From positions 124,775-188,774 of the forward strand of contig NZ_VOSC01000033.1 of assembly GCF_007997385.1 (NCBI RefSeq): DNA of 64,000 nt. Direction: 5' to 3'. The stretch's first letter is position 1, and the number at the start of each line of letters is the position of its first letter. A program made the position numbers and the translations under genes. The notes under the pieces were generated by a model, which saw only the letters and a program-made list of their open reading frames with translations, searched no databases and was not told the origin of the DNA. The DNA is from Seonamhaeicola algicola (GTDB lineage: Bacteria; Bacteroidota; Bacteroidia; Flavobacteriales; Flavobacteriaceae). Of this stretch, positions 1 to 64,000 are shown one piece after another.

Positions 1-476
1 ATAAACAACATTTTGAACCTGTTATTGAAGGTATGTTGCAAGTTTACAAAAACGGTACAGCTAAATCATTACAAATAAAAGATATTGATATTTGTGGTAA
101 AACTGGTACTGTTGAAAATTTTGCAATAATTGACAGTACAAAAACACAGTTAACAGACCACTCAATTTTTGTGGCATTTGCGCCTAAAGACAATCCTAAA
201 ATTGCCATAGCTGTATTTGTTGAAAACGGTTATTGGGGAAGCAGGTTTGCTGGTAAAGTAGCCAGTTTAATGATTGAAAAACACATTAAAGGCTATACCA
301 CAAGAAAAGATTTAGAAGAATGGCTTTTAAAACACACCTTGAAAAATGAATATGCAAAACCATACTCTGGAGAGCCTTTTAAAATTAATGGTCAAACATC
401 ATTTCAATTAGTTGATGATAATGAGTACAAACGCTTAAAACAACATTTAAACCATATAGAAAGTAACACCCAATAA
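1..476 (+). CDS. mrdA: Penicillin-binding protein 2 (PBP2), C-terminal part
   Basis: Only the C-terminal part of the gene is in the window; the reading frame is open from base 3. The product would be the transpeptidase PBP2, which cross-links peptidoglycan during elongation together with RodA. The visible part includes the KTGT motif (the KTG box of the transpeptidase fold) in the segment DICGKTGTVENF, followed by a typical late segment ending in FVENGYWGSRFAGKVASLM. The SxxK and SxN boxes lie upstream of the window. The stop codon overlaps the start of rodA by one base (TAATG), which suggests translational coupling. The mrdA-rodA pairing is standard and supports the call. Confidence 0.9.
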   Translation, partial: KQHFEPVIEGMLQVYKNGTAKSLQIKDIDICGKTGTVENFAIIDSTKTQLTDHSIFVAFAPKDNPKIAIAVFVENGYWGSRFAGKVASLMIEKHIKGYTTRKDLEEWLLKHTLKNEYAKPYSGEPFKINGQTSFQLVDDNEYKRLKQHLNHIESNTQ

Positions 477-1753
477 TGGTAAGAGACACTAACAGGCATT
501 TTAAATTTGATTGGATAACTATTATTCTGTTTTTATTACTAGTTGGTTTTGGTTGGTTAAACATTTTTTCAGCCTCACATATTGGCGAAACCATAAACTA
601 TTTTGATTTTACACAACCTTTTGGCAAACAACTGGCTTTTATATTTTTAACCTTTATTTTAATTATTTTACTACTAGCTATTGATGCTAAATTTTATGAA
701 CGCTTTTCTAGTGTTATTTATATTTTTTCAATGATATCATTACTAGGTTTATTCCTGTTTGGTAAAAATGTAAATGGAGCCACATCATGGTATGGTATTG
801 GTGGCATGACACTACAACCCAGTGAATTTGCAAAAGCCGCCACAGCCTTAGCTGTTGCCAAATACATTAGCGATTTAAATACTGATATTAAAAGGTTTAA
901 AGACCAACTTAGAACATTTGCTATTATTATTACACCTGCTATTTTGGTGTTGCTTCAAAATGACACAGGTAGTACTATAGTTTACGGTGCATTCTTTTTT
1001 GTTTTATATCGTGAAGGTTTACCTAAATTTTATTTAGCTATTGGCCTTTCGGTTATTATTTTGGCAATTTTAGCTTTAAAATTTGGCGCCGTGGCAACTA
1101 TAGTAATTGCTACTATTTTAATTTTAATCTATTACTTTTTTAACAAAAAAACCTTCAACTTAATACAAACATTATTCATATTACTTTTAGCATCTGGTTT
1201 AAGTTTGGGTATTAATTTTTTCTACAAAAGTATATTAAAACCACATCAGCAAGACAGAATAAGCTTATGGCTTAGATTAGAAAAAGATCCTGCCAAGTTA
1301 GAAGCTATGAAAAAAACATTTGCATACAACTTAAACGAATCTGAAAAAGCCATACGCTCTGGCGGATTTAAAGGTAAAGGTTTTCTTGAAGGCACCAGAA
1401 CTACAGGAAAATTTGTACCTGAACAGCATACCGATTATATTTTTAGTACCGTTGGTGAAGAATGGGGGTTTTTAGGCACATCATTTGTAGTTATTGTTTT
1501 TGTATTACTACTACTTAGAATATTACACCTAGCCGAATTACAAAAATCTCAATTTAGCCGCGTTTACGGTTATAGCGTAGCATCTATTATTTTCATTCAC
1601 TTTTTTATAAATGTTGGCATGGTTATGGGCTTAATACCTACCATTGGTATTCCACTACCCATGTTTAGTTATGGTGGCTCTGGGCTATGGGCCTTCACAA
1701 TTCTAATTTTTATATTTATAAAACTAGATTCTAACAGAATTAATGAGTGGTAG
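476..1753 (+). CDS. rodA: Rod shape-determining peptidoglycan polymerase RodA
   Basis: SEDS-family integral membrane glycosyltransferase that polymerises lipid II during cell elongation, partnered with PBP2 encoded immediately upstream. The 425-residue product is very hydrophobic with about ten membrane segments. It carries the conserved family segments HTDYIFSTVGEEWG (with the catalytic-type Asp) and, near residues 395-403, PMFSYGGSG. The start overlaps the mrdA stop by one base. The length is at the usual size for flavobacterial RodA. An FtsW assignment is less likely because of the PBP2 neighbour and the absence of other division genes. Confidence 0.95.
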   Translation: MVRDTNRHFKFDWITIILFLLLVGFGWLNIFSASHIGETINYFDFTQPFGKQLAFIFLTFILIILLLAIDAKFYERFSSVIYIFSMISLLGLFLFGKNVNGATSWYGIGGMTLQPSEFAKAATALAVAKYISDLNTDIKRFKDQLRTFAIIITPAILVLLQNDTGSTIVYGAFFFVLYREGLPKFYLAIGLSVIILAILALKFGAVATIVIATILILIYYFFNKKTFNLIQTLFILLLASGLSLGINFFYKSILKPHQQDRISLWLRLEKDPAKLEAMKKTFAYNLNESEKAIRSGGFKGKGFLEGTRTTGKFVPEQHTDYIFSTVGEEWGFLGTSFVVIVFVLLLLRILHLAELQKSQFSRVYGYSVASIIFIHFFINVGMVMGLIPTIGIPLPMFSYGGSGLWAFTILIFIFIKLDSNRINEW

Positions 1754-1771
1754 CCAAAAACACATTTTAAA

Positions 1772-2386
1772 ATGAAACAACTTTTCCTACTATGTTTAGT
1801 TATATTGTTAATTTTTAGTTGCACTACAACTAAAAACACATTTAGTAAAAGTGACATATACTTAATTAACCAAAATAGCAGCTCAACACCAATGCGTGTT
1901 TATAAAATTACCAATAAAAATGATTCTATTGTATTACGTACAAAAAGCACCTATATAAAACCTAACCCAAAAGACAGCTTACAACAAAAGTTTATAAAAA
2001 GACTGTTTGCAACCGTTAGAGATAGTATGAGTTTAGGCGTTGGTATTGCTGCACCGCAAGTTGGAGTATTAAAAAACATCATTTGGGTGCAACGTTTTGA
2101 TAAAGAAAATATACCTTTTGAAGTATATTTAAACCCGCGCATAACAAACTACTCAAAAAAAACACAAACTGTTAGAGAAGGTTGTTTATCAATACCCAAT
2201 AGAACTGATACTTTAAGCAGTCGTTCATTTTCTATAAACATTGAATATGACACGCCTAATGCCGAACATAAAACCGAAACAATAAGCGGTTTTACATCGG
2301 TTATTTTTCAACATGAAATAGATCATTTAAACGGTATTTTGTATTTAGATCATCTTAAAAAAGACCTAAAAAATGATAGTAATTAA
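1772..2386 (+). CDS. Peptide deformylase-like lipoprotein
   Basis: The 204-residue product carries all three peptide deformylase motifs: GVGIAAPQVG (motif 1, GxGxAAPQ), EGCLSIP (motif 2, with the metal-ligand Cys) and QHEIDHLNG (motif 3, HExxH). Deformylases remove the formyl group from nascent proteins in the cytoplasm. Here, however, the first 16 residues are a hydrophobic signal followed by Cys17 in a lipobox-like context (LIFSC), and about 50 extra residues precede the catalytic domain. The protein is therefore probably exported and lipid-anchored, and may act on another formylated or amide substrate. It starts 18 bases after rodA and overlaps the next gene by 14 bases. The catalytic fold is certain; the physiological role is not. 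Confidence 0.8.
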   Translation: MKQLFLLCLVILLIFSCTTTKNTFSKSDIYLINQNSSSTPMRVYKITNKNDSIVLRTKSTYIKPNPKDSLQQKFIKRLFATVRDSMSLGVGIAAPQVGVLKNIIWVQRFDKENIPFEVYLNPRITNYSKKTQTVREGCLSIPNRTDTLSSRSFSINIEYDTPNAEHKTETISGFTSVIFQHEIDHLNGILYLDHLKKDLKNDSN

Positions 2387-2780
2387 GCCTATTAAAGCTA
2401 TTAACACCATTGCTATTAGGCATGAGGTTATGTGGCCTAATAAACCCCAAGCCTACGTTGTATTACCTAATGATAATGAAGGCTTACATTTTGGATTATT
2501 TTTAAACCAAACCTTAGTTTCGGTAGTATCTTTATTTACTGAAGAAAACACACTTCAGTTTAGAAAATTTGCAACCTTACAAGCACACCAAGGCAAAGGC
2601 TACGGCTCACAATTACTTACACATGTTTTTGAATATGCTAATAAGAAACATTATAAAAAAATATGGTGTAATGCTAGAAAAGATAAAACTACCTTTTATG
2701 AAAGATTTGGATTAAAAGAAACCAGTGAAACTTTTGTAAAGGGCGGCATTACCTATGTTATAATGACACGAAACTTTTAG
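2373..2780 (+). CDS. GNAT family N-acetyltransferase
   Basis: A 135-residue single-domain acetyltransferase of the GCN5-related family. The acetyl-CoA pyrophosphate-binding motif A is visible as LQAHQGKGYGSQLLTHVF (Q/RxxGxG/A pattern). This is followed by KIWCNARKDKTTFYERFGLKE, where the Y-E-R-F-G-F-like segment is typical of the C-terminal half of the fold. The ATG lies inside the end of the deformylase-like gene (14-base overlap), so the two are probably co-translated. The acceptor substrate cannot be read from the sequence. It converges with gldC, whose stop codon lies directly next to its own. Confidence 0.85.
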   Translation: MIVIKPIKAINTIAIRHEVMWPNKPQAYVVLPNDNEGLHFGLFLNQTLVSVVSLFTEENTLQFRKFATLQAHQGKGYGSQLLTHVFEYANKKHYKKIWCNARKDKTTFYERFGLKETSETFVKGGITYVIMTRNF

Positions 2781-3116
2781 CTATTTTTTTAATTCTAGTT
2801 TTTCAGCAAAATAATCACAAAAATCTTTCATGGTAGCCGTCATTTTTTCGTCTTGGGTAGCTCTGTTAAAAGTATCACTCATAGATACTAGAGTTTGATG
2901 AAAAAATACTTTCATTTCATCAACAGGCATATCTTTAGTCCACAAATCTATACGTAAAGATTCTTGAGCTTTAGAGTCCCAAACACTTAACATCATAGCT
3001 TTGGCTTGTTCGTTATTAATACCGCCATCTTGCGCAGACCATGATAGTTTTTCGGGCACACGGTTTTCGTCTAATTCAACATTCAATTCTATTTTAGAGG
3101 TATGTGTTTTTGCCAT
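2781..3116 (-). CDS. gldC: Gliding motility protein GldC
   Basis: A 111-residue protein matching GldC, a small protein needed for efficient gliding in Bacteroidetes. It lacks a signal peptide and transmembrane segments. It begins MAKTHTSKIELNVELDENRVPEK and contains the segment LSWSAQDGGI, features I recognise from flavobacterial GldC. Its start codon lies next to and overlaps the stop codon of gldB on the same strand by one base. The gldB-gldC order is conserved in flavobacteria and strongly supports the call. Confidence 0.9.
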   Translation of the reverse strand: MAKTHTSKIELNVELDENRVPEKLSWSAQDGGINNEQAKAMMLSVWDSKAQESLRIDLWTKDMPVDEMKVFFHQTLVSMSDTFNRATQDEKMTATMKDFCDYFAEKLELKK

Positions 3117-4096
3117 TATTTTTTAGGTTTAAACTTTGTGTTATTAAAAATTTCTTCGGGGCTTGTTATTAACATTTTTTTTAAAGTCACTTCATTTTGC
3201 TTCATATAAGCTTTTACTATTTGCCAACCAATATATTGGCCTAATCTACCAGGTGAATTGGCGTCTATACCTTCTAAGTAAAACTTAGTAAATGGCGCCG
3301 GATTTATAAAACGACTAGGCAATTTAGCATCGGTACTAAAAAGTAACTCACGCTCAACAAAATAGCGCCAAACATCACTTTCATTTGCCGCAGCCCAATT
3401 TAACTGAGCTTGGGTATACCCCATACGCTGCGCTTCGGTTTTAAAAGGTAAAACAACATCTTTAAAGTAAAGTTGTTTTCCAAAATAAATCATTTCATCA
3501 AGTAAAGTTTTATTTGCCGCTTGATAAATGTACTTTTTAGCGTATTCAGTAGCCAAATCTACCACCACTTGCTCCTTTACTAAATTAGCTGTAATAAACC
3601 GTGGTATATTGGTGTAAAACTCATGAGTGTTTCCTAAGTAATTATCTAAAGCTATTATGGCAATTGTATCAGTAACAATTACTTTATTACGATAATCAAC
3701 ATCACTTGTGGTTGTTATTATTCGTGGCGGATTAAACTCAGGAAAATAGTATTTTAAATGATTAAAAAGCGCCTCAATTTCAGCTTCCGTAGTTTTAAAA
3801 TCACCAAACGTTTTATCAACCTCATTACATAACATTTGCTGTAAAGTATCGTTTGCTTTTGCTATATAAAACGAGTCTGTAAACTTTTCATTAAACATAA
3901 ACGGATACGCCTTTTTTAACGTACCTAAATTAGATGCATTAGTTTTGGCAAAATACGTATCAAACCTTTCAACTTCAATATTGGTATTAATTTTTGCTAT
4001 GGTGTTTTCTAGCGCATTTTCTTGTTTACACGAAACAGCAAACATTACAACAAGTAAAATCAATAAAAAACAATTCTTACAAAACTTAGGCAGCAT
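3116..4096 (-). CDS. gldB: Gliding motility lipoprotein GldB
   Basis: A 326-residue lipoprotein required for gliding and linked to the type IX secretion machinery. The N-terminus is a hydrophobic signal ending in FAVSC, with Cys23 as the probable lipidated residue. The mature part is soluble and acidic/basic mixed. The segment NSPGRLGQYIGWQIVKAYMKQN near the C-terminus resembles the family. It is the first gene of the gldB-gldC pair and is divergent from nadE across a 74-base gap that must hold both promoters. Confidence 0.9.
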   Translation of the reverse strand: MLPKFCKNCFLLILLVVMFAVSCKQENALENTIAKINTNIEVERFDTYFAKTNASNLGTLKKAYPFMFNEKFTDSFYIAKANDTLQQMLCNEVDKTFGDFKTTEAEIEALFNHLKYYFPEFNPPRIITTTSDVDYRNKVIVTDTIAIIALDNYLGNTHEFYTNIPRFITANLVKEQVVVDLATEYAKKYIYQAANKTLLDEMIYFGKQLYFKDVVLPFKTEAQRMGYTQAQLNWAAANESDVWRYFVERELLFSTDAKLPSRFINPAPFTKFYLEGIDANSPGRLGQYIGWQIVKAYMKQNEVTLKKMLITSPEEIFNNTKFKPKK

Positions 4097-4123
4097 AAAT
4101 TTTTATTAATAGAGTGTTTGGTT

Positions 4124-4131
4124 TATTTTTG
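4124..4131 (+). promoter_or_regulatory. Possible -7 box for nadE
   Basis: TATTTTTG fits the Bacteroidetes -7 consensus TAnnTTTG and lies about 40 bases upstream of the nadE ATG, inside the gldB-nadE divergent gap. No clear TTG -33 element is seen at the usual distance, so the call is weak. Confidence 0.3.
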
Positions 4132-4170
4132 TTTACAAAGGTACTATTCTTAGAATTAAATTCATTTAAT

Positions 4171-4959
4171 ATGCAAACAGAAAAAGTTGTTAAACATATT
4201 GTAAATTGGCTAAAAAACTACGCTACTAATGCTGGTGTAAATGGTTTTGTTGTTGGTGTATCTGGCGGAATAGACTCTGCAGTTACATCTACTTTATGTG
4301 CTGAAACCGGTTTAAAAGTTTTAGTTGTTGAAATGCCTATACACCAAGCTGAAAGCCACGTAAGTAGAGCACAAGAACATATTACACAACTAAAAAAACG
4401 CTACAATAATGTGAGCGACACAAGAGCCGATTTAACACCTGTTTTTGATGAGTTTAAAACCGAAGTATCTTTAGACGGAGACCAAGCTATTGTTGATATG
4501 GCATTAGCAAATACCCGTGCTCGTTTACGCATGACAACCTTATACTACTATGCTGGTTTATATAAACTTTTAGTTGCCGGCACTGGCAATAAAGTAGAAG
4601 ATTTTGGTGTTGGCTTTTATACAAAATATGGCGATGGCGGTGTTGATTTGAGCCCTATTGCCGACCTTTTAAAATCTGAAGTATACACCATTGGAGACTT
4701 TTTAAAAGTACCTGAATCAATTATGAAAGCTGCACCAAGCGATGGTTTATTTGGTGATGCAAGAAGTGACGAAGACCAAATTGGTGCTTCATATCCTGAA
4801 CTAGAATGGGCAATGCAAATGGATGATGAAGGCAAAACAGATAGCGATTTTGAAGGTAGAAAACTTGAAGTTTTTAAAATTTATAAACGTTTTAACCGTA
4901 GTAACAAACACAAAATGGTACCAATACCAGTTTGTACCATTCCTGACGATTTGAAGTAA
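4171..4959 (+). CDS. nadE: NH3-dependent NAD+ synthetase
   Basis: Catalyses the last step of NAD synthesis, ATP-dependent amidation of nicotinate adenine dinucleotide. The PP-loop motif VSGGIDSAV is near residue 30-38 and the NaAD-binding region includes GTGNKVEDFGVGFYTKYGDGG. At 262 residues the protein has only the synthetase domain and no glutaminase domain, so it would use ammonia. The ATG at 4171 was chosen over the upstream in-frame ATG at 4114, because the latter would add a hydrophobic tail that overlaps the promoter region and is not part of the family. It is the first gene after the gldB/nadE divergent gap. Confidence 0.95.
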   Translation: MQTEKVVKHIVNWLKNYATNAGVNGFVVGVSGGIDSAVTSTLCAETGLKVLVVEMPIHQAESHVSRAQEHITQLKKRYNNVSDTRADLTPVFDEFKTEVSLDGDQAIVDMALANTRARLRMTTLYYYAGLYKLLVAGTGNKVEDFGVGFYTKYGDGGVDLSPIADLLKSEVYTIGDFLKVPESIMKAAPSDGLFGDARSDEDQIGASYPELEWAMQMDDEGKTDSDFEGRKLEVFKIYKRFNRSNKHKMVPIPVCTIPDDLK

Positions 4960-4964
4960 ATTTG
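4932..4964 (+). promoter_or_regulatory. Candidate promoter of the NarL-type regulator
   Basis: A TTG at 4932-4934 and an exact TAnnTTTG box (TAAATTTG, 4957-4964) are separated by 22 bases. The -7 box overlaps the nadE stop codon. This would give a leader of about 85 bases for the regulator at 5056. The leader contains a direct repeat, ATCTCTCAA, at 5003-5011 and 5022-5030. Confidence 0.4.
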
Positions 4965-5055
4965 TTAAATTATAAATAAATTACTACTTTTACCGATGCA
5001 TAATCTCTCAATGTAATTATTATCTCTCAAAAAGTTATGCAAAAACAACCACATT

Positions 5056-5688
5056 ATGATAAAATTATTAATAGCAGACAACCATCCTATCACCAGAAAG
5101 GGACTTGAAGTTCTTTTTTCTGCGTCTCCCAACATTAAGATTGTTGGTAGTGTTGATGACGGCGAAGCCGTATTAGATTTCATTAAGAAGAATCCAGTAG
5201 ATATTCTTTTAACTGAAACAGATCTTCCTAAGTTAAATGGATTAACCATTTTGCGCCATTTAAAAAATGAGCAATCTGAGGTTAAAACCATACTATTTAG
5301 CGGGCAACCAGAAGAAGTTTATGCCATAAATGCCATTAAAGCTGGCGCTTCGGGTTACATTTCAAAAACTGTAAACGTTATTACAATAAGTGAAGCCATT
5401 ACCAAAGTGTATGATGGTGGTATTTATTTAAGTAACGAGTTAACACAACAACTTGCCTTTGGCAACCGTGTTGGCAGAAGCAGTGGTACTTTTTACAAAA
5501 AATTATCAACTAGAGAAGCTGAAGTTTTAAAACTTTTAACCATTGGTAAAAAGAACAAAGAAATTTCAAAAGAGCTTGACATTAACGAAAAAACGGTTAG
5601 TACTTACAAAGCGCGTTTAATGCGTAAATTAAAAGTTACTAATTTAGTTGATTTAGTTAACCAAGCTAAACTAGCAGACCAATTATAA
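5056..5688 (+). CDS. NarL/FixJ-type response regulator with Glu at the phosphoacceptor position
   Basis: A 210-residue regulator with an N-terminal receiver domain (about 1-120) and a C-terminal LuxR-type helix-turn-helix (about 145-205, containing LSTREAEVLKLLTIGKKNKE and KTVSTYKARLMRKL). In the receiver, the acidic pocket residue D8 and the switch Ser and Lys (ILFSG, GYISK) are present. The normal phosphoacceptor Asp is replaced by Glu54 in LLTETDLP, the residue four before the conserved Pro. This should mimic or bypass phosphorylation. No histidine kinase is adjacent. It converges with dnaG and the two stop ends overlap by six bases. Target genes are unknown. Confidence 0.88.
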   Translation: MIKLLIADNHPITRKGLEVLFSASPNIKIVGSVDDGEAVLDFIKKNPVDILLTETDLPKLNGLTILRHLKNEQSEVKTILFSGQPEEVYAINAIKAGASGYISKTVNVITISEAITKVYDGGIYLSNELTQQLAFGNRVGRSSGTFYKKLSTREAEVLKLLTIGKKNKEISKELDINEKTVSTYKARLMRKLKVTNLVDLVNQAKLADQL

Positions 5689-7641
5689 AACTCTGTTTAG
5701 CTTTCTAGATAATAACATTTTTAAGCCTGAGTATTCTTTAACCTCTTCAAGAATATTTCTGTTTACATTACCTTTGTTTTGTAAAGTTTCTTGTTGAAAC
5801 TCTTTGACCTTTTGGTCTATTAAAAAGCAACGCAGGCTTAAAATTGTTTCACTTACTAGTTGAGCAACACTATCTTTTTTTTCTTTGGGGTAAATTTCAA
5901 CCCTATTCCAATCTGCAAGTGCATGCTTTTCATCGTCCATTAAAATAGTAGTAATGGCATTTGATGTATCTTGATCTACACTGTTTATAAACGTTCTTAA
6001 ATCAAAATTTTCATTTTGGTTAAGGTTATCTATTACTGTATAATAGATGTCTTTAAACTGTGCATTTGAAAATTGCATTTCGTCATCCTGTAAATCTAAA
6101 AACACCTTTTCAAAAACGCGTGCTTGTTGTATTACGGGTTCTAAAATTAAATCTCCTTTGTCATTTTCTTTTAAAACTAAATCTTCAAAATCTTCAGTTC
6201 TATCACCATAAAGCAATAAAATTTCAATAATTTTTCGTTCTAATAAATATTGAACATCAACCTTTTTTACTGGTTGCTGGTGCTTTATTACTTCAAAAGC
6301 TTTTTGCTGTTGTTTTACTTGCTTGCCTTGATCTTGCTGTTCTTTTTTATCTATTTGTGCCAAAGTACTAAATAATACTTCTTCACTAATATCCATTATT
6401 CTGGCACACTCTTGTATGTAAATTTCTTTTTTAATTCTATCAGGAATTTTAGAAATACTATTTACAATATCTCTAACAGTTTCGGCTTTTTTTATAGGGT
6501 CGTCCTTACTATCTTGGTGTAAAATATTGGCTTTAAACTGTATAAAATCTTTAGCATTATTTGTTAAATACTCGGTTAATTCTTCTAAGGTATTTTGTTT
6601 AGCAAAACTATCAGGGTCTTCGCCTTCAGGAAAGCTACACACCTTTACATTCATACCTTGTTCTAAAATTAAATCTATGCCTCTTAACGATGCGCGCATA
6701 CCTGCAGCATCGCCATCAAATAAAACAGTAATATTTTTAGTAAGCCTATTTATTAGCCTAATTTGCTCTGAAGTTAATGCAGTACCTGATGATGATACTA
6801 CATTTTTTATGCCTGTTTGATGAAATTGAATAACATCAGTATAGCCTTCTACTAAATAACAATTATCTTCTTTTGAAATACTTTGTTTGGCGTTATAAAT
6901 ACCGTAAAGTACTTTACTTTTATGATAGATATCGCTTTCAGGAGAATTTAGATATTTAGCCGCTTTTTTATCATTAGTAAGTATGCGACCACCAAAACCT
7001 AAAACGCGCCCACTCATACTTTTTATAGGAAACATAACACGCCCTTTAAACCTATCAAAATGTTTATCTGGCTTTACAATAGTAAGTCCTGTTTTTTCCA
7101 AATATTCAATATTGTAGCCATTTTTTAAAGCTTCATCAGTAAAGGCTTGCCACTTATCTAAGGAGTAACCAAGGTTGAATTTTTTTATAGTTTCATCGGT
7201 AAAACCGCGCTCTTTAAAATAACTTAACCCAATAGATTTCCCTTGGTCTGTTTTGGTAAGTATGCGCTGAAAATAATTATTTGCAAATTCACTAACTAAA
7301 TACAAGCTTTCACGCTCATTAGCGGCTTCTTTTTGCTCATTACTTTGCTGGGTTTCTTCAATTTCAATGTTATACTTTTTGGCCAAATATTTTATGGCTT
7401 CAGGATATGTAAAGTGTTCGTGTTCCATTAAAAAGGCAACAACATTACCGCCTTTACCGGTACTAAAATCTTTCCAAATTTGTTTTACCGGAGACACCAT
7501 AAAACTTGGGGTACGCTCATCACTAAAGGGGCTAAGTCCTTTAAAATTGCTACCTGCTTTTTTTAGGTTTACAAAATCGCCTATAACCTCTTCTACTCTA
7601 GCGGTTTCAAAAACATGATCTATGGAAGCTGCTGAAATCAA
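5683..7641 (-). CDS. dnaG: DNA primase DnaG (zinc-ligand-free form)
   Basis: Synthesises RNA primers at the replication fork. The 652-residue protein has the primase N-terminal domain, a catalytic TOPRIM core (YLVEGYTDVIQFHQTG and VLFDGDAAGMRASLRG, with the EGxxD and DGDxAG acidic motifs) and a long helicase-binding C-terminus. The CHC2 zinc-finger region aligns well with the family in the segments ETARVEEVIGDFVNLKK and GKGGNVVAFLMEHEHFTYPE. However, the four zinc ligands are replaced: S37, S40, D58 and T61 stand where Cys, His, Cys and Cys are normally found. I have an impression that this also occurs in other flavobacteria, but could not check. The downstream end overlaps the convergent response regulator. 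Confidence 0.95.
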   Translation of the reverse strand: MISAASIDHVFETARVEEVIGDFVNLKKAGSNFKGLSPFSDERTPSFMVSPVKQIWKDFSTGKGGNVVAFLMEHEHFTYPEAIKYLAKKYNIEIEETQQSNEQKEAANERESLYLVSEFANNYFQRILTKTDQGKSIGLSYFKERGFTDETIKKFNLGYSLDKWQAFTDEALKNGYNIEYLEKTGLTIVKPDKHFDRFKGRVMFPIKSMSGRVLGFGGRILTNDKKAAKYLNSPESDIYHKSKVLYGIYNAKQSISKEDNCYLVEGYTDVIQFHQTGIKNVVSSSGTALTSEQIRLINRLTKNITVLFDGDAAGMRASLRGIDLILEQGMNVKVCSFPEGEDPDSFAKQNTLEELTEYLTNNAKDFIQFKANILHQDSKDDPIKKAETVRDIVNSISKIPDRIKKEIYIQECARIMDISEEVLFSTLAQIDKKEQQDQGKQVKQQQKAFEVIKHQQPVKKVDVQYLLERKIIEILLLYGDRTEDFEDLVLKENDKGDLILEPVIQQARVFEKVFLDLQDDEMQFSNAQFKDIYYTVIDNLNQNENFDLRTFINSVDQDTSNAITTILMDDEKHALADWNRVEIYPKEKKDSVAQLVSETILSLRCFLIDQKVKEFQQETLQNKGNVNRNILEEVKEYSGLKMLLSRKLNRVL

Positions 7642-7706
7642 TTCACAAAATTTAAAATGTTTGTAAAAATACTATTTATGAATTGATTTGTGAAATGAAA
7701 ATCAAT

Positions 7707-7724
7707 TTACCAATCGTTCGGTAA
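7707..7724. promoter_or_regulatory. TetR-type operator, upstream copy
   Basis: An 18-base imperfect inverted repeat, TTACCAATCGTTCGGTAA, lies 26 bases before the TetR start. Its right half is identical to the right half of the perfect repeat at 8333-8350. The two together suggest a binding site for the regulator encoded between them, giving autoregulation here. Confidence 0.6.
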
Positions 7725-7737
7725 TTAAATTTTTTTA

Positions 7738-7745
7738 TATATTTG
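7738..7745 (+). promoter_or_regulatory. Possible -7 box immediately before tetR-like gene
   Basis: TATATTTG is an exact match to the Bacteroidetes -7 consensus and ends only four bases before the ATG at 7750. If used, transcription would start at or just inside the start codon, giving a leaderless or internally started message. No clear TTG -33 element is seen. Confidence 0.35.
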
Positions 7746-7749
7746 CACC

Positions 7750-8313
7750 ATGAGACCACAAAAAGTATTAGATATAGAAATTTTAACAAGCCTAACAAAA
7801 GTATTTAGGGCTAAAGGTTATGAAGGCGCTAGCTTAAAAGATTTATCTGATGCTACTGGTTTAAAAAAAGCAAGTTTATATCACAGATTTCCTAACGGAA
7901 AAAAAGAAATGGCTGAAGCCGTTCTAAACCATATTGATGTATGGGTAAAAGCGCACATATTTCAAGCCTTAAACAACACAGAAAACACTGCTGAAGTTAG
8001 ATTGAAAAATGCACTAAAGGAAGTTAGAAACTTGTACGATAAAGGTAATGAAACCTGTGTTTTGCGTGCCCTATCAATGCAATCTAGCTTAGAACTTTTT
8101 GGCAGTCATATTGAAAGTGCCATGACTGAATGGATTACTGTTTTTACCAAATTTGGTACAGACATAAATTTAACGCCTGAAATTGCAAAAGCCAAAGCTA
8201 TACAAACACTTATAGAAATACAAGGTAGTTTAATTGTATGCAAAGGTTTAAATAACATTGCTCTTTTTGAAAATACACTAAAACATATTGAAAACAATTA
8301 TTTGAAACATTAA
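7750..8313 (+). CDS. TetR/AcrR family transcriptional regulator
   Basis: A 187-residue repressor-type protein. The N-terminal helix-turn-helix (about residues 10-55) reads GYEGASLKDLSDATGLKKAS followed by LYHRFPNGKKEM, a standard TetR DNA-binding segment. The C-terminal ligand-binding region has the TetR_C helical character and a single Cys in ETCVLRALSM. The gene sits between two related 18-base palindromes and upstream of a two-gene operon on the same strand, so it probably represses itself and that operon. The inducer is unknown; a reactive or halogenated small molecule is a guess from the neighbouring hydrolase. Confidence 0.9.
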   Translation: MRPQKVLDIEILTSLTKVFRAKGYEGASLKDLSDATGLKKASLYHRFPNGKKEMAEAVLNHIDVWVKAHIFQALNNTENTAEVRLKNALKEVRNLYDKGNETCVLRALSMQSSLELFGSHIESAMTEWITVFTKFGTDINLTPEIAKAKAIQTLIEIQGSLIVCKGLNNIALFENTLKHIENNYLKH

Positions 8314-8332
8314 AAAATTTTAGTTTAATTTT

Positions 8333-8350
8333 TTACCGAATGTTCGGTAA
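8333..8350. promoter_or_regulatory. TetR-type operator, perfect palindrome
   Basis: TTACCGAATGTTCGGTAA has two perfect 8-base arms with a 2-base centre. It lies 14 bases before the DUF1348 start and 19 bases after the TetR stop. The related site at 7707-7724 makes a shared operator likely. Confidence 0.7.
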
Positions 8351-8364
8351 TTTGAATATTTATT

Positions 8365-8775
8365 ATGGAAATAAAACACCCTTTACCACCATTTAATCAA
8401 AAAAAGGCTTTACAAAAAGTACAAATGGCAGAAGACGCTTGGAATAGTAAAAACCCACAAAAAGTTGCATTAGCTTATTCAAAAGATACTGAATGGCGTA
8501 ACAGAAACCAGTTTATTAATGGCCGTGAACATGTTGAGGCCTTTTTAACCCATAAATGGGAACACGAGCTTGAATATAAACTTAAAAAAGAGTTATGGGC
8601 TTTTAAAGATAACCGAATTGCTGTAAGGTTTGAATACGAATATAAAAACCAACAGGGGCAGTGGTTTAGAGCTTATGGCAATGAAAACTGGGAATTTGAT
8701 GAAAATGGCCTCATGAAAAAACGATATGCTAGTATTAACGATTTAAAAATAAATGAAAATGAAAAAAAACTTTAA
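8365..8775 (+). CDS. DUF1348 (SnoaL/NTF2-like) protein
   Basis: A 136-residue single-domain protein of the NTF2-like superfamily, matching the DUF1348 pattern: early AEDAWNSKNPQKVALAYSKD, then TEWRNRNQFINGREHVEAFL and a C-terminal GNENWEFDENGLMKKRYASI. The family has no firmly known reaction, though the fold often binds or isomerises small hydrophobic molecules. It is the first gene after the perfect TetR operator. The end overlaps the next gene by 23 bases, so the two are probably expressed together. Confidence 0.85.
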   Translation: MEIKHPLPPFNQKKALQKVQMAEDAWNSKNPQKVALAYSKDTEWRNRNQFINGREHVEAFLTHKWEHELEYKLKKELWAFKDNRIAVRFEYEYKNQQGQWFRAYGNENWEFDENGLMKKRYASINDLKINENEKKL

Positions 8776-9721
8776 AAAATTAATGTACACACTAATAGCT
8801 TTTGCTATTTCATTATTAAATGCTCAAACCAAAAATAATAACACAAAAACTCAAAAACACATGACACAAATAACTTATAAAACTGAAAATGTAAACGGCA
8901 TAAATATAGCTTACCGAGAAGCTGGTAGTAATACCAAACCTACTATTGTACTATTACATGGGTTTCCATCTTCATCACATCAATACAGGAAAGTATTAAA
9001 TACACTTGCAAACGATTTTCATTTAATAGCACCAGACTATCCGGGTTTTGGTAATAGTGATTTTCCTTCAGATACTGAATACACCTATACATTTGATAAT
9101 ATTGCCAATACTATCAATCAATTTTTAAAACAAAAAAAAATTGAAAAGTTTGCTATAATGATACAGGATTATGGCGCACCAGTTGGCTTTAGAATTGCTA
9201 CTGCAAACCCAGAAAAAATTACAGCTATAATAAACCAAAACGGAAATGCCTACGAAGCTGGTTTGGGTGATGCTTGGGCAGATACAAGAGCACTTTGGAA
9301 AAACAGAAATAAAACTACTGAAAATGCACTTTTACCCGTATTTACCTTAGAAGGGTTAAAATGGCAATATACACATGGTACTAGAAACCCTGAGCTTGTT
9401 AACCCAGATACCTGGCATTTAGACTTCTTAAGGTTATCTAGACCTAACGCCCATAAAGTAAATATAGATTTGTTTTATGATTACCAAAATAACATTAAAT
9501 TATACCCTAAATGGCAACAATATTTACGAGATAACCAACCTCCTTTATTAATTGTTTGGGGTAAAAACGATGCTTTCTTTCCTGAAAGTGGTGCTGAAGC
9601 ATTTAAAAAAGATGTAAAAAACATAGATTACAATATTTACAACACTGGCCATTTTGCTTTAGAAGAAGACGGTGACGAAATAATTGAAAAAATACGCGTA
9701 TTTATGAAACGAATATCTTAG
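8753..9721 (+). CDS. Exported haloalkane dehalogenase/epoxide hydrolase-like alpha/beta hydrolase
   Basis: An alpha/beta hydrolase of 322 residues. After an N-terminal signal peptide (ending near LLNAQ, about residue 25) comes the oxyanion-region motif LLHGFPSSSHQYR. Next is the nucleophile elbow IMIQDYGAPVGFR, where Asp replaces the Ser of esterases, as in haloalkane dehalogenases and epoxide hydrolases. The catalytic His is in YNTGHFALEEDGDE. The signal peptide predicts a periplasmic enzyme, unusual for dehalogenases. Several starts are possible (8753, 8759, 8783); all lie within or just after the end of the DUF1348 gene. The substrate is unknown. Confidence 0.85.
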   Translation: MKMKKNFKKLMYTLIAFAISLLNAQTKNNNTKTQKHMTQITYKTENVNGINIAYREAGSNTKPTIVLLHGFPSSSHQYRKVLNTLANDFHLIAPDYPGFGNSDFPSDTEYTYTFDNIANTINQFLKQKKIEKFAIMIQDYGAPVGFRIATANPEKITAIINQNGNAYEAGLGDAWADTRALWKNRNKTTENALLPVFTLEGLKWQYTHGTRNPELVNPDTWHLDFLRLSRPNAHKVNIDLFYDYQNNIKLYPKWQQYLRDNQPPLLIVWGKNDAFFPESGAEAFKKDVKNIDYNIYNTGHFALEEDGDEIIEKIRVFMKRIS

Positions 9722-9731
9722 TATACTTTTT

Positions 9732-9771
9732 AAAAAAAGAAACCCTCAAAATTTTGAGGGTTTCTTTTTTT
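9732..9771. terminator. Bidirectional intrinsic terminator
   Basis: A perfect 40-base palindrome with 20-base arms (A-rich start, core GAAACCCTCAAAA, T-rich end) lies between the convergent hydrolase and outer-membrane protein genes. It can serve transcripts from both sides. Confidence 0.9.
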
Positions 9772-9790
9772 ACTAATGCGTACTTATAAT

Positions 9791-10870
9791 TTAATCCATA
9801 TCAAAACGTACACCAATTGATATGTTATTTTGTGCTACTAATTGATCTTTAAAAATGGGCGATAAATCATATTTAACATATAAAGCAGCATCACCAAATG
9901 CAATATAGCTACTTACACCGTACACCAAATTAGTAGTATTAAAACCTCGCTTTTGTTTATCTTTTATACGCTCACCATCTAATTCATATTTTAGTTTTTG
10001 GCGTGTTCCTATATTAAACCCAGCATAACCACCAACACCTATTTTAAATTGTTTTTTTGTTGAATACCTAAAATAGGTGTCTTTCTCAATTTTTTTTGAT
10101 GGCCCAAACTCAAAATGCATTGGAAACACTAAATTGGTAATTGATAGTTTTGATTTTTTTAAATTCTGCGGAAATTCTTGTAAAACAGTTTGGTTACCTT
10201 GTTTTACAAAATACATATTATCATCTGGTTTTAAACCATTAATATGTAATGAGTAACCATATTTAAAACGTAAAAAATTAGACTCTTTAAACACACGTGT
10301 TTTCCAAGCCCACCCAATTTCAAAAAAGCGCGAACCACCAAATTTATAAGGCGAATCATTTAAGCTTTGCCCCTCAATAATGGCATTATTTAGCCCAAAA
10401 GCCACCACTAAATCACTGGTTGTACGCTTATCATATTTTTTAGGTTTATTTTTACTATTAATTTTAATACCAGCAAAAGTACCTTCTTCGGTACTAATTG
10501 ATATCCCTATTTTAGAATCATCAACTTTATTATCGGTATTGTAACCCTCTTCATTACGCTGTAAAAGCGCTATTTTATTGTTAATAATAGATATTCTGTT
10601 TTCAATATTTAAAGCGCGTTTTTTAGCAGCTTCTTTTTTTAATACTTCAGCTTGCTCATTTGTAATTTCGTTATTATCTAATCTAACATTAATAGCTTCA
10701 ACTTCAGCCTTTAAAAAAGCACGTTCTTCTTTTTCAATTTGCGCTTTCGTTTTTTTTAAAGCTTCTATTTTAAGCGCATTGTTTAGATTGTTAATAGTGT
10801 CTTGTGCATTGATTAATTGCACACTTAAGCATAGTGTTATAAACACTACATAATGAGTAATAGTTTGCAT
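9791..10870 (-). CDS. Outer-membrane beta-barrel protein with N-terminal coiled coil
   Basis: A 359-residue exported protein. A signal peptide (ending about VQLINAQ, residue 22) is followed by a charged helical stretch (about residues 30-105) rich in Glu, Lys and Ala with heptad character. From about residue 120 comes an alternating hydrophobic pattern ending in a terminal strand, ISIGVRFDMD, typical of a Bacteroidetes barrel. It is the last gene of a sigma factor/anti-sigma-like/barrel set on the same strand. I do not recognise a specific family; the position suggests a target or sensor of the ECF sigma system. Confidence 0.65.
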   Translation of the reverse strand: MQTITHYVVFITLCLSVQLINAQDTINNLNNALKIEALKKTKAQIEKEERAFLKAEVEAINVRLDNNEITNEQAEVLKKEAAKKRALNIENRISIINNKIALLQRNEEGYNTDNKVDDSKIGISISTEEGTFAGIKINSKNKPKKYDKRTTSDLVVAFGLNNAIIEGQSLNDSPYKFGGSRFFEIGWAWKTRVFKESNFLRFKYGYSLHINGLKPDDNMYFVKQGNQTVLQEFPQNLKKSKLSITNLVFPMHFEFGPSKKIEKDTYFRYSTKKQFKIGVGGYAGFNIGTRQKLKYELDGERIKDKQKRGFNTTNLVYGVSSYIAFGDAALYVKYDLSPIFKDQLVAQNNISIGVRFDMD

Positions 10871-10910
10871 AACTGTTCGTTTATTTGATTTGATGAATGA
10901 TTGATGAATT

Positions 10911-11684
10911 TTAGTTATTACGGTTGGCTACTGCTGTTTTTACAGTGCTGTAACTTGCTTTTAGTGCATCAAAAACTTTGGTTCTAAAAGAGCGTTCAAT
11001 ATCATCTTCAACGTCTCTTAATAATGCATTAGCATCTACAATACCCGTAGATTCATTATATATTTTTTTAAAGGCAATTTCTTGTTGTGCTTGTTGTAAT
11101 AATGCTTCAATTTCAGCATCAGTTACCTGTTGTTTTTCGGTTTTAAGTTGCTTAACCTTTGCTACTATTTGTTGTACTTTTTGGTCTTCAAACGTTAATT
11201 CTTCTTGTAGTTTTTTTGTTGGCCTTGTAATAGTTTCAGCTTCCTTTGGTAATAATTGTGGTTGCTGTGTGCTTGCTACAACTACTGTACTAGGCACTTC
11301 AGTTTTTTTTATTTTGTTTGCTATTGGTGTATTATTTTTAACAACTGGTGCTGCTTTTGTTATGGCCGTATTGGTTTCAAACTTATTTGTAATGCCTTTA
11401 TTTTGCTTATTATTGGTGGTAGTTTTTAAATTTTCTTCTTTTGAAGTATCAACAACTTTTATAGTTGAATTATTTATATTATCTGTTTTAATAAACTGAA
11501 AAGCTACCAATAAAATAGCAGCAACACTAGCCGCTAAACCAAACCAAACATAGCCTTTTTTAGTGCTATTGTTTGATGTAAACTCTAAACGATTTGATAG
11601 CTTATTCCATGCTTCATTTGATGGCTGAATGCTACGTTTTTCTAAGGCTTGTTTTATATGCTTATCAAAATTATTTGGTGCCAT
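10911..11684 (-). CDS. Single-pass membrane protein, probable anti-sigma factor
   Basis: A 257-residue protein with a short N-terminal cytoplasmic part (about residues 1-43, containing FDKHIKQALEKRSIQPSNEA), one membrane helix at about 44-62 (WFGLAASVAAILLVAFQF) and a long Lys/Thr/Gln-rich periplasmic tail. This is the layout of Bacteroidetes anti-sigma-like proteins encoded directly after ECF sigma genes. It overlaps the sigma gene by 14 bases. There is no zinc-binding HxxxCxxC motif, so it is not a ZAS-type anti-sigma factor. The role is inferred from layout and position. Confidence 0.65.
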   Translation of the reverse strand: MAPNNFDKHIKQALEKRSIQPSNEAWNKLSNRLEFTSNNSTKKGYVWFGLAASVAAILLVAFQFIKTDNINNSTIKVVDTSKEENLKTTTNNKQNKGITNKFETNTAITKAAPVVKNNTPIANKIKKTEVPSTVVVASTQQPQLLPKEAETITRPTKKLQEELTFEDQKVQQIVAKVKQLKTEKQQVTDAEIEALLQQAQQEIAFKKIYNESTGIVDANALLRDVEDDIERSFRTKVFDALKASYSTVKTAVANRNN

Positions 11685-12246
11685 AACTTGTTATTTTATT
11701 TGAATTTGAAATAGCTTCTTGAAGCATTTTACGTGCTTTAAATAATTGCGATTTTGATGTTCCTTCTGTAATATTTAACATAGTTGCAATTTCATGATGC
11801 TTGTAACCTTCAATTGCATACATTACAAATACCATTTTATAACCACTTGGTAAGGTATCAATATGTTGCTGAATATTTGCTACTTCAATATTTGTATTTA
11901 TATTATTTTCAGAATTTGTATTGGTCTGAAAGGTATCAACAGGAAATTCTATATCTTTTTTTTGTCTTAGAAATGAAATTGCTTCACGAACCATAATACG
12001 CCTCATCCAGCCTTCAAAACTTCCATCGGCATTAAATTGTTTTAAGTTTGAAAACACTTTAAAAAAACCGTTAAGCATAACATCTTCTGCTTGCTGTAAA
12101 TCTTTTACATAATACCTGCAAACGCTTAACATTTTTGGGGCATGCAACTCAAATAATACATGTTGTGCTTCACGATTATTTTTTAATGCTTTTTTTATTA
12201 AAGCTGTTTCGTTTTTATGGAGTTGTATAACCTTCAAAAGTTTCAT
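11671..12246 (-). CDS. ECF-type RNA polymerase sigma-70 factor
   Basis: A 191-residue sigma factor with region 2 (about residues 25-95: LFELHAPKMLSVCRYYVKD, QQAEDVMLNGFFKVFSNL and SFEGWMRRIMVREAISFLR) and region 4 (about 125-180: LPSGYKMVFVMYAIEGYKHH, then the helix-turn-helix EIATMLNITEGTSKSQLFKA). Regions 1 and 3 are absent, as in ECF factors. The following gene overlaps and encodes a likely anti-sigma factor. The -7 box of its own promoter is not clear in the 126-base gap upstream. Confidence 0.93.
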   Translation of the reverse strand: MKLLKVIQLHKNETALIKKALKNNREAQHVLFELHAPKMLSVCRYYVKDLQQAEDVMLNGFFKVFSNLKQFNADGSFEGWMRRIMVREAISFLRQKKDIEFPVDTFQTNTNSENNINTNIEVANIQQHIDTLPSGYKMVFVMYAIEGYKHHEIATMLNITEGTSKSQLFKARKMLQEAISNSNKITSYGTK

Positions 12247-12372
12247 TTTGCTTTCTATTTATACAGACGCAAATTTTATACAAATGGTTGCCTAAGGATG
12301 TGAAATTATTTTTTTTGAAGACGAAAAATAATTTAAACACCTAAAAAACAGTACTTTTACAGTCTAAAAAAA

Positions 12373-13008
12373 TTAAAGCAGAGGCAATAATTCATCCATA
12401 CTTTGTATGGTTTTGGTTGCCAAACCAGGTAATTCATTTTTATAATCGTGCTCTGTGTACCCAATAACATCAAATCCGCCAGCTAAAGCTGCTTTTACAC
12501 CAGACACGCTGTCTTCTATAACTAAACAGTCTTTGGGTTGAAACCCCATTGTTTTTGCTGCCCAGAGAAACACATCTGGTTCGGGTTTCCATTTTTGAAT
12601 TGTATAGCAACTAAAAATATTGTTACCAAAAAAAGGGAGTAATTCTGTTACTTCTAAATTTAGGCGTATTTTATTTTCAGGACCGCTTGAGGCTACACAA
12701 AATGGTAATTTTATATTTTGTAATACGCTTTTTATACCTTTTATGGGTTTAATTTCCTTTTTAAAAGTTTCAAAAGTTTTTGCACGGTATTGTTTTTCAA
12801 AATCTTCTGGTAATGGTTTTCCTATAGCTTCAGAAATAAGTGCCATACATGCGTTAAGCGATTTTCCTTTTAAGGCTATTAGTGACTCTTTGAAATGAAA
12901 CGTAGCACCTAATTGATTGGCCATGTTAACTAAAACGCCAATAGCAATAGACTCACTGTCTATTAAAACACCATCGCAATCAAAAATAACACACTTGTAT
13001 TTACTCAC
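12373..13008 (-). CDS. HAD-superfamily phosphatase, beta-phosphoglucomutase-like
   Basis: A 211-residue haloacid dehalogenase-type hydrolase. Motif I is VIFDCDGVLIDSE (nucleophile and acid Asp), motif II is the Ser in CVASSGPENK, motif III Lys is in KWKPEPDVFLWAA, and motif IV is CLVIEDSVSGVKAA. A helical cap lies between motifs I and II, so it is of subclass IA, as in beta-phosphoglucomutases and sugar-phosphate phosphatases such as YniC. The exact substrate cannot be assigned. It begins only four bases after the stop of the large secreted Asp-box protein and may be read on the same transcript. Confidence 0.88.
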   Translation of the reverse strand: MSKYKCVIFDCDGVLIDSESIAIGVLVNMANQLGATFHFKESLIALKGKSLNACMALISEAIGKPLPEDFEKQYRAKTFETFKKEIKPIKGIKSVLQNIKLPFCVASSGPENKIRLNLEVTELLPFFGNNIFSCYTIQKWKPEPDVFLWAAKTMGFQPKDCLVIEDSVSGVKAALAGGFDVIGYTEHDYKNELPGLATKTIQSMDELLPLL

Positions 13009-13012
13009 TTTA

Positions 13013-15646
13013 TTATCTTTTTAGGGTAAAATGTTTGGTAATGGTTTTATTACCATCTAGATTAGCTGTAAACCAATAATCTGACGAAGGTAAAGTTTTT
13101 CCATTAAAAGTACCATCCCAACCATCATTAATGCTAGGTTTTATTTGTTTTATAAATTTGCCATAACGGTCAAAAATTCTAATATCGGCTAATGGGTATT
13201 TTTCAATACCTTTAATTTGCCAAACATCATTAAAACCATCACCATTTGGTGTGAAATATTTTGGATAATCTATTATTATAACTTTTTGAAAATCTTCACC
13301 ACAACCATCTTTATCTCTAATTGTGGCTGTATATACACCTCCTAAAACGCCTGAAAATATAGGGCTATCTTGAAAGTTTACCCCATCAATTGAATATTCA
13401 AAATCACCATCGCCTGTAGCTATTATTTCAATATAATTGTCATCGGAAAGTTCCTTAGTTTTTACTTGTTCAATGGATGGCAACACAGACCTAACTAATG
13501 TTATTTCTGTTGAATTTTGACAAAGAATACCGTTTTGTATTGTTCCAAAATGAAGTGTGTAGTTACCTTCATTAACTAAATTTGCTTCAAAAGTATTTGA
13601 AATTATGGTACCGTCTTGATATGCCCATTCATAATAATCTAAATCCGCTCTCACAGATATATATCGTGAAGGTTCAAGATTACATATGTAATATTTTGAT
13701 TCTAAATTTATTTCAGGTATTGTATTAACTTCTAAATTAAAACTTGTTTCAACAAAACAATTTGCATTCACGCTATTTTCAACTTTAACCTGTATTGTTT
13801 CACTCCAAGGTATTATATTGTTGTAGCTTGTAGGTAAAGGGCTTGGTAATGCGTTTCCGTTACCATCAAAATAATAAACCGTTAAATTTGTTTGGTTGCC
13901 TATTAATTCAGTTTGAATATTTGAGGTATTAAAAGTAGCAATACCGCCGCCTTCATTACAAGAAAAAAGCGTTTGTGGTGTGTTTACAATTGGTGTGTTA
14001 TAAACTTGCAACTTTAATGAGGTTTCTGCAAAACAACTGGTACCTGTTTTAGATACTCTTATTAAAATTTCTTCTTCTTGCTGAATTGTGTTTATGTAAG
14101 GGTTGGGTAACGGACTTGGTAATGCGTTTCCATTACCATCAAAATATGTTATGCTTAAACCTGCTTTTGATAAGCTTCCAAGGACTTCAGATTCAATATT
14201 TGATGTATCAAAAGCATAAAAACCATCATTATCATCATCACAAACTTGTATTGTTGTTGGCGTATTTATATCTACAGAACCAATTTTTAAATCTATTATA
14301 TTACTTTGTGCGCAATCTGTTGCAGATTCTATAATAACCCTATAAAGCTCACTGAAAGGTTTGGTACTTGGTATTGTACATGTTATTTGCCCATTAGTAT
14401 TACTTATTATTGAACCTATTTCGGTTTTATTTTCAAAACTACCTGAGGTATCACTTAAATATACTACAAACTCTGTTGTTGCGTTAAATGTACCCGCTAA
14501 CTCATAAGGCACATTAAATGAGTCTCCAGGGCAAACTGCTGGCAAGTTGTTATTAGTTATTTTTATATTTTTTAAAATGCCATCATACACATTAAGATAT
14601 ACTTGGCCTGCAACATCAAAAACAACATCAATATCTTCATGAAAAGGGTTTCTTGTTACATTATGGCTAACTCCATTAGCTACTAAAATGGGTGTACTAA
14701 ATGTTTGCCCTTGATCATAACTTATGTTTATAAATAATTGGCCTAAGGGGCTTTTGTAACCATCAACCAAAGTACCTCTATTATCTGCAAACAGCGTTCT
14801 TCCTTCGGTATTACCGCTATTATTACCAAAAACTATAGGTGTTGTAACACCTGTTTCTACGTTTATTTTAAAACCATCAGTTACAGTAGGGCTTCCGCCT
14901 GCTACAAATATAAATGTGCCACATGGCCCATCACTTAACGCATAACTAGAGAAATATACGCTTCTGCCTCTGGGTAATACAGGCACACTTGTAAATGTGG
15001 CGCCGCCATCATCACTTCGTGATAGATATAGCGCAGGATCATCTGAAGGTATATATAAAACACCATTTTGGTCTGCTCTAATATCAGCATATACATAACT
15101 TGAATTAATTATGTGATTAAAAGTGCCTTCACCTCTGTTATTGTTTATGTATATGTTTGCTCCAATTCTATCAATAATATACACAGCATCATCAAATACT
15201 GCCATATGTACAACTTCAGAAAAACTTGTACCTATATTTACTGGCACTTCAAATGTTGCGCCGCCATCTGTACTTCTAGATATATAAACACGACCTAAAG
15301 ACACCCAACTTACAAAAACATCGCCTCTTTTATTTACAATAATTTCAGGCTCATTATTACCTGCAAACACAGGCACACTTGGCAGAAAACTTTGACCTCT
15401 GTCTATACTTTTTGCAACTCTAATACCCATACTACCTACAAAAACTACATATATTTCTCCACTTTCAGAAACCACAACATTTCTACTAGTATTTGCTCTA
15501 CCTATGTTATTATTTAAGCCTACATCACTTACTAATACATTGGAATAAATTGGCGTTTGAGAAAAAGATATACTTGAAAAAAAGAATAGCGTAAAGCATA
15601 CAAAAATTATTTGTATAGCTTTGTTAGGGATAGCTAAATTATTCAT
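13013..15646 (-). CDS. Secreted Asp-box (BNR/sialidase-like) protein with T9SS type B sorting domain
   Basis: An 877-residue surface or secreted protein. A signal peptide (to about residue 29, FSSISFSQ) is followed by a propeller-like region with Asp-boxes (SxDxGxTF) seen as SIDRGQSF, STDGGATF, SDDGGATF and SYDQGQTF. A middle region then holds a duplicated unit (two copies of YFDGNGNALPSPLP). The last 80 residues form a gliding-motility-associated C-terminal domain (YFTPNGDGFNDVWQIKG, IRIFDRYGKFIKQI), the type B signal for type IX secretion. The sialidase catalytic Arg triad is not obvious, so I do not claim sialidase activity; adhesion or glycan binding is equally possible. Confidence 0.8.
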   Translation of the reverse strand: MNNLAIPNKAIQIIFVCFTLFFFSSISFSQTPIYSNVLVSDVGLNNNIGRANTSRNVVVSESGEIYVVFVGSMGIRVAKSIDRGQSFLPSVPVFAGNNEPEIIVNKRGDVFVSWVSLGRVYISRSTDGGATFEVPVNIGTSFSEVVHMAVFDDAVYIIDRIGANIYINNNRGEGTFNHIINSSYVYADIRADQNGVLYIPSDDPALYLSRSDDGGATFTSVPVLPRGRSVYFSSYALSDGPCGTFIFVAGGSPTVTDGFKINVETGVTTPIVFGNNSGNTEGRTLFADNRGTLVDGYKSPLGQLFINISYDQGQTFSTPILVANGVSHNVTRNPFHEDIDVVFDVAGQVYLNVYDGILKNIKITNNNLPAVCPGDSFNVPYELAGTFNATTEFVVYLSDTSGSFENKTEIGSIISNTNGQITCTIPSTKPFSELYRVIIESATDCAQSNIIDLKIGSVDINTPTTIQVCDDDNDGFYAFDTSNIESEVLGSLSKAGLSITYFDGNGNALPSPLPNPYINTIQQEEEILIRVSKTGTSCFAETSLKLQVYNTPIVNTPQTLFSCNEGGGIATFNTSNIQTELIGNQTNLTVYYFDGNGNALPSPLPTSYNNIIPWSETIQVKVENSVNANCFVETSFNLEVNTIPEINLESKYYICNLEPSRYISVRADLDYYEWAYQDGTIISNTFEANLVNEGNYTLHFGTIQNGILCQNSTEITLVRSVLPSIEQVKTKELSDDNYIEIIATGDGDFEYSIDGVNFQDSPIFSGVLGGVYTATIRDKDGCGEDFQKVIIIDYPKYFTPNGDGFNDVWQIKGIEKYPLADIRIFDRYGKFIKQIKPSINDGWDGTFNGKTLPSSDYWFTANLDGNKTITKHFTLKR
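13831..14145 (-). repeat. Duplicated segment inside the Asp-box protein gene
   Basis: Two direct copies of about 45 bases (13831-13875 and 14101-14145) share long identical runs such as CTTGGTAATGCGTTTCC and encode YFDGNGNALPSPLP twice. They are parts of a larger internal unit of about 90 residues, each unit also containing a Cys and the pattern FDTSNIE/FNTSNIQ. Confidence 0.7.
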
Positions 15647-15793
15647 TTGCAGTTGATAACTTAATTTGAAATTACAATCAAATTATTAAAGCCTCTAGTT
15701 ACTACAAATTACTTACAACCGCAAGAAAAAAATGACTTACACGTTAAACTTTTATATAAATTAGATTAAAAACACATGCTTTTTTTTAAGAGG

Positions 15794-16477
15794 TTAGGGT
15801 GTAGAATTAGAAACCTGTAACAGCTTACCGTTGTAAAAATTTTGACCTGAAAGCGCAAAGTTAAAAACATATTCAGCCATCTGCAATGCAGTAGTTGGTG
15901 CTTGATACCCGGGAAACGCTTCTTGCAACATTTCAGTTTGTACAGCGCCCAAAGCCAACACATTAAAACTTGGGCCAGTTTCTTTGTACTCTTCTGCTAA
16001 TAATTCGGTTAAAGTTATAACAGCACCTTTACTTGAACTGTATGCTGCTAACCCCGGAAATTTCATACTACCTTGCACACCGCCCATTGAGCTAATTGTT
16101 ACTACATGACCATTTTTACTCATAAAAGGCAAGCATTTTCTTGTCATTTCAGAAACGCCAAAAACATTGGTTTTGTATATTTTTTCAAAATCTGCAATAG
16201 TAGTTTCTGCAAAAGGTTTATTAAGCAACATGCCTGCATTATTAATTAGCACATCAACTTTTTTAAATTTTAAATCTAAAAAGGTTTCTACGCGCTTATA
16301 ATCTAACGGATTACTCAAATCAAAAGGAAATGTAGTAACGTTTTCATAAGCCAATTGAAACACTGGCTTTTCATTTCTAGACAACGCTAAAACTCTATGA
16401 CCTGCTTTAGCAAATAGCTTTACAAGTTCAAAACCAATGCCTCTACTTGTACCAGTTATAATTATATTTTTACTCAT
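15794..16477 (-). CDS. Short-chain dehydrogenase/reductase
   Basis: A 227-residue SDR of the classical type. The N-terminal dinucleotide motif is TGTSRGIGFELVK (TGxxxGIG), the NNAG motif appears as INNAGML, and the catalytic set is the Ser in ISSMGG plus Tyr-x-x-x-Lys in AAYSSSKGAV. The substrate is unknown. It overlaps the start side of the M28 peptidase gene by eight bases and is probably co-transcribed with it. Confidence 0.9.
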   Translation of the reverse strand: MSKNIIITGTSRGIGFELVKLFAKAGHRVLALSRNEKPVFQLAYENVTTFPFDLSNPLDYKRVETFLDLKFKKVDVLINNAGMLLNKPFAETTIADFEKIYKTNVFGVSEMTRKCLPFMSKNGHVVTISSMGGVQGSMKFPGLAAYSSSKGAVITLTELLAEEYKETGPSFNVLALGAVQTEMLQEAFPGYQAPTTALQMAEYVFNFALSGQNFYNGKLLQVSNSTP

Positions 16478-17468
16478 TATTTATTTTAATTTCTTTTGAA
16501 GCTGAATTAGTAATGCCTTTAATTACCGGAATAAAACTATTTATAAAATGCGTCATGTGTTTAAAGTCCATTTTATCTGACTCATCATCAACATGATGAT
16601 AATATTCAAAATTTGTAAAATCGAAAGTTGAAATAGCGTGAGCAGGAATACCAAATGCTTTATGAAACGGATAATTATCTGAACGTTTAAACAAACCAAA
16701 CTGTTTTGCTTTTTGAAAATAGCCAACAACGCTGCCACCGGCGTATTCATTTAACTTTTCTGGCATGTTTGATTTACTATACCCAGTTATATACGACATT
16801 ACTTGGTTTTTAGCTCTTGGTACACCAATCATTTCAAAATTTATCATGGTGTATACGTTTAAGTTTATCTTTTTAAGTCTTTCGGCTAAATGTTCTGAGC
16901 CTTTTAAACCCATTTCTTCTGCGCTGTATAGTGTGAATAAAATGCTACGCTTATTACTTTTTGTTGTTGCAAAATATTTTGCCCACTCCATAACTGCTAC
17001 TGTTCCAGATGCATCATCATTGGCTCCATTTGCAATAACATCACCATTTACTTCTTGCGCTGTTCCTATATGATCATAATGTGCCCCAAGAATTACAAAT
17101 TCATTTTTAAGGGCATCATCATGTCCTTCTACATAACCAACTACGTTATAACCAACAATATCTTTAAGGTTAAAACTATCACGATACGTTTCAAAATAAG
17201 GCCTTACGTTATTCTTTTTAAAAAAATCTTCAATAAAAACAGCTGCTTTTTCAATACCAACTGTACCTGTATTTCTGCCTTCTAAGGCGTCAGAAGCTAA
17301 AAATTCCATATTTGATTTTATACTAGCTGCTTCTATTGTTGTACTTAAATTTATTGTTTCATTTTGTGTTATACTATTCTTTTGAATTGGGTTTGCTTTG
17401 GTAGCAGTTTCTGTGGTTTTACAAGTTGTAAAAAAAACAGTAATAGCTAAAAAAAATACTTTATACAT
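16470..17468 (-). CDS. M28-family zinc aminopeptidase, lipoprotein
   Basis: A 332-residue peptidase. The N-terminal signal ends at FTTC (about Cys16), so the protein is probably a lipoprotein. The zinc-binding residues of M28 peptidases are visible: His and Asp in LGAHYDHIG and NDDASGTVAVMEWA, the catalytic Glu-Glu in YSAEEMGLKGS, and a later His in FEYYHHVDDESD. It acts on peptide N-termini in the cell envelope. It is the upstream member of an SDR pair and lies right after the pdhC terminator. Confidence 0.9.
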   Translation of the reverse strand: MYKVFFLAITVFFTTCKTTETATKANPIQKNSITQNETINLSTTIEAASIKSNMEFLASDALEGRNTGTVGIEKAAVFIEDFFKKNNVRPYFETYRDSFNLKDIVGYNVVGYVEGHDDALKNEFVILGAHYDHIGTAQEVNGDVIANGANDDASGTVAVMEWAKYFATTKSNKRSILFTLYSAEEMGLKGSEHLAERLKKINLNVYTMINFEMIGVPRAKNQVMSYITGYSKSNMPEKLNEYAGGSVVGYFQKAKQFGLFKRSDNYPFHKAFGIPAHAISTFDFTNFEYYHHVDDESDKMDFKHMTHFINSFIPVIKGITNSASKEIKINNE

Positions 17469-17493
17469 ACGTTTTAGTGCTTAAAAACTAAAG

Positions 17494-17525
17494 ATAAAAA
17501 AACCTGTTTCATTAGAAACAGGTTT
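17494..17525 (-). terminator. Terminator after pdhC
   Basis: On the minus strand an 11-base stem, AAACCTGTTTC, with a 4-base loop is followed by a T-rich tract. It lies 67 bases downstream of the pdhC stop. Confidence 0.8.
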
Positions 17526-17591
17526 AACATTATATTATTAAGAGTGTTTTGAATTACACTTCACTGTAAAGAAATGTATTTCAAAATAACA

Positions 17592-19226
17592 TTATACTAA
17601 CATAGTTACTGGGTTTTCAATATACCCTTTTAATGTTTGAAGGAATTGAGCTCCAGTAGCACCATCAACCGTTCTATGATCACAGGCCAAGGTTAATTTC
17701 ATTGTGTTGCCAACTACTATTTGACCTTCTTTTACCACTGGTTTTTGAACAATAGCCCCAACAGATAAAATTGCTGAGTTAGGTTGATTGATGATAGATG
17801 TAAAATAATCTATACCAAACATACCTAAGTTTGAAACAGTAAATGTACTACCAGACATTTCATCTGGAGTTAATTTTTTATTTCTTGCTTTTCCTGCTAA
17901 TTCTTTAACCTCGGCTCCTATTTGCGGTAAACTTTGCTCATTAGCAAAACGTACTACAGGCACTACTAAACCGTCTGGAACAGCTACAGCTACACCTATG
18001 TGTACGTGATTGTTTAAACGCATTTTATCATCAAACCATTGTGAGTTTACTTGCGGATGTTGTTTTAAAGCTAAAGCACAAGCTTTAACTACCATATCAT
18101 TAAATGATATTTTTGTATCTGGTATAGAATTAAACTGCTTACGGAATGCTATGGCGTTATCCATATCAAACTCAACTGCTAAATAATAATGAGGTGCAGA
18201 GAATTTAGATTTTGTTAAAGATTTAGCAATAGCTTTACGCATTTGCGAGTTTGGTACATCTTCAAAATCTTCTTGACCCGTTGGTATGTATTTACCAACA
18301 GATCCAGCACCAGCACCTGGCACAAAGTTTTCAATATCAAACTTAACTATACGCCCACCTTCTCCAGTACCTGTAATGTGCGAAAGATTAATGTTTCTTT
18401 CTTCTGCCATTTTTTTAGCTAATGGCGAAACAAATATACGCTCATCAGTTTTTACTGGTTTTTGTGGTTTGCTTTCTTTTTTTGGTTGTGCTGCCTTTGG
18501 CGCTTCAGTTTTAGTTGATGTAGCTGCTTTTGGCGCTTCTTCTGTTTTTGGTGCTTCGGTGGTTACTTTGTAGTTTTTTGCTATTTCTGAAACATCGGTT
18601 CCTTCTGGCCCAATGATAGCTAAAAGCTCATCTACTTTTGCAGACTCTCCTTCTTGTAACCCAATATGAAGTAATGTACCCGATTGAAAAGACTCAAACT
18701 CCATTGTAGCTTTGTCTGTTTCAATTTCAGCTAAAATATCACCTTCTTCAACATTATCACCTACTTTTTTTAACCAAGTTGCTACCGTACCTTCTTCCAT
18801 GGTATCACTTAAACGCGGCATAGATACAACTACAACACCTTCAGGTAATTCAACTTTAGCTGTTTCAGTAGTTTCTTCAGAAGTAGTTTCTTCGGTAGCC
18901 TCAGTTTTAGCTGGCGTTTCTGCTTTGGCTTCATCATTAGCCTCAGCTGCTGCTCCACCTCCATTTAAAATATCTGAGATATCTTCACCCTCATCACCAA
19001 TAATAGCTAAAAGCGAATCTACTTGGGCAGTTTCACCTTCTTGAATACCAATATGAAGTAATGTACCTTCGTTAAAAGATTCAAACTCCATAGTAGCTTT
19101 ATCTGTTTCAATTTCAGCTAATATATCGCCTTCTTCTACTTTATCTCCTACTTTTTTTAACCAACTCGCAACGGTACCTTCTTCCATGGTATCGCTTAAA
19201 CGAGGCATATTTACTACTATTGCCAT
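17592..19226 (-). CDS. pdhC: Pyruvate dehydrogenase E2, dihydrolipoamide acetyltransferase
   Basis: A 544-residue acetyltransferase of the pyruvate dehydrogenase complex. Two lipoyl domains are present (about residues 1-80 and 132-210). Each has the lipoylation site ETDKATMEF (Lys43 in the first) and the domains are nearly identical. An Ala/Lys/Pro/Glu-rich linker follows, then the E3-binding domain (FVSPLAKKMAEERNINLSHI) and the catalytic domain, ending with the active-site segment LACDHRTVDGATGAQFL. It begins three bases after the pdhA stop. A terminator lies downstream. Confidence 0.96.
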   Translation of the reverse strand: MAIVVNMPRLSDTMEEGTVASWLKKVGDKVEEGDILAEIETDKATMEFESFNEGTLLHIGIQEGETAQVDSLLAIIGDEGEDISDILNGGGAAAEANDEAKAETPAKTEATEETTSEETTETAKVELPEGVVVVSMPRLSDTMEEGTVATWLKKVGDNVEEGDILAEIETDKATMEFESFQSGTLLHIGLQEGESAKVDELLAIIGPEGTDVSEIAKNYKVTTEAPKTEEAPKAATSTKTEAPKAAQPKKESKPQKPVKTDERIFVSPLAKKMAEERNINLSHITGTGEGGRIVKFDIENFVPGAGAGSVGKYIPTGQEDFEDVPNSQMRKAIAKSLTKSKFSAPHYYLAVEFDMDNAIAFRKQFNSIPDTKISFNDMVVKACALALKQHPQVNSQWFDDKMRLNNHVHIGVAVAVPDGLVVPVVRFANEQSLPQIGAEVKELAGKARNKKLTPDEMSGSTFTVSNLGMFGIDYFTSIINQPNSAILSVGAIVQKPVVKEGQIVVGNTMKLTLACDHRTVDGATGAQFLQTLKGYIENPVTMLV

Positions 19227-19229
19227 TGT

Positions 19230-20228
19230 TTATATTTTGTGTTGTATAAATGGATAATCTTTTTGCTCATAAACAGCATCGTACATCACATTCTTTTCTG
19301 GGAATGGTGATTCTTCAGCAAATTTTTCGCATTCAGCTACTTTAGCTTTTACGCGTTTGTCAATTTCTTTGATTTCGTCTTCTGATGCGTATTTCTTTTC
19401 AAGAATAATATCTTTAACCTGTGTAATTGGGTCTATTTTCTTGTATTCTTCAACCTCATCTTTTGTTCTGTAATGCTGCGCATCACTCATTGAGTGCCCT
19501 CTATAACGGTACGTTTTTAACTCTAAAAATGTTGGACCACCACCTTTTCTTGCTCGTTGAATAGCTTCATCAAAAGCTTCGGCAACTTTTACGGGGTTCA
19601 TACCATCAACTGGACCGCAAGGCATTTCGTAACCTAAACCTAGTTTCCAAATGTCTTCGTGGTTTGCAGTACGCTCAACTGATGTTCCCATGGCGTAACC
19701 GTTGTTTTCACAAACAAAAACTACTGGTAAATTCCATAGCATAGCTAGGTTAAAGGTTTCATGTAAAGAACCTTGTCTTGCAGCGCCATCACCAAAACAA
19801 CAAAGTGTTACAGCATCTTTATCATGGTATTTATCACCAAATGCTATACCTGCTCCTAAAGGAATTTGACCACCAACAATACCATGACCTCCATAAAAAC
19901 GGTGTTCTTTTGAGAAAATATGCATTGAACCACCTAAACCTTGTGAAGTACCGGTAGCTTTACCATATAACTCTGCCATAACGCGCTTTGGGTCTACGCC
20001 CATACCAATTGGCTGTACGTGATTACGGTAAGCGGTTATCATTTTATCTTTGGTTAAATCCATTGCATGTAACGCGCCTGCTAATACAGCTTCTTGCCCG
20101 TTGTACAAATGAAGAAATCCTCTAACTTTTTGTTGTATATAAACTGCTGCTAGTTTGTCTTCAAACTTTCTCCAGAACAGCATATCTTCATACCATTTTA
20201 GGTATGTTTCTTTAGTGATTTTTTGCAT
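19230..20228 (-). CDS. pdhA: Pyruvate dehydrogenase E1 component, alpha subunit
   Basis: Binds thiamine diphosphate and decarboxylates pyruvate. The 332-residue protein has the ThDP motif GDGAARQGSLHETFNLAM followed by VCENNGYAM, and the phosphorylation-loop-like segment YRYRGHSMSDAQHYR. The N-terminus KWYEDMLFWRKFEDKL is typical of the family. The E1 beta gene is not in this window, as is common in flavobacteria. It is followed by pdhC after three bases and has its own promoter upstream. Confidence 0.96.
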   Translation of the reverse strand: MQKITKETYLKWYEDMLFWRKFEDKLAAVYIQQKVRGFLHLYNGQEAVLAGALHAMDLTKDKMITAYRNHVQPIGMGVDPKRVMAELYGKATGTSQGLGGSMHIFSKEHRFYGGHGIVGGQIPLGAGIAFGDKYHDKDAVTLCCFGDGAARQGSLHETFNLAMLWNLPVVFVCENNGYAMGTSVERTANHEDIWKLGLGYEMPCGPVDGMNPVKVAEAFDEAIQRARKGGGPTFLELKTYRYRGHSMSDAQHYRTKDEVEEYKKIDPITQVKDIILEKKYASEDEIKEIDKRVKAKVAECEKFAEESPFPEKNVMYDAVYEQKDYPFIQHKI

Positions 20229-20260
20229 CGACTAATTTTAAGTTTTACTTAAGCTGACTA

Positions 20261-20289
20261 CAAAAGTAATACTTTGTGATTTATTGCAA
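20261..20289 (-). promoter_or_regulatory. Promoter of pdhA-pdhC
   Basis: On the minus strand TTG (20289-20287) and TACTTTTG (20268-20261) are separated by 18 bases, an exact Bacteroidetes promoter layout. The start of transcription would be about 25 bases before the pdhA ATG. Confidence 0.6.
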
Positions 20290-20430
20290 AAACCTAATTA
20301 TGGTAAAGTAGAAAAAAATATTAAAAAAACGGCTGTTAACAATCTGTAGTGCTTATTTTTTAATTTTTTAAGCTTAATAATGTAGTATTTAAAATTTTAA
20401 GCAGTAATAATACTTATTTAGCAACGTGGG

Positions 20431-20913
20431 TTATAACACAGACTTATCAAAAACTAATGGTAATAGGTTTTGTAATGAATTTGACTTTACGACCTTACCT
20501 TGTTCACCCATAAAATAAATTTCTATTGGGGTTTCTTGTTTTATTTCATACTCTGCTATAGTTTGCCTACATGCACCACAAGGTGGTATTGGTGCTGTTG
20601 TAATTTTATTTTGCGAACCTGCAATTATTGCCATTTTTAACACCTTAGCGTTTGGATATTGAGCTCCGGCGTAATAAATAGCTGTTCGTTCTGCACATAA
20701 CCCTGAGGGATACGATGCGTTTTCTTGGTTACTACCTGTAATTACTTCGCCATTATCTAAAAGTAATGCTGTGCCCACCAAAAATTGCGAATAAGGTGCA
20801 TAAGCTTTTTTTCGTGCTTCGGCAGCTTTTTCCATAAGCTTAACTACATCTTTTGGTAACGCATTTAAATTTTCAAAAACATATATTTTGGTGGCTATAT
20901 TTACTTCTTTCAT
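20431..20913 (-). CDS. cdd: Cytidine deaminase
   Basis: A 160-residue zinc deaminase converting cytidine and deoxycytidine to the uridine forms. The zinc/catalytic motif CAERTAI (Cys-Ala-Glu) and the PCGACRQ motif with two further Cys ligands are both present, as is the N-terminal segment YAPYSQFLVGTALLLDNG. The length fits the homotetrameric form. It follows porV on the same strand beyond a terminator. The porV-cdd-pdhA order is a common flavobacterial arrangement. Confidence 0.95.
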   Translation of the reverse strand: MKEVNIATKIYVFENLNALPKDVVKLMEKAAEARKKAYAPYSQFLVGTALLLDNGEVITGSNQENASYPSGLCAERTAIYYAGAQYPNAKVLKMAIIAGSQNKITTAPIPPCGACRQTIAEYEIKQETPIEIYFMGEQGKVVKSNSLQNLLPLVFDKSVL

Positions 20914-20929
20914 AATAAATTATTACAGA

Positions 20930-20961
20930 CAAAAAAACTATTGCTTTGGGCAATAGTTTTT
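20930..20961 (-). terminator. Terminator after porV
   Basis: On the minus strand an 11-base stem (CAATAG core) with a small loop is followed by seven T residues, 26 bases after the porV stop and before cdd. Confidence 0.8.
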
Positions 20962-20986
20962 GGTTTATTGTTTGTTAAATGTACTA

Positions 20987-22192
20987 CTAATATTCTTGAT
21001 ATGCGCCTTCACCTATGTTAAATGTTAATGAAAAACGCAGTGTATTTTCTAAAGGACTCTGAATTTTTGATGCTGAAAATAAATACGATAAATCTATATT
21101 TACAACATTGGCCTTAAAGCCTGCCCCTAGTGCTAAAAACTTTCTAGCACCTTTTTCTTCGGCTTCATTAAAATAACCTGCTCTAAACGCAAATGAGTCT
21201 TGGTACACATACTCTGCTCCTAAAGCCCAAGTAAATTCTTTTAGTTCTTCACTAAAACCTCCTGGTGCATCACCAAATGATTGAAACATACCCGACAGGA
21301 AGCTTACATCTGGATCTTGACCTTCAACTATAACTACTTCTTCGTCTCCTCTATCAAACTCTCCATCATCATCAGCATCAACAAAACCATATCTTGGAGG
21401 TGTTGGCACTAATAGTTTAGTTATTTCGGCAGTAACTGCTACTTTGTTGTAATCATCGAAAATAAAATCGAAACCACCTCCTAATCGTAAATTTGTAGGC
21501 TGAAAGTTTTCAATTCCACCATCATCATATTTATATTTTGGCCCTATATTTTGAATTGCAAAACCACCACGCCAACGCCCATTAAAATCGGCATAGGCTT
21601 CTTCTTCACTTTGATAGTATCCTGAAATATCAACACCAAAGGTACTTGCTGCTGACACATCTTGACCATCAACTTGCAAACGTAAATCTGAACGTAAATA
21701 ACGCATAGCTACAGACATAGCAAATTGATCACTTAATCTTAAGGCGTAAGATGCATCTAAAGATAATTCATTTGGCCTTTGAATTCTAGCCGGATCTTCA
21801 GGCCTATCAATAAACTCAATATCTCCTAACGAGAAATAACGCAAACTAACCCCAAAAGCGCTACGCTCATCTAAACGGTTAAAATAGGTTAAATTCCCTA
21901 AGAAAATATCATTTACTAGTTTACTTAAATACGGCGTGTAACTTACACCAAAACCCGATTTAGTTTCAGAAAAGACATATTTTGAAGCATTCCATTGTTG
22001 CGAAAACGCATCAACTGATGTTGCTACACCCATATCTCCCATGGCTGCTGCTCTGGCATCGGGTGCAATTAATAAAAAAGGAACTCCTGTAGTTATAACG
22101 CGTGAATCATCTTCAAAAGGAATTACTGTGTTTTGTGCACTTACCTTTAAAACAAATGCTAATGATGCTAATAGCAAAATTGTATTCTTCAT
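20987..22192 (-). CDS. porV: Type IX secretion outer-membrane protein PorV (LptO)
   Basis: A 401-residue outer-membrane barrel that shuttles type IX secretion cargo from the translocon to the attachment complex. The signal peptide ends near FVLKVSAQ. The mature N-terminus has the family segment LLIAPDARAAAMGDMGVATSVD, and the last strand ends in FSLTFNIGEGAYQEY. The ATG at 22192 was chosen over one seven codons earlier because it starts the signal peptide. It lies just downstream of porU, its functional partner. Confidence 0.95.
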   Translation of the reverse strand: MKNTILLLASLAFVLKVSAQNTVIPFEDDSRVITTGVPFLLIAPDARAAAMGDMGVATSVDAFSQQWNASKYVFSETKSGFGVSYTPYLSKLVNDIFLGNLTYFNRLDERSAFGVSLRYFSLGDIEFIDRPEDPARIQRPNELSLDASYALRLSDQFAMSVAMRYLRSDLRLQVDGQDVSAASTFGVDISGYYQSEEEAYADFNGRWRGGFAIQNIGPKYKYDDGGIENFQPTNLRLGGGFDFIFDDYNKVAVTAEITKLLVPTPPRYGFVDADDDGEFDRGDEEVVIVEGQDPDVSFLSGMFQSFGDAPGGFSEELKEFTWALGAEYVYQDSFAFRAGYFNEAEEKGARKFLALGAGFKANVVNIDLSYLFSASKIQSPLENTLRFSLTFNIGEGAYQEY

Positions 22193-22210
22193 GAAATAGT
22201 ATTTATTTAA

Positions 22211-22240
22211 CAAATATAATTTTTTATTAGAGTATTACAA
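22211..22240 (-). promoter_or_regulatory. Candidate internal promoter for porV
   Basis: On the minus strand TTG (22240-22238) and an exact -7 box TATATTTG (22218-22211) are separated by 19 bases. The -33 element lies within the end of porU, so porV may be transcribed separately from porU as well as with it. Confidence 0.55.
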
Positions 22241-25200
22241 GTTTCTGTATTTTTTCAACTTTTTTATTTAATAGGTTTGAATGTACGGTTAATTTATAAA
22301 CGTAAACACCTTTTCCTATTTTATCACCAAAATCATCGCGCCCATCCCAAATAATATCTCTAGAGAGTGAACTTGTTGCTTTTATACCGCCTGTTGTTTG
22401 CCCATTTATGGTTTTTACTAATTTACCAGACACTGTGAATATTTGTATAGAAACGTTTAAAGGTGCTGAACTATTGTGATTGAACCAAAATTCTGTATAA
22501 TTTACAAACGGATTTGGGTAATTTAATACGTTTTCTATAACTAATTCTTGGTTTTCATTATGTACTACAAATTGAATTTCAGCAATAGAAGAATTATTGT
22601 AAACATCCCAAGCTTTTAGTGTTAGGGTATGCAAACCAGGTTCTAAATCTCTAAACGGAAAACTTACAACACCTTTTTGGTAATCATCTACTTCTGTTTG
22701 ATAATAATCATTTAAAACTACAGGGGTGGTTTCATCACCGTCAATTATAGCTACTATATCATGCCCAATGCCACTTGCTGTATTTATACCATTTTCATCT
22801 TCTAATTTAGCTAACAAGGTTGGCGATTCATTTGTTATGCCACCAGATACAAAATTTTCATCATTCATATATAATGTAATAACTGGCCCTATGTTATCTG
22901 CTTCGGCATTTTCATTAATACCTCCAATTCTTATTTCATTTGTACTTGCACCTGTTTGATCTTCTAGCAAACTCTTATTTTTAGCATAAAAACTTACTTT
23001 ACCAAAACCAACAGGAATACCAATATCTTTAGGCACTACAAAGTTAAACTCAAAATCTCCGTTAGTTACAGAAGCTTGCCCTCTAAAAATTATTTCGCCT
23101 AAGGTTGTAAAATCTAGTTTAACAACTTCGCCATTATTTCTTGTGCCGTCATTAGCCAACGTTTGCCTACTAATTGGCTTATCATATATTGTAGTTGATA
23201 GCGTACCATTATAATTTGTTAATTTATTACCTGAAATATCGGTAACCTCGCCAGTTAATTTTACTCTACCTAAAGCTTTTAGCGTATCTGTAGCCGTAGT
23301 GATATCAACATCGTTTAATTTTGTTAAGCGAATATTGGGTTTTGGTATAGAAAGTTTCATTGCAGGATCTCCTATGAAGAAAATAAGTCTGCGTTGAATT
23401 TCACTTGACAACATCGGATCTGTTTTTGTTAGCCTTAAAGCCTCGGCCATTGATGGGTATTCATAATCTGAGTACGCATCATCATCACTATAAGAAAACA
23501 GGTATTGCCCTAAAGCGTTATTAAACCTAATAGCTGTTGGTACAAAAATTTGTCTTGTAGTTGTTATTAAACTAATAGCTCCTGCTTGTTTGTTCCAATA
23601 CATTAATTCACCTGCAGTTTCTCTAAAAGGATTATCAAATTTTGTGAATTCACAGGTAACAGTTACAAAACAGCTTAGTTTGCAAAAATTACGAAGGCTT
23701 TCTATATCGGTTTTTTGAAATATACGTTCTTCGGCCAACCCATCTTCACCACCATGACCAAAATAATTAACAACTAAAGCGCCATTATCTACGGCATTTA
23801 CAAACGCTGTATTTACCTGCGGATACCTATCACCACCAGCCGATGATTCTTGTTGATAAGCATCGGTATGAATTTTTACAGAATTTATAAATGACTTTTC
23901 ATTAGACACTAAATTACCTATTTCATCTGTAGTTTCTTGTAAAATACCTTCCCAATCTTTATCTACATCATCAGATACAAGTACAAAATTATTACGCCAA
24001 GCACCAAAAGATTCTTTTGTGTAATATGATGCAACTTTATCAACCATTTCTTTGGCTTGCTGTGGTGTTTTTGCTAAAATTCTTCCAACTGCAATGTCAA
24101 GCTTATTACTGGTGTTCATGTTACCTTCAGTATCATCCATCATACCATAAAAATCATCAGACACAAACGAATCTGTTAAACTAAAACTGTTGTATGAATA
24201 CCATGAGGGTACAATATTAGTATTATTGTTTATTCTATCTTTATAATCAAAAGAAGCATCGCCTAATAAGCATAAATATTTAATTCGGTTTGCAGGAGCA
24301 CTGGCGTTATCATAAATATACTTAACCACGTTTCTAATAGCACCAACATCTTGGTTTCCGGTACTAAACTCTGTATAAATTTGCTCTAAGCTTAATACTT
24401 TTACATTCAAATTATATTGACCTCTGTTTATTTCTGCTAGCCGTTCTGCTTGAGATACCATGTTTGCAGGTGCTACAATTAAATAATCTATATCTTTAAA
24501 ATTTCCATTAGCATCATTAAAAATAGTGCCTTTAATATTTTGATTTACAACTGTTGTATTTCTATCATAACTTGGTGTAAAGTAGTCTTTTGAAGTAACG
24601 GCAACATACGTTTTTGCTTCACCTAAATTAGCCTTAAAAGTTAAATTATTAGCTGGTTCAGTAGGCACAAAGTTAGTTACATTGTAAATATCAGAAACAT
24701 CCCACACTTCAGAAACATCAGAAGCATTACTAATATTATACTGCCCAATACCTGAGGCTATAGCTACATTTTTATTAGTAAACTGAAATTGTTTACCGTT
24801 AAAATTCAAAAGTCTTTCAGCCTCAACACTTATATAATCTACATACGCTACAGCACTTGGATTCCCTTGGTTATTGTAGTTAAGTGTTACCTCTATTTCA
24901 TTAGTATTCACATTAACATCTCCTATATAACTGCCTTGGGTAGCCAACACTCTATCTGAGTTTGCAGGCATATTTATGCCTGTAACACTATTACCATTTA
25001 CAATCAATTCCATGGTTGAAACCACAGGTGAAACTGCTGCTACATAAACTTTTAAATTAACAGGCTGCGTGGTTACTAAATCTGGCATATTGAATGTAAA
25101 CGTTTTTGTGTTCTCAATATCAAACCTATCACCAAACCATCGTCTTCCTAAAAAAGCTAAATTATACTCATCTTTTTCATGAAACTTATAATCATGAAAC

Positions 25201-26111
25201 GTGTTTATTTGTTGGTTTGCAGCAGCTGTTGGTTGCACAAAAGCACTTATACGCTTGCCAAAACCAGAACCTACATTAATATAGTAGTACGTTTTATTGG
25301 TATAACAATTAATATGTGTATTGCTTTCTGCATTAAACATTTTTGGCCCTTGTGCGTAAAACAAAACATAATCGTTATTATCAAACACACCATCTTCTTC
25401 ACCAACTACTTTAATGGCGTTTTCTACAACATCAAACGGGTATGGCTCTGCATTTAAAAACGGAATCATACGGCCGCCATTTCCATAAATTTTTATAGTT
25501 CTTGGATCAATAGAATTAACGCTAACCCCTAATTTTTGTAAAAAACTTTTTGAAAGCTTAAAAACACCTGTAGTATCAACATAAAATTTATACCAACTAC
25601 CAGAACTTAACACTGAATTGGTTACTATTTTTGATGTTTTAAACTGATTATTTTTAAATGCTAAATTTTGTGAAATTCCGTTAGTGTAATTAATACTAAA
25701 AGCGGTTACTTTTTTCAAGGCTCCATTTACATCTTTTATAATTGGTGATATTTGAAAAAAAGCAAAACGTTTGTTTCTAGTTACAGAGTTTTTTAAAGAA
25801 AATTTTAAACTAGTTGGAATCGTTTCTAAATCAACATCAAACAAGTCGTTTTTTGAAATTGAAGCGTACGAAATATTGGTAATTTTCACTGATGCTTCGT
25901 TAACCGCTGAGTTTACGGGCCATTGGGCATTAAACTTTAAACCTTCCTCAAAATTAAACGTTAAATTTTCTTCATTAAATGATGGTATTTTAAACGTAAA
26001 ACTACCTGTTGTAATGGTTTTTGGCGCTTCCCAATTAATGGTAAACTGTTTTTGTTGCGCATGTGTGTATGCTACAAGAACTAAAAAAATTAATGCTATT
26101 TTCTTTTTCAT
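22227..26111 (-). CDS. porU: Type IX secretion sortase PorU
   Basis: A gingipain-type (C25) cysteine peptidase of 1294 residues. It removes C-terminal sorting domains from type IX cargo and attaches the cargo to the cell surface. A signal peptide (to about THAQQ) is followed by a long N-terminal region. In the catalytic domain His lies in VNYFGHGGEDGLAEE and the nucleophile Cys in FVTVTCEFTKFDNPF. The C-terminus carries its own T9SS-type domain (NYPNPFVNYTEFWFNHN). The start at 26111 was chosen because an in-frame upstream extension to 26222 would precede the signal peptide with unrelated hydrophobic residues. Confidence 0.95.
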   Translation of the reverse strand: MKKKIALIFLVLVAYTHAQQKQFTINWEAPKTITTGSFTFKIPSFNEENLTFNFEEGLKFNAQWPVNSAVNEASVKITNISYASISKNDLFDVDLETIPTSLKFSLKNSVTRNKRFAFFQISPIIKDVNGALKKVTAFSINYTNGISQNLAFKNNQFKTSKIVTNSVLSSGSWYKFYVDTTGVFKLSKSFLQKLGVSVNSIDPRTIKIYGNGGRMIPFLNAEPYPFDVVENAIKVVGEEDGVFDNNDYVLFYAQGPKMFNAESNTHINCYTNKTYYYINVGSGFGKRISAFVQPTAAANQQINTFHDYKFHEKDEYNLAFLGRRWFGDRFDIENTKTFTFNMPDLVTTQPVNLKVYVAAVSPVVSTMELIVNGNSVTGINMPANSDRVLATQGSYIGDVNVNTNEIEVTLNYNNQGNPSAVAYVDYISVEAERLLNFNGKQFQFTNKNVAIASGIGQYNISNASDVSEVWDVSDIYNVTNFVPTEPANNLTFKANLGEAKTYVAVTSKDYFTPSYDRNTTVVNQNIKGTIFNDANGNFKDIDYLIVAPANMVSQAERLAEINRGQYNLNVKVLSLEQIYTEFSTGNQDVGAIRNVVKYIYDNASAPANRIKYLCLLGDASFDYKDRINNNTNIVPSWYSYNSFSLTDSFVSDDFYGMMDDTEGNMNTSNKLDIAVGRILAKTPQQAKEMVDKVASYYTKESFGAWRNNFVLVSDDVDKDWEGILQETTDEIGNLVSNEKSFINSVKIHTDAYQQESSAGGDRYPQVNTAFVNAVDNGALVVNYFGHGGEDGLAEERIFQKTDIESLRNFCKLSCFVTVTCEFTKFDNPFRETAGELMYWNKQAGAISLITTTRQIFVPTAIRFNNALGQYLFSYSDDDAYSDYEYPSMAEALRLTKTDPMLSSEIQRRLIFFIGDPAMKLSIPKPNIRLTKLNDVDITTATDTLKALGRVKLTGEVTDISGNKLTNYNGTLSTTIYDKPISRQTLANDGTRNNGEVVKLDFTTLGEIIFRGQASVTNGDFEFNFVVPKDIGIPVGFGKVSFYAKNKSLLEDQTGASTNEIRIGGINENAEADNIGPVITLYMNDENFVSGGITNESPTLLAKLEDENGINTASGIGHDIVAIIDGDETTPVVLNDYYQTEVDDYQKGVVSFPFRDLEPGLHTLTLKAWDVYNNSSIAEIQFVVHNENQELVIENVLNYPNPFVNYTEFWFNHNSSAPLNVSIQIFTVSGKLVKTINGQTTGGIKATSSLSRDIIWDGRDDFGDKIGKGVYVYKLTVHSNLLNKKVEKIQKLVIL

Positions 26112-26175
26112 TCGCTTTAATAACGCTTTGCAAAGCGCCATAGTATTTAAAAACAACAATTTTAAATAATATAAA

Positions 26176-26183
26176 CAAAAATA
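26176..26183 (-). promoter_or_regulatory. Possible -7 box of porU
   Basis: On the minus strand TATTTTTG matches TAnnTTTG and lies 65 bases before the chosen porU start. No well-spaced TTG was found, so this is tentative. It supports starting the gene at 26111. Confidence 0.35.
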
Positions 26184-26312
26184 CAATAATAAATTGGTTA
26201 AATAGGCGTTATTACAACACAAAACGATGGTTTAAAACGCTGAAAACATCGATAAAAAGCATTAAAAAAAGGGTGAAATACACATTTTTTTGGACAAAAT
26301 GCAAAAAATAGC

Positions 26313-26341
26313 TTGCGTTATTAGGTTAAATTCTTATATTG
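26313..26341 (+). promoter_or_regulatory. Possible promoter of gldJ
   Basis: TTG (26313-26315 region) and TATATTG (26335-26341) are separated by about 19 bases. The -7 box has one T fewer than the consensus. Transcription would begin about 30 bases before the gldJ ATG. Confidence 0.4.
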
Positions 26342-26375
26342 CAGCACCAAAAATATAATTAGCTTACTTAAACTT

Positions 26376-28070
26376 ATGTATATGAAAAAAGTAGTAGCAT
26401 TCAAGATTTTATTAGTTATAGCCCTTGTAGGGGTTACAACTAGTTGTAAAAAATCTTCTAGTTCTAAAAACACTTCTAGAGCTACCGGATGGCAAATTAA
26501 CTCCAGAGAAGGAGGCTTTCAGTACAACACAGACTTTAAAGAACAAGAAACTGCCCCAGGTTTAGTGTTTATTGAAGGTGGTACTTTTACAAAAGGCCGC
26601 GTACAAGATGATGTAATGCATGATTGGAACAATAGCCCAACGCAACAACACGTACAATCATTCTACATGGATGAAACTGAGGTTACCAATGCCATGTATA
26701 TGGAATATTTAGATTGGATTAAAAGAGTATATCCGCCATCTGAAGATAATTTCAGAGCCATTTATAACGGTGCGTTACCAGACACATTAGTTTGGAGAAA
26801 CCGTTTAGGATACAATGAAGTAATGACAGAAAACTACTTACGCCACCCAGGTTATGGTGAGTATCCCGTAGTTGGTGTTAGCTGGATTCAAGCTGTTGAA
26901 TTTGCTAATTGGAGGTCTGATCGTGTTAACGAATACTACCTGGAAAGAGCTGGTTATTTAAAACGTGATGCTAAAATTACTGATGTTGAAGCTGAAGCTA
27001 CTTTTAATACAGATACCTATATTAACGCACCTACTTTAACTTACGGTGGTAATGAAGAAATTATAAACGGAGACGGCAGAAATAGAAGAAACGTTCAAAC
27101 CGATGCCGATGGTAATGAAACTAATATTTACGCCACTAGAGAAACCGGTATTATTTCTCCTAAATATAGACTACCAACTGAAACAGAATGGGAATATGCT
27201 GCTTTAGGTTTAAGTGAATTAAGAAATTACAATTTATACCGTGGTAGAAAAAAATACCCATGGGACGGACAATACACACGTAACGGAAGTAGAAAATACC
27301 GTGGTGATCAATTAGCCAACTTTAAACAAGGTAAAGGTGATTATGGCGGAATTGCAGGTTGGTCAGACGATGGTGCCGATATAACAAACGCTGTAAAATC
27401 ATACGCTCCTAATGATTTTGGTTTGTATGATATGGCAGGAAACGTTGCTGAATGGGTTGCTGATGTTTACAGACCTATTGTTGATGATGATTTTAACGAC
27501 TTTAACTACTACCGTGGAAACGTTTACACCAAAAACGCTATAAATGATGATGGTAGTGTAAAGGTAGTAACTGTTGATGATATTAAATACGACACGTTAC
27601 CTAATGGAAAAGTTATTGCAAGAAACTTACCTGGTGAAATAGTACAAGTACCTATTGATGAAAACGAAACATATTTACGTACAAACTTTGACAGAAGTAA
27701 CGAAATAAACTTTAGAGACGGAGATAAACGTTCTTCAAGATATTTTGAAAGCTTTAATGATGAAGACGAAGATGGTGAAAACACAAAATCTGAAACCAGA
27801 TTAATGTATAACTCACCAAAACACTCAGTAACTAGAGATGAAGACGGAAACATTATTAGAGAATATGACAAAAACAACAACAGAACTTCTTTAATTAATG
27901 ATAACGTTAGAGTTTACAAAGGTGGCTCTTGGAAAGATAGAGAATACTGGTTAGACCCTGCTCAAAGACGCTATTTCCCTGAAGATATGGCTACAGATTA
28001 TATTGGATTTAGATGTGCAATGTCTCGTGTAGGTTCAAAATCAAAAAGCAAATCAAAAAGTAAAAACTAA
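26376..28070 (+). CDS. gldJ: Gliding motility lipoprotein GldJ
   Basis: A 564-residue lipoprotein required for gliding and for stability of the GldK-GldN type IX machinery. The signal ends at TTSC with lipidated Cys about residue 24. The rest is a formylglycine-generating-enzyme/SUMF1-like domain (FIEGGTFTKGR, YMDETEVTNAMYMEYLDW, RLPTETEWEYAALG, LYDMAGNVAEWVADVYRP, VYKGGSWKDREYWLDPAQRR). A Ser/Lys repeat tail (SKSKSKSK) ends it. An alternative start two codons later at 26382 is possible. It is divergent from porU, with a terminator after the stop. Confidence 0.96.
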   Translation: MYMKKVVAFKILLVIALVGVTTSCKKSSSSKNTSRATGWQINSREGGFQYNTDFKEQETAPGLVFIEGGTFTKGRVQDDVMHDWNNSPTQQHVQSFYMDETEVTNAMYMEYLDWIKRVYPPSEDNFRAIYNGALPDTLVWRNRLGYNEVMTENYLRHPGYGEYPVVGVSWIQAVEFANWRSDRVNEYYLERAGYLKRDAKITDVEAEATFNTDTYINAPTLTYGGNEEIINGDGRNRRNVQTDADGNETNIYATRETGIISPKYRLPTETEWEYAALGLSELRNYNLYRGRKKYPWDGQYTRNGSRKYRGDQLANFKQGKGDYGGIAGWSDDGADITNAVKSYAPNDFGLYDMAGNVAEWVADVYRPIVDDDFNDFNYYRGNVYTKNAINDDGSVKVVTVDDIKYDTLPNGKVIARNLPGEIVQVPIDENETYLRTNFDRSNEINFRDGDKRSSRYFESFNDEDEDGENTKSETRLMYNSPKHSVTRDEDGNIIREYDKNNNRTSLINDNVRVYKGGSWKDREYWLDPAQRRYFPEDMATDYIGFRCAMSRVGSKSKSKSKSKN

Positions 28071-28093
28071 TAAATAGTTTTTCAACATAAATT

Positions 28094-28124
28094 AAAAGTC
28101 CTAACCAAAAGTTAGGACTTTTTT
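28094..28124 (+). terminator. Terminator after gldJ
   Basis: A 12-base stem, AAAAGTCCTAAC/GTTAGGACTTTT, with a 5-base loop and T-tract lies 24 bases after the gldJ stop and before murF. Confidence 0.9.
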
Positions 28125-28158
28125 AATACTTTTATTTTTAATAAAATTTAGCAAACCA

Positions 28159-29433
28159 TTGGACACAAAACAACTTCATGCACTTTTTTTAGAATGCACA
28201 AAGGCTAATACAGATACACGAAATATTGAAAAAAACGCACTATTTTTTGCTCTAAAAGGAGAAAATTTTAACGGTAATAAATATGCTGAACAAGCCATAG
28301 AAAAAGGTGCTAAATACGCCATTGTTGATGAAACTGAATACGCAACACACCCTAACATATTTTTAGTTAACAATGTACTTAATAGTTTACAACAACTTGC
28401 ATCTTACCACAGAAGCTATTTAAACTTACCTATTATTGCTTTAACCGGTAGCAATGGAAAAACCACCACAAAAGAGTTAATAAATATAGTTCTTTCAGAA
28501 AAATATAAAACAGTAGCAACTATTGGCAACTTAAACAACCACATAGGTGTGCCACTTACGCTACTTTCAATGGACAAAACCACTGAAATTGGCATTGTTG
28601 AAATGGGTGCAAACCACCAAAAAGAAATAGCCTTTTTATGTGAAATTGCTAAACCAAACTATGGTTACATAACAAATTTTGGAAAAGCGCATTTAGAAGG
28701 CTTTGGTGGCGTTGAAGGGGTTATAAAAGGTAAAAGCGAAATGTATGATTACTTAATTACCAACAACAAAACAGCTTTTGTAAATTCTGAAGACCCTATT
28801 CAAGTTAAAAAAACACACAACACTAATATTTTCACCTTTGGCAACAGTACATCAAACGTACAAACTGCTTTTATTGAAGCACAACCAAATGTAAAAGTTA
28901 AATATAACAACACAGCAATACACAGCAATTTAATTGGCGCATATAATTATAACAATATTGCCGCAGCTATAACTATTGGCAATTATTTTAAAGTAGATGA
29001 TAGTGCTATAAAAAAAGCTATAGAAAGCTATAAGCCTAACAACAATAGATCACAAATTATACAAAAAGAAAATTTAAAAATAATTTTAGATGCTTACAAC
29101 GCAAACCCTACTAGCATGCAAGCTGCGTTACAAAATTTTGAAAAACAAGAAGGCTATAAAATAGCTGTTTTAGGAGATATGTTTGAATTAGGTATTGAAG
29201 CCGAAAAAGAACACCAAAACATTGCCAATTTAGCTATTTCATTACAAATTGACACCATTATATTTGTTGGAGAAAATTTCTTTAAAACTGCAATTAAAAA
29301 CCCTAAAGCATCATTTTTTAAAACTTTTGATGCTTTTAAAACTGAATTTTCAATTAATAATAAATTAAACACAACACTTTTAATAAAAGGCTCCAGAGGT
29401 ATGGCTTTAGAGCGTACTTTAAATTTATTGTAA
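28159..29433 (+). CDS. murF: UDP-N-acetylmuramoyl-tripeptide--D-alanyl-D-alanine ligase
   Basis: Adds D-Ala-D-Ala to the UDP-MurNAc-tripeptide in peptidoglycan synthesis. The 424-residue protein has the Mur ligase ATP loop TGSNGKTTTKELI (about residues 94-106), the central segment NHIGVPLTLL and the ligand-binding segments DAYNANPTSM and GDMFELG. The reading frame opens with TTG at 28159; no in-frame ATG fits, and the product start MDTKQLHALFLEC matches the family start, so TTG is the likely start codon. The gldJ-murF order is conserved in flavobacteria. Confidence 0.95.
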   Translation: MDTKQLHALFLECTKANTDTRNIEKNALFFALKGENFNGNKYAEQAIEKGAKYAIVDETEYATHPNIFLVNNVLNSLQQLASYHRSYLNLPIIALTGSNGKTTTKELINIVLSEKYKTVATIGNLNNHIGVPLTLLSMDKTTEIGIVEMGANHQKEIAFLCEIAKPNYGYITNFGKAHLEGFGGVEGVIKGKSEMYDYLITNNKTAFVNSEDPIQVKKTHNTNIFTFGNSTSNVQTAFIEAQPNVKVKYNNTAIHSNLIGAYNYNNIAAAITIGNYFKVDDSAIKKAIESYKPNNNRSQIIQKENLKIILDAYNANPTSMQAALQNFEKQEGYKIAVLGDMFELGIEAEKEHQNIANLAISLQIDTIIFVGENFFKTAIKNPKASFFKTFDAFKTEFSINNKLNTTLLIKGSRGMALERTLNLL

Positions 29434-29436
29434 GCA

Positions 29437-29483
29437 AAAAGTGTTGCTTCAAATTATACAATTTTGGCAACACTTTTCTGTTC
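29437..29483 (+). terminator. Probable terminator after murF
   Basis: An 11-base stem (AAAAGTGTTGC with GCAACACTTTT) with a 19-base loop is followed by a pyrimidine-rich stretch. The loop is long, so the call is moderate. Confidence 0.5.
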
Positions 29484-29577
29484 TTCTCCCTAAGAAACTA
29501 ATTAATAGCACTGTAAAAATCTAAAAACTGAACAATTAATACAATACTCAATTTGAGTATATTTAATACTGAATTAA

Positions 29578-30348
29578 TTAAATTATAATTTTATTAGCCT
29601 TAACCAAAGCTATTAATTCGCCAGTAGATGATAGTTTTAGCTTTTTTAATATATTCCTTCGGTGTGTATCAACTGTATGAGAACTTATATTTAATTTAGC
29701 TGAAATTTCTTTACTAGTTTTACTTAAAACCAACAGCCGTATAACATCTCGTTCTCTATTACTAATACTATCTGTTAATAGTTTTTGAGACAAATTGTTA
29801 AAATACTTAGTTTCATATTCATTTTTACAGTTTAGCAACTTTGCTGTTGCTGTTATGTCCATTTTAATAGCAGACTCTAAAACCGTGTAATGAGCTAAAC
29901 CAATAATTGGTTTTAAATGAGAATCAAGCTCCAAAGGTGTTGTGTTTTGAATTACATTTACATATTGATTATTACCATTTTTGAGCCTATAATTCCAAGT
30001 ATAATTCATTTTTTTTCTATCAGGTTCGTCAATAGAATCTAGTGTAAACACCATTAAATCATTTAAAGCAGCTAGCCAAGGCTCTAAATCATCTGGATGA
30101 ATTCTACTCCAAAAATATTTCATTCCGCCTTTATAAAAATCTTCTTTATCTAATCCTAAACAAGCAGTCATGTTTTTACTTACATACCCAAATGACAAAT
30201 CTTGCGTATTAGTTAAACAAAAAAACGTAGAACTATATGGCCAATATTCATCAAGTTCAATGATTTTATTTATGTGTTTTTCTAACGATGGGTTATCATA
30301 AGAAACAAAAACTTGCTTATAAACTTCTCTAATTTCCTTAATATCCAT
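29578..30348 (-). CDS. LuxR-type regulator with PAS-like sensor domain
   Basis: A 256-residue single-component regulator. The N-terminal part (about residues 30-165) is PAS-like, with TQDLSFGYVSKNMTACLGLD, FYKGGMKYFWSRIHPDDLEP and a later YRLKNGNNQYVNVIQN, as in PAS_3 folds. The C-terminal LuxR helix-turn-helix (about 193-255) has SNRERDVIRLLVLSKTSKEI and HTVDTHRRNILKKL. It has no receiver domain. It is divergent from the NEW3/ABC operon across a 342-base gap and may control it, though nothing in the sequence proves this. Confidence 0.85.
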   Translation of the reverse strand: MDIKEIREVYKQVFVSYDNPSLEKHINKIIELDEYWPYSSTFFCLTNTQDLSFGYVSKNMTACLGLDKEDFYKGGMKYFWSRIHPDDLEPWLAALNDLMVFTLDSIDEPDRKKMNYTWNYRLKNGNNQYVNVIQNTTPLELDSHLKPIIGLAHYTVLESAIKMDITATAKLLNCKNEYETKYFNNLSQKLLTDSISNRERDVIRLLVLSKTSKEISAKLNISSHTVDTHRRNILKKLKLSSTGELIALVKANKIII

Positions 30349-30690
30349 GTTTTATAAATTCAATTAAACCTCTTTTTTAACTAAACAATTTTTAATTAAA
30401 ATGTTAAAAAAATCAAAATTTTTCATTCAAAAAAAGAATAAAACATAACATCTCTAAACCAATTAGAAACAATAAAATTTTGTTTTACAATAATTTAAAT
30501 AAAAAAAAGGACTTCTAAAAAGAGCACCCTTACTTTTATATTTTTTTTAAGATTTCAATATTACTTTTTTAAATAATTTAGTGCGGCATTTTTAAGACTC
30601 AATCTTTTGTTTTTTCTTAAAAATGAACAGAAGGTTGCTAAATTTCAAATGCTATTTTAATTAGTTTTTTAATTTTAATCAATCTAAATC
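30349..30690. other. Long AT-rich divergent intergenic region
   Basis: A 342-base gap between the PAS-LuxR gene and the NEW3 operon. It is very A+T rich with homopolymer runs of A and T. I see no ORF, tRNA or exact TAnnTTTG box in it. It is the natural place for promoters of both flanking units. Confidence 0.6.
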
Positions 30691-31842
30691 ATGCTTACAC
30701 ACAAAACACGTCTGTATTCTTTTTTTAGCTTTTTAACTTTAATCTTCTTTTTTTTTCCAAATCTCACTTGCGCCCAAAGCGTTTCATTGCACACCCCAAT
30801 AACAACCATTAAAGTTCCGCCAGGGCAAGATGTTAATTACAACCTAACTGCTATAAATAATAGCAATTCAATAAAAACTTCAAACATAAAGCTAGTTAAC
30901 CTACCTAAAGATTGGAGTTATGAGTTAAAATATGATAGTTGGAATATTGAACAAATTTCTATTTTACCTAAAAAACAAGAAAAACTTTCATTAAAAATTA
31001 AAGTTCCTTTAAAAGTAGATAAAGGTTCTTATAAATTTAAAGTAATAGCTGAGGGTTACAGTTCACTTCCTTTAACTGTTATTGTTTCTAAAAATGGTAT
31101 TTACCAAACTGAATTTAGTTGTATACAACCTAATATTGAGGGTGCATCTGATGCTTCATTTTCATATAATGCCACCATAAAAAACAATACTGCCGAAGAC
31201 CAAGTATACTCATTAAAAGCAACACGTCCTTCTGCCGGATGGTATGTTACATTTAAAGCTAATGGTAAACAAGTTTCTTCTGTTGGCGTTAAAGCAAATC
31301 AAACCCAAAACGTATTTATTGAAGTAAAACCTGCTAGTTTTATTAAATCTGGCACATATAAAATACCTGTTTCTATAAGATCTGGTAATATTTATGAAAA
31401 AATAGATTTAGAAACCGTTATAACTGGCTCTTATGATATTAAAATTACAACACATAATGGGTTATTAAGCACCCATGCCAATGCTGGCGAAAGCAAAAAA
31501 ATTAAACTTTTAATTACTAATAATGGCTCTTCTGCATTAAACAAAATTGTTCCTAAAGGCCTAACACCTCCAAAATGGACTGTAGATTTTTCTCCTGAAG
31601 AAATCCCTGTAATTGAAGCAGGAAAATCTGAAGAAATTGAAGCTACTATAAATGTTTTTGACCATGCTCTATCTGGTGATTATGAAGTTAATTTTAATGT
31701 AAAAGCTTCTGAAACTTCTTCTAAACAAAAATTTAGAGTAACCGTTCACACCTCAATACTCTCTGGTTGGTTTGGTATTTTAATTATAGTATTTGCTATT
31801 GGGTGTGTTTATTATTTAATACGAAAATATGGAAGAAGATAA
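30691..31842 (+). CDS. NEW3-domain membrane-anchored protein
   Basis: A 383-residue protein with an N-terminal signal peptide (to about FPNLTCAQ), repeated Ig-like domains of the NEW3 type and a single C-terminal membrane helix (GWFGILIIVFAIGCVYYLI) ending in KYGRR. NEW3 segments such as VPPGQDVNYNLTAINNSNS and VNLPKDWSYELKYD are followed by a similar unit around TNNGSSALNKIVP and PPKWTVDFSPEEIPVIEAG. The stop lies two bases before the ABC ATPase start, so it is an extracytoplasmic partner of that transporter. The ligand is unknown. Confidence 0.82.
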   Translation: MLTHKTRLYSFFSFLTLIFFFFPNLTCAQSVSLHTPITTIKVPPGQDVNYNLTAINNSNSIKTSNIKLVNLPKDWSYELKYDSWNIEQISILPKKQEKLSLKIKVPLKVDKGSYKFKVIAEGYSSLPLTVIVSKNGIYQTEFSCIQPNIEGASDASFSYNATIKNNTAEDQVYSLKATRPSAGWYVTFKANGKQVSSVGVKANQTQNVFIEVKPASFIKSGTYKIPVSIRSGNIYEKIDLETVITGSYDIKITTHNGLLSTHANAGESKKIKLLITNNGSSALNKIVPKGLTPPKWTVDFSPEEIPVIEAGKSEEIEATINVFDHALSGDYEVNFNVKASETSSKQKFRVTVHTSILSGWFGILIIVFAIGCVYYLIRKYGRR

Positions 31843-31844
31843 TT

Positions 31845-32780
31845 ATGAAACCTATTATAAAACTTAAAAATTTAACAAAAAAATACGGAGATTTTATTGC
31901 GGTTAACAATTTAAATATTGAAATAAAAAAAGGGGAAATTTTTGGACTATTAGGCCCCAATGGTGCAGGAAAATCTACAACTATTTTAATGTTATTAGGG
32001 CTAACCGAACCTAGCAACGGAAACGCTTGGGTTTGCAATTACAACGCAACAAAAAACCCAATTGAAGTAAAAAAGCACGTAGGCTACTTACCTGACAACT
32101 TAGGCTTTTACAATAACAGAACAGGTTTAGAAAATTTAATTTACATAGCGCGTTTAAATAACATACCAACAGAAATAGCTACAAAAAAAGCTAAAGAATT
32201 ACTAACCAGAGTTGGACTTGACAATAATGCTAACCAAAAAGTAGGCACATATTCTAGAGGTATGAAACAGCGCTTAGGTTTAGCCGATATATTAATTAAA
32301 AACCCAAGTGTTATAATTTTAGATGAGCCAACACTTGGCTTAGACCCTAAAGGAATTAAAGAATTTTTGCAATTAATATATAAACTAAGTAAAGAAGAGG
32401 GTATTACAGTTTTATTATCATCGCATCATTTACACCAAGTACAACAGGTATGTGACAGAGTAGGCCTTTTTGTAGATGGAAATTTAATAGCACAGGGCGA
32501 TATTAATACATTAGCAAAATCAATATTTAATGAAGAATCCCATACAATTGAAATTAAATTAAAAGAAAATCATGAAAGTAATTTAAACACTATAAAAAAC
32601 CTTTTAATACAAAATAAACTAGCAAGTAAAGTTTCAATTATTTCAGAAAAACTAATTATTAATTGTAGTGATGACAACACAACACCTATTGTAAAATCAA
32701 TTGTAAACGCCAATTTTAATATAAATCATTTACATGTAAAAAGTTATGGGTTAGATGATATTTACCAACGTTATTTTTAA
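31845..32780 (+). CDS. ABC transporter ATP-binding protein
   Basis: A 311-residue ATPase of the ABC-2/CcmA type. Walker A is GPNGAGKSTT, the signature is TYSRGMKQRLGLADIL, Walker B is VIILDEPTLGLDP and the H-loop is LLSSHHLH. The C-terminal 80 residues resemble the extension of drug or nutrient exporters of the NatA/NosF type. The ATG at 31845 was chosen because an upstream in-frame start at 31767 would lie inside the NEW3 gene. It drives the permease encoded five bases downstream. Confidence 0.95.
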   Translation: MKPIIKLKNLTKKYGDFIAVNNLNIEIKKGEIFGLLGPNGAGKSTTILMLLGLTEPSNGNAWVCNYNATKNPIEVKKHVGYLPDNLGFYNNRTGLENLIYIARLNNIPTEIATKKAKELLTRVGLDNNANQKVGTYSRGMKQRLGLADILIKNPSVIILDEPTLGLDPKGIKEFLQLIYKLSKEEGITVLLSSHHLHQVQQVCDRVGLFVDGNLIAQGDINTLAKSIFNEESHTIEIKLKENHESNLNTIKNLLIQNKLASKVSIISEKLIINCSDDNTTPIVKSIVNANFNINHLHVKSYGLDDIYQRYF

Positions 32781-32785
32781 TTAAA

Positions 32786-33820
32786 ATGGAAACAATAAAT
32801 AAACTTAAAAATCCGGTATTTAAAAGTCTTGAAACATTAAAATACACTTTTAAAGGCGTAAACACCCCCCAACAAACACATCCGTTTTGGGTTATGGTAC
32901 AGAAAGACATTTCAGATCATGTACGTAGTCTACGTTTCATTATTCTAATTGTTTTAATTATTCTAACATGTTTTGGCACCCTTTATAATGCAATGAGTCA
33001 TTTAAATGAAGCATTACATAACACCAAAGACCCAAACAATATGTTTGCTTTTTTAAAACTGCTTACAGCTACAGATGGCTCATTACCTTCTTTTTTATTG
33101 TTTATGAGCTTTATGAGTCCGTTACTGGGTATTAGTCTTGGTTTTGATGCCGTAAATTCAGAACACAATAGCGGATCACTGGTAAGAGTAATTTCTCAAC
33201 CAATACATAGAGATTATGTAATTAATGCTAAGTTTGTTTCTGCATTAACTATAATTTCAATCTTATTTTTCTCATTAAGCTTTATTTTTATTGGGTTTGG
33301 TATATTATTTTCTGGTTTAACACCAACTTTTAATGAATTTATTAGGATAATGGCTTTTACAACATTAACCATTTTATATGTTTCATTTTGGCTAAACCTA
33401 TCTATATTATTTTCTATTAAATTTAAACAAGCATCTACTTCTGCTCTAACATGTATTGGTGTTTGGCTATTTTTTTCAGTTTTTTATCAAATAATTATAA
33501 ATATTGCTGCCAAAACCTTTATTCCTGAAAGAGCATCTCAACTTGATAAAGTAATTAATATTAAAAAGTTTTTTTCAGGCTTATTAAACATAGCTCCAAA
33601 TCAATTATTTACTGATGCTTCCACTACACTATTAATGCCATCGGTTAGAAGCTTAGGTCCTTTATCATTTACAGAAACATTAGGCGCTATACCATCAGCT
33701 TTAACACTAACTGACAGTTTAATTATAGTTTGGCCTCAATTAACAGGTTTAATAGCTGCTACTATTTTCTGTTTTGCACTATCATATTATATTTTTATGA
33801 GGAAAGAAATTAGGCCGTAA
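32786..33820 (+). CDS. ABC-2 type transporter permease
   Basis: A 344-residue membrane protein with a charged N-terminal part and about six hydrophobic helices: LRFIILIVLIILTCFGTLY, FLLFMSFMSPLLGISLGF, ALTIISILFFSLSFIFIGFG, a helix around TLTILYVSFWLNLSILFS, TCIGVWLFFSVFYQIIINIA, and a last one near GLIAATIFCFALSYYIFM. A motif FDAVNSEHNSGSLVRVISQP between helices two and three is typical of NosY/ABC-2 permeases. It forms a transporter with the preceding ATPase. The transported substrate cannot be deduced. Confidence 0.9.
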   Translation: METINKLKNPVFKSLETLKYTFKGVNTPQQTHPFWVMVQKDISDHVRSLRFIILIVLIILTCFGTLYNAMSHLNEALHNTKDPNNMFAFLKLLTATDGSLPSFLLFMSFMSPLLGISLGFDAVNSEHNSGSLVRVISQPIHRDYVINAKFVSALTIISILFFSLSFIFIGFGILFSGLTPTFNEFIRIMAFTTLTILYVSFWLNLSILFSIKFKQASTSALTCIGVWLFFSVFYQIIINIAAKTFIPERASQLDKVINIKKFFSGLLNIAPNQLFTDASTTLLMPSVRSLGPLSFTETLGAIPSALTLTDSLIIVWPQLTGLIAATIFCFALSYYIFMRKEIRP

Positions 33821-33851
33821 ACAATTATATTTTGAAAATAAAAGAATGAAT

Positions 33852-33881
33852 AAAAAAAGGCTTCCATTTCTGGAAGCCTTT
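33852..33881 (-). terminator. Terminator after tRNA-Val
   Basis: An 11-base stem (AAAGGCTTCCA/TGGAAGCCTTT) with a 4-base loop is followed on the minus strand by a run of seven T, two bases after the tRNA 3' end. Confidence 0.85.
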
Positions 33882-33882
33882 G

Positions 33883-33957
33883 TGGGCGCGAAGGGATTCG
33901 AACCCCTGACCCCTTGGGTGTAAACCAAGTGCTCTGAACCAACTGAGCTACGCGCCC
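33883..33957 (-). tRNA. tRNA-Val (anticodon UAC)
   Basis: The minus strand folds into a full cloverleaf of 75 bases. The acceptor stem is GGGCGCG paired with CGCGCCC, and the D-arm contains TAGCTCAGTTGGTTCAGAGC. The anticodon stem CTTGG/CCAAG encloses the loop TTTACAC, and the T-arm is AGGGGTTCGAATCCCTT. The discriminator base is A. The anticodon TAC reads valine GUA codons. The 3' CCA is not encoded. Confidence 0.97.
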
Positions 33958-33992
33958 TTGTGTTTAACAATCATTGTTCCTGATTGCGGATG

Positions 33993-34021
33993 CAAATATA
34001 ACCTAGTTTTTCGTTCTGCAA
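33993..34021 (-). promoter_or_regulatory. Promoter of tRNA-Val
   Basis: On the minus strand TTG (34021-34019) and TATATTTG followed by CA (-7 box at 34000-33993) are separated by 18 bases, a near-perfect Bacteroidetes promoter. It would start transcription about 30 bases before the tRNA. Confidence 0.65.
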
Positions 34022-34040
34022 AAACTTTTTTTAAAAAATT

Positions 34041-35258
34041 TTAAATTATTTCTGCAACAACAAAAGTACTACCACCTATAAATATAAAATCTGTAGATTT
34101 TGCAAAAGACAACGCTGCTTTATAAGCTTCATTTACAGAACCGTACACATTACCAATTAAATTATAATCCTTAAAAGCACTTTGTAAATCTTTTGCTGGT
34201 AAACCTCTAGAAATTTCGGGTTTACAAAAATAATACGTAGCTTTTTTTGGCAACAATGCTACAATTGATGATAAATCTTTATCATTAACAACACCAAAAA
34301 CAATATGTAAGTTATCAAATAATTCATTTTTTAACTGTTGCATTACAAGTTGCAAACCTTCTTTATTATGCCCCGTATCACATACAACCTTTGGTGTTTG
34401 GTTTAAAACCTGCCACCTTCCTAAAAGCCCTGTGTTTTTTACAACACTTAATAAACCTTCTTTTATATGTTTATGAGATATTTTAAAACCACGTGCCTTT
34501 AACTCATTAATAGCTTGTAATGCTGTTTTAATGTTTTTAGATTGATAAACACCTTTTAAATCGCTAACCAAATTTGTTTTAACAACAGCATCAGCAAAAG
34601 TAATTTTTGCTTTATTATTCTTTGCTAAAGCTTTAAAAACTGGAGCTGTTTCAATTTGAGTTTCACCAATTACTACAGGAACATTAGGTTTTATTATACC
34701 ACCTTTTTCTCCTGCTATTGCTTCTAATGTATTTCCTAAAAACTTTGTATGATCTAAACCTATATTTGTAATTACAGATACTTCGGGTGTAATAACGTTT
34801 GTAGAATCTAACCTTCCACCCAAACCAACTTCAATAACTGCTATGTCAACTTTTTGTTTTGCAAAATATTCAAAAGCCATTCCAACTGTCATTTCAAAAA
34901 AAGACAATTTATTAGCTTCAAAAAAAGGTTTATTTCGTTTTATAAAACCAATTACAAATTGTTTACTAACAACGTTACCGTTAATTTTAATACGCTCTCT
35001 AAAATCTTTTAAATGAGGCGATGTATACAACCCTACTTTATAACCCGCTTCTTGTAAAACTGATGCCAACATATGGCTTGTAGAGCCTTTACCATTGGTA
35101 CCTGCTACATGAATAGTTTTAATTTTTTTATGCGGATGTTTTAAATGATTTACCAGCAGATGCGTGTTACTTAAATCTGCTTTATAGGCCGAATCGCCCT
35201 GTTTTTGATACATTGGAAGTTGCGCAAACAACCAATTAAGCGTTTCTTGATACGTCAT
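34041..35258 (-). CDS. folC: Folylpolyglutamate synthase/dihydrofolate synthase
   Basis: Adds glutamate to folates, and in bacteria often also makes dihydrofolate. The 405-residue protein has the ATP loop HVAGTNGKGSTSHMLASVL and the segments YTSPHLKDFRERIKING, EVGLGGRLDSTN and VVCDTGHNKEGLQL, all typical of FolC. The bifunctional versus single function cannot be separated by eye. It follows the tonB-like gene after three bases, so it may share its transcript. Confidence 0.94.
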   Translation of the reverse strand: MTYQETLNWLFAQLPMYQKQGDSAYKADLSNTHLLVNHLKHPHKKIKTIHVAGTNGKGSTSHMLASVLQEAGYKVGLYTSPHLKDFRERIKINGNVVSKQFVIGFIKRNKPFFEANKLSFFEMTVGMAFEYFAKQKVDIAVIEVGLGGRLDSTNVITPEVSVITNIGLDHTKFLGNTLEAIAGEKGGIIKPNVPVVIGETQIETAPVFKALAKNNKAKITFADAVVKTNLVSDLKGVYQSKNIKTALQAINELKARGFKISHKHIKEGLLSVVKNTGLLGRWQVLNQTPKVVCDTGHNKEGLQLVMQQLKNELFDNLHIVFGVVNDKDLSSIVALLPKKATYYFCKPEISRGLPAKDLQSAFKDYNLIGNVYGSVNEAYKAALSFAKSTDFIFIGGSTFVVAEII

Positions 35259-35261
35259 AAA

Positions 35262-36110
35262 TTAATTACCTACATCAAAATTGATACTAACAAAACCTAT
35301 TTGTTTTGCAGGTGCTTTTGAATCGGCGGGCCATTTATGTGATAATGCTATTTTTTTTGCTGGATCTAGCAGGCATTTGGCTGTGTTTGTAGTTCCTTTT
35401 ACACCAGGAACGGCTTCAATAACGTTACCGTTACGATTAACAATTATTTTTACTACAACAAGCCCAAACTCATTACAATCTTGTTTATAAATAGATTTTG
35501 TAGGCCTACCTCTACCTCCTAAACCATAACCTACGCCACCTTTACCGGGCCCTGACCCACCAAAATAACTTGGTGCGTACGGGTTACCATCTAACTGTCC
35601 TTTATCGCCAGCTTTATCATCATTTCCTTCACTACCGGTTTCAGTACCTTTAGATTTACTTACACCTCCAATTAAAGCATCTAACTTTTTCTTTTTCTCT
35701 TCTTGTTCTCGCTTTTCTTTAGCAATACGTTCTGCCTCTGCCTTTGCTTTTGCTTCTGCAATAGCTTTAGCCTTAGCTTCAGCCGCTTTTTGTTTTTTTA
35801 TGGCTATAGACTCAGCATTTTCTTCAGTAATAACTTCTTCTTTTACTTCAGAAGTTTTTGTAGGTTGTGGTTGAGAAACATCAGGTTGTGGCGGCTTATT
35901 TACTTCATTGGGCTCAGATTTTACAGGCGCTTTAGGTTGCACATTACCTTTTCCAAAATTTGTAGTTCCAAAGTTTACAGCTACACCGTACTCTTCTGGC
36001 GGATCTTGATATGGTGGCCCTACCACAAACAATAGCAATAGCACAATTATAGCAATTAATGCTGTAATTTTTGCTGAATCTTTTTCATGCTTTGTTTTAA
36101 AGTACTTCAT
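35262..36110 (-). CDS. Energy transducer TonB-like protein
   Basis: A 282-residue periplasm-spanning protein that couples the proton motive force to outer-membrane receptors. It has one membrane helix at about residues 14-31 (ITALIAIIVLLLLFVVGPP), a long Pro/Lys/Glu/Ala-rich middle with a helical AKAKAIAEAKAKAEAERIAKE stretch, a Gly-rich linker and a C-terminal TonB-like fold (LVVVKIIVNRNGNVIEAVPG). It lies directly downstream of exbB and exbD, spaced eight bases from exbD. It may be the TolA-like member of the set, but no separate TolA is seen. Confidence 0.85.
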   Translation of the reverse strand: MKYFKTKHEKDSAKITALIAIIVLLLLFVVGPPYQDPPEEYGVAVNFGTTNFGKGNVQPKAPVKSEPNEVNKPPQPDVSQPQPTKTSEVKEEVITEENAESIAIKKQKAAEAKAKAIAEAKAKAEAERIAKEKREQEEKKKKLDALIGGVSKSKGTETGSEGNDDKAGDKGQLDGNPYAPSYFGGSGPGKGGVGYGLGGRGRPTKSIYKQDCNEFGLVVVKIIVNRNGNVIEAVPGVKGTTNTAKCLLDPAKKIALSHKWPADSKAPAKQIGFVSINFDVGN

Positions 36111-36118
36111 TTAAGTTT

Positions 36119-36511
36119 TTAATTAGGCCTTACGGCTAATATTACTTTAAATTTATTTCGGTTAGCTATATCCATTACTTTAACCACGTTTTCAACGGGA
36201 ACTGATTTTTCAGCCCTTAAAACAATGGTTGGTTTGTCTACTTTTGAAAGTGCCGATAGCAATTCATTTTCTAAAACACTTTCACCAACACGTTTTTGGT
36301 CTATGTAGTAGGTTAAATCTTTTTTTATGCTTACTGCTACAGACTTTTTGTTTTCGGTTTTACCGCTTGCTTTAGGCAATAAAATATCTATAGCGTTGGT
36401 GGTAACTAATGTTGAAGCTAACATGAAAAATATTAGAAGTAAGAAAACAATATCTGTCATTGAAGACATATTGAATTCTGGTGTTACTCTATTTCTTCCT
36501 CTAAAATTCAT
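36119..36511 (-). CDS. exbD: Biopolymer transport protein ExbD/TolR
   Basis: A 130-residue inner-membrane protein with one N-terminal helix after an initial charged part: NMSSMTDIVFLLLIFFMLA, in which Asp near residue 20 is the family proton-path residue. The periplasmic domain follows. It forms the stator-like motor with ExbB. It begins one base after the exbB stop. Confidence 0.92.
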   Translation of the reverse strand: MNFRGRNRVTPEFNMSSMTDIVFLLLIFFMLASTLVTTNAIDILLPKASGKTENKKSVAVSIKKDLTYYIDQKRVGESVLENELLSALSKVDKPTIVLRAEKSVPVENVVKVMDIANRNKFKVILAVRPN

Positions 36512-36512
36512 A

Positions 36513-37202
36513 TTATGTTGGCTCGTTTAGGTGATCTAAAAACTCTAATGAATTAGCTTCCATTTGATAAACCACCTTATCGGTTTTAACCACCAAATGG
36601 TTATAAGCTATATAACCAACAATACCTACAATTAAACCAGCAACAGTGGTTGTCATGGCTGTATATAAGCCATCGGCTAATAACTTAATATCTATTTGAC
36701 CTCCTGAATTTGCAATTTCAAAAATTGATAATATCATACCAATTACTGTACCAAGAAACCCAATCATTGGTGCTGCGCCTGATATGGTTGCTAACACACT
36801 AACGTTTTTTTCTAGATTATAAATTTCTAATCTTCCTGCGTTTTCAATGGCAGTATTAATATCTGCCAAAGGCTTTCCTATTCGGGTAATTCCTTTACCA
36901 ATTAATCTTGAAACTGGAGAGTTTGCTTGTGCACATAGCATTTGTGCCGAATCAATTTTACCGTTGCTTACATGGTCTTTAATTTGATTCATAAAATTAG
37001 CATCAATTTTTGAAGCTGCTTTTATAGCAAACAATCTTTCAAAATAAATGTAGGTTGCAACTATTAGCAATACAAAAAGTATAGCTATAATTATTTGTCC
37101 TGCTGCACCACCACTACTTATTAATTCAATAATAGATAGTGTTTTTTCAACAGATTCACCATCAACTAATTCAGGTGTTTCTTGTGGGGTTTGTAACATC
37201 AT
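36513..37202 (-). CDS. exbB: MotA/TolQ/ExbB proton channel protein
   Basis: A 229-residue membrane protein with an N-terminal helix (about 34-52: IIIAILFVLLIVATYIYFE), a cytoplasmic loop and two C-terminal helices (GAAPMIGFLGTVIGMILSIF and TTVAGLIVGIVGYIAYNHLV). This is the MotA/TolQ/ExbB layout. Together with ExbD and TonB, encoded in order, it energises outer-membrane transport. A TolQ role is also possible. Confidence 0.92.
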   Translation of the reverse strand: MMLQTPQETPELVDGESVEKTLSIIELISSGGAAGQIIIAILFVLLIVATYIYFERLFAIKAASKIDANFMNQIKDHVSNGKIDSAQMLCAQANSPVSRLIGKGITRIGKPLADINTAIENAGRLEIYNLEKNVSVLATISGAAPMIGFLGTVIGMILSIFEIANSGGQIDIKLLADGLYTAMTTTVAGLIVGIVGYIAYNHLVVKTDKVVYQMEANSLEFLDHLNEPT

Positions 37203-37249
37203 AAAAAATATTTTTACTTAACTAAAGTAACGAATGTATTACAATAAAA

Positions 37250-38725
37250 TTATACTAACACAAATTTTACCATTAAATAGCCTAAACCACCTAGCACAAT
37301 AGTGTAAGGCAATGCCATTTTTACCATTTTACCATAAGATAAATTAATTAATGGTGCTAATGACGATGTTAATAGGAATAAAAATGCTGCTTGACCATTA
37401 GGTGTGGCCACACTTGGTAAGTTTGTACCTGTGTTTATTGCAATGGCTAATTTTTCAAAATGCTCTCTATCAATAGCACCACTTTGAAATGCAGATTGTA
37501 CTTCGCCAATATACACTGTTGCTACAAAAACGTTATCACTTATTGCAGATAAAAAGCCATTTGCTACATAAAATAGGCCAGGTTGCGATGCGGGATCTTG
37601 TGCTAAAGCCCATTGAATTATTGGACTAAATAAATGCTGGTCATGAATCATGGCTACAATTACAAAAAATACTACTAACAAACCTGTAAATGGTAGTGCC
37701 TCTTCAAAAGCATGCCCCAAACTATGCTCATCAATAATACCCATAAAGGCTGTTTGTACAATAATTAAAGCTAAACCAATAAAACCAACTGGCGCAATGT
37801 GTAGTGCTAAACCAGCTATTAATAATATAGCAGATACTGCTTGTACAATTAAGCCATACTTTTCTTTATCTGAACGTTGTGCATCTTGTTCAATTGTATA
37901 GTTTTCAATTATATTAGCCACTACGGGTGGTAGTTTTTCTCCAAAACCAAACCATCCGGTAAGTTCTAAAACTACTGTAGTTATTAAGCCAGCAATTAAA
38001 ACTGGTATTGTTATTGGCGCCATTTGTAAGAAAAATTGAATAAAATCCCATCCTAAACGTTCACCTATTAATAAATTTTGAGGTTCTCCTACCAATGTAC
38101 AAACACCTCCTAAAGCAGTACCTACAACACCGTGCATAATTAAACTGCGTAAAAAGCTACGAAATTGTTCTAATGTTTCGCCACTTAATTCTTTTCTATC
38201 TATAACACCAGAATCGTCATAATCTGTTGATTCACTTGAATGTATTTTATGATAAACACCATAAAAACCTACGGCAACACTAATTAATACTGCTGTTACT
38301 GTTAAAGCATCTAAAAACGCCGATAATACTGCTGCTAAAAACACAAATAGTAACGACAGTACCATTTTAGATTTAATTTTAGTAAACACCTTACTAAAAA
38401 TATACATTAGCAACGGTTTCATAAAGTAAATACCAGCTACCATAAATACTAATAATAGTACTACTTCAAGGTTTTGATCTACCTCATGATAGGCATTATG
38501 TGGTGTTGTCAAACCTAATGCTAAAACTTCTATAGCCAATAACCCACCTGATTGTAATGGGTAACATTTTAATGCCATGGCAAGTGTAAAAATAAACTCG
38601 CCTATAAAAACCCATGACGTTATTGTTTTGCCTAAAGTGTAATATGAAATAATATTAAATATTAAAAAACTAATCATGGTTAGTTTAAACCACTTGGGGC
38701 TATTGCCTAAAAAATACTTTAACAT
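37250..38725 (-). CDS. nhaB: Na+/H+ antiporter NhaB
   Basis: Exports sodium in exchange for protons. The 491-residue membrane protein has the characteristic NhaB N-terminus FLGNSPKWFKLTMISFLIFN and the segments EFIFTLAMALKCYPLQSGGL, FLSAFLDALTVTAVLISVAV and VGEPQNLLIGERLGW (the loop after helix seven). About twelve hydrophobic helices are seen. The length is close to the usual 500. A NhaD antiporter would lack the N-terminal NhaB segment. Sodium export fits a marine lifestyle. Confidence 0.9.
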   Translation of the reverse strand: MLKYFLGNSPKWFKLTMISFLIFNIISYYTLGKTITSWVFIGEFIFTLAMALKCYPLQSGGLLAIEVLALGLTTPHNAYHEVDQNLEVVLLLVFMVAGIYFMKPLLMYIFSKVFTKIKSKMVLSLLFVFLAAVLSAFLDALTVTAVLISVAVGFYGVYHKIHSSESTDYDDSGVIDRKELSGETLEQFRSFLRSLIMHGVVGTALGGVCTLVGEPQNLLIGERLGWDFIQFFLQMAPITIPVLIAGLITTVVLELTGWFGFGEKLPPVVANIIENYTIEQDAQRSDKEKYGLIVQAVSAILLIAGLALHIAPVGFIGLALIIVQTAFMGIIDEHSLGHAFEEALPFTGLLVVFFVIVAMIHDQHLFSPIIQWALAQDPASQPGLFYVANGFLSAISDNVFVATVYIGEVQSAFQSGAIDREHFEKLAIAINTGTNLPSVATPNGQAAFLFLLTSSLAPLINLSYGKMVKMALPYTIVLGGLGYLMVKFVLV

Positions 38726-38737
38726 AAATGTTTTATT

Positions 38738-39964
38738 TTAAATTAATTGGTTTAGAGCAATTTCAAAAGCAGTAGCACTAACACCTGTTTTTTTGGGGTT
38801 TTTGCCATGTACTTTTTCTATTGCTTTTTTTATAATGTTTGATGTATCGTTAAAAATTGCTTCGTCTGTCATTTGCACTTTACGTTCCATAAAATATGCA
38901 AACACACGTGCCATTCCGCAGTTAGAAATAAAATCTGGTATTAAACTCACACGAGAATCTGTATGTTCCATTATAGGGCCAAAAAATATTTCTTTATCGG
39001 CAAAAGGCACATTGGCACCACATGAAATGACCTCTAAGCCACTATCAATCATTTCATCTATTTGATTTTTTGTTATTAATCTTGAGGCTGCACAAGGTGC
39101 AAATATTTCAGTATTAATAGTCCAAATGCGTTTGTTCGCTTCTTCAAATGGTATTAAATTATCAGCTTCAATTGTATTGCCTTTTTTTGACAAAAAGAAA
39201 TTACTTATTTCTTCAAATGTAAAACCTTCTTCATTTATTACGCCACCAACAATATCAATAATCCCTACAATTTTGGCACCCATTTGTGATAAATAAAACG
39301 CAGCAGCAGCACCAACGTTACCAAAACCTTGCACAACTGCACGCTTTCCTTTTACATCTCCGCCATAAATACTGTAATAGTGCTTAACAGCTTCGGCAAC
39401 GCCAAAACCAGTAATCATATCTGCAACTGTATATTTTTTTACTACGTTTGGTGAGTAAATAGGGTTTTCTAAAACTTTTATAACGCCATGTCTTAATTGG
39501 CCTATTCTGTTAATCTTATCGGCTTCGGTAGGCTTAAAATGACCTGTAAACACCCCTTCTTGCGGATGCCAAACACCGCTTTCTTCTGTAATTGGTATTA
39601 CCTCGTGTATTTCATCAACATTTAAATCGCCACCTGTACCATAATAACTCTTTAATAATGGTGATACGGCCGCATACCAACGCTCTAAAACGCCTTTTTT
39701 TCTTGGGTCTTTAGGATTAAAATTTATGCCAGATTTAGCACCTCCTATGGCAGGACCAGAAACGGTAAACTTAATTTCCATTGTTTTGGCTAATGATAAC
39801 ACTTCGTTCATATCTAACCCTTGTCTCATGCGTGTTCCGCCACCTGCTGCCCCACCTCTAAGTGAGTTAATTACCACCCAGCCTTCGGCGTCAGTTTCAG
39901 CGTCTTTCCAATTAAAAACTATTTCTGGTTTTTTGTTTTCGTATTTTTTTAATAATTCTTTCAT
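38738..39964 (-). CDS. Glu/Leu/Phe/Val dehydrogenase family protein
   Basis: A 408-residue amino acid dehydrogenase. The N-terminal domain holds GGAAGGGTRMRQGLDMNEVL and GPAIGGAKSGINFNP (with the catalytic-type Lys), plus GTGGDLNVDEIHEVIP. The NAD-binding domain has VQGFGNVGAAAAFYLSQMGA and later APCAASRLITKNQ. The order of domains fits glutamate and leucine dehydrogenases. The exact substrate cannot be named from the sequence. It precedes nhaB by 12 bases on the same strand. Confidence 0.88.
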   Translation of the reverse strand: MKELLKKYENKKPEIVFNWKDAETDAEGWVVINSLRGGAAGGGTRMRQGLDMNEVLSLAKTMEIKFTVSGPAIGGAKSGINFNPKDPRKKGVLERWYAAVSPLLKSYYGTGGDLNVDEIHEVIPITEESGVWHPQEGVFTGHFKPTEADKINRIGQLRHGVIKVLENPIYSPNVVKKYTVADMITGFGVAEAVKHYYSIYGGDVKGKRAVVQGFGNVGAAAAFYLSQMGAKIVGIIDIVGGVINEEGFTFEEISNFFLSKKGNTIEADNLIPFEEANKRIWTINTEIFAPCAASRLITKNQIDEMIDSGLEVISCGANVPFADKEIFFGPIMEHTDSRVSLIPDFISNCGMARVFAYFMERKVQMTDEAIFNDTSNIIKKAIEKVHGKNPKKTGVSATAFEIALNQLI

Positions 39965-40076
39965 TTTTTGTGTGTGTGAGAATTCAACTTAAGTTTTGTA
40001 AATTTTATTTGAAGTATAATTTAGTGCAGCTAAAGTTGAGTCATCTTAAAAATGTTTCTTTAAATTATTAAAGTAA

Positions 40077-40084
40077 CAAATATA
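40077..40084 (-). promoter_or_regulatory. Possible -7 box upstream of the Glu/Leu-type dehydrogenase
   Basis: On the minus strand TATATTTG is an exact TAnnTTTG match, 113 bases before the dehydrogenase start. No TTG was found at the correct spacing. Confidence 0.35.
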
Positions 40085-40122
40085 AAAAACTTAGCTGCTT
40101 AAATATTAATTTTGGGTTATTT

Positions 40123-41187
40123 TTAAGAAAGGTATATTTTGCCTGAACTATGGTCTTTTTTGGCTCCAGTTACGCTTTTTAAACAGTTGTTTTGGCCCTG
40201 TAATTTTAAAACTCCTAGAAAACCAAAAATAAGCGCTTCTTTAAACTCTATTATATCTTTTGATGGTATAATAATTTCTGCATTTGTAAATTCCTGAACT
40301 CTAGACAATAAAAACGTATTGTAAGCACCTCCACCTGTTAGTAAAACATTACTAGCGCTACTATTTTTTACAACTTTTGAAACTTGAATAGCAATGTGCT
40401 CTACAAATGTTCTTAAAATATTTTTTATGCTTTTTTCTGAAGCATCAATTAAAGGTAAAACATGTGTATTTACCCACTCTAACCCTAATGATTTAGGTGC
40501 TTGTAAATTGTAAAATGCTAATGCATTTAACTTATTTAACAAATTATAATTAACGGTTCCTTTTGATGCTAATTGGCCTTTATCATCAAAATCTAGCCCT
40601 AAAGTTTTCACATAATGATTAAGCACAATATTTACAGGGCAAACATCAAAAGCTACGCGTTTATTATCAACTTGTGTAGATATATTTGCAAAACCACCAA
40701 AGTTTAAACAATAGGTATAATTTGAAAACAGCAAAGCATCGCCAATTGGTACTAAAGGTGCTCCTTGTCCACCAAGCTCAACATCTTGCACTCTAAAATC
40801 GCACACAACATTACAACCAATTATGCTTGCCAATTCTGGTAAATTCCCTATTTGGTACGTTAGTTTATTTTCTGGTTGATGCAAAGCCGTATGCCCATGT
40901 GAGCAAACCGCATCTACTTCAGTTATTTTATATTTTTCAATAAATTGTTTTACTATGTTAGCTAGGTAATTGGTATACGCTGCATCAATTATTTTTAAAG
41001 CTTCAATATCTTTTTGCACTAAATCTTTCAATGCTAATTTCCATGTGCTGTTATAAGGTATTGTATCTGCATTTAAAATATTGAAACACCACTGTTTATC
41101 ATACCTAAAAGTGGCATACACTAAATCTATTCCATCAAGCGATGTCCCTGACATTACCCCAATTACACGGTAGCTATTTTTTATCAT
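40123..41187 (-). CDS. anmK: Anhydro-N-acetylmuramic acid kinase
   Basis: Opens 1,6-anhydro-MurNAc and phosphorylates it, to recycle peptidoglycan. The 354-residue protein has [16 protein letters not shown] at the N-terminus, [32 protein letters not shown] with the catalytic-type Asp, and the ATP-binding [13 protein letters not shown]. The start at 41187 gives the normal N-terminus. A longer open frame reaches back to 41547 but would be antisense to the acyl-CoA dehydrogenase and is rejected. Confidence 0.93.
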
Positions 41188-41234
41188 ATTAACAAAAATA
41201 TATATTATCTTTAAAAATATCACACCTAAAATAG

Positions 41235-41242
41235 TATATTTG
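41235..41242 (+). promoter_or_regulatory. Possible -7 box of the acyl-CoA dehydrogenase
   Basis: TATATTTG is an exact -7 consensus match, 34 bases before the chosen ATG at 41276, within the 88-base gap to anmK. It supports starting at 41276 and not at the upstream in-frame ATG at 41240. Confidence 0.45.
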
Positions 41243-41275
41243 TCAATATTCGTTAATAATTTTTTTAGATCAGCT

Positions 41276-42418
41276 ATGAATTTTACACTTTCCGAAGAAC
41301 ATATAATGATTAGAAATGCCGCTAGAGAGTTTGCAAAAACCGAATTACTACCCGGTGTTATAGAAAGAGATAACAAACAAGAATTCCCTGAAGAATTAGT
41401 AAAAAAAATGGCCAATTTAGGCTTTATGGGTATTATGGTAGATCCTAAATATGGTGGCAGCGGCATGGATACTATTTCGTATGTTTTAATTATGGAAGAG
41501 CTATCAAAAATTGATGCATCAGCATCTGTAATGGTTTCCGTAAACAACTCACTAGTTTGCTATGGTCTAGAAGCTTACGGAACCGAAGAGCAAAAACAAA
41601 AATATTTAACCAAACTAGCAAGCGGGCAAAGTATTGGAGCTTTTTGCCTTAGCGAACCCGAAGCCGGTAGTGATGCCACATCACAAAAAACCACTGCCAT
41701 TGACAAAGGAGATCACTACTTATTAAACGGTACTAAAAATTGGATTACAAACGGTGGAAGATCTGACATTTATTTAGTAATTGCCCAAACCGATAAAGAA
41801 AAAGGTCATAAAGGCATTAATGCATTTATTGTTGAAAAAGGTATGGAAGGCTTTCACATAGGCCCAAAAGAAGATAAATTAGGCATTCGTGGTAGTGATA
41901 CACACACACTACAGTTTAACGATGTAAAAGTACCTAAAGGCAATAGAATTGGAGAGGATGGTTTTGGCTTTAAATTTGCCATGAAAACCTTATCTGGCGG
42001 ACGTATTGGCATTGCTGCTCAAGCTCTTGGCATTGCATCTGGAGCTTATGAACTTGCTTTAAAATATAGTAAAGAACGTAAAGCTTTTGGTACAGAAATA
42101 GCAAACCACCAAGCTATAGCTTTTAAACTTGCAGACATGTATACCGATATTGAAGCTTCAAGAATGCTAGTAATGAAAGCTGCTTGGGATAAAGACCAAG
42201 GTAATAATTACGATAAATCTTCGGCAATGGCTAAGTTACACGCCTCTGATACTGCCATGAAACATACCGTTGAGGCCGTACAAATTCATGGCGGAAATGG
42301 TTTTGTTAAAGAATACCATGTTGAACGCTTAATGCGTGATGCCAAAATAACACAGATTTACGAAGGAACTTCTGAAATACAAAAAATTGTTATTTCTAGA
42401 AGCGTTTTAAGAGATTAA
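41276..42418 (+). CDS. Acyl-CoA dehydrogenase
   Basis: A 380-residue flavoprotein of fatty acid or branched-chain amino acid breakdown. The FAD-binding segments are [11 protein letters not shown] and [14 protein letters not shown]. The catalytic Glu is in [14 protein letters not shown] near the C-terminus, with [20 protein letters not shown]-like residues before it. Length is typical for short-chain acyl-CoA dehydrogenases. The chain-length preference cannot be read. Confidence 0.94.
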
Positions 42419-42527
42419 ACCTAGAGCACTAAACTAATTTCTCACAATAGTTAGTTGTTTTGATGCGTGCTGTAAATTGCTTTTGTTTGGGTTTTTAAAA
42501 TAAAAAACTCAAAACACCATAATTATT

Positions 42528-42570
42528 AGCTTTTAGTAATACCCGTTATTGCTAAAAGCTTTTCTTTTTA
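42528..42570 (+). terminator. Terminator after the acyl-CoA dehydrogenase
   Basis: A 13-base stem with one G-T pair (AGCTTTTAGTAAT with ATTGCTAAAAGCT) encloses a 7-base loop and is followed by a T-rich tract. It separates the dehydrogenase from the arsenosugar cluster. Confidence 0.8.
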
Positions 42571-42661
42571 ATAAACACAAAACATCATCTATTTTGTAAG
42601 AAGGCTATTATTTACCGACTGAAAAGAAACATTTTTATATTTTTAGATAAAATTAAAAATT

Positions 42662-42997
42662 ATGCAAAAAACATATTATGATCCGGCCGATTTAAGAAAA
42701 TTTGGAAAAATAACTGAATGGAACGAAGAATTAGGCAATAAATTTTTTGAATATTACGGTAAAGTTTTTGAAGAAGGTGCCTTAACAGCACGCGAAAAAA
42801 GCCTAATTGCCTTAGCTGTAGCGCATACCGAACAATGCCCTTATTGCATTGACGCTTACACAAAAGACGGTTTACAACGCGGTGTTACAAAAGAAGAGAT
42901 GATGGAAGCCATACACGTTGGTGCTGCCATTAAAAGCGGAGCAACTTTAGTGCACGGTGTACAAATGATGAATAAAGTTAATAAACTGGACGGGTAA
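42662..42997 (+). CDS. Arsenosugar biosynthesis-associated peroxidase-like (AhpD-type) protein
   Basis: A 111-residue protein of the carboxymuconolactone decarboxylase/AhpD fold. It has the redox pair CPYC in HTEQCPYCIDAYT (Cys near residues 60 and 63) and GAAIKSGATLVHGVQM in the last helix. Proteins of this subgroup are found beside ArsS radical SAM proteins in many bacteria, some with selenocysteine; this one has Cys. A role in supplying or relaying reducing power is inferred. It is the first gene of the cluster, 216 bases before arsS. Confidence 0.82.
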   Translation: MQKTYYDPADLRKFGKITEWNEELGNKFFEYYGKVFEEGALTAREKSLIALAVAHTEQCPYCIDAYTKDGLQRGVTKEEMMEAIHVGAAIKSGATLVHGVQMMNKVNKLDG

Positions 42998-43151
42998 ATA
43001 GTAAAAAGTTAAACCCCTAATTACGATACAGTCAGAAGTATCAAAAATCTGAAAAATGATAAAGTAAAGCGTGAAGAGCCACAACGCAGCTTTAAGCGTA
43101 AAACGCAGAAAGAGAATCTTGCTTTAACAATTTCCTGTTTTTGATTTCATT

Positions 43152-43189
43152 TTTTGGTTCGTTTTGTATCAATATATAATGAACCAAAA
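43152..43189. repeat. Inverted repeat upstream of arsS
   Basis: TTTTGGTTC (43152-43160) and GAACCAAAA (43181-43189) are perfect complements separated by 20 bases. The right arm ends 24 bases before the arsS ATG. It could be an operator or an RNA hairpin in the leader. Confidence 0.45.
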
Positions 43190-43213
43190 CTAAAAGTATT
43201 TTACAGCAGCAAT

Positions 43214-44278
43214 ATGACGAATATAAAAACACAGTCACTACATAAACGCAAAAGTAATTTAGCGCAAAGTAATAAACAATTAGAAATTCTTTCATATGGC
43301 ATTTTCCAAAACGGCGAATTACCAACTTTTAAAGATAAAATTTCTGAAACCAATCAGTTTCCGCTTAAAGCTAAAAAACTTGAAATACTACAAATTAATG
43401 TAGGCTACATGTGCAACCAAGTATGCGAACATTGCCATGTTGATGCGGGTCCAGACCGACAAGAAATAATGACACGCGAAACCATGCTACAATGCTTAAA
43501 CGTTATTAAAAGCACTGGCGCCCACACCTTAGATTTAACAGGCGGAGCACCAGAAATGAATCCTAATTTTCGTTGGTTTGTTGAAGAAGCTGCTAAAGCT
43601 GGTATTAAAGATTTTATTGTACGTTCAAACCTTACAATTATTAGAGCCAATAAAAAATACCATGATTTACCTGAATTCTTCAAAAAACACAACGTTCATA
43701 TAGTAAGCTCTATGCCTCACTGGACACGTGGAAAAACAGACAAACAACGTGGTGATGGTGTTTTTGATAAATCTATTCAGGCTTTAAAAGACTTAAATGC
43801 TATTGGTTATGGCATGCCAAATAGTAGTTTAAAATTAGATTTAGTATACAATCCTTCTGGTGCATTTTTACCTGGTAACCAAGCTGCTATGGAAAAAGAT
43901 TTTAAAAAAGCACTTTTAGAAGATTTTGGCATTCAATTTCATAATTTATTTGCTATTACAAACCTGCCTATTAGCCGCTTTTTAGATTATTTAATTGCTT
44001 CAGACAATTATGAAGATTACATGTATCAATTAGTTGATGCCTACAATCCTTCAGCCGTTTCAAATGTAATGTGTACTAACACACTATCTGTAAGTTGGGA
44101 TGGTTATTTATTTGATTGCGATTTTAACCAAATGTTAGCACTGCCTGTTAATAGCAAAGTAAAACACATTTCAGAATACAACGAAGCACTTTTAGAAAAC
44201 CGAAACATAGTAATTTCACAACATTGTTATGGTTGTACTGCCGGTGCTGGCAGCAGCTGCCAAGGCACAGTAGCTTAA
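43214..44278 (+). CDS. arsS: Arsenosugar biosynthesis radical SAM protein ArsS
   Basis: A 354-residue radical SAM enzyme with the 4Fe-4S motif CNQVCEHC (CxxxCxxC, near residues 73-80) and the following HVDAGPDR, GGAPEMNP and FNQMLALP segments. The C-terminus is Cys-rich, CYGCTAGAGSSCQG, as in the ArsS/TIGR04167 family, where the tail Cys can be selenocysteine. The enzyme is thought to join a methylated arsenical with the 5'-deoxyadenosyl part of SAM. The start was set at 43214 because the upstream extension from 43154 is not family-like. The stop lies 11 bases before the rhodanese. Confidence 0.9.
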   Translation: MTNIKTQSLHKRKSNLAQSNKQLEILSYGIFQNGELPTFKDKISETNQFPLKAKKLEILQINVGYMCNQVCEHCHVDAGPDRQEIMTRETMLQCLNVIKSTGAHTLDLTGGAPEMNPNFRWFVEEAAKAGIKDFIVRSNLTIIRANKKYHDLPEFFKKHNVHIVSSMPHWTRGKTDKQRGDGVFDKSIQALKDLNAIGYGMPNSSLKLDLVYNPSGAFLPGNQAAMEKDFKKALLEDFGIQFHNLFAITNLPISRFLDYLIASDNYEDYMYQLVDAYNPSAVSNVMCTNTLSVSWDGYLFDCDFNQMLALPVNSKVKHISEYNEALLENRNIVISQHCYGCTAGAGSSCQGTVA

Positions 44279-44289
44279 TTTTTTATTCC

Positions 44290-44781
44290 ATGAAACAGCT
44301 ATTAATTTCACTAGTAACATTAACTTCTTGTTTAGGGTTTTCACAAAAAAAACTAGATAAACTACTTAAACAACATAACACTGAAAGCGTACCTTACATG
44401 TATGTTGACAGTTTAAAAACAACTGAAAAAATAATTCTTCTAGATGCCCGAGAACCCTACGAGTTTAACACAAGCCACATTAAAAACGCTGTATTTGTAG
44501 GATACAACAATTTTAATTTAGATAGCGTTACCGCAAAACTTACAAACAAAAATTCAAAAATTGTAGTATACTGTTCTCTAGGAATAAGATCTGAAGATAT
44601 TGCTGAAAAACTTCAACAAATTGGCTATAAAAATGTTTACAACCTTTACGGAGGCATTTTTGAATGGAAAAATAATGGAAATCCTGTTTTTAATTCCGAA
44701 GAAAAAGAAACTGAAAACGTTCATACATTTTCAAAACCATGGAGCAAATGGTTAAAAAAAGGTACTAAAATTTATGAGTAA
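44290..44781 (+). CDS. Exported rhodanese-like protein
   Basis: A 163-residue protein with an N-terminal signal (LISLVTLTSCLGFSQ) and a rhodanese domain. The active-site Cys is in VVYCSLGIRSEDIA, preceded by LLDAREPYEFNTSHIKNAVF, the usual rhodanese start. LTSC could be a lipobox with Cys14, or the signal may be cut after FSQ. Rhodaneses transfer sulfane sulfur. The position between arsS and a TIGR04282-type transferase suggests a part in the arsenosugar pathway or in thiolation of arsenicals. The start of the next gene overlaps its end by eight bases. Confidence 0.85.
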   Translation: MKQLLISLVTLTSCLGFSQKKLDKLLKQHNTESVPYMYVDSLKTTEKIILLDAREPYEFNTSHIKNAVFVGYNNFNLDSVTAKLTNKNSKIVVYCSLGIRSEDIAEKLQQIGYKNVYNLYGGIFEWKNNGNPVFNSEEKETENVHTFSKPWSKWLKKGTKIYE

Positions 44782-45403
44782 AGAATTAATTATTGTTTTT
44801 GTAAAAAACGCCCAACTTGGTAAAGTAAAAACAAGGCTTGCCAAAACAATTGGCAACAAAAACGCCCTGTTTATATACAATACTTTAGTAGGCATTACTA
44901 AAAATGCTATTAATAACTTAAATATTAGCAAGCGTATTTATTTCTCTGAAACTATTGAAAATAATACGTGGCCTAATACTGAAGCCTACGTGCAAAACGG
45001 TAACAATTTAGGGCAACGCATGCAAAACGCCTTTACAGAAGCATTTGCTGACGGTTATGAACGTGTGGTTTTAATAGGCTCTGATTTGCCCGATATTAAC
45101 AAAAGCATCATACAAAATGCACTAACCAAATTAGAAAACAACACATGCGTTTTTGGGCCCGCCGATGACGGTGGATATTACCTAATTGGCTTATCAAAAA
45201 TGACGCCATCAGTTTTTAAAAATAAACCTTGGAGCCAGCCAAATTTACTACAAGAAACCACCAAAGAGTTACAAGAAAATAACATTACATTTAGTACTTT
45301 AGAAACTTTAAATGACATTGATACGTTTGATGATTTAAAAGCATCAACCTTTTACAAATTAAATGTAGAATTACAAGAAAAACTTAAAAAACAATCATGT
45401 TAA
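44774..45403 (+). CDS. TIGR04282-type CofC-like transferase
   Basis: A 209-residue enzyme of the GT-A/nucleotidyltransferase fold, like CofC, with IVFVKNAQLGKVKTRLAKTIG at the N-terminus, the LIGSDLPDINKS segment and GPADDGGYYLIGL. Members of this subgroup lie beside radical SAM/ArsS genes and are annotated as arsenosugar biosynthesis glycosyltransferases. The fold also fits a nucleotidyl transfer to a sugar 1-phosphate. The genes before and after overlap by seven or eight bases, so expression is coupled. Confidence 0.85.
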   Translation: MSKELIIVFVKNAQLGKVKTRLAKTIGNKNALFIYNTLVGITKNAINNLNISKRIYFSETIENNTWPNTEAYVQNGNNLGQRMQNAFTEAFADGYERVVLIGSDLPDINKSIIQNALTKLENNTCVFGPADDGGYYLIGLSKMTPSVFKNKPWSQPNLLQETTKELQENNITFSTLETLNDIDTFDDLKASTFYKLNVELQEKLKKQSC

Positions 45404-46209
45404 AATACATAGAAGAAACCGCAGAATACCTTGAAGAAAAAGGGTTTAAATCTCCTGAAATTGGTATTATTTTAGGTACAGGTTTAGGGCAACTGCTTAA
45501 TCATATTGAAATTTTAAAAGAGGTTAGCTATAACCACATTCCAAATTTCCCTACTGCTACGGTAGAGTTTCATAAAGGCAAACTAATTTACGGTAATTTA
45601 GAAGGTAAAAAAGTAATTGTAATGCAAGGGCGTTTTCATTTATACGAAGGCTACACGTTACAAGATGTTACATTTCCTGTTAGAATTATGGAAAAACTTG
45701 GTATTAAAACGCTTTTAGTATCTAATGCAGCCGGAGCCATAAATTTAAATTTCAAAAAAGGCGAACTTATGCTTATTGATGACCACATAAACCTTCAAGG
45801 TAGCTCGCCACTTGCCTTCAAGGGCGTATCGCTTTTAGGAGAACGCTTTACTGATATGAGCGCGCCTTATGATAAAAAATTAAACAATACTTTTGAAAGC
45901 ATAGCAAAAACCCACAATATTACACTACACAAAGGTGTTTATGCATCGGTAGTTGGTCCGCAACTAGAAACCAGAGCAGAATACCGTATGCTTAAAATTA
46001 TAGGTGCAGATGCCGTTGGTATGAGTACTGTGCCTGAAATTATTGTTGCCAACCACTTGAATTTAAAAGTAGCTGCGGTGTCAGTTTTAACAGATGAATG
46101 CGACCCAGATAACTTAGAACCTGTAAACATTGATGATATTATTGCAAATGCTGCCAAAGCAGAACCCAATATGATTACCTTGTTTAAAGAACTTATTAAT
46201 AGTTTATAG
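45397..46209 (+). CDS. Purine-nucleoside phosphorylase
   Basis: A 270-residue phosphorylase of the trimeric (PNP/MTAP) family. It has GIILGTGLGQLLNHIE (phosphate loop), MQGRFHLYEGYTLQDVTFPV, LLVSNAAGAINLNFKKGELM and GVYASVVGPQLETRAEYRML, then GADAVGMSTVPEII. It splits purine nucleosides to the base and ribose 1-phosphate. It is inside the arsenosugar cluster, which suggests a specific nucleoside substrate such as a dimethylarsinoyl-adenosine intermediate; that is inference. It could equally be the general salvage PNP. It overlaps the previous gene by seven bases. Confidence 0.9.
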   Translation: MLKYIEETAEYLEEKGFKSPEIGIILGTGLGQLLNHIEILKEVSYNHIPNFPTATVEFHKGKLIYGNLEGKKVIVMQGRFHLYEGYTLQDVTFPVRIMEKLGIKTLLVSNAAGAINLNFKKGELMLIDDHINLQGSSPLAFKGVSLLGERFTDMSAPYDKKLNNTFESIAKTHNITLHKGVYASVVGPQLETRAEYRMLKIIGADAVGMSTVPEIIVANHLNLKVAAVSVLTDECDPDNLEPVNIDDIIANAAKAEPNMITLFKELINSL

Positions 46210-46280
46210 CGCCATTTTCAGTTATCTACTAATCAAAGTTTAACTTAAAAAACGCATACTTAAAAACAAAACACTAAATC

Positions 46281-47249
46281 ATGAGTTACTTAGAAACCAC
46301 AAAAAACGTATATAAAGAGGCCGCATTAACGCCCGATGTTGGTTTATGTTGTACAACCAATCCTATTTGGGAATTACCCGGATTAAAAATTCCTAAAATA
46401 ATGCAAGAAATGAATTATGGTTGTGGATCAACAGTGCATGCGCGTGATTTATCAAACAATCCTAAAATGTTATATGTTGGTGTTGGTGGCGGCATGGAGT
46501 TACTTCAGTTTTCATATTTCAACAGAGAAAAAGGCGGTGTAATTGGTATAGATGTAGTTGATGAAATGCTTGAAGCTTCACGAAAAAATTTTATTGAAGC
46601 CGAAACACAAAACCCTTGGTTTAAAAGTGAGTTTGTAGATTTACGAAAAGGTGACGCCCTAAATTTACCTGTTGAAGACAACAGCATTGATGTAGCGGCG
46701 CAAAATTGTTTATTCAATATTTTTAAAGAAGCCGATTTAAAAAAAGCTATTGCCGAAATGTACCGTGTACTAAAACCTCACGGACGTTTAGTAATGAGCG
46801 ATCCCACTTGTGAGCAACCCATGAACAACAATTTACGTAATGACGAACGCTTAAGAGCCCTTTGCTTAAGCGGTAGTTTACCAATTAACGAATACGTAAA
46901 AATGCTAACCGATGCTGGTTTTGGCACTATTGAAATTAGAGCCAGAAAGCCTTACAGAATATTAAGCCCCAAAGATTATGATACTAATGAATTAATTTAC
47001 ATTGAATCTATTGAAGTGGCTGCTATAAAAGACCCTATGCCTGCAGACGGCCCATGTGTATTTACAGGAAAAGCTGCTATTTATTTTGGTGAAAATGATT
47101 TCTTTGATGATAACGCTGGCCATATTTTACTTAAAAATCAGCCATTGGCTATTTGTGATAAAACTGCTGGCGCTTTAGCAAAGCTTAACAGAGATGATAT
47201 TTTTATAAGCAAATCTACTTACCATTATGATGGTGGTGGTTGCTGCTAA
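46281..47249 (+). CDS. arsM: Arsenosugar-type arsenite methyltransferase ArsM
   Basis: A 322-residue SAM-dependent methyltransferase. The SAM-binding motif is MLYVGVGGGMELLQFSYF near residues 60-77, followed by GVIGIDVVDEML. The early Cys pair in DVGLCCTTNP (Cys23, Cys24), Cys in the segments NYGCGSTVHARDL and SDPTCEQPM, and a final GGGCC give the Cys-rich character expected of arsenic-binding methyltransferases. Methylated arsenicals are the substrate of ArsS. The gene lies 71 bases after PNP, with no terminator between. Confidence 0.88.
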   Translation: MSYLETTKNVYKEAALTPDVGLCCTTNPIWELPGLKIPKIMQEMNYGCGSTVHARDLSNNPKMLYVGVGGGMELLQFSYFNREKGGVIGIDVVDEMLEASRKNFIEAETQNPWFKSEFVDLRKGDALNLPVEDNSIDVAAQNCLFNIFKEADLKKAIAEMYRVLKPHGRLVMSDPTCEQPMNNNLRNDERLRALCLSGSLPINEYVKMLTDAGFGTIEIRARKPYRILSPKDYDTNELIYIESIEVAAIKDPMPADGPCVFTGKAAIYFGENDFFDDNAGHILLKNQPLAICDKTAGALAKLNRDDIFISKSTYHYDGGGCC

Positions 47250-47259
47250 AAACATAATT

Positions 47260-48111
47260 ATGGCGCGTATTATCATGTTACTTTTTTGTGTAGCCTGTAT
47301 TTCTTGTAAAACAAAAAAGCAAGCTACAACCATAAAAAACACTAACAACCCCATTGTTAAAGTTGCTAAACAGCAAGATAGTGTTACTAAAAATATTCAA
47401 AACCCAACCAATCAAGATACTGTTGTAAGTAAATTTAATCAGGTTTTAAGTAAAAAAACATACAGTGCCCACCAGCTATGGAATGAACTTTTACAAAAGC
47501 ATGTTTCAACAAATGGAAATGTTGATTACATAGGATTTAAAGAAGACCAAGAAGATTTTTATGGTTACTTATATTCTTTAAATTTAATGTATAAACATGA
47601 AAGCTTTAAAACACTAACAAAAGAAGAAAAACTGGCCTTTTGGATTAATGCCTACAATGCTTTAACAGTAGATTTAATTTTACGAAATTATCCAACTACC
47701 AGCATTAGAAACATAAAAGACCCATGGAAACAACGCCTTTGGAAATTTGGAAACAAATGGTATAATCTTGATGAGATTGAACATGCCATTTTACGAAAAA
47801 TGGATGAACCTAGAATTCATTTTGCTATAAACTGCGCTTCAATTTCATGCCCTAAATTGCAAAACAAAGCGTTTACTTCTAAAAATTTAGAAACGCAATT
47901 AACAAACGCTACAAAAGCATTTTTATTAGATACTTCAAAAAATATTATATCAAAAAATGCTATTCAAATTTCAAAAATATTTCAGTGGTTTTCAAAAGAT
48001 TTTAAAACTAACGGCTCTTTAATAGATTTTTTAAACACCTACTCTACAGTGCAAATTTCGGCTAATGCCAAAAAAAGTTTTTTAGATTATAACTGGAATT
48101 TAAATGAATAA
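47260..48111 (+). CDS. DUF547 lipoprotein
   Basis: A 283-residue protein with a short lipoprotein signal (FCVACISC, lipidated Cys about residue 14) and a DUF547 domain: NEVDYIGFKEDQ-like residues, EEKLAFWINAYNALTVDLIL, and IHFAINCASISCPKLQNKAF. Function is unknown for the family; it is often next to redox or secretion genes. It starts 10 bases after arsM and overlaps the next gene by eight bases. A second DUF547 gene is at 55668-56378. The start was set at 47260; the upstream frame is not a signal peptide. Confidence 0.85.
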   Translation: MARIIMLLFCVACISCKTKKQATTIKNTNNPIVKVAKQQDSVTKNIQNPTNQDTVVSKFNQVLSKKTYSAHQLWNELLQKHVSTNGNVDYIGFKEDQEDFYGYLYSLNLMYKHESFKTLTKEEKLAFWINAYNALTVDLILRNYPTTSIRNIKDPWKQRLWKFGNKWYNLDEIEHAILRKMDEPRIHFAINCASISCPKLQNKAFTSKNLETQLTNATKAFLLDTSKNIISKNAIQISKIFQWFSKDFKTNGSLIDFLNTYSTVQISANAKKSFLDYNWNLNE

Positions 48112-48829
48112 CATTTCAATAATAATACCTACTTTAAACGAAGAAGCTTTTATTGAAAAATTGTTAAACCACCTGCTTCAAAATGCTTCAACAAAAAACA
48201 TAAAAGACATTTTAATAGTTGATGGCGGCAGCACTGATAATACCATTACTTTAGTAAAACAGTTTATTAATTTTAATAGTTTCAACCAAACTAATGTAAA
48301 AATTTTAACCGCAGCCAAAGGGCGTGCAAAACAAATGAATACAGGTGTTAAACACGCTAAAGGCAGCATTTTATATTTTTTACACGCCGATTCTTTTCCG
48401 CCAAAAAACTTTGATAAACTCATACTAAGTGAAGTTGAAAAAGGTAATGAAGCCGGCTGTTTTAAAATGAAGTTTAACAGCCAACATTGGTGGTTAAAAT
48501 TTACGGGGTGGCTTACACAGTTTTCATGGAAAAGTGCCCGTGGTGGTGACCAAAGTTTATTTGTAACTAACACACTTTTTAATACTATTGGCGGTTTTAA
48601 TGAACGTTTTATTGTTTATGAAGACAATGATTTTATTGCCAAACTTTACCAAAAAAAGCAATTTGTAGTTATACAAAAATGGCTAACAACATCTCCAAGG
48701 CGCTATAACAAAAATGGCGTTTGGCGCTTGCAATATCATTTTTTAAACATTCACTTAAAAAAATGGCTTGGTGCTAATGCCGAAACGTTAAACAACTACT
48801 ATTTAAAGCATGTAGCTGTTAAAAAATAG
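48104..48829 (+). CDS. TIGR04283-type GT2 glycosyltransferase
   Basis: A 241-residue family-2 glycosyltransferase with IIIPTLNEEAFIEKLLNHL at the N-terminus, the DxD-like LIVDGGSTDNT, GRAKQMNTGVKHAKG and LYFLHADSFPP, then ARGGDQSLFVTNTLFNTIGG and FIVYEDNDFIAKL. This is the TIGR04283 arrangement, called an arsenosugar biosynthesis glycosyltransferase when next to arsS and arsM. It overlaps the DUF547 gene by eight bases. The acceptor is unknown. It is the last gene of the cluster on this strand. Confidence 0.85.
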   Translation: MNNISIIIPTLNEEAFIEKLLNHLLQNASTKNIKDILIVDGGSTDNTITLVKQFINFNSFNQTNVKILTAAKGRAKQMNTGVKHAKGSILYFLHADSFPPKNFDKLILSEVEKGNEAGCFKMKFNSQHWWLKFTGWLTQFSWKSARGGDQSLFVTNTLFNTIGGFNERFIVYEDNDFIAKLYQKKQFVVIQKWLTTSPRRYNKNGVWRLQYHFLNIHLKKWLGANAETLNNYYLKHVAVKK

Positions 48830-48907
48830 CAAAAAAGCATGTAACAAAATGTTAATTAGGCAGTCGTGTTTTTGTAATGTTTTATTTTCATCACAAAATC
48901 AAAAAAC

Positions 48908-50431
48908 ATGAAATACTTAATTACGGGATTTATATGCTTAATCACCATTACAAATTCCTTTTCTCAACAAACTATTAGTGCTAAATTAATAGACTCAACT
49001 ACTCAAAAACCCATTCCTTTTGCCAATGTAAGTTATAGTAAAAATGCAGGTGTTATTAGTAATTCTCAGGGTGTTTTTCAAATTCATTTTAAAAAACAAT
49101 TAAGCAATAAGGACTCTATTTTTGTAAGTTGCATGGGCTACAAACCTAAAACCATAGCAGCGTTAACCTTTACAGATAGTGTTTTAACTTTAGCTCCCAA
49201 ATCTATAGAGTTAGATGAAGTTTTAGTATCAAACAAAAACTACACAGCCAAAGAAATTATAAAAAAAGCTTACGAGAATTTAAGTAAAAACTATCCGTTA
49301 AATGATACTAAAAGCAGGTTGTTTTTAAGAGAATCGCATTTTAACAACATTACCAAAAACAGTATAAAAGTAAAAGAAACTAGCATACCAGAATTAAATC
49401 AAAAATTTATGGATAACATTATGAAAATGATGCCAAAAAACGCTTCAGACCACATTGAATTTTTAGGTGATTTTTACCAAAGTTCAAACCCTGAAACCGC
49501 TAAAAAACTGAACATTATTAAGGCTTCGCACTTATACGATAAAAAGTTAGAAGTTTCATTTGATGGATTAGAAGAACGTTTTAACTCCATATTTAGAAAA
49601 CACGTAAAACGCGATTCATATTTTAAAATTAAATCGGGTATTTTTGGCACTAAAGAAGCCATAGACTCATCATTTTTTGATAGTGCAGAAAAAAAAGAAA
49701 ACCATAAAAAAACCGAAGCTTTTATTGCGGAACAAAAAAAGAAAGAAGCAGATAGGAAAAAAGATTTTTTAAAACACCGCAAGCATACGGTAACCAATTT
49801 ACAAAACGATAGCTTTTTACTTGAAGATTCGCATTTAAACTTTTTACAAAAGCCAAATAAATACCATTTTGAAATTTCAGACCACTTATTTTTAAACTCT
49901 AATTTTGTTTATAAATTACATTTTACCCCAAAAAGAAGTGCAGATTACAAAGGCGTTATTTACATTAATACTGAAGATTTTGCAATAGTTAGAGTAGATT
50001 ATGAAAATGTAAAACGCTTAAAAAACTTTAACCTATTGGGTATTTCTTACCAAGAAAATTTACATAAAGGTGTTTTAATTTATACAAAAAACAGCAAAAA
50101 TGCTTATACTTTAAAATATGCTGAACGTGAAAATAATATGAGTTTTGGCATTAAACGTCCGCTAAAAATTATTGAAAAAAACAAGTATGTTAAAGGGCGC
50201 AGAAAGCAAAATGAGCTATCAACAGATGTTCATTTTATAATGTCTAACACCGTGAAAAAAGAGCTAGTTGTTTTTGAAAACAACATTATTACAAATACAG
50301 TATTTAATGCTTTTACAGAAAAACCTAACGTAAACCCAACTTATTTGCCTGATTATAACCCAAAATTTTGGGAAGGCTACAATGTTATTGAACCTAACAA
50401 AGCCATAAAAGATTTTAAGAGCATTGAGTAG
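48908..50431 (+). CDS. Carboxypeptidase-like regulatory domain protein, exported
   Basis: A 507-residue protein. A signal peptide (to about TITNSFSQ) is followed by a carboxypeptidase D regulatory-like domain, SAKLIDSTTQKPIPFANVSY and VSCMGYKPKTIAALTF (about residues 22-100). A long region of mixed character follows, with an Asp/Glu/Lys-rich coiled stretch near residues 258-298 and beta-rich segments. No catalytic residues are seen. Such proteins are common outer-membrane or periplasmic proteins of flavobacteria. It lies 78 bases downstream of the TIGR04283-type gene. The function is not known. Confidence 0.72.
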   Translation: MKYLITGFICLITITNSFSQQTISAKLIDSTTQKPIPFANVSYSKNAGVISNSQGVFQIHFKKQLSNKDSIFVSCMGYKPKTIAALTFTDSVLTLAPKSIELDEVLVSNKNYTAKEIIKKAYENLSKNYPLNDTKSRLFLRESHFNNITKNSIKVKETSIPELNQKFMDNIMKMMPKNASDHIEFLGDFYQSSNPETAKKLNIIKASHLYDKKLEVSFDGLEERFNSIFRKHVKRDSYFKIKSGIFGTKEAIDSSFFDSAEKKENHKKTEAFIAEQKKKEADRKKDFLKHRKHTVTNLQNDSFLLEDSHLNFLQKPNKYHFEISDHLFLNSNFVYKLHFTPKRSADYKGVIYINTEDFAIVRVDYENVKRLKNFNLLGISYQENLHKGVLIYTKNSKNAYTLKYAERENNMSFGIKRPLKIIEKNKYVKGRRKQNELSTDVHFIMSNTVKKELVVFENNIITNTVFNAFTEKPNVNPTYLPDYNPKFWEGYNVIEPNKAIKDFKSIE

Positions 50432-50463
50432 TTTACTAATACTTTTCGAATAAAAAGACCCTA

Positions 50464-50718
50464 TTATTTTTGTTTAGGTATTTGCTTTTTTACGTTTTCA
50501 GGCATTGGACCTCTTAAATGAATTACAAGACCATTAAGAAAGTTTCTTAAAATTTGATCGCCACATTCCATATACTTAGGATGATCTTCTCGCCTGAAAA
50601 AAGCACTTAACTCACTTTTAGAAACTCTAAAATCTACAAGCGATAAAATTTTAATAATATCATCATCGCGTAATTGTAATGCAACTCGTAATTTTTTTAA
50701 GACATCGTTATTAGTCAT
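50464..50718 (-). CDS. DUF1456 family protein
   Basis: An 84-residue protein of the DUF1456/YehS type, with TNNDVLKKLRVALQLRDDDIIKI followed by SKSELSAFFRREDHPKYMECGD. The two halves of YehS proteins resemble each other; only one half is present here, so this is a short form. The ATG at 50718 was chosen because a longer start at 50733 would use GTG and add five residues. The function is unknown. It lies 149 bases downstream of the phosphatase gene. Confidence 0.8.
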   Translation of the reverse strand: MTNNDVLKKLRVALQLRDDDIIKILSLVDFRVSKSELSAFFRREDHPKYMECGDQILRNFLNGLVIHLRGPMPENVKKQIPKQK

Positions 50719-50867
50719 AATATTTCTTTTCACGATTTAAACAAAAGTTAAATCGTTGTTTTTAAATATTTGGTAAATGTAAGTAAAACAACGCTGCCTT
50801 TAAACAACATCTTTTAGTTAACTAGAATAAAATAGAAGAATTTAAGCTTTAATAAGAAACGAATTGT

Positions 50868-51599
50868 TTACTTATTTCTGCCCATTTCATTAGGGTATAA
50901 ACTTGGTAAATTATCACTTTGCCAAACCTTTTTACTATCAATATCCATGGCTGATAGTTTACCTTTAAAAGCGGCTCCGGTATCTACATTCCATATATTA
51001 GCAGCATTCATAGGTTTTTCTATATTAAAATTGGTTGTTGGTGTGTGGCCAATATATATTTCGTCATAATGCTTTAGCCTTTTTGGATAATATACTGATG
51101 ATTCATCTAAATCATTATCCATAGCCAACGCCATTTCCCAAAGCGATCTATCTATATAAAAATTAGATTTATGAGGCTCTTTTTCAATACCATGAGGTGA
51201 TGTATAACCTGCATGTAAAAACAGCCTGTTCTCTTCATCTAGATAATACAGTGGCATACTTTTTAAAAACTTTAAATGTTCCTTTTTTTGCTCAGGTGTA
51301 AAGCTTGTATAGCTTTCAATAGTTTCTTTACCACCATGCATGTACCAAGTTGCATTAACGCCTTTTGAGTTTAGCCAATTTTCACACCAAACATCATGAT
51401 TTCCTTTTATAAAAATGCAGTTTATTTTTTCAGATAATTCAATTAGCAACTGAATTACATGGGCAGATTCACTCCAGCCATCTACATAATCACCCATAAA
51501 AATAAGGGTATCCGCTTCTTTTATTTCTATTTTATTTAATATTTGAATTAAAGCCTGTAAACCTCCGTGAATATCTCCTATTGCAATAGTGCGCGCCAT
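50868..51599 (-). CDS. PPP-family metallophosphatase
   Basis: A 243-residue phosphatase with the metal-ligand motifs GDIHGGLQALIQIL, FMGDYVDGWSESAHV, KGNHDVWCEN and the HAGYTSPHG segment. These match the serine/threonine protein phosphatase and ApaH-like family. The substrate could be a phosphoprotein or a dinucleotide polyphosphate; which cannot be read. It lies 70 bases after the outer-membrane barrel gene, on the same strand. Confidence 0.85.
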   Translation of the reverse strand: MARTIAIGDIHGGLQALIQILNKIEIKEADTLIFMGDYVDGWSESAHVIQLLIELSEKINCIFIKGNHDVWCENWLNSKGVNATWYMHGGKETIESYTSFTPEQKKEHLKFLKSMPLYYLDEENRLFLHAGYTSPHGIEKEPHKSNFYIDRSLWEMALAMDNDLDESSVYYPKRLKHYDEIYIGHTPTTNFNIEKPMNAANIWNVDTGAAFKGKLSAMDIDSKKVWQSDNLPSLYPNEMGRNK

Positions 51600-51669
51600 T
51601 TTATAATACTTTTCTGCAAAACTATAGCAGAATTATAAAAAACAACGCTTTTTTAAAGTTAAGATTTAA

Positions 51670-52926
51670 TTAAAAATATTGACCTATACCAAACACAAGT
51701 CCTTGCGAAGCATTTTCTGTAAGCCCCAAACCGTAGTCTATTCTAAAAATTGCATTAAATATTTTTTTATGAATAAACCTGAGCCCTAAACCAGAGTATA
51801 TTTTTAGGTTGTTGCTGTTTGTAAAATCGCTTAATGTGCCACCAGGGTTACGCCACGTACCACTATCTAAAAACACATTACTTTGCAATGCAACATTTTT
51901 TTTATCAATTAAAGTATGTCGATACTCAGTATTAAAAACTATAGCACCGGTACCTCTGTCTATGGTGTTACCAACACCTCTTATGTTTATATTATTATCT
52001 ACTGAAAAAGGAGCAAAAGGTGTATTGTCATTTTGTGATAAGCCAACACGCATTCTGTTTGCCCAATTACCTTTTTTACCTACACGTTTAAAGTAGAAAA
52101 AGTCATTCCAAGTGATAAAAAAATTAGGCAATTCACTATTGGTTGCTGTAACGTACTGAAAGTTAAACAAACTTCTAAACCCAGAAACATATTGGTAATG
52201 GTAGCTTAAATTATTATATTCATAAATTAACTTTGCCAACCATTTATTTACTTCTAAATTTTGCGGCACACTGCTACTTGTAACACCAGAAACATAACTA
52301 TAATCTTCACTAAAATAGGTAGCACCAAACTCAAACCTATTTTTAAAATTTATTTTATAAAGACCTAAAACCTCAACAGACTCGTTATTATACCTATAAT
52401 CGGCTGAACTGTTATTAAAAAAAACAGGCTCTAAAGTTGTTAAATCTTGTAAGTTTACGGCTAGTCCAAATTTATTTGAAAACAAAAAAGGTGCTCTAAA
52501 ATTTATAGCATAAGAATCATAAATATCATGCTGATAAAAAGCTCCTAAACCAATATTTTGACCAAATAAATTAAACTCTGTAAGTCCTATTCTAAAGGCA
52601 AATTCGCCATTATTTGTAGTATAAATACTGGGTGAAGGTATTAAAGTGAAACTTTCTTCAATATTAAAAACAACGTTATAATTACCTGTTTCAGTTTTAA
52701 AAACCTGATAATAAGCGTGTGATACTGAAGGTAATCGTTTTAAAAACTCCGTGTCTTGGTTTAGCTGTAAAGAATCTAACACGCCTCCTGCTTTAACCGT
52801 GCTTATCTTTTTAACAAAAGATGCTTTAAGCCTTTTATTACCTTGTACTTTTACGCTATTAACATACTCTTGCGCACCAATTTTAGCACATACAAACAAT
52901 ATACATAATACAAGAAAATATCTCAT
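51670..52926 (-). CDS. BamA/TamA-like outer-membrane protein with one POTRA domain
   Basis: A 418-residue outer-membrane protein. A signal peptide (to about CAKIGAQ) is followed by a single POTRA-like domain, VNSVKVQGNKRLKASFVKK and VVFNIEESFTLIPSPSIYT, then a beta-barrel of the surface antigen/D15 type ending in GLVFGIGQYF with terminal aromatic residue. BamA itself has five POTRAs and is longer, so this is a short relative. Its ATG overlaps the stop of the preceding lipoprotein by one base. Its function may be export or assembly of a surface protein or glycan. Confidence 0.8.
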   Translation of the reverse strand: MRYFLVLCILFVCAKIGAQEYVNSVKVQGNKRLKASFVKKISTVKAGGVLDSLQLNQDTEFLKRLPSVSHAYYQVFKTETGNYNVVFNIEESFTLIPSPSIYTTNNGEFAFRIGLTEFNLFGQNIGLGAFYQHDIYDSYAINFRAPFLFSNKFGLAVNLQDLTTLEPVFFNNSSADYRYNNESVEVLGLYKINFKNRFEFGATYFSEDYSYVSGVTSSSVPQNLEVNKWLAKLIYEYNNLSYHYQYVSGFRSLFNFQYVTATNSELPNFFITWNDFFYFKRVGKKGNWANRMRVGLSQNDNTPFAPFSVDNNINIRGVGNTIDRGTGAIVFNTEYRHTLIDKKNVALQSNVFLDSGTWRNPGGTLSDFTNSNNLKIYSGLGLRFIHKKIFNAIFRIDYGLGLTENASQGLVFGIGQYF

Positions 52927-53660
52927 TAATTTGCCACAAAAGATGAACTACTCACCGTATTTACCCAATTATCTAAACTCACATCCATAACAATAAAATT
53001 ATACGTTTCATTGGTAATTAAGTTAGGTGGCGTTCTGTTAGTTACATTCAAAACTACATTATTTAATTTATAATATTGAAATTTATTTTCGTGAGTGTAA
53101 GTACCTGAAAGGAATTCAGAGTTTTTTGTAGTAACAACTTGAAAAAATATAGCATTTAAGCTTTCATCAGCAATAGGCCAACTAAATTGTGGCATTCCCA
53201 TTTGCTCTTGGTTTATAGTTACAGCATTGTTCCAAACTGTTGGTTGCGAAAACACTTTTGACCGTATAGGTGTTGAAATTTTAACAGTTTCATTTACCAT
53301 GTAAACCACCACAAACCAATTAACTGTAGAGCGTACTTTAAATTGCTGCAATGTACCATCAATAAAAGGTTGCGGTACTGCTTTTACAAATTGGTATTTT
53401 GAAAAATTATTACCATCAGTAGCGGCCGATTGGTATAATTTAAAATCTTTAGCACCAGCTTCAGGGTAAAAATACACATTAATTAAGCCTGCAACAGCCT
53501 CATCACTAGCAGCGCATGCAATAACATTATCTTTTATAAATTTTTTGTTTGCTATAAATGTTGAAAGTATGGCTTCTTCATCTGTAATTAGTGGTGCATT
53601 ATCATCACTGTAGCAGCTTACCATGAACAAAACTAAAATTAAGTATACTATTTTTTTCAT
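52926..53660 (-). CDS. Lipoprotein of unknown function
   Basis: A 244-residue lipoprotein with a signal ending in FMVSC (Cys about 16) and YSDDNAP after it. The mature part is beta-rich, with no known motif that I can see; two Cys-containing strands (VIACAASDEAV) lie near the front. It starts inside the end of the glycosidase gene (ATGA overlap, four bases) and overlaps the BamA-like gene by one base. The three are translationally coupled and may act together. Confidence 0.7.
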   Translation of the reverse strand: MKKIVYLILVLFMVSCYSDDNAPLITDEEAILSTFIANKKFIKDNVIACAASDEAVAGLINVYFYPEAGAKDFKLYQSAATDGNNFSKYQFVKAVPQPFIDGTLQQFKVRSTVNWFVVVYMVNETVKISTPIRSKVFSQPTVWNNAVTINQEQMGMPQFSWPIADESLNAIFFQVVTTKNSEFLSGTYTHENKFQYYKLNNVVLNVTNRTPPNLITNETYNFIVMDVSLDNWVNTVSSSSFVAN

Positions 53661-54658
53661 TCGTATTTTTTATAATATGAATTTATTAGCCTTTCAACAG
53701 GTTTATTTTGTGGTGTAAACATATGGTTTTGCTCACCCCCAACCTGATTATGATTTATAAACCATTTCCACACAAAACCACCAGCAAACCAATCTTGATG
53801 CCAAAAGGTTTCAAAAAGTGCTTTTGTGGTATTTACTTGTGCTTGCAAATTAACTCCTTGCATACTTCGTTCACTTTTCCATGGTTCTTTCCCTGAAAAA
53901 TCTACACTTCGGTAACCAAACTCAGTAAACAAAATAGGCTTATTAAATGCCTTTTGCTTTGCTTTAATTTCTGGCAAATGGTTTTTCCAACCTTCCATAG
54001 CATCTTCAAAAGTTGGTGTTTTAACATTGCTTACAGGAAAATAAGCATCAATACCTATAAAATCTAATGCGCCCCAAAAGGGTGTGCGTTTAAACTCATC
54101 CCAATTGGCAGCATAGGTTAATTTTCCTTTATAAATAGCTCTTACTTTTTTAATAAGTTTGAACCAAAAACTGGGTCGGTTTTTTATAAATGTTTCTAAT
54201 TCTGTTCCAATACAAAAAATATCGGCATTTACCGCTTCGGCTAAAACAGCATACTCTAAAATAAATTTTGAATATGATGTTTCAAAAGCCTTCCAATTTG
54301 CTTCCGAAGTCATTTTAATAAACCCTGTAAACTCACCATGCCATACCCAAATTTGAGGTTTTATCATTATTTTTATGTGGTGTTTTTGTAGTGCTTCAAC
54401 ATATTGTTTTACACCTTTTGCGGTTTCACCAAACCATTGCCTATTGGTGTTATAAGTTAATGTTGTACTGTTTAAACTTTTTATAAAGCCAAAAGGCATT
54501 ACAGCCGCATAATTAGCATTTAGGTTTATAACCGGATTTACGTGTGCATCATTCACTGCATCTTTAGAGGCTACAAAACTAACACCGTTTATTTTTTCAA
54601 CTTGCGCTGTACATGATTGTAGTAACAGTAATAAAATTAGGAGCTTATATGTTTTCAT
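53657..54658 (-). CDS. GH113-like glycoside hydrolase, lipoprotein
   Basis: A 333-residue enzyme with a TIM-barrel layout. The signal ends at LLLLQSC (lipidated Cys about residue 16). The likely acid/base Glu is in FCIGTELETFIKN and the nucleophile Glu in LFTEFGYRSVDFSG, as in GH113 beta-mannanases and related clan GH-A enzymes. Other marks are KIMIKPQIWVWHGEFTG and FIGIDAYFPVSN. The polysaccharide is unknown. It is the first gene of a coupled set with a lipoprotein and a BamA-like barrel. Confidence 0.8.
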   Translation of the reverse strand: MKTYKLLILLLLLQSCTAQVEKINGVSFVASKDAVNDAHVNPVINLNANYAAVMPFGFIKSLNSTTLTYNTNRQWFGETAKGVKQYVEALQKHHIKIMIKPQIWVWHGEFTGFIKMTSEANWKAFETSYSKFILEYAVLAEAVNADIFCIGTELETFIKNRPSFWFKLIKKVRAIYKGKLTYAANWDEFKRTPFWGALDFIGIDAYFPVSNVKTPTFEDAMEGWKNHLPEIKAKQKAFNKPILFTEFGYRSVDFSGKEPWKSERSMQGVNLQAQVNTTKALFETFWHQDWFAGGFVWKWFINHNQVGGEQNHMFTPQNKPVERLINSYYKKYE

Positions 54659-54729
54659 TTTAAAAAAAATACAGCTCCTAAAGTACTATTAATTAATCCC
54701 CAAAACAAGTTAACTTTTACTGTTATTTA

Positions 54730-55644
54730 TTAAAACAAGGCTCTTAAACCTATATTAAATGTTTGCCCCAAGCCAGAGCTTTTACCTCTTACAAAATTGG
54801 TGTAAAGCGCTTCAATATTTAAAACTTTGGTTAATTGGTATTTTGCACCACCACCAACGGCTGTAAAATCTTGAGAGAAATCATTACCTAAATCTAGCAA
54901 CTGCGAGTGTTGTGCCAAGGCTAAAACTGTAAATTTATTACTTGGGAAATAACTTAAAAATACGCCTGGTGTTAAACGTAAACTGTTATTTGCAAAACTG
55001 CCCTCAAGTGAGGTTGAAAAATCTGGAGTGTACACATCTTCTTTCCCAAAGTTAAACTCTGTATTTAGCTCTGAAAAAATTTGCCAATCGCCACTTCCAA
55101 AGGTATAATCATAAAAAAATCTATTTTGAAAGATAAACCCTTTTTGGTCAAAAAACACTCCATCTTCAGTTTCATTACCTACTAAAGGAATGTGTAACGC
55201 TGTTTGAATAGTAAAGTTTGACACATTTTTTAACGGATTAAATTTTATAGCCGGCGCAATAGATGTTAAACCAGAACGTGCAGTTCCGCGCTCACCATCA
55301 AACTTAAAAACATCAAGCGCATTTCTATCACCCACTACATTTGAACGAAACTCTAAAATAACACCTACATTAAGCTTACTGTTTTCTGAAACACCAGTAA
55401 ACACATCTAAAGTTGATGTAAAATAAGTTTCTCTACTTAGGTTTTTGCTAACATCACCATTTTCATCGGCTGCTTTGGTTTGGGTGTATAAATTATTAAA
55501 CCACTTAATATCCCATTGTCCTTTTTTTAAAAGTTTTGATGGTGTGTAAGTTTGAATAACACTCCCTTTATTTTCTTGGTTTTCTTCTTGTGCAAAAGCT
55601 GTAAACGCTAAAGCTACAAATACTATGGTTATTAGTTTTTTCAT
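54730..55644 (-). CDS. Outer-membrane beta-barrel protein, unknown function
   Basis: A 304-residue exported protein. A signal peptide (to about LAFTAFAQ) is followed by an N-terminal SVIQTYTPSKLLKKGQWDIK segment and repeated amphipathic strands. The end, GLGQTFNIGLRALF, is a typical barrel C-terminus. I do not recognise the family with certainty; it may act as a porin or transporter. It lies just downstream of a DUF547 gene on the same strand, 23 bases away, and upstream of the GH113-like gene. Confidence 0.65.
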   Translation of the reverse strand: MKKLITIVFVALAFTAFAQEENQENKGSVIQTYTPSKLLKKGQWDIKWFNNLYTQTKAADENGDVSKNLSRETYFTSTLDVFTGVSENSKLNVGVILEFRSNVVGDRNALDVFKFDGERGTARSGLTSIAPAIKFNPLKNVSNFTIQTALHIPLVGNETEDGVFFDQKGFIFQNRFFYDYTFGSGDWQIFSELNTEFNFGKEDVYTPDFSTSLEGSFANNSLRLTPGVFLSYFPSNKFTVLALAQHSQLLDLGNDFSQDFTAVGGGAKYQLTKVLNIEALYTNFVRGKSSGLGQTFNIGLRALF

Positions 55645-55667
55645 GTGTATGTGTAATTATTTTTTTA

Positions 55668-56378
55668 CTATTGTTTATTAAGTTGCCAGTTATACTCAAA
55701 GTATTTTATTTTGAAATTAGCTGGTATTTTTTCTGTTCTGTATGTATTTATAAAGTCTATTTCAGTAGTGCCGTTCATGGTAAAATCTTCTTTATACCAT
55801 TCCATTATTTGCGATGCTTCTACACGTTTCTTTTTAATATTTACCATTAAAAAATTACCATTCAATGCTTTTTTTGTTTGCGCATCCATTTGTGTATTTA
55901 ATGTAGAAGGCAAATACGCTTCACTAATTAAAGGTGGGCAACCAATGGCACCACAAACCAATACAAAATGAAAACGGGCATCATTAAACTGTGCACGTAA
56001 CAATTTGTGTTCAATATCATTTAGTGTTATATTTTTTCCGCCAATATTGTGTTTCACTTTATCAAAAAAACCAGCATTTGCTAATGGCGAATTGGTTGGA
56101 TAATTATCAATTATACCTTTTATTACTGAAAGATTGTAAGCGTTAATCCAAAATGCCTGATATGTATTTACATTATTTTTAGTTACGTTTACTGCCTGTG
56201 CTAATGCAATAACCTTATTTAAATCTTCTGGGTTTTTGTGTAATTTATCATAAGCAACTTTACCATTACTTATATAGGTTTTAAAAAATGTATTGGCAGT
56301 TTCAAAAAAGCTATTAGCTGTTTGCGCTGTTCCTTTTACACCTACCATTAATAGTGCTATAATTAGTATTTTTTTCAT
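55668..56378 (-). CDS. DUF547 protein, exported
   Basis: A 236-residue DUF547 protein with a cleavable signal peptide (to about VKGTAQ). The domain shows GKVAYDKLHKNPED, YQAFWINAYNLSVIKGII and FHFVLVCGAIGCPPLISEAYLP. It is a paralogue of the gene at 47260-48111 and shares the Cys pair in its ICG/CP-like segment. The function is unknown. The start at 56378 was chosen over 56411, which would add residues before the signal. It is divergent from the flavin oxidoreductase gene across a 203-base gap. Confidence 0.85.
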   Translation of the reverse strand: MKKILIIALLMVGVKGTAQTANSFFETANTFFKTYISNGKVAYDKLHKNPEDLNKVIALAQAVNVTKNNVNTYQAFWINAYNLSVIKGIIDNYPTNSPLANAGFFDKVKHNIGGKNITLNDIEHKLLRAQFNDARFHFVLVCGAIGCPPLISEAYLPSTLNTQMDAQTKKALNGNFLMVNIKKKRVEASQIMEWYKEDFTMNGTTEIDFINTYRTEKIPANFKIKYFEYNWQLNKQ

Positions 56379-56581
56379 GTTTTGAAATTTATTTTTTTGA
56401 CAAAGTAACAACTGGTAAGTCGAACAAAATGTTAGCTAACTTACAAAACCCGAAAAAAAATTAGCGTCTTAATAAACGCAAACACCTTACAAACAAAGGG
56501 TAATTTGAAACCATTCTAAATTCAAAGTCCGTATTAAGTTCTTATCTTTAGTTTCGACTCAATTCTCATAATTCAAAAAAA

Positions 56582-57889
56582 ATGGAGCACATTGTAATAA
56601 TTGGCAATGGTATTTCTGGGGTTACGGCTGCCAGACATATTAGAAAACTTTCTAACAAAAAAATAACCATTATCTCTGCCGAAACAGATTATTTTTTTTC
56701 TCGTACAGCACTTATGTATGTTTATATGGGGCATATGAAATTTGAACATACACAACCTTACGAGCCTTGGTTTTGGAAAAAAAACCGCATTGAACTTAAA
56801 AAAGGATTTGTAGAAAGGGTTGAAACCGCATCAAAAACGCTTCATTTTTCTAACAAAGAACAAATGAATTATGATAAACTTATAATTGCTACAGGCAGCA
56901 AACCCAATAAATTTGGTTGGCCTGGGCAAGATTTAAAAGGCGTTATGGGCTTGTACCACAAACAAGATTTAGAACGTTTAGAAGCCTATGCTCCTAACAA
57001 CAACATTTGCAAAAGAGCTGTTATTGTTGGTGGCGGACTTATTGGTATTGAACTAGCCGAAATGTTACATTCTCGCCATATTCCTGTTACATTTTTAGTA
57101 CGTGAAGATAGCTTTTGGAATGGTGTTTTACCCAACGGTGAAAGCCAAATGATTAATGAAGAAATTCGTAAAAACGGCATAGATTTACGCTTAGGCGTTA
57201 ACTTAAAAGAAATTAAAGCTGATGATAATGGCTGCGTAAAATCTGTTATTATTGATGAAACTGGTGAAGAAATAAACTGTAACGTTGTTGGTTTAACTGC
57301 TGGCGTTTCTCCTAACATTGATTTTTTAAAAAATTCTGATATTAAGTTGGGTCGCGGTGTAAAAGTGAATCGTTTTTTAGAAACTAATATAGCCGATGTT
57401 TATGCCATTGGCGATTGTGCAGAACAACATGAAGCTATTGGCAACCGCAGACCCATTGAGGCTGTTTGGTACACGGGCCGCATGATGGGTGAAACACTAG
57501 CACAAACCATTTGTGGCAACCGCATGGCATATAATCCAGGACATTGGTTTAACTCTGCTAAATTTATAGATATTGAATACCAAACTTATGGTTGGGTACA
57601 CGGGGCAAAAGGTAAGCCAGATTATGAAACACAATTCCATTGGATGCATAAAAGCGGTAACAAATGTGTAACCATTGCTTACAACAAAAACAATAATGAA
57701 TTTTTAGGCATAAATACCTTTGGGATACGTATGCGCCATGAGGTATTTGATAAATGGCTAACAGAAAAACAATCTGTAAATTACGTAATAGACAATTTGA
57801 AGCTAGCTAATTTCGATCCTGAATTTTTTAAACATTTTGAAACAGATATTCGCTCTGCATTCTACAAAAACAACACTATAACACAATAA
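56582..57889 (+). CDS. FAD/NAD(P)-dependent oxidoreductase
   Basis: A 435-residue pyridine-nucleotide-disulphide oxidoreductase family protein. The FAD motif is HIVIIGNGISGVTAARHIRK, then LIIATGSKPNKFGWPG. The NAD motif is AVIVGGGLIGIELAEMLHSR, and the second FAD segment is DVYAIGDCAEQHEAIGN. No redox Cys pair of the disulphide reductase type is seen. It is followed after two bases by a membrane 4Fe-4S protein, so the pair probably moves electrons from NAD(P)H to membrane iron-sulfur centres. The final acceptor is unknown. Confidence 0.88.
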   Translation: MEHIVIIGNGISGVTAARHIRKLSNKKITIISAETDYFFSRTALMYVYMGHMKFEHTQPYEPWFWKKNRIELKKGFVERVETASKTLHFSNKEQMNYDKLIIATGSKPNKFGWPGQDLKGVMGLYHKQDLERLEAYAPNNNICKRAVIVGGGLIGIELAEMLHSRHIPVTFLVREDSFWNGVLPNGESQMINEEIRKNGIDLRLGVNLKEIKADDNGCVKSVIIDETGEEINCNVVGLTAGVSPNIDFLKNSDIKLGRGVKVNRFLETNIADVYAIGDCAEQHEAIGNRRPIEAVWYTGRMMGETLAQTICGNRMAYNPGHWFNSAKFIDIEYQTYGWVHGAKGKPDYETQFHWMHKSGNKCVTIAYNKNNNEFLGINTFGIRMRHEVFDKWLTEKQSVNYVIDNLKLANFDPEFFKHFETDIRSAFYKNNTITQ

Positions 57890-57891
57890 TT

Positions 57892-59484
57892 ATGGGCACC
57901 ATACAAAGAAACATGTCTTTAACAGGCAATGCATCTGATACGTTAAATACGCTACAAAAATTAGGAACCGTAATTGGTTTAGGCGGACTAGCCATTATAG
58001 TTTTCTCTCTTTTCAATAATTTTCAAAATAAAGCTTTATGGCTATTTATTGCACTTGCCGCTATTACCGCTGGTGTTATTTTATATTCAAAAGGTTTATA
58101 TGCTAATAAACCTGCAGGTATAAAAAATCATGGTGTTTGGTTTAAAAGCATTTCTAGCCGTGGTTTTTGGGGCTGGATTACAGGCATAACACTAACAGGT
58201 TTTTATATTATACTATATTTTTATGAAGAACTTTTAGGTGCTAACCCTAACGGAAATACAGGCATTGTTGCACTTTTTGATCCGTTAAGCTATTTTTTAA
58301 GTGGTAATGCTGCTAGCCAATGGTTTGTTTACGGCACACTTTACACCATTGCTATTTTTGCTTTTGGCATAAAATTTATTTGGAAATACAAGCATAACAA
58401 ATACGAGCAGCTACGTACAGTAAGTGTTATGTTTTTTCAAACAGCATTTGCTTTTTTAATACCAGAATTAATGTCTAGATTGAATAACGATTCGTTTTCA
58501 TTGCCGTACAACGATTTAAAAAATATGTGGCCGTTAAACTACTACGCGTTTGATGGTTGGCGTGTAGATCAATTTATAAATGCCGAAACCATTGGTATTG
58601 CCTTTCTACTTTTTGCTATTCTTTCCATTTTTGTTATTTCACCAATATTAACCTATAAATACGGTAAACGTTGGTATTGTTCATGGGTTTGTGGTTGTGG
58701 TGGTTTAGCCGAAACCGCAGGTGACTCATTCAGGCAATTAAGTGACAAAAGCATGTTTGCTTGGAAAGTTGAACGCTGGGTTATTTATTCGGTGTTAGTA
58801 TTTTCGGTTGTAATGACAACGGCCGTTATTAGCACATATTTAGGCTACGACTCTGAAAAATATTGGCTTACAAAAGACGTGTTTTTAATTGGTGTTGCTG
58901 TTTTTTTAGGTATTTTATTTGCTGCTATTTGGTATTTCAAAAAAGAAGAACTAGCTAAAGATGCACGCTATGGCGCCATAGGCTACTTAGTAATTGTACT
59001 AGCTTTAATTGCCATACATTACTTTACCAATACAGCCAACAACAAAATATTTTTGTTTGAAGCCAGCAAACTACGCTCAGTTTACGGGTTTTTAATAGGT
59101 GCCATTTTCTCGGGTGTTATAGGTACAGGCTTCTATCCTATTTTTGGTAACCGTGTTTGGTGCAGAATGGGTTGCCCAATGGCAGGTATTCTTGGTATTC
59201 AGCAGCGGTTATTTTCAAAATTTAGAATTACAACTAATGGTGGGCAATGTATTTCTTGCGGTAACTGTTCTACCTATTGTGAACAAGGCATTGATGTTAG
59301 AGCTTACGCACAAAAAGGCGAAAATATTGTACGTGCAAGTTGTGTAGGCTGTGGTATTTGTTCTGCTGTTTGCCCAAGAGGTGTTTTAAAATTAGAAAAT
59401 GGCCCATTAGAAAACAGAATAAACCCTACCGATGTTCTTTTAGGTAACGACGTAGATTTAATGGATTTAGTAAACAAAAAATAA
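57892..59484 (+). CDS. Membrane 4Fe-4S polyferredoxin (NapH-like)
   Basis: A 530-residue membrane protein with several helices and three Cys-rich parts. The first is WYCSWVCGCGGLAET, then CRMGCPMAGILG, and the last are two ferredoxin motifs, CISCGNCSTYC and CVGCGICSAVCPRGV, near the C-terminus. This layout is that of NapH/RdxA-like electron-transfer proteins. It starts two bases after the flavin oxidoreductase, suggesting a common electron path. Which enzyme receives the electrons is not known; the arsS radical SAM enzyme is one candidate by proximity. Confidence 0.88.
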   Translation: MGTIQRNMSLTGNASDTLNTLQKLGTVIGLGGLAIIVFSLFNNFQNKALWLFIALAAITAGVILYSKGLYANKPAGIKNHGVWFKSISSRGFWGWITGITLTGFYIILYFYEELLGANPNGNTGIVALFDPLSYFLSGNAASQWFVYGTLYTIAIFAFGIKFIWKYKHNKYEQLRTVSVMFFQTAFAFLIPELMSRLNNDSFSLPYNDLKNMWPLNYYAFDGWRVDQFINAETIGIAFLLFAILSIFVISPILTYKYGKRWYCSWVCGCGGLAETAGDSFRQLSDKSMFAWKVERWVIYSVLVFSVVMTTAVISTYLGYDSEKYWLTKDVFLIGVAVFLGILFAAIWYFKKEELAKDARYGAIGYLVIVLALIAIHYFTNTANNKIFLFEASKLRSVYGFLIGAIFSGVIGTGFYPIFGNRVWCRMGCPMAGILGIQQRLFSKFRITTNGGQCISCGNCSTYCEQGIDVRAYAQKGENIVRASCVGCGICSAVCPRGVLKLENGPLENRINPTDVLLGNDVDLMDLVNKK

Positions 59485-59530
59485 CTACAATTCTTTACAA
59501 TAATTTAAAAGAAGCTATCAGTTCTTTGTT

Positions 59531-59559
59531 TTGTGAACTGATATGTTATTGTACTTTTG
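59531..59559 (+). promoter_or_regulatory. Promoter of the GT2 pair
   Basis: TTG (59531-59533) and TACTTTTG followed by C (59552-59559) are separated by 18 bases, a strong Bacteroidetes match, about 15 bases before the ATG at 59574. Confidence 0.6.
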
Positions 59560-59573
59560 CACAAAATTAGCAT

Positions 59574-60263
59574 ATGCCAATAATTAATGTCATTATCCCT
59601 GCGTATAACGAAGCAGATTCTATAGGTCTTGTTATTAAAGACATTCCAAAAACAGTAAAAGAAGTAATTGTTATTAGTAACAATTCTACTGATGATACTG
59701 AGGTTAATGCTAAAAAAGCTGGCGCTACCGTTTTAACTGAAAATAAAAAAGGTTATGGTTACGCATGCTTAAAAGGTATAGACTATATTGCTAACAAAGC
59801 CGAAAAACCAGATATTATTGTGTTTCTTGATGGCGACTATTCAGACTATCCAGAACAACTCACTGATATTGTGGCTCCAATAATTACAAACAACATAGAT
59901 TTTGTTATTGGTGCACGTGTTAAAAAGCTAAGAGAAGCCGGCTCTATGACAGGACCACAAATTTTTGGCAATTGGCTGGCAACAACCCTAATGAAACTAA
60001 TGTTTGGAGCTAAATTTTCAGACCTTGGCCCATTTAGAGCCATTAAATACAATAAGCTTTTGGCTTTAAACATGGAAGACAAAACTTATGGCTGGACAGT
60101 AGAAATGCAATTAAAAGCCTTAAAACAAAAGCTAACTTACACAGAAATTCCTGTTAAATATAGAAACCGAATAGGCGTATCAAAAGTTTCAGGTACCGTA
60201 AAAGGTGCTATATTTGCAGGCGTTAAGATATTAGGTTGGATATTTAAATACAGTTTTAAATAA
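59574..60263 (+). CDS. GT2 glycosyltransferase, DPM1-like
   Basis: A 229-residue family-2 glycosyltransferase with VIIPAYNEADSIGLVIKDI at the N-terminus, VISNNSTDDTEVNAKKAGA, IVFLDGDYSDYPEQ (DxD) and FGNWLATTLMKLMFGA then DLGPFRAIKY. It is of the dolichol-phosphate mannose synthase-like subgroup and has no C-terminal membrane anchor. The donor and acceptor sugars are unknown. Its stop codon overlaps the start of the next GT2 gene by one base. Confidence 0.88.
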   Translation: MPIINVIIPAYNEADSIGLVIKDIPKTVKEVIVISNNSTDDTEVNAKKAGATVLTENKKGYGYACLKGIDYIANKAEKPDIIVFLDGDYSDYPEQLTDIVAPIITNNIDFVIGARVKKLREAGSMTGPQIFGNWLATTLMKLMFGAKFSDLGPFRAIKYNKLLALNMEDKTYGWTVEMQLKALKQKLTYTEIPVKYRNRIGVSKVSGTVKGAIFAGVKILGWIFKYSFK

Positions 60264-61750
60264 TGATTATAGAAACCATCATCATTGTTATTTACACCAT
60301 TGCTATATTACTTATTTTTATGTATGCATTGGCACAATTAAACCTTCTTTTCAACTATATATCAGCAAAAAGAAAAGACAATGCACCTAAGTTTAATTTA
60401 GAAAATCCTTCTGAAGTACCATTTATAACCATACAATTACCCGTTTTTAACGAAATGTATGTAATGGAACGTTTGCTTGATAATATTGCAACTATTGATT
60501 ATCCTAAAAATAAACTTGAAATTCAGGTTTTAGATGATTCTACTGATGAAACTGTAGAAAGCACTGCAACGCACATAGCCAAACTTCAAAAAACTGGCTT
60601 AGATATTCAGCATATTACCAGAACAAACCGTACTGGTTTTAAAGCCGGCGCCTTAAAAGAAGGATTAAAAATTGCTAAAGGCGAATTTATTGCCATTTTT
60701 GATTCTGATTTTTTACCAAAACCAGATTGGTTAAAGCGTACAGTACCATATTTTAAAAATGAAGAAATTGGTGTAGTACAAACCCGCTGGGGCCATATAA
60801 ACCGTAACTACTCATTGCTTACCAAAATACAAGCGTTTGCTTTAGATGCTCATTTTACCCTAGAACAGGTAGGAAGAAACAGTAAAGGCCATTTTATTAA
60901 TTTTAATGGTACCGCTGGTATTTGGCGTAAAACATGCATTATTGATGCTGGAAATTGGGAAGGCGATACACTAACCGAAGATTTAGATTTAAGTTACAGA
61001 GCGCAATTAAAAAACTGGAAGTTTAAATATTTAGAAGATGTTGAAACACCCGCTGAATTGCCTGTTGTTATAAGTGCTGCACGCTCACAACAGTTTAGAT
61101 GGAACAAAGGTGGTGCAGAGAATTTTAGGAAAATGCTGTGGCGTGTTATAAAAAATAAAAATATTTCGGCTAAAACTAAAGTACATGGTTTGCTGCACCT
61201 ACTAAATAGCACCATGTTTTTAAACATACTTATTGTTGCTATTTTAAGTATACCAATGCTTTATATTAAAAATGAATACGCCCATTTAAAACACTACTTT
61301 TTGGCCATGAGCTTTTTTGTAATAAGTACTGTTATATTTTTTATTTGTTACTGGGTTATGTACCGTAATATTTACGGTAAAGGCATTAAAAACTTCATGG
61401 GCTATATAGGTATGTTTTTTGTGTTTTTTTCAATAGCTATGGGTTTTTCATTACATAATTCTATTGCTGTGTTAGAAGGTCATTTAGGTAAAAAATCGGC
61501 ATTTATTCGTACACCTAAATTTAATATTAACAATTTAAAAGACTCTTGGAAAAACAATAAATACATAAAAAAGAAACCATCAGTTAATGTAATTTTTGAA
61601 GGTATTTTAATGCTTTACTTTGGTTTTGGTATGTACAGTGCTTTTATTGTTGGAGACCAAGGGGGCGATTTTGGTTTATTCCCTTTTCACACCATGTTAT
61701 TTACTGGTTTTGGCTATGTGTTTTTTAAGTCTATTGCTTCAAAAGTTTAA
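60263..61750 (+). CDS. Cellulose synthase-like membrane GT2 glycosyltransferase
   Basis: A 495-residue processive-type glycosyltransferase with a first membrane helix, a cytoplasmic GT2 domain and four or five C-terminal helices. The motifs are QLPVFNEMYVMERLLDNI, VLDDSTDETVES, FDSDFLPKPDWL (DxD), TEDLDLSYRAQ and QQFRWNKGG (QxxRW). The set matches the cellulose synthase or ceramide glucosyltransferase-like group. It is translationally coupled to the preceding GT2. The product is unknown; it may make a surface polysaccharide or a glycolipid. Confidence 0.9.
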   Translation: MIIETIIIVIYTIAILLIFMYALAQLNLLFNYISAKRKDNAPKFNLENPSEVPFITIQLPVFNEMYVMERLLDNIATIDYPKNKLEIQVLDDSTDETVESTATHIAKLQKTGLDIQHITRTNRTGFKAGALKEGLKIAKGEFIAIFDSDFLPKPDWLKRTVPYFKNEEIGVVQTRWGHINRNYSLLTKIQAFALDAHFTLEQVGRNSKGHFINFNGTAGIWRKTCIIDAGNWEGDTLTEDLDLSYRAQLKNWKFKYLEDVETPAELPVVISAARSQQFRWNKGGAENFRKMLWRVIKNKNISAKTKVHGLLHLLNSTMFLNILIVAILSIPMLYIKNEYAHLKHYFLAMSFFVISTVIFFICYWVMYRNIYGKGIKNFMGYIGMFFVFFSIAMGFSLHNSIAVLEGHLGKKSAFIRTPKFNINNLKDSWKNNKYIKKKPSVNVIFEGILMLYFGFGMYSAFIVGDQGGDFGLFPFHTMLFTGFGYVFFKSIASKV

Positions 61751-61754
61751 ATTT

Positions 61755-61789
61755 AAAAAACTGAAAGCTAAATAACTTTCAGTTTTTTT
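61755..61789. terminator. Bidirectional terminator
   Basis: A 13-base stem (AAAAAACTGAAAG with CTTTCAGTTTTTT) with an 8-base loop lies between the convergent GT2 and DoxX-like genes. T-tracts follow on both strands. Confidence 0.85.
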
Positions 61790-61849
61790 CATTAACTAAA
61801 TTGAATATAAACATTCAGAAAAACGCTTAAAGCTAGCAATAGCTTCTTA

Positions 61850-62287
61850 CTAAATATTTTCTTTGTTTAACAGCAATTGTTCTGTTGGATAAATAACCAT
61901 TAACGCACTTATTACTATAATATTTTTAATTACATATTGACCAACTAAAGTTAGTGAAAATGGAACGTTGCCAAATATTAAATGAGAAAAAAATATTAAT
62001 GGCACAAACGTTAAAACCAAATGTGTTATGGCTACCAAAATAACTAGTTTAGGCTTTACTTTAAATACCAAGCACAAACCTATAGCTACTTCAATAATTG
62101 CAAGTAGTAAGAAGCCTAGGTTTTTGGGTAACATAGCAAACGTTAAAAATTGTATTGTTTCTTTTGCCAAATCTTCAGCAGGACTTACTTCAGGAAAAAA
62201 CTTAAGCATTCCAAACCATAAATAAACTACGCCCACACTAATAGCTAAAATTCTTTCTCTATCAAATTTTAACAAAATTCTAGTCAT
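61850..62287 (-). CDS. DoxX-like membrane protein
   Basis: A 145-residue protein with four hydrophobic helices: ISVGVVYLWFGMLKFFP, the second around FLLLAIIEVAIGLCLVF, the third around LVILVAITHLVLTFVPLIFF and the last near YVIKNIIVISALMVIYPT. The pattern resembles the DoxX/DUF417 type. It starts 22 bases after the haloperoxidase-like gene, so the two are probably in one operon. The function is not known. Confidence 0.75.
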   Translation of the reverse strand: MTRILLKFDRERILAISVGVVYLWFGMLKFFPEVSPAEDLAKETIQFLTFAMLPKNLGFLLLAIIEVAIGLCLVFKVKPKLVILVAITHLVLTFVPLIFFSHLIFGNVPFSLTLVGQYVIKNIIVISALMVIYPTEQLLLNKENI

Positions 62288-62309
62288 ATACTACTTTTTG
62301 GTTATAAAA

Positions 62310-63806
62310 CTACTGTGCATTTGCATCATTTCCTATTAAATTTAAATACTTTTTATAATTATACCTTGCTACTTTTCTACCCAACTCTAAGCCTTCAATA
62401 TTATCTGCTTGAATATGATAACCTCCCATTACTCTTGAAATACCAGCCATTTCTCCTGTTTCTGTGAAAGTTGGAAATTTAAGAACTACCGGATCTTCTA
62501 AGTTATCGGGTTCTGTTAATGCTCCAGGAATAAGTGTAACTTCTTCTCCAAAAAAATCATTCCCTGTAAATAACTTTAAAGCTTCTGCACACCCACCGCT
62601 AATGGTACTATGCCCTGATACGTAACTTGGAAATGGCGGACATAAAAATACATCGGGCGAATAGGGCCTCCAGAACTGTCCTTTTAATGTTGTCATTCCT
62701 ACTTCAGGACCGCCCCAAGCTTTAATATCTTTATCTTCAAAATATTTATGAACCAATGCATACGGACGCGCAAAATCATAAAACATTTTAGAATCCCAAC
62801 ATGCTATAAAGGCGTCCATAGCAACAGATTCTACTAAAAAATACATTTTCACATCATCATCTAAAGTATTTTTATCACGTCTTGATACATCTTGCGCAAA
62901 CTTTAACCAATGACCAGCTTGTTGAACTGATTTAGGGCCATCTCGCATAAATTCAACTAATGCTTTGTTTTCTGGTGTTAAGTTAGCTTGCAGCTCTACT
63001 ACTTCAGCTATTTCTTCTTCCAATTGTTCAGAACCTACTAATGGTGGCGGACCAGGACGAAACTGATCTGACGATTTTAATAAAAGTGGTTTAACCTTTT
63101 GCCAATAAGGTGTTAAACAACCTGGAGCAAACCTACCGCCTTTTCCGTCTGAAAAATATTTTGGTTGCCACTTATTTATATCAACATTAGTATCTGGATC
63201 ATTAACAGGTCTATAGCCTGTGTAATCAAAATATGGTTTTCCGTTAGAACCTTCAACCGCTCCATATTGATTAGATCCGTCATTTTTTCTAGATTCTATA
63301 ACCATTTTAGCTGCTAAATTACCTATTCCTTCTGGTGTTTGAGGATCTAAAGATGTATTGTTTGGATCTAGCCCTAACGCCTTCATTTTATTACTAAACA
63401 TTAAACTATCTGAAAAGTAATATTCTTTTAAAGCGCCATAAGCCGCATAACTAATAGCTATTTCTTTATTTTTTAATGTTTGTTTGTTGGTTGGGCATCT
63501 ATCAACATTTTTTAAATATACCGGTATTGCTTTATCGTCGTAACGTGACCAAGCATCAAACATTGATGTGAAAATTAATCCTAAAAACCTTGATGTAATA
63601 GTAGGTCTTGGCTTAAACATATCGGTATCATTAGCAGTAGCCTCTAAAGCCACATACGCCCATTGGTACGCTACATTGTTTTCGCCTTTAGGCTCATTTT
63701 CAACTTCAATATTTACTGTTTCTGTTTTTTTTGGGGTGTTTTTGCAGTGAGAAAAAAGACATAAAAACACCATTAATACACATAAGTGCTGTAATTTTAG
63801 TTTCAT
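62310..63806 (-). CDS. Vanadium-dependent haloperoxidase/PAP2-type lipoprotein
   Basis: A 498-residue protein with a lipoprotein signal (LCLFSHC, Cys about 21) and a catalytic domain that shows the full PAP2/vanadium haloperoxidase signature: KMFYDFARP (Kx6RP), PSYVSGHS (PSGH with two inserted residues) and SRVMGGYHIQAD (SRx5Hx3D). The vanadate or phosphate is bound by these residues. The family oxidises halides with peroxide or acts as a phosphatase; the sequence alone does not say which. It is divergent from a response regulator gene and has a DoxX-like gene downstream. Confidence 0.85.
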   Translation of the reverse strand: MKLKLQHLCVLMVFLCLFSHCKNTPKKTETVNIEVENEPKGENNVAYQWAYVALEATANDTDMFKPRPTITSRFLGLIFTSMFDAWSRYDDKAIPVYLKNVDRCPTNKQTLKNKEIAISYAAYGALKEYYFSDSLMFSNKMKALGLDPNNTSLDPQTPEGIGNLAAKMVIESRKNDGSNQYGAVEGSNGKPYFDYTGYRPVNDPDTNVDINKWQPKYFSDGKGGRFAPGCLTPYWQKVKPLLLKSSDQFRPGPPPLVGSEQLEEEIAEVVELQANLTPENKALVEFMRDGPKSVQQAGHWLKFAQDVSRRDKNTLDDDVKMYFLVESVAMDAFIACWDSKMFYDFARPYALVHKYFEDKDIKAWGGPEVGMTTLKGQFWRPYSPDVFLCPPFPSYVSGHSTISGGCAEALKLFTGNDFFGEEVTLIPGALTEPDNLEDPVVLKFPTFTETGEMAGISRVMGGYHIQADNIEGLELGRKVARYNYKKYLNLIGNDANAQ

Positions 63807-63882
63807 TTAAGTTAGTTTAGTTTACACCAATATTACTGTTTAAATGATTCTATAATTTGTTTTTTACACGAAATCACTATAT

Positions 63883-63911
63883 TAATTGACGAAACTTAAT
63901 AACTAATTGAC
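63883..63911. repeat. Direct repeat upstream of the response regulator
   Basis: TAATTGAC occurs at 63883-63890 and 63904-63911, a spacing of 21 bases or two helical turns, with similar bases after each copy (GAAACTT and AAACGTT). The last copy ends nine bases before the ATG at 63921. It could be a regulator binding site. Confidence 0.4.
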
Positions 63912-63920
63912 AAACGTTAT

Positions 63921-64000
63921 ATGAATGTTTTAATTATTGATGACGATCCTTTGGTATGCGACCTTTTAGAGCATTTTTGTAGCAAACTAAATATGAACAT
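63921..64000 (+). CDS. Response regulator, N-terminal part (partial)
   Basis: Only the first 26 codons are in the window. They read MNVLIIDDDPLVCDLLEHFC and then SKLNMN, the first strand and acidic pocket (DDD) of a receiver domain. The output domain lies outside, so the class (LytTR, LuxR or other) cannot be told. It is divergent from the haloperoxidase-like gene. Confidence 0.75.
   Translation, partial: MNVLIIDDDPLVCDLLEHFCSKLNMN

Follow-up and report, generated by a model that had tools for sequence, protein, structure and literature searches.

A putative arsenosugar biosynthesis cluster in Seonamhaeicola algicola and a candidate role for its purine nucleoside phosphorylase

Arsenosugars rank among the major arsenic compounds in marine organisms, and the radical SAM enzyme ArsS adenosylates dimethylarsinite. 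We know of no genes assigned to the steps after the ArsS nucleoside, and none came up in the literature searches made. An array of eight genes in Seonamhaeicola algicola raises the question of whether these steps could be encoded beside ArsS itself. Judging from sequence, we consider it probable that the eight genes form a cluster for the biosynthesis of arsenosugars or arsenosugar lipids, in which the SAM-derived nucleoside would be dismantled and then re-activated.

Composition of the gene array

The window (the whole analysed stretch of 64,000 nucleotides) contains eight open reading frames at 42662..48829, all on the plus strand; scores are given against the family cut-offs:

42662..42997, +, AhpD-like CxxC protein, arsenosugar-associated and peroxidase-like (TIGR04169, 193.8 bits against 120; PF02627; CPYC in the translation)
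43214..44278, +, ArsS radical SAM enzyme (TIGR04167, 441.1 bits against 300)
44290..44781, +, exported rhodanese (NF045521, 208.7 bits against 145)
44774..45403, +, CofC-like nucleotidyltransferase (TIGR04282, 196.5 bits against 134)
45397..46209, +, trimeric-type purine nucleoside phosphorylase (PNP) of the non-His class (NF006054, PRK08202, 345.6 bits against 218)
46281..47249, +, ArsM, arsenosugar-type arsenite methyltransferase (NF038099, 576.5 bits against 400)
47260..48111 (alternative start 47227), +, DUF547 protein with an N-terminal hydrophobic segment (Pfam PF04784, 102.7 bits against 27)
48104..48829, +, GT2-type glycosyltransferase (GT; TIGR04283, 228.6 bits against 182)

Seven of the eight products pass curated NCBIfam cut-offs, and five of these family names include arsenosugar biosynthesis. 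The DUF547 protein has no NCBIfam match but passes its Pfam cut-off; a PDB search with it gave no match with E <=0.001. By its family matches the cluster fits the arsenosugar biosynthesis set named in NCBIfam, with ArsS, ArsM, TIGR04169, TIGR04282 and TIGR04283 members in one array. The initial annotation had proposed these five assignments, which all held in the profile searches, including the identity of the 43214 product as ArsS. Its description of same-strand genes partly overlapping by seven or eight bases is likewise accurate: the rhodanese and CofC-like genes share 8 bases, the CofC-like and PNP genes 7, and the DUF547 and GT genes 8. The remaining gaps, with ArsS taken from the ATG at 43214 and DUF547 from the ATG at 47260, are 11 bases (ArsS to rhodanese), 71 (PNP to ArsM), 10 (ArsM to DUF547) and 216 (AhpD-like gene to ArsS), the last of which leaves co-transcription of the AhpD-like gene only putative.

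The CX3CX2C motif of ArsS (C67, C71, C74) is invariant in 27 aligned ArsS sequences. In the GT, E173 and the HAD-motif residue D96 are invariant across 22 aligned TIGR04283 members. The YCxxGxRS loop of the rhodanese is present in the window protein and kept in all 36 relatives scored. None of these relatives has a lipobox pattern, which the N-terminal LTSC of the window protein fits, so that either a signal peptide or a lipoprotein is possible.

Among the eight genes no arsenite pump or arsenate reductase was found in the NCBIfam and Pfam assignments, all eight belonging to other families, as had been claimed; Acr3 and two ArsC-family (PF03960) matches lie on other contigs of the genome. Together with the ArsS, ArsM and TIGR family scores and the conserved gene order described below, this supports the earlier reading of a biosynthetic rather than a plain resistance unit, the product of which is putative.

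Conservation of the array among relatives

We opened 50 loci hand-picked from 156 genomes with ArsS (ArsS+), about one per genus, together with 13 others and the window's own. Of the best 80 ArsS loci of named genomes, 17 contain every one of the eight families under the score limits applied, and all 17 keep the gene order of the window, which argues against a chance arrangement. Gene order is conserved in Flavobacteriaceae, where the initial annotation had suggested comparing it. Neighbourhood frequencies refer to the 58 of these 80 loci that are at least 20 kb long. The AhpD-like gene occurs in 56 of the 58, at a median distance of 52 bases from ArsS.

Within the order Flavobacteriales, the CofC-like gene is found in 25 of 196 genomes, namely in 17/17 ArsS+ genomes as opposed to 8/179 genomes without ArsS (ArsS-). 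Matches to TIGR04283 and NF038099 are absent in three and two of the 17 ArsS+ genomes, respectively, which counts against the route proposed below. In 21 of the 152 loci covered by a comparison of neighbouring genes, a fatty-acid-hydroxylase-like gene lies no more than 6.5 kb from ArsS.

The phosphorylase and its tie to the CofC-like gene

According to the listed coordinates, PNP directly adjoins the CofC-like gene in 21 of the 25 CofC+ genomes of the order, and in 16 of the 17 ArsS+ genomes (in the exception, G153, the two are 3.4 kb apart). The adjacency likewise persists where ArsS lies elsewhere in the genome (G102, G109, G167, G013, G150 and G188). Both genes occur in 37 of the 58 named loci that span 20 kb or more, separated by less than 900 bases in 36 of these 37. 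In Flavobacteriaceae, a high-scoring PNP lineage is present in 18/18 ArsS+ but only 1/23 ArsS- genomes (Fisher p 9e-11, which ignores relatedness); its limit of at least 462 bits was chosen after a gap down to 435 was seen, and the query model included 14 of the 18 ArsS+ genomes and the single ArsS- genome, with four ArsS+ genomes outside the model. In a tree the window PNP groups with sequences that almost all adjoin a CofC-like gene (63 rows in a set of 64).

The window PNP belongs to the trimeric PNP family TIGR01697 (295.1 bits against 197.1) and stays below the cut-off of MTA phosphorylase TIGR01694 (97.1 bits against 274.85); any likeness to the latter concerns only how the enzyme would work. 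A separate DeoD-like PNP, its family read from sequence, is encoded elsewhere in the genome and adjoins deoC. Site residues were compared in 135 PNP rows, which are related and not independent; sequences of fewer than 240 or more than 330 residues were left out, as were copies identical over their last 180 residues. The window PNP has Asp233 at the base site and Ile245 at the 5'-hydroxyl site, where the canonical PNP class has a histidine, a feature of that class rather than of the whole family. All 72 CofC-linked PNPs that cover this site have Ile, Val or Leu there and none has His; the 73rd row duplicates one of these genes in truncated form. The histidine is also missing in 20 of 21 PNP loci too short for judging linkage, and in 4lna, while the PNP of 8swu aligns a histidine there. 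Since its loss is widespread in Bacteroidota PNPs, we regard it as compatible with a role in arsenosugar synthesis, not diagnostic of it.

The CofC-like protein is predicted with high confidence (pLDDT 94.6), and its model has the overall fold of MobA/CofC-like nucleotidyltransferases, its best characterised structural matches being guanylyl- and cytidylyltransferases. It remains under the cut-off of TIGR03552 (CofC, 2-phospho-L-lactate guanylyltransferase; 40.3 against 105 bits) and is only 14-15% identical to CofC/FbiD and 3-phospho-D-glycerate guanylyltransferase. The predicted structure of this TIGR04282 member thus resembles nucleotidyltransferases more closely than glycosyltransferases, which suggests that the family, named a glycosyltransferase, consists of nucleotidyltransferases.

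A possible route and its alternatives

These observations suggest a sequence of reactions in which ArsM would methylate arsenite and ArsS would combine a 5'-deoxyadenosyl radical with dimethylarsinite to 5'-deoxy-5'-dimethylarsinoyl-adenosine, following the chemistry known for the family. In view of its genomic linkage, site residues and replacement by a non-orthologous gene elsewhere, the cluster PNP may then use phosphate to cleave the arsenic nucleoside, releasing adenine and 5-deoxy-5-dimethylarsinoyl-ribose-1-phosphate. The CofC-like enzyme, as its fold and adjacency suggest, could join this sugar phosphate to a nucleotide, and the TIGR04283 enzyme would move the arsenic sugar from the NDP-sugar onto glycerol or a glycerolipid. 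PNP yields alpha-ribose-1-phosphate, and an inverting GT2 enzyme produces a beta-riboside, the form found in arsenosugars, and we count this stereochemistry in favour of the route. More speculatively, the AhpD-like protein may serve as a thiol redox partner holding arsenic in the trivalent state, and sulfur or thio-arsenic species may be the substrates of the exported rhodanese. The comparison thereby offers a candidate gene for each remaining chemical step of the pathway, and the role of PNP suggests a new part beyond the known ArsM and ArsS steps.

Parallels exist in other pathways. FlB of fluorometabolite and SalT of salinosporamide biosynthesis are PNP-superfamily enzymes that phosphorolyse a SAM-derived 5'-substituted adenosine, although the sugars are subsequently isomerised or oxidised there, whereas glycosyl transfer is proposed here. 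In hopanoid synthesis, HpnH is described as adenosylating diploptene and the nucleoside phosphorylase HpnG as cleaving the product (accessible text of PMC9228677). The order of radical SAM adenosylation and phosphorolysis is the same, HpnG being likened by its description, but the acceptor is a triterpene there and arsenic here, and the sugar-1-phosphate would here be re-activated to an NDP-sugar. The match of the window's ArsS to HpnH is weak, at 31.7 bits where the cut-off is 225.05. For Synechocystis, the first steps towards arsenosugars are attributed to SsArsS and SsArsM (accessible text of PMC8552651). ArsM and ArsS have the same roles in the window, where the array adds PNP, CofC-like, GT, rhodanese, DUF547 and AhpD-like genes; in the single cyanobacterial plasmid stretch opened, ArsM and ArsS alone of these families were found.

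Outside the order, 46 ArsS loci contain CofC in 18 cases, GT in 15 and both in 12. An MTA-phosphorylase-family gene lies within 8 kb of ArsS in three of four ArsS-bearing proteobacterial plasmid lineages, each represented by a single record (for Burkholderia, one of 47 plasmid records with ArsS); it overlaps the CofC reading frame in Cupriavidus and adjoins GT in B. glumae. We count this replacement of the Bacteroidota PNP as support for the route. Several observations count against it: PNP was found in none of the stretches read of the 46 loci; mtnP of Acinetobacter lies on the strand opposite ArsS, CofC and GT; the CofC-GT-MTA-phosphorylase block of B. glumae is likewise opposite ArsS; and in G114, G119 and G116 the CofC module, without an adjacent PNP, is next to a fatty-acid-hydroxylase-like gene. 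It also counts against the route that no phosphorylase was seen in the plasmid stretches of Thiodictyon, Pseudanabaena and Hymenobacter.

The PNP-CofC pair occurs without an ArsS match in five genomes (G133, G014, G026, G074 and G090), and eight of the 25 CofC+ genomes lack ArsS, so that the pair may not be specific to arsenic. It is conceivable, if rather unlikely, that PNP, CofC-like, GT, rhodanese and DUF547 genes form a general module, often merely beside ArsM and ArsS, that converts an ordinary nucleoside via an NDP-pentose into a pentosylated lipid or cell-surface molecule. The five genomes favour this, above all G133 with rhodanese, CofC, PNP, DUF547 and GT in the absence of ArsS and NF038099 matches, as do the GT retained in six of the eight CofC+ ArsS- genomes and the recurrence of the fatty-acid-hydroxylase-like gene near ArsS. 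It is at odds with the distribution of CofC between ArsS+ and ArsS- genomes, with the presence of ArsM inside the modules detached from ArsS in G102, G109 and G167, and with the proteobacterial phosphorylases, whose family acts on 5'-deoxy-5'-modified adenosine. Our estimate is evenly balanced for a more specific form of the arsenosugar route, in which an NDP-activated arsenic pentose is the intermediate, the phyla Bacteroidota and Proteobacteria independently recruited a phosphorylase (a PNP and an MTA-phosphorylase-family enzyme, respectively), CofC-like re-activation and a GT2 glycoside follow, and the pair lacking ArsS would represent a general nucleoside-to-NDP-pentose route.

Alternatively, the phosphorylase may make no pathway intermediate and instead salvage 5'-deoxyadenosine or adenine that ArsS and other SAM enzymes release in abortive or side reactions. 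Proteins of the MTA-phosphorylase family, like non-His PNP, would suit 5'-deoxy nucleosides, and NucPNP of nucleocidin biosynthesis is described as acting on MTA and adenosine and proposed as an adenine supplier (accessible text of PMC8694150). Salvage predicts linkage to ArsS itself, however, and as PNP is tied closest to the nucleotidyltransferase-like gene we consider this improbable. Least credible, and very improbable, is that PNP aids arsenate reduction by nucleoside arsenolysis and so feeds arsenite to ArsM: PNP with a dithiol is described as reducing arsenate in vitro (accessible text of PMC12608789), but the genome already has its two ArsC-family matches, and PNP adjoins CofC in the five genomes that have neither ArsS nor NF038099 matches.

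Composition and conservation of the array

The initial annotation had described eight same-strand genes in this Bacteroidota genome of 3.7 Mb, whose nearest named relatives place it in the Flavobacteriaceae, and translation together with family profiles bears this out.

42662-48829, + strand: eight-gene array encoding, in order, an AhpD-like protein, ArsS, an exported rhodanese, a CofC-like protein, a purine nucleoside phosphorylase (PNP), ArsM, a DUF547 protein and a GT2-type glycosyltransferase (GT)

In profile searches seven of the eight proteins score above curated NCBIfam cut-offs, in five cases for a family whose name includes arsenosugar biosynthesis, and the DUF547 protein is above its Pfam cut-off. 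The array as such is already reflected in NCBIfam names. An acyl-CoA dehydrogenase gene lies upstream and the gene of a CarbopepD_reg_2-domain protein downstream; other contigs of the genome hold Acr3 and two ArsC-family matches. The predicted structure of the DUF547 protein (47260-48111) is confident except for its N-terminal stretch (mean pLDDT 86.7), and Foldseek returned zero PDB matches for it at E <= 0.001.

The best 80 ArsS loci kept from a scan of named genomes come nearly all from Flavobacteriaceae. All eight families occur in 17 of these 80 and, as the proposed comparison of gene order across Flavobacteriaceae now confirms, every one of the 17 has the order of the window. Among the 58 of these loci that span at least 20 kb, the AhpD-like family is present in 56, CofC and PNP in 39 each, the rhodanese and ArsM in 30 each (ArsM in 32 under a looser score limit), DUF547 in 28 and GT in 21.

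Linkage and lineage of the phosphorylase

Among 196 genomes of the Flavobacteriales, 17 have ArsS, 25 have TIGR04282 (the CofC-like family), including all 17 with ArsS, and 15 have the arsenosugar-type ArsM, all of them ArsS-positive. As read from match coordinates, PNP adjoins CofC in 21 of the 25 CofC-positive genomes (16/17 with ArsS, 5/8 without), the sole ArsS-positive exception being genome G153, where the two are 3.4 kb apart. Of the 17 ArsS-positive genomes, 11 have PNP no more than 10 kb from ArsS; in the remaining six ArsS is elsewhere, yet PNP still adjoins CofC, and three of these six carry a detached rhodanese-CofC-PNP-ArsM-DUF547-GT block. Both genes occur in 37 of the 58 named loci, with a gap of less than 900 bases in 36. 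From these counts, PNP keeps tighter company with the nucleotidyltransferase-like gene than with ArsS. A weaker second CofC-like paralogue (68-107 bits; cut-off 134) occurs in 13 of the 25 CofC-positive genomes and lies near ArsS in several loci (L053:9274-9975, L074:7768-8442); that of the window's own genome (G000:C1:94594-95004) lies away from the array.

The C-terminal stretch of the cluster PNPs is of the type TDECDPDNLxPVNI, that of other PNPs TD-x-G...HEEV. In PNPs of the canonical class a histidine holds the 5'-hydroxyl, and the PNP of 8swu has histidine at the aligned site. It is found in 34 of 41 unlinked PNP rows; the 72 CofC-linked rows that cover the site have isoleucine (68), valine (3) or leucine (1), five of the linked rows coming from ArsS-negative genomes. 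In a quick-search tree with SH-aLRT supports only, a set of 85 rows (support 100) contains all 73 linked ones, a 64-row set that includes the window's copy accounts for 63 of these, and the histidine class is separate (support 98). Three ArsS-positive genomes (G064, G191, G153) possess both types. A query model of 18 PNPs, from 17 ArsS-positive genomes and G133, a genome lacking an ArsS match, was run on 395 genomes of the phylum, which include by our own count 41 Flavobacteriaceae (18 ArsS-positive, 23 ArsS-negative). The 19 matches of at least 462 bits are all 18 sampled ArsS-positive Flavobacteriaceae, four of which are absent from the query model, and G133; the next-best score is 435 bits. 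Other Bacteroidota families commonly have PNPs that lack the histidine (20 of 21 short loci), so its replacement is permissive and not a diagnostic mark.

A different phosphorylase in Proteobacteria

Among plasmids, ArsS was detected in 52 records, of which 47 are from Burkholderia, and six records were examined, one per lineage, four of the lineages being proteobacterial. The Acinetobacter plasmid carries ArsS, DUF547, GT, CofC, a methyltransferase and a phosphate transporter, with mtnP on the opposite strand. On the Burkholderia glumae plasmid CofC, GT and an MTA phosphorylase stand together on the strand opposite to ArsS, about 6 kb away from it, and on the Cupriavidus plasmid ArsM, ArsS, GT and CofC share a single strand with an MTA-phosphorylase-family ORF that overlaps the CofC ORF. 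No phosphorylase was seen in the stretches read of the Thiodictyon, Pseudanabaena and Hymenobacter plasmids. The substrates of MTA phosphorylases are 5'-modified adenosines, so that a different enzyme with the right chemistry occupies a comparable place. Seen among four sampled lineages of Proteobacteria, this replacement argues for a phosphorolysis step more strongly than any other one finding. The nearest solved structure to one cluster MTA phosphorylase (L266:1150-2031) is RsfP (4glf). According to its report, RsfP is encoded by a metagenome clone from Antarctic soil that stood out by its fluorescence with rhodamine B, and its enzyme activity was then still to be examined (PMC3561333).

A proposed route, its rival and further neighbours

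Published studies assign the first arsenosugar steps to ArsM and ArsS (PMC8552651), describe adenosylation of arsenic by a radical SAM enzyme in oxo-arsenosugar biosynthesis (PMC12159101) and, for hopanoids, adenosylation by HpnH followed by action of the phosphorylase HpnG (PMC9228677). Beyond the families, order, linkage, lineage, replacement and predicted fold observed here, we infer that PNP would split the arsenic nucleoside, CofC would re-activate the released sugar and GT would form a beta-riboside. Natural arsenosugars have a beta linkage, in keeping with a PNP that yields an alpha-sugar phosphate and a GT2 enzyme that then inverts the configuration. No surveyed title or abstract assigned a PNP, MTA phosphorylase or nucleotidyltransferase to the arsenosugar pathway; most subscription literature lay outside the survey, and this silence is weak evidence of novelty.

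The main rival to an arsenic-specific pathway is a general module leading from nucleosides to NDP-pentoses. The arsenosugar route is weakened by five genomes in which PNP and CofC remain paired although ArsS is missing, and by three further ArsS-negative genomes in which CofC, without an adjacent PNP, stands beside a fatty-acid-hydroxylase-like gene. Outside the order, 46 examined ArsS loci include AhpD in 43, CofC in 18, GT in 15 and both CofC and GT in 12, and PNP in none, so that the step would depend there on a PNP encoded away from ArsS; PNP does lie near ArsS in a few named loci outside Flavobacteriaceae, e.g., in Fulvivirga (L248) and a Cyclobacteriaceae bacterium (L255). G133 has a rhodanese-CofC-PNP-DUF547-GT block (L086:7361-10958), and searches of its genome gave neither an ArsS nor an NF038099 (ArsM) match; its module would be what is left of a fuller cluster, or else serve a purpose other than arsenic metabolism.

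Neighbour families were also compared over 152 ArsS loci. A fatty-acid-hydroxylase-like gene (PF04116 in the cluster representative), which the window lacks, lies near ArsS in 21 of them (L081:2065-2946, L182:14119-15003, L263:8042-8947 and 18 more), directly ahead of DUF547 in several and in one case on a gammaproteobacterial plasmid; its recurrence may point to an arsenolipid as the product or to a lipid as the acceptor. A PiT-type phosphate transporter, found near ArsS in seven loci from two phyla (e.g., L181:16578-17690, L200:15182-16300, L264:15298-16410, L265:6042-7181), could import arsenate, or phosphate for phosphorolysis. A VTT-domain membrane protein and a pyridine-nucleotide-disulphide oxidoreductase, fused or neighbouring, likewise occur in seven loci, from three phyla (e.g., L127:11876-14071, L261:4557-6987, L264:9929-12097, L265:10009-12254).
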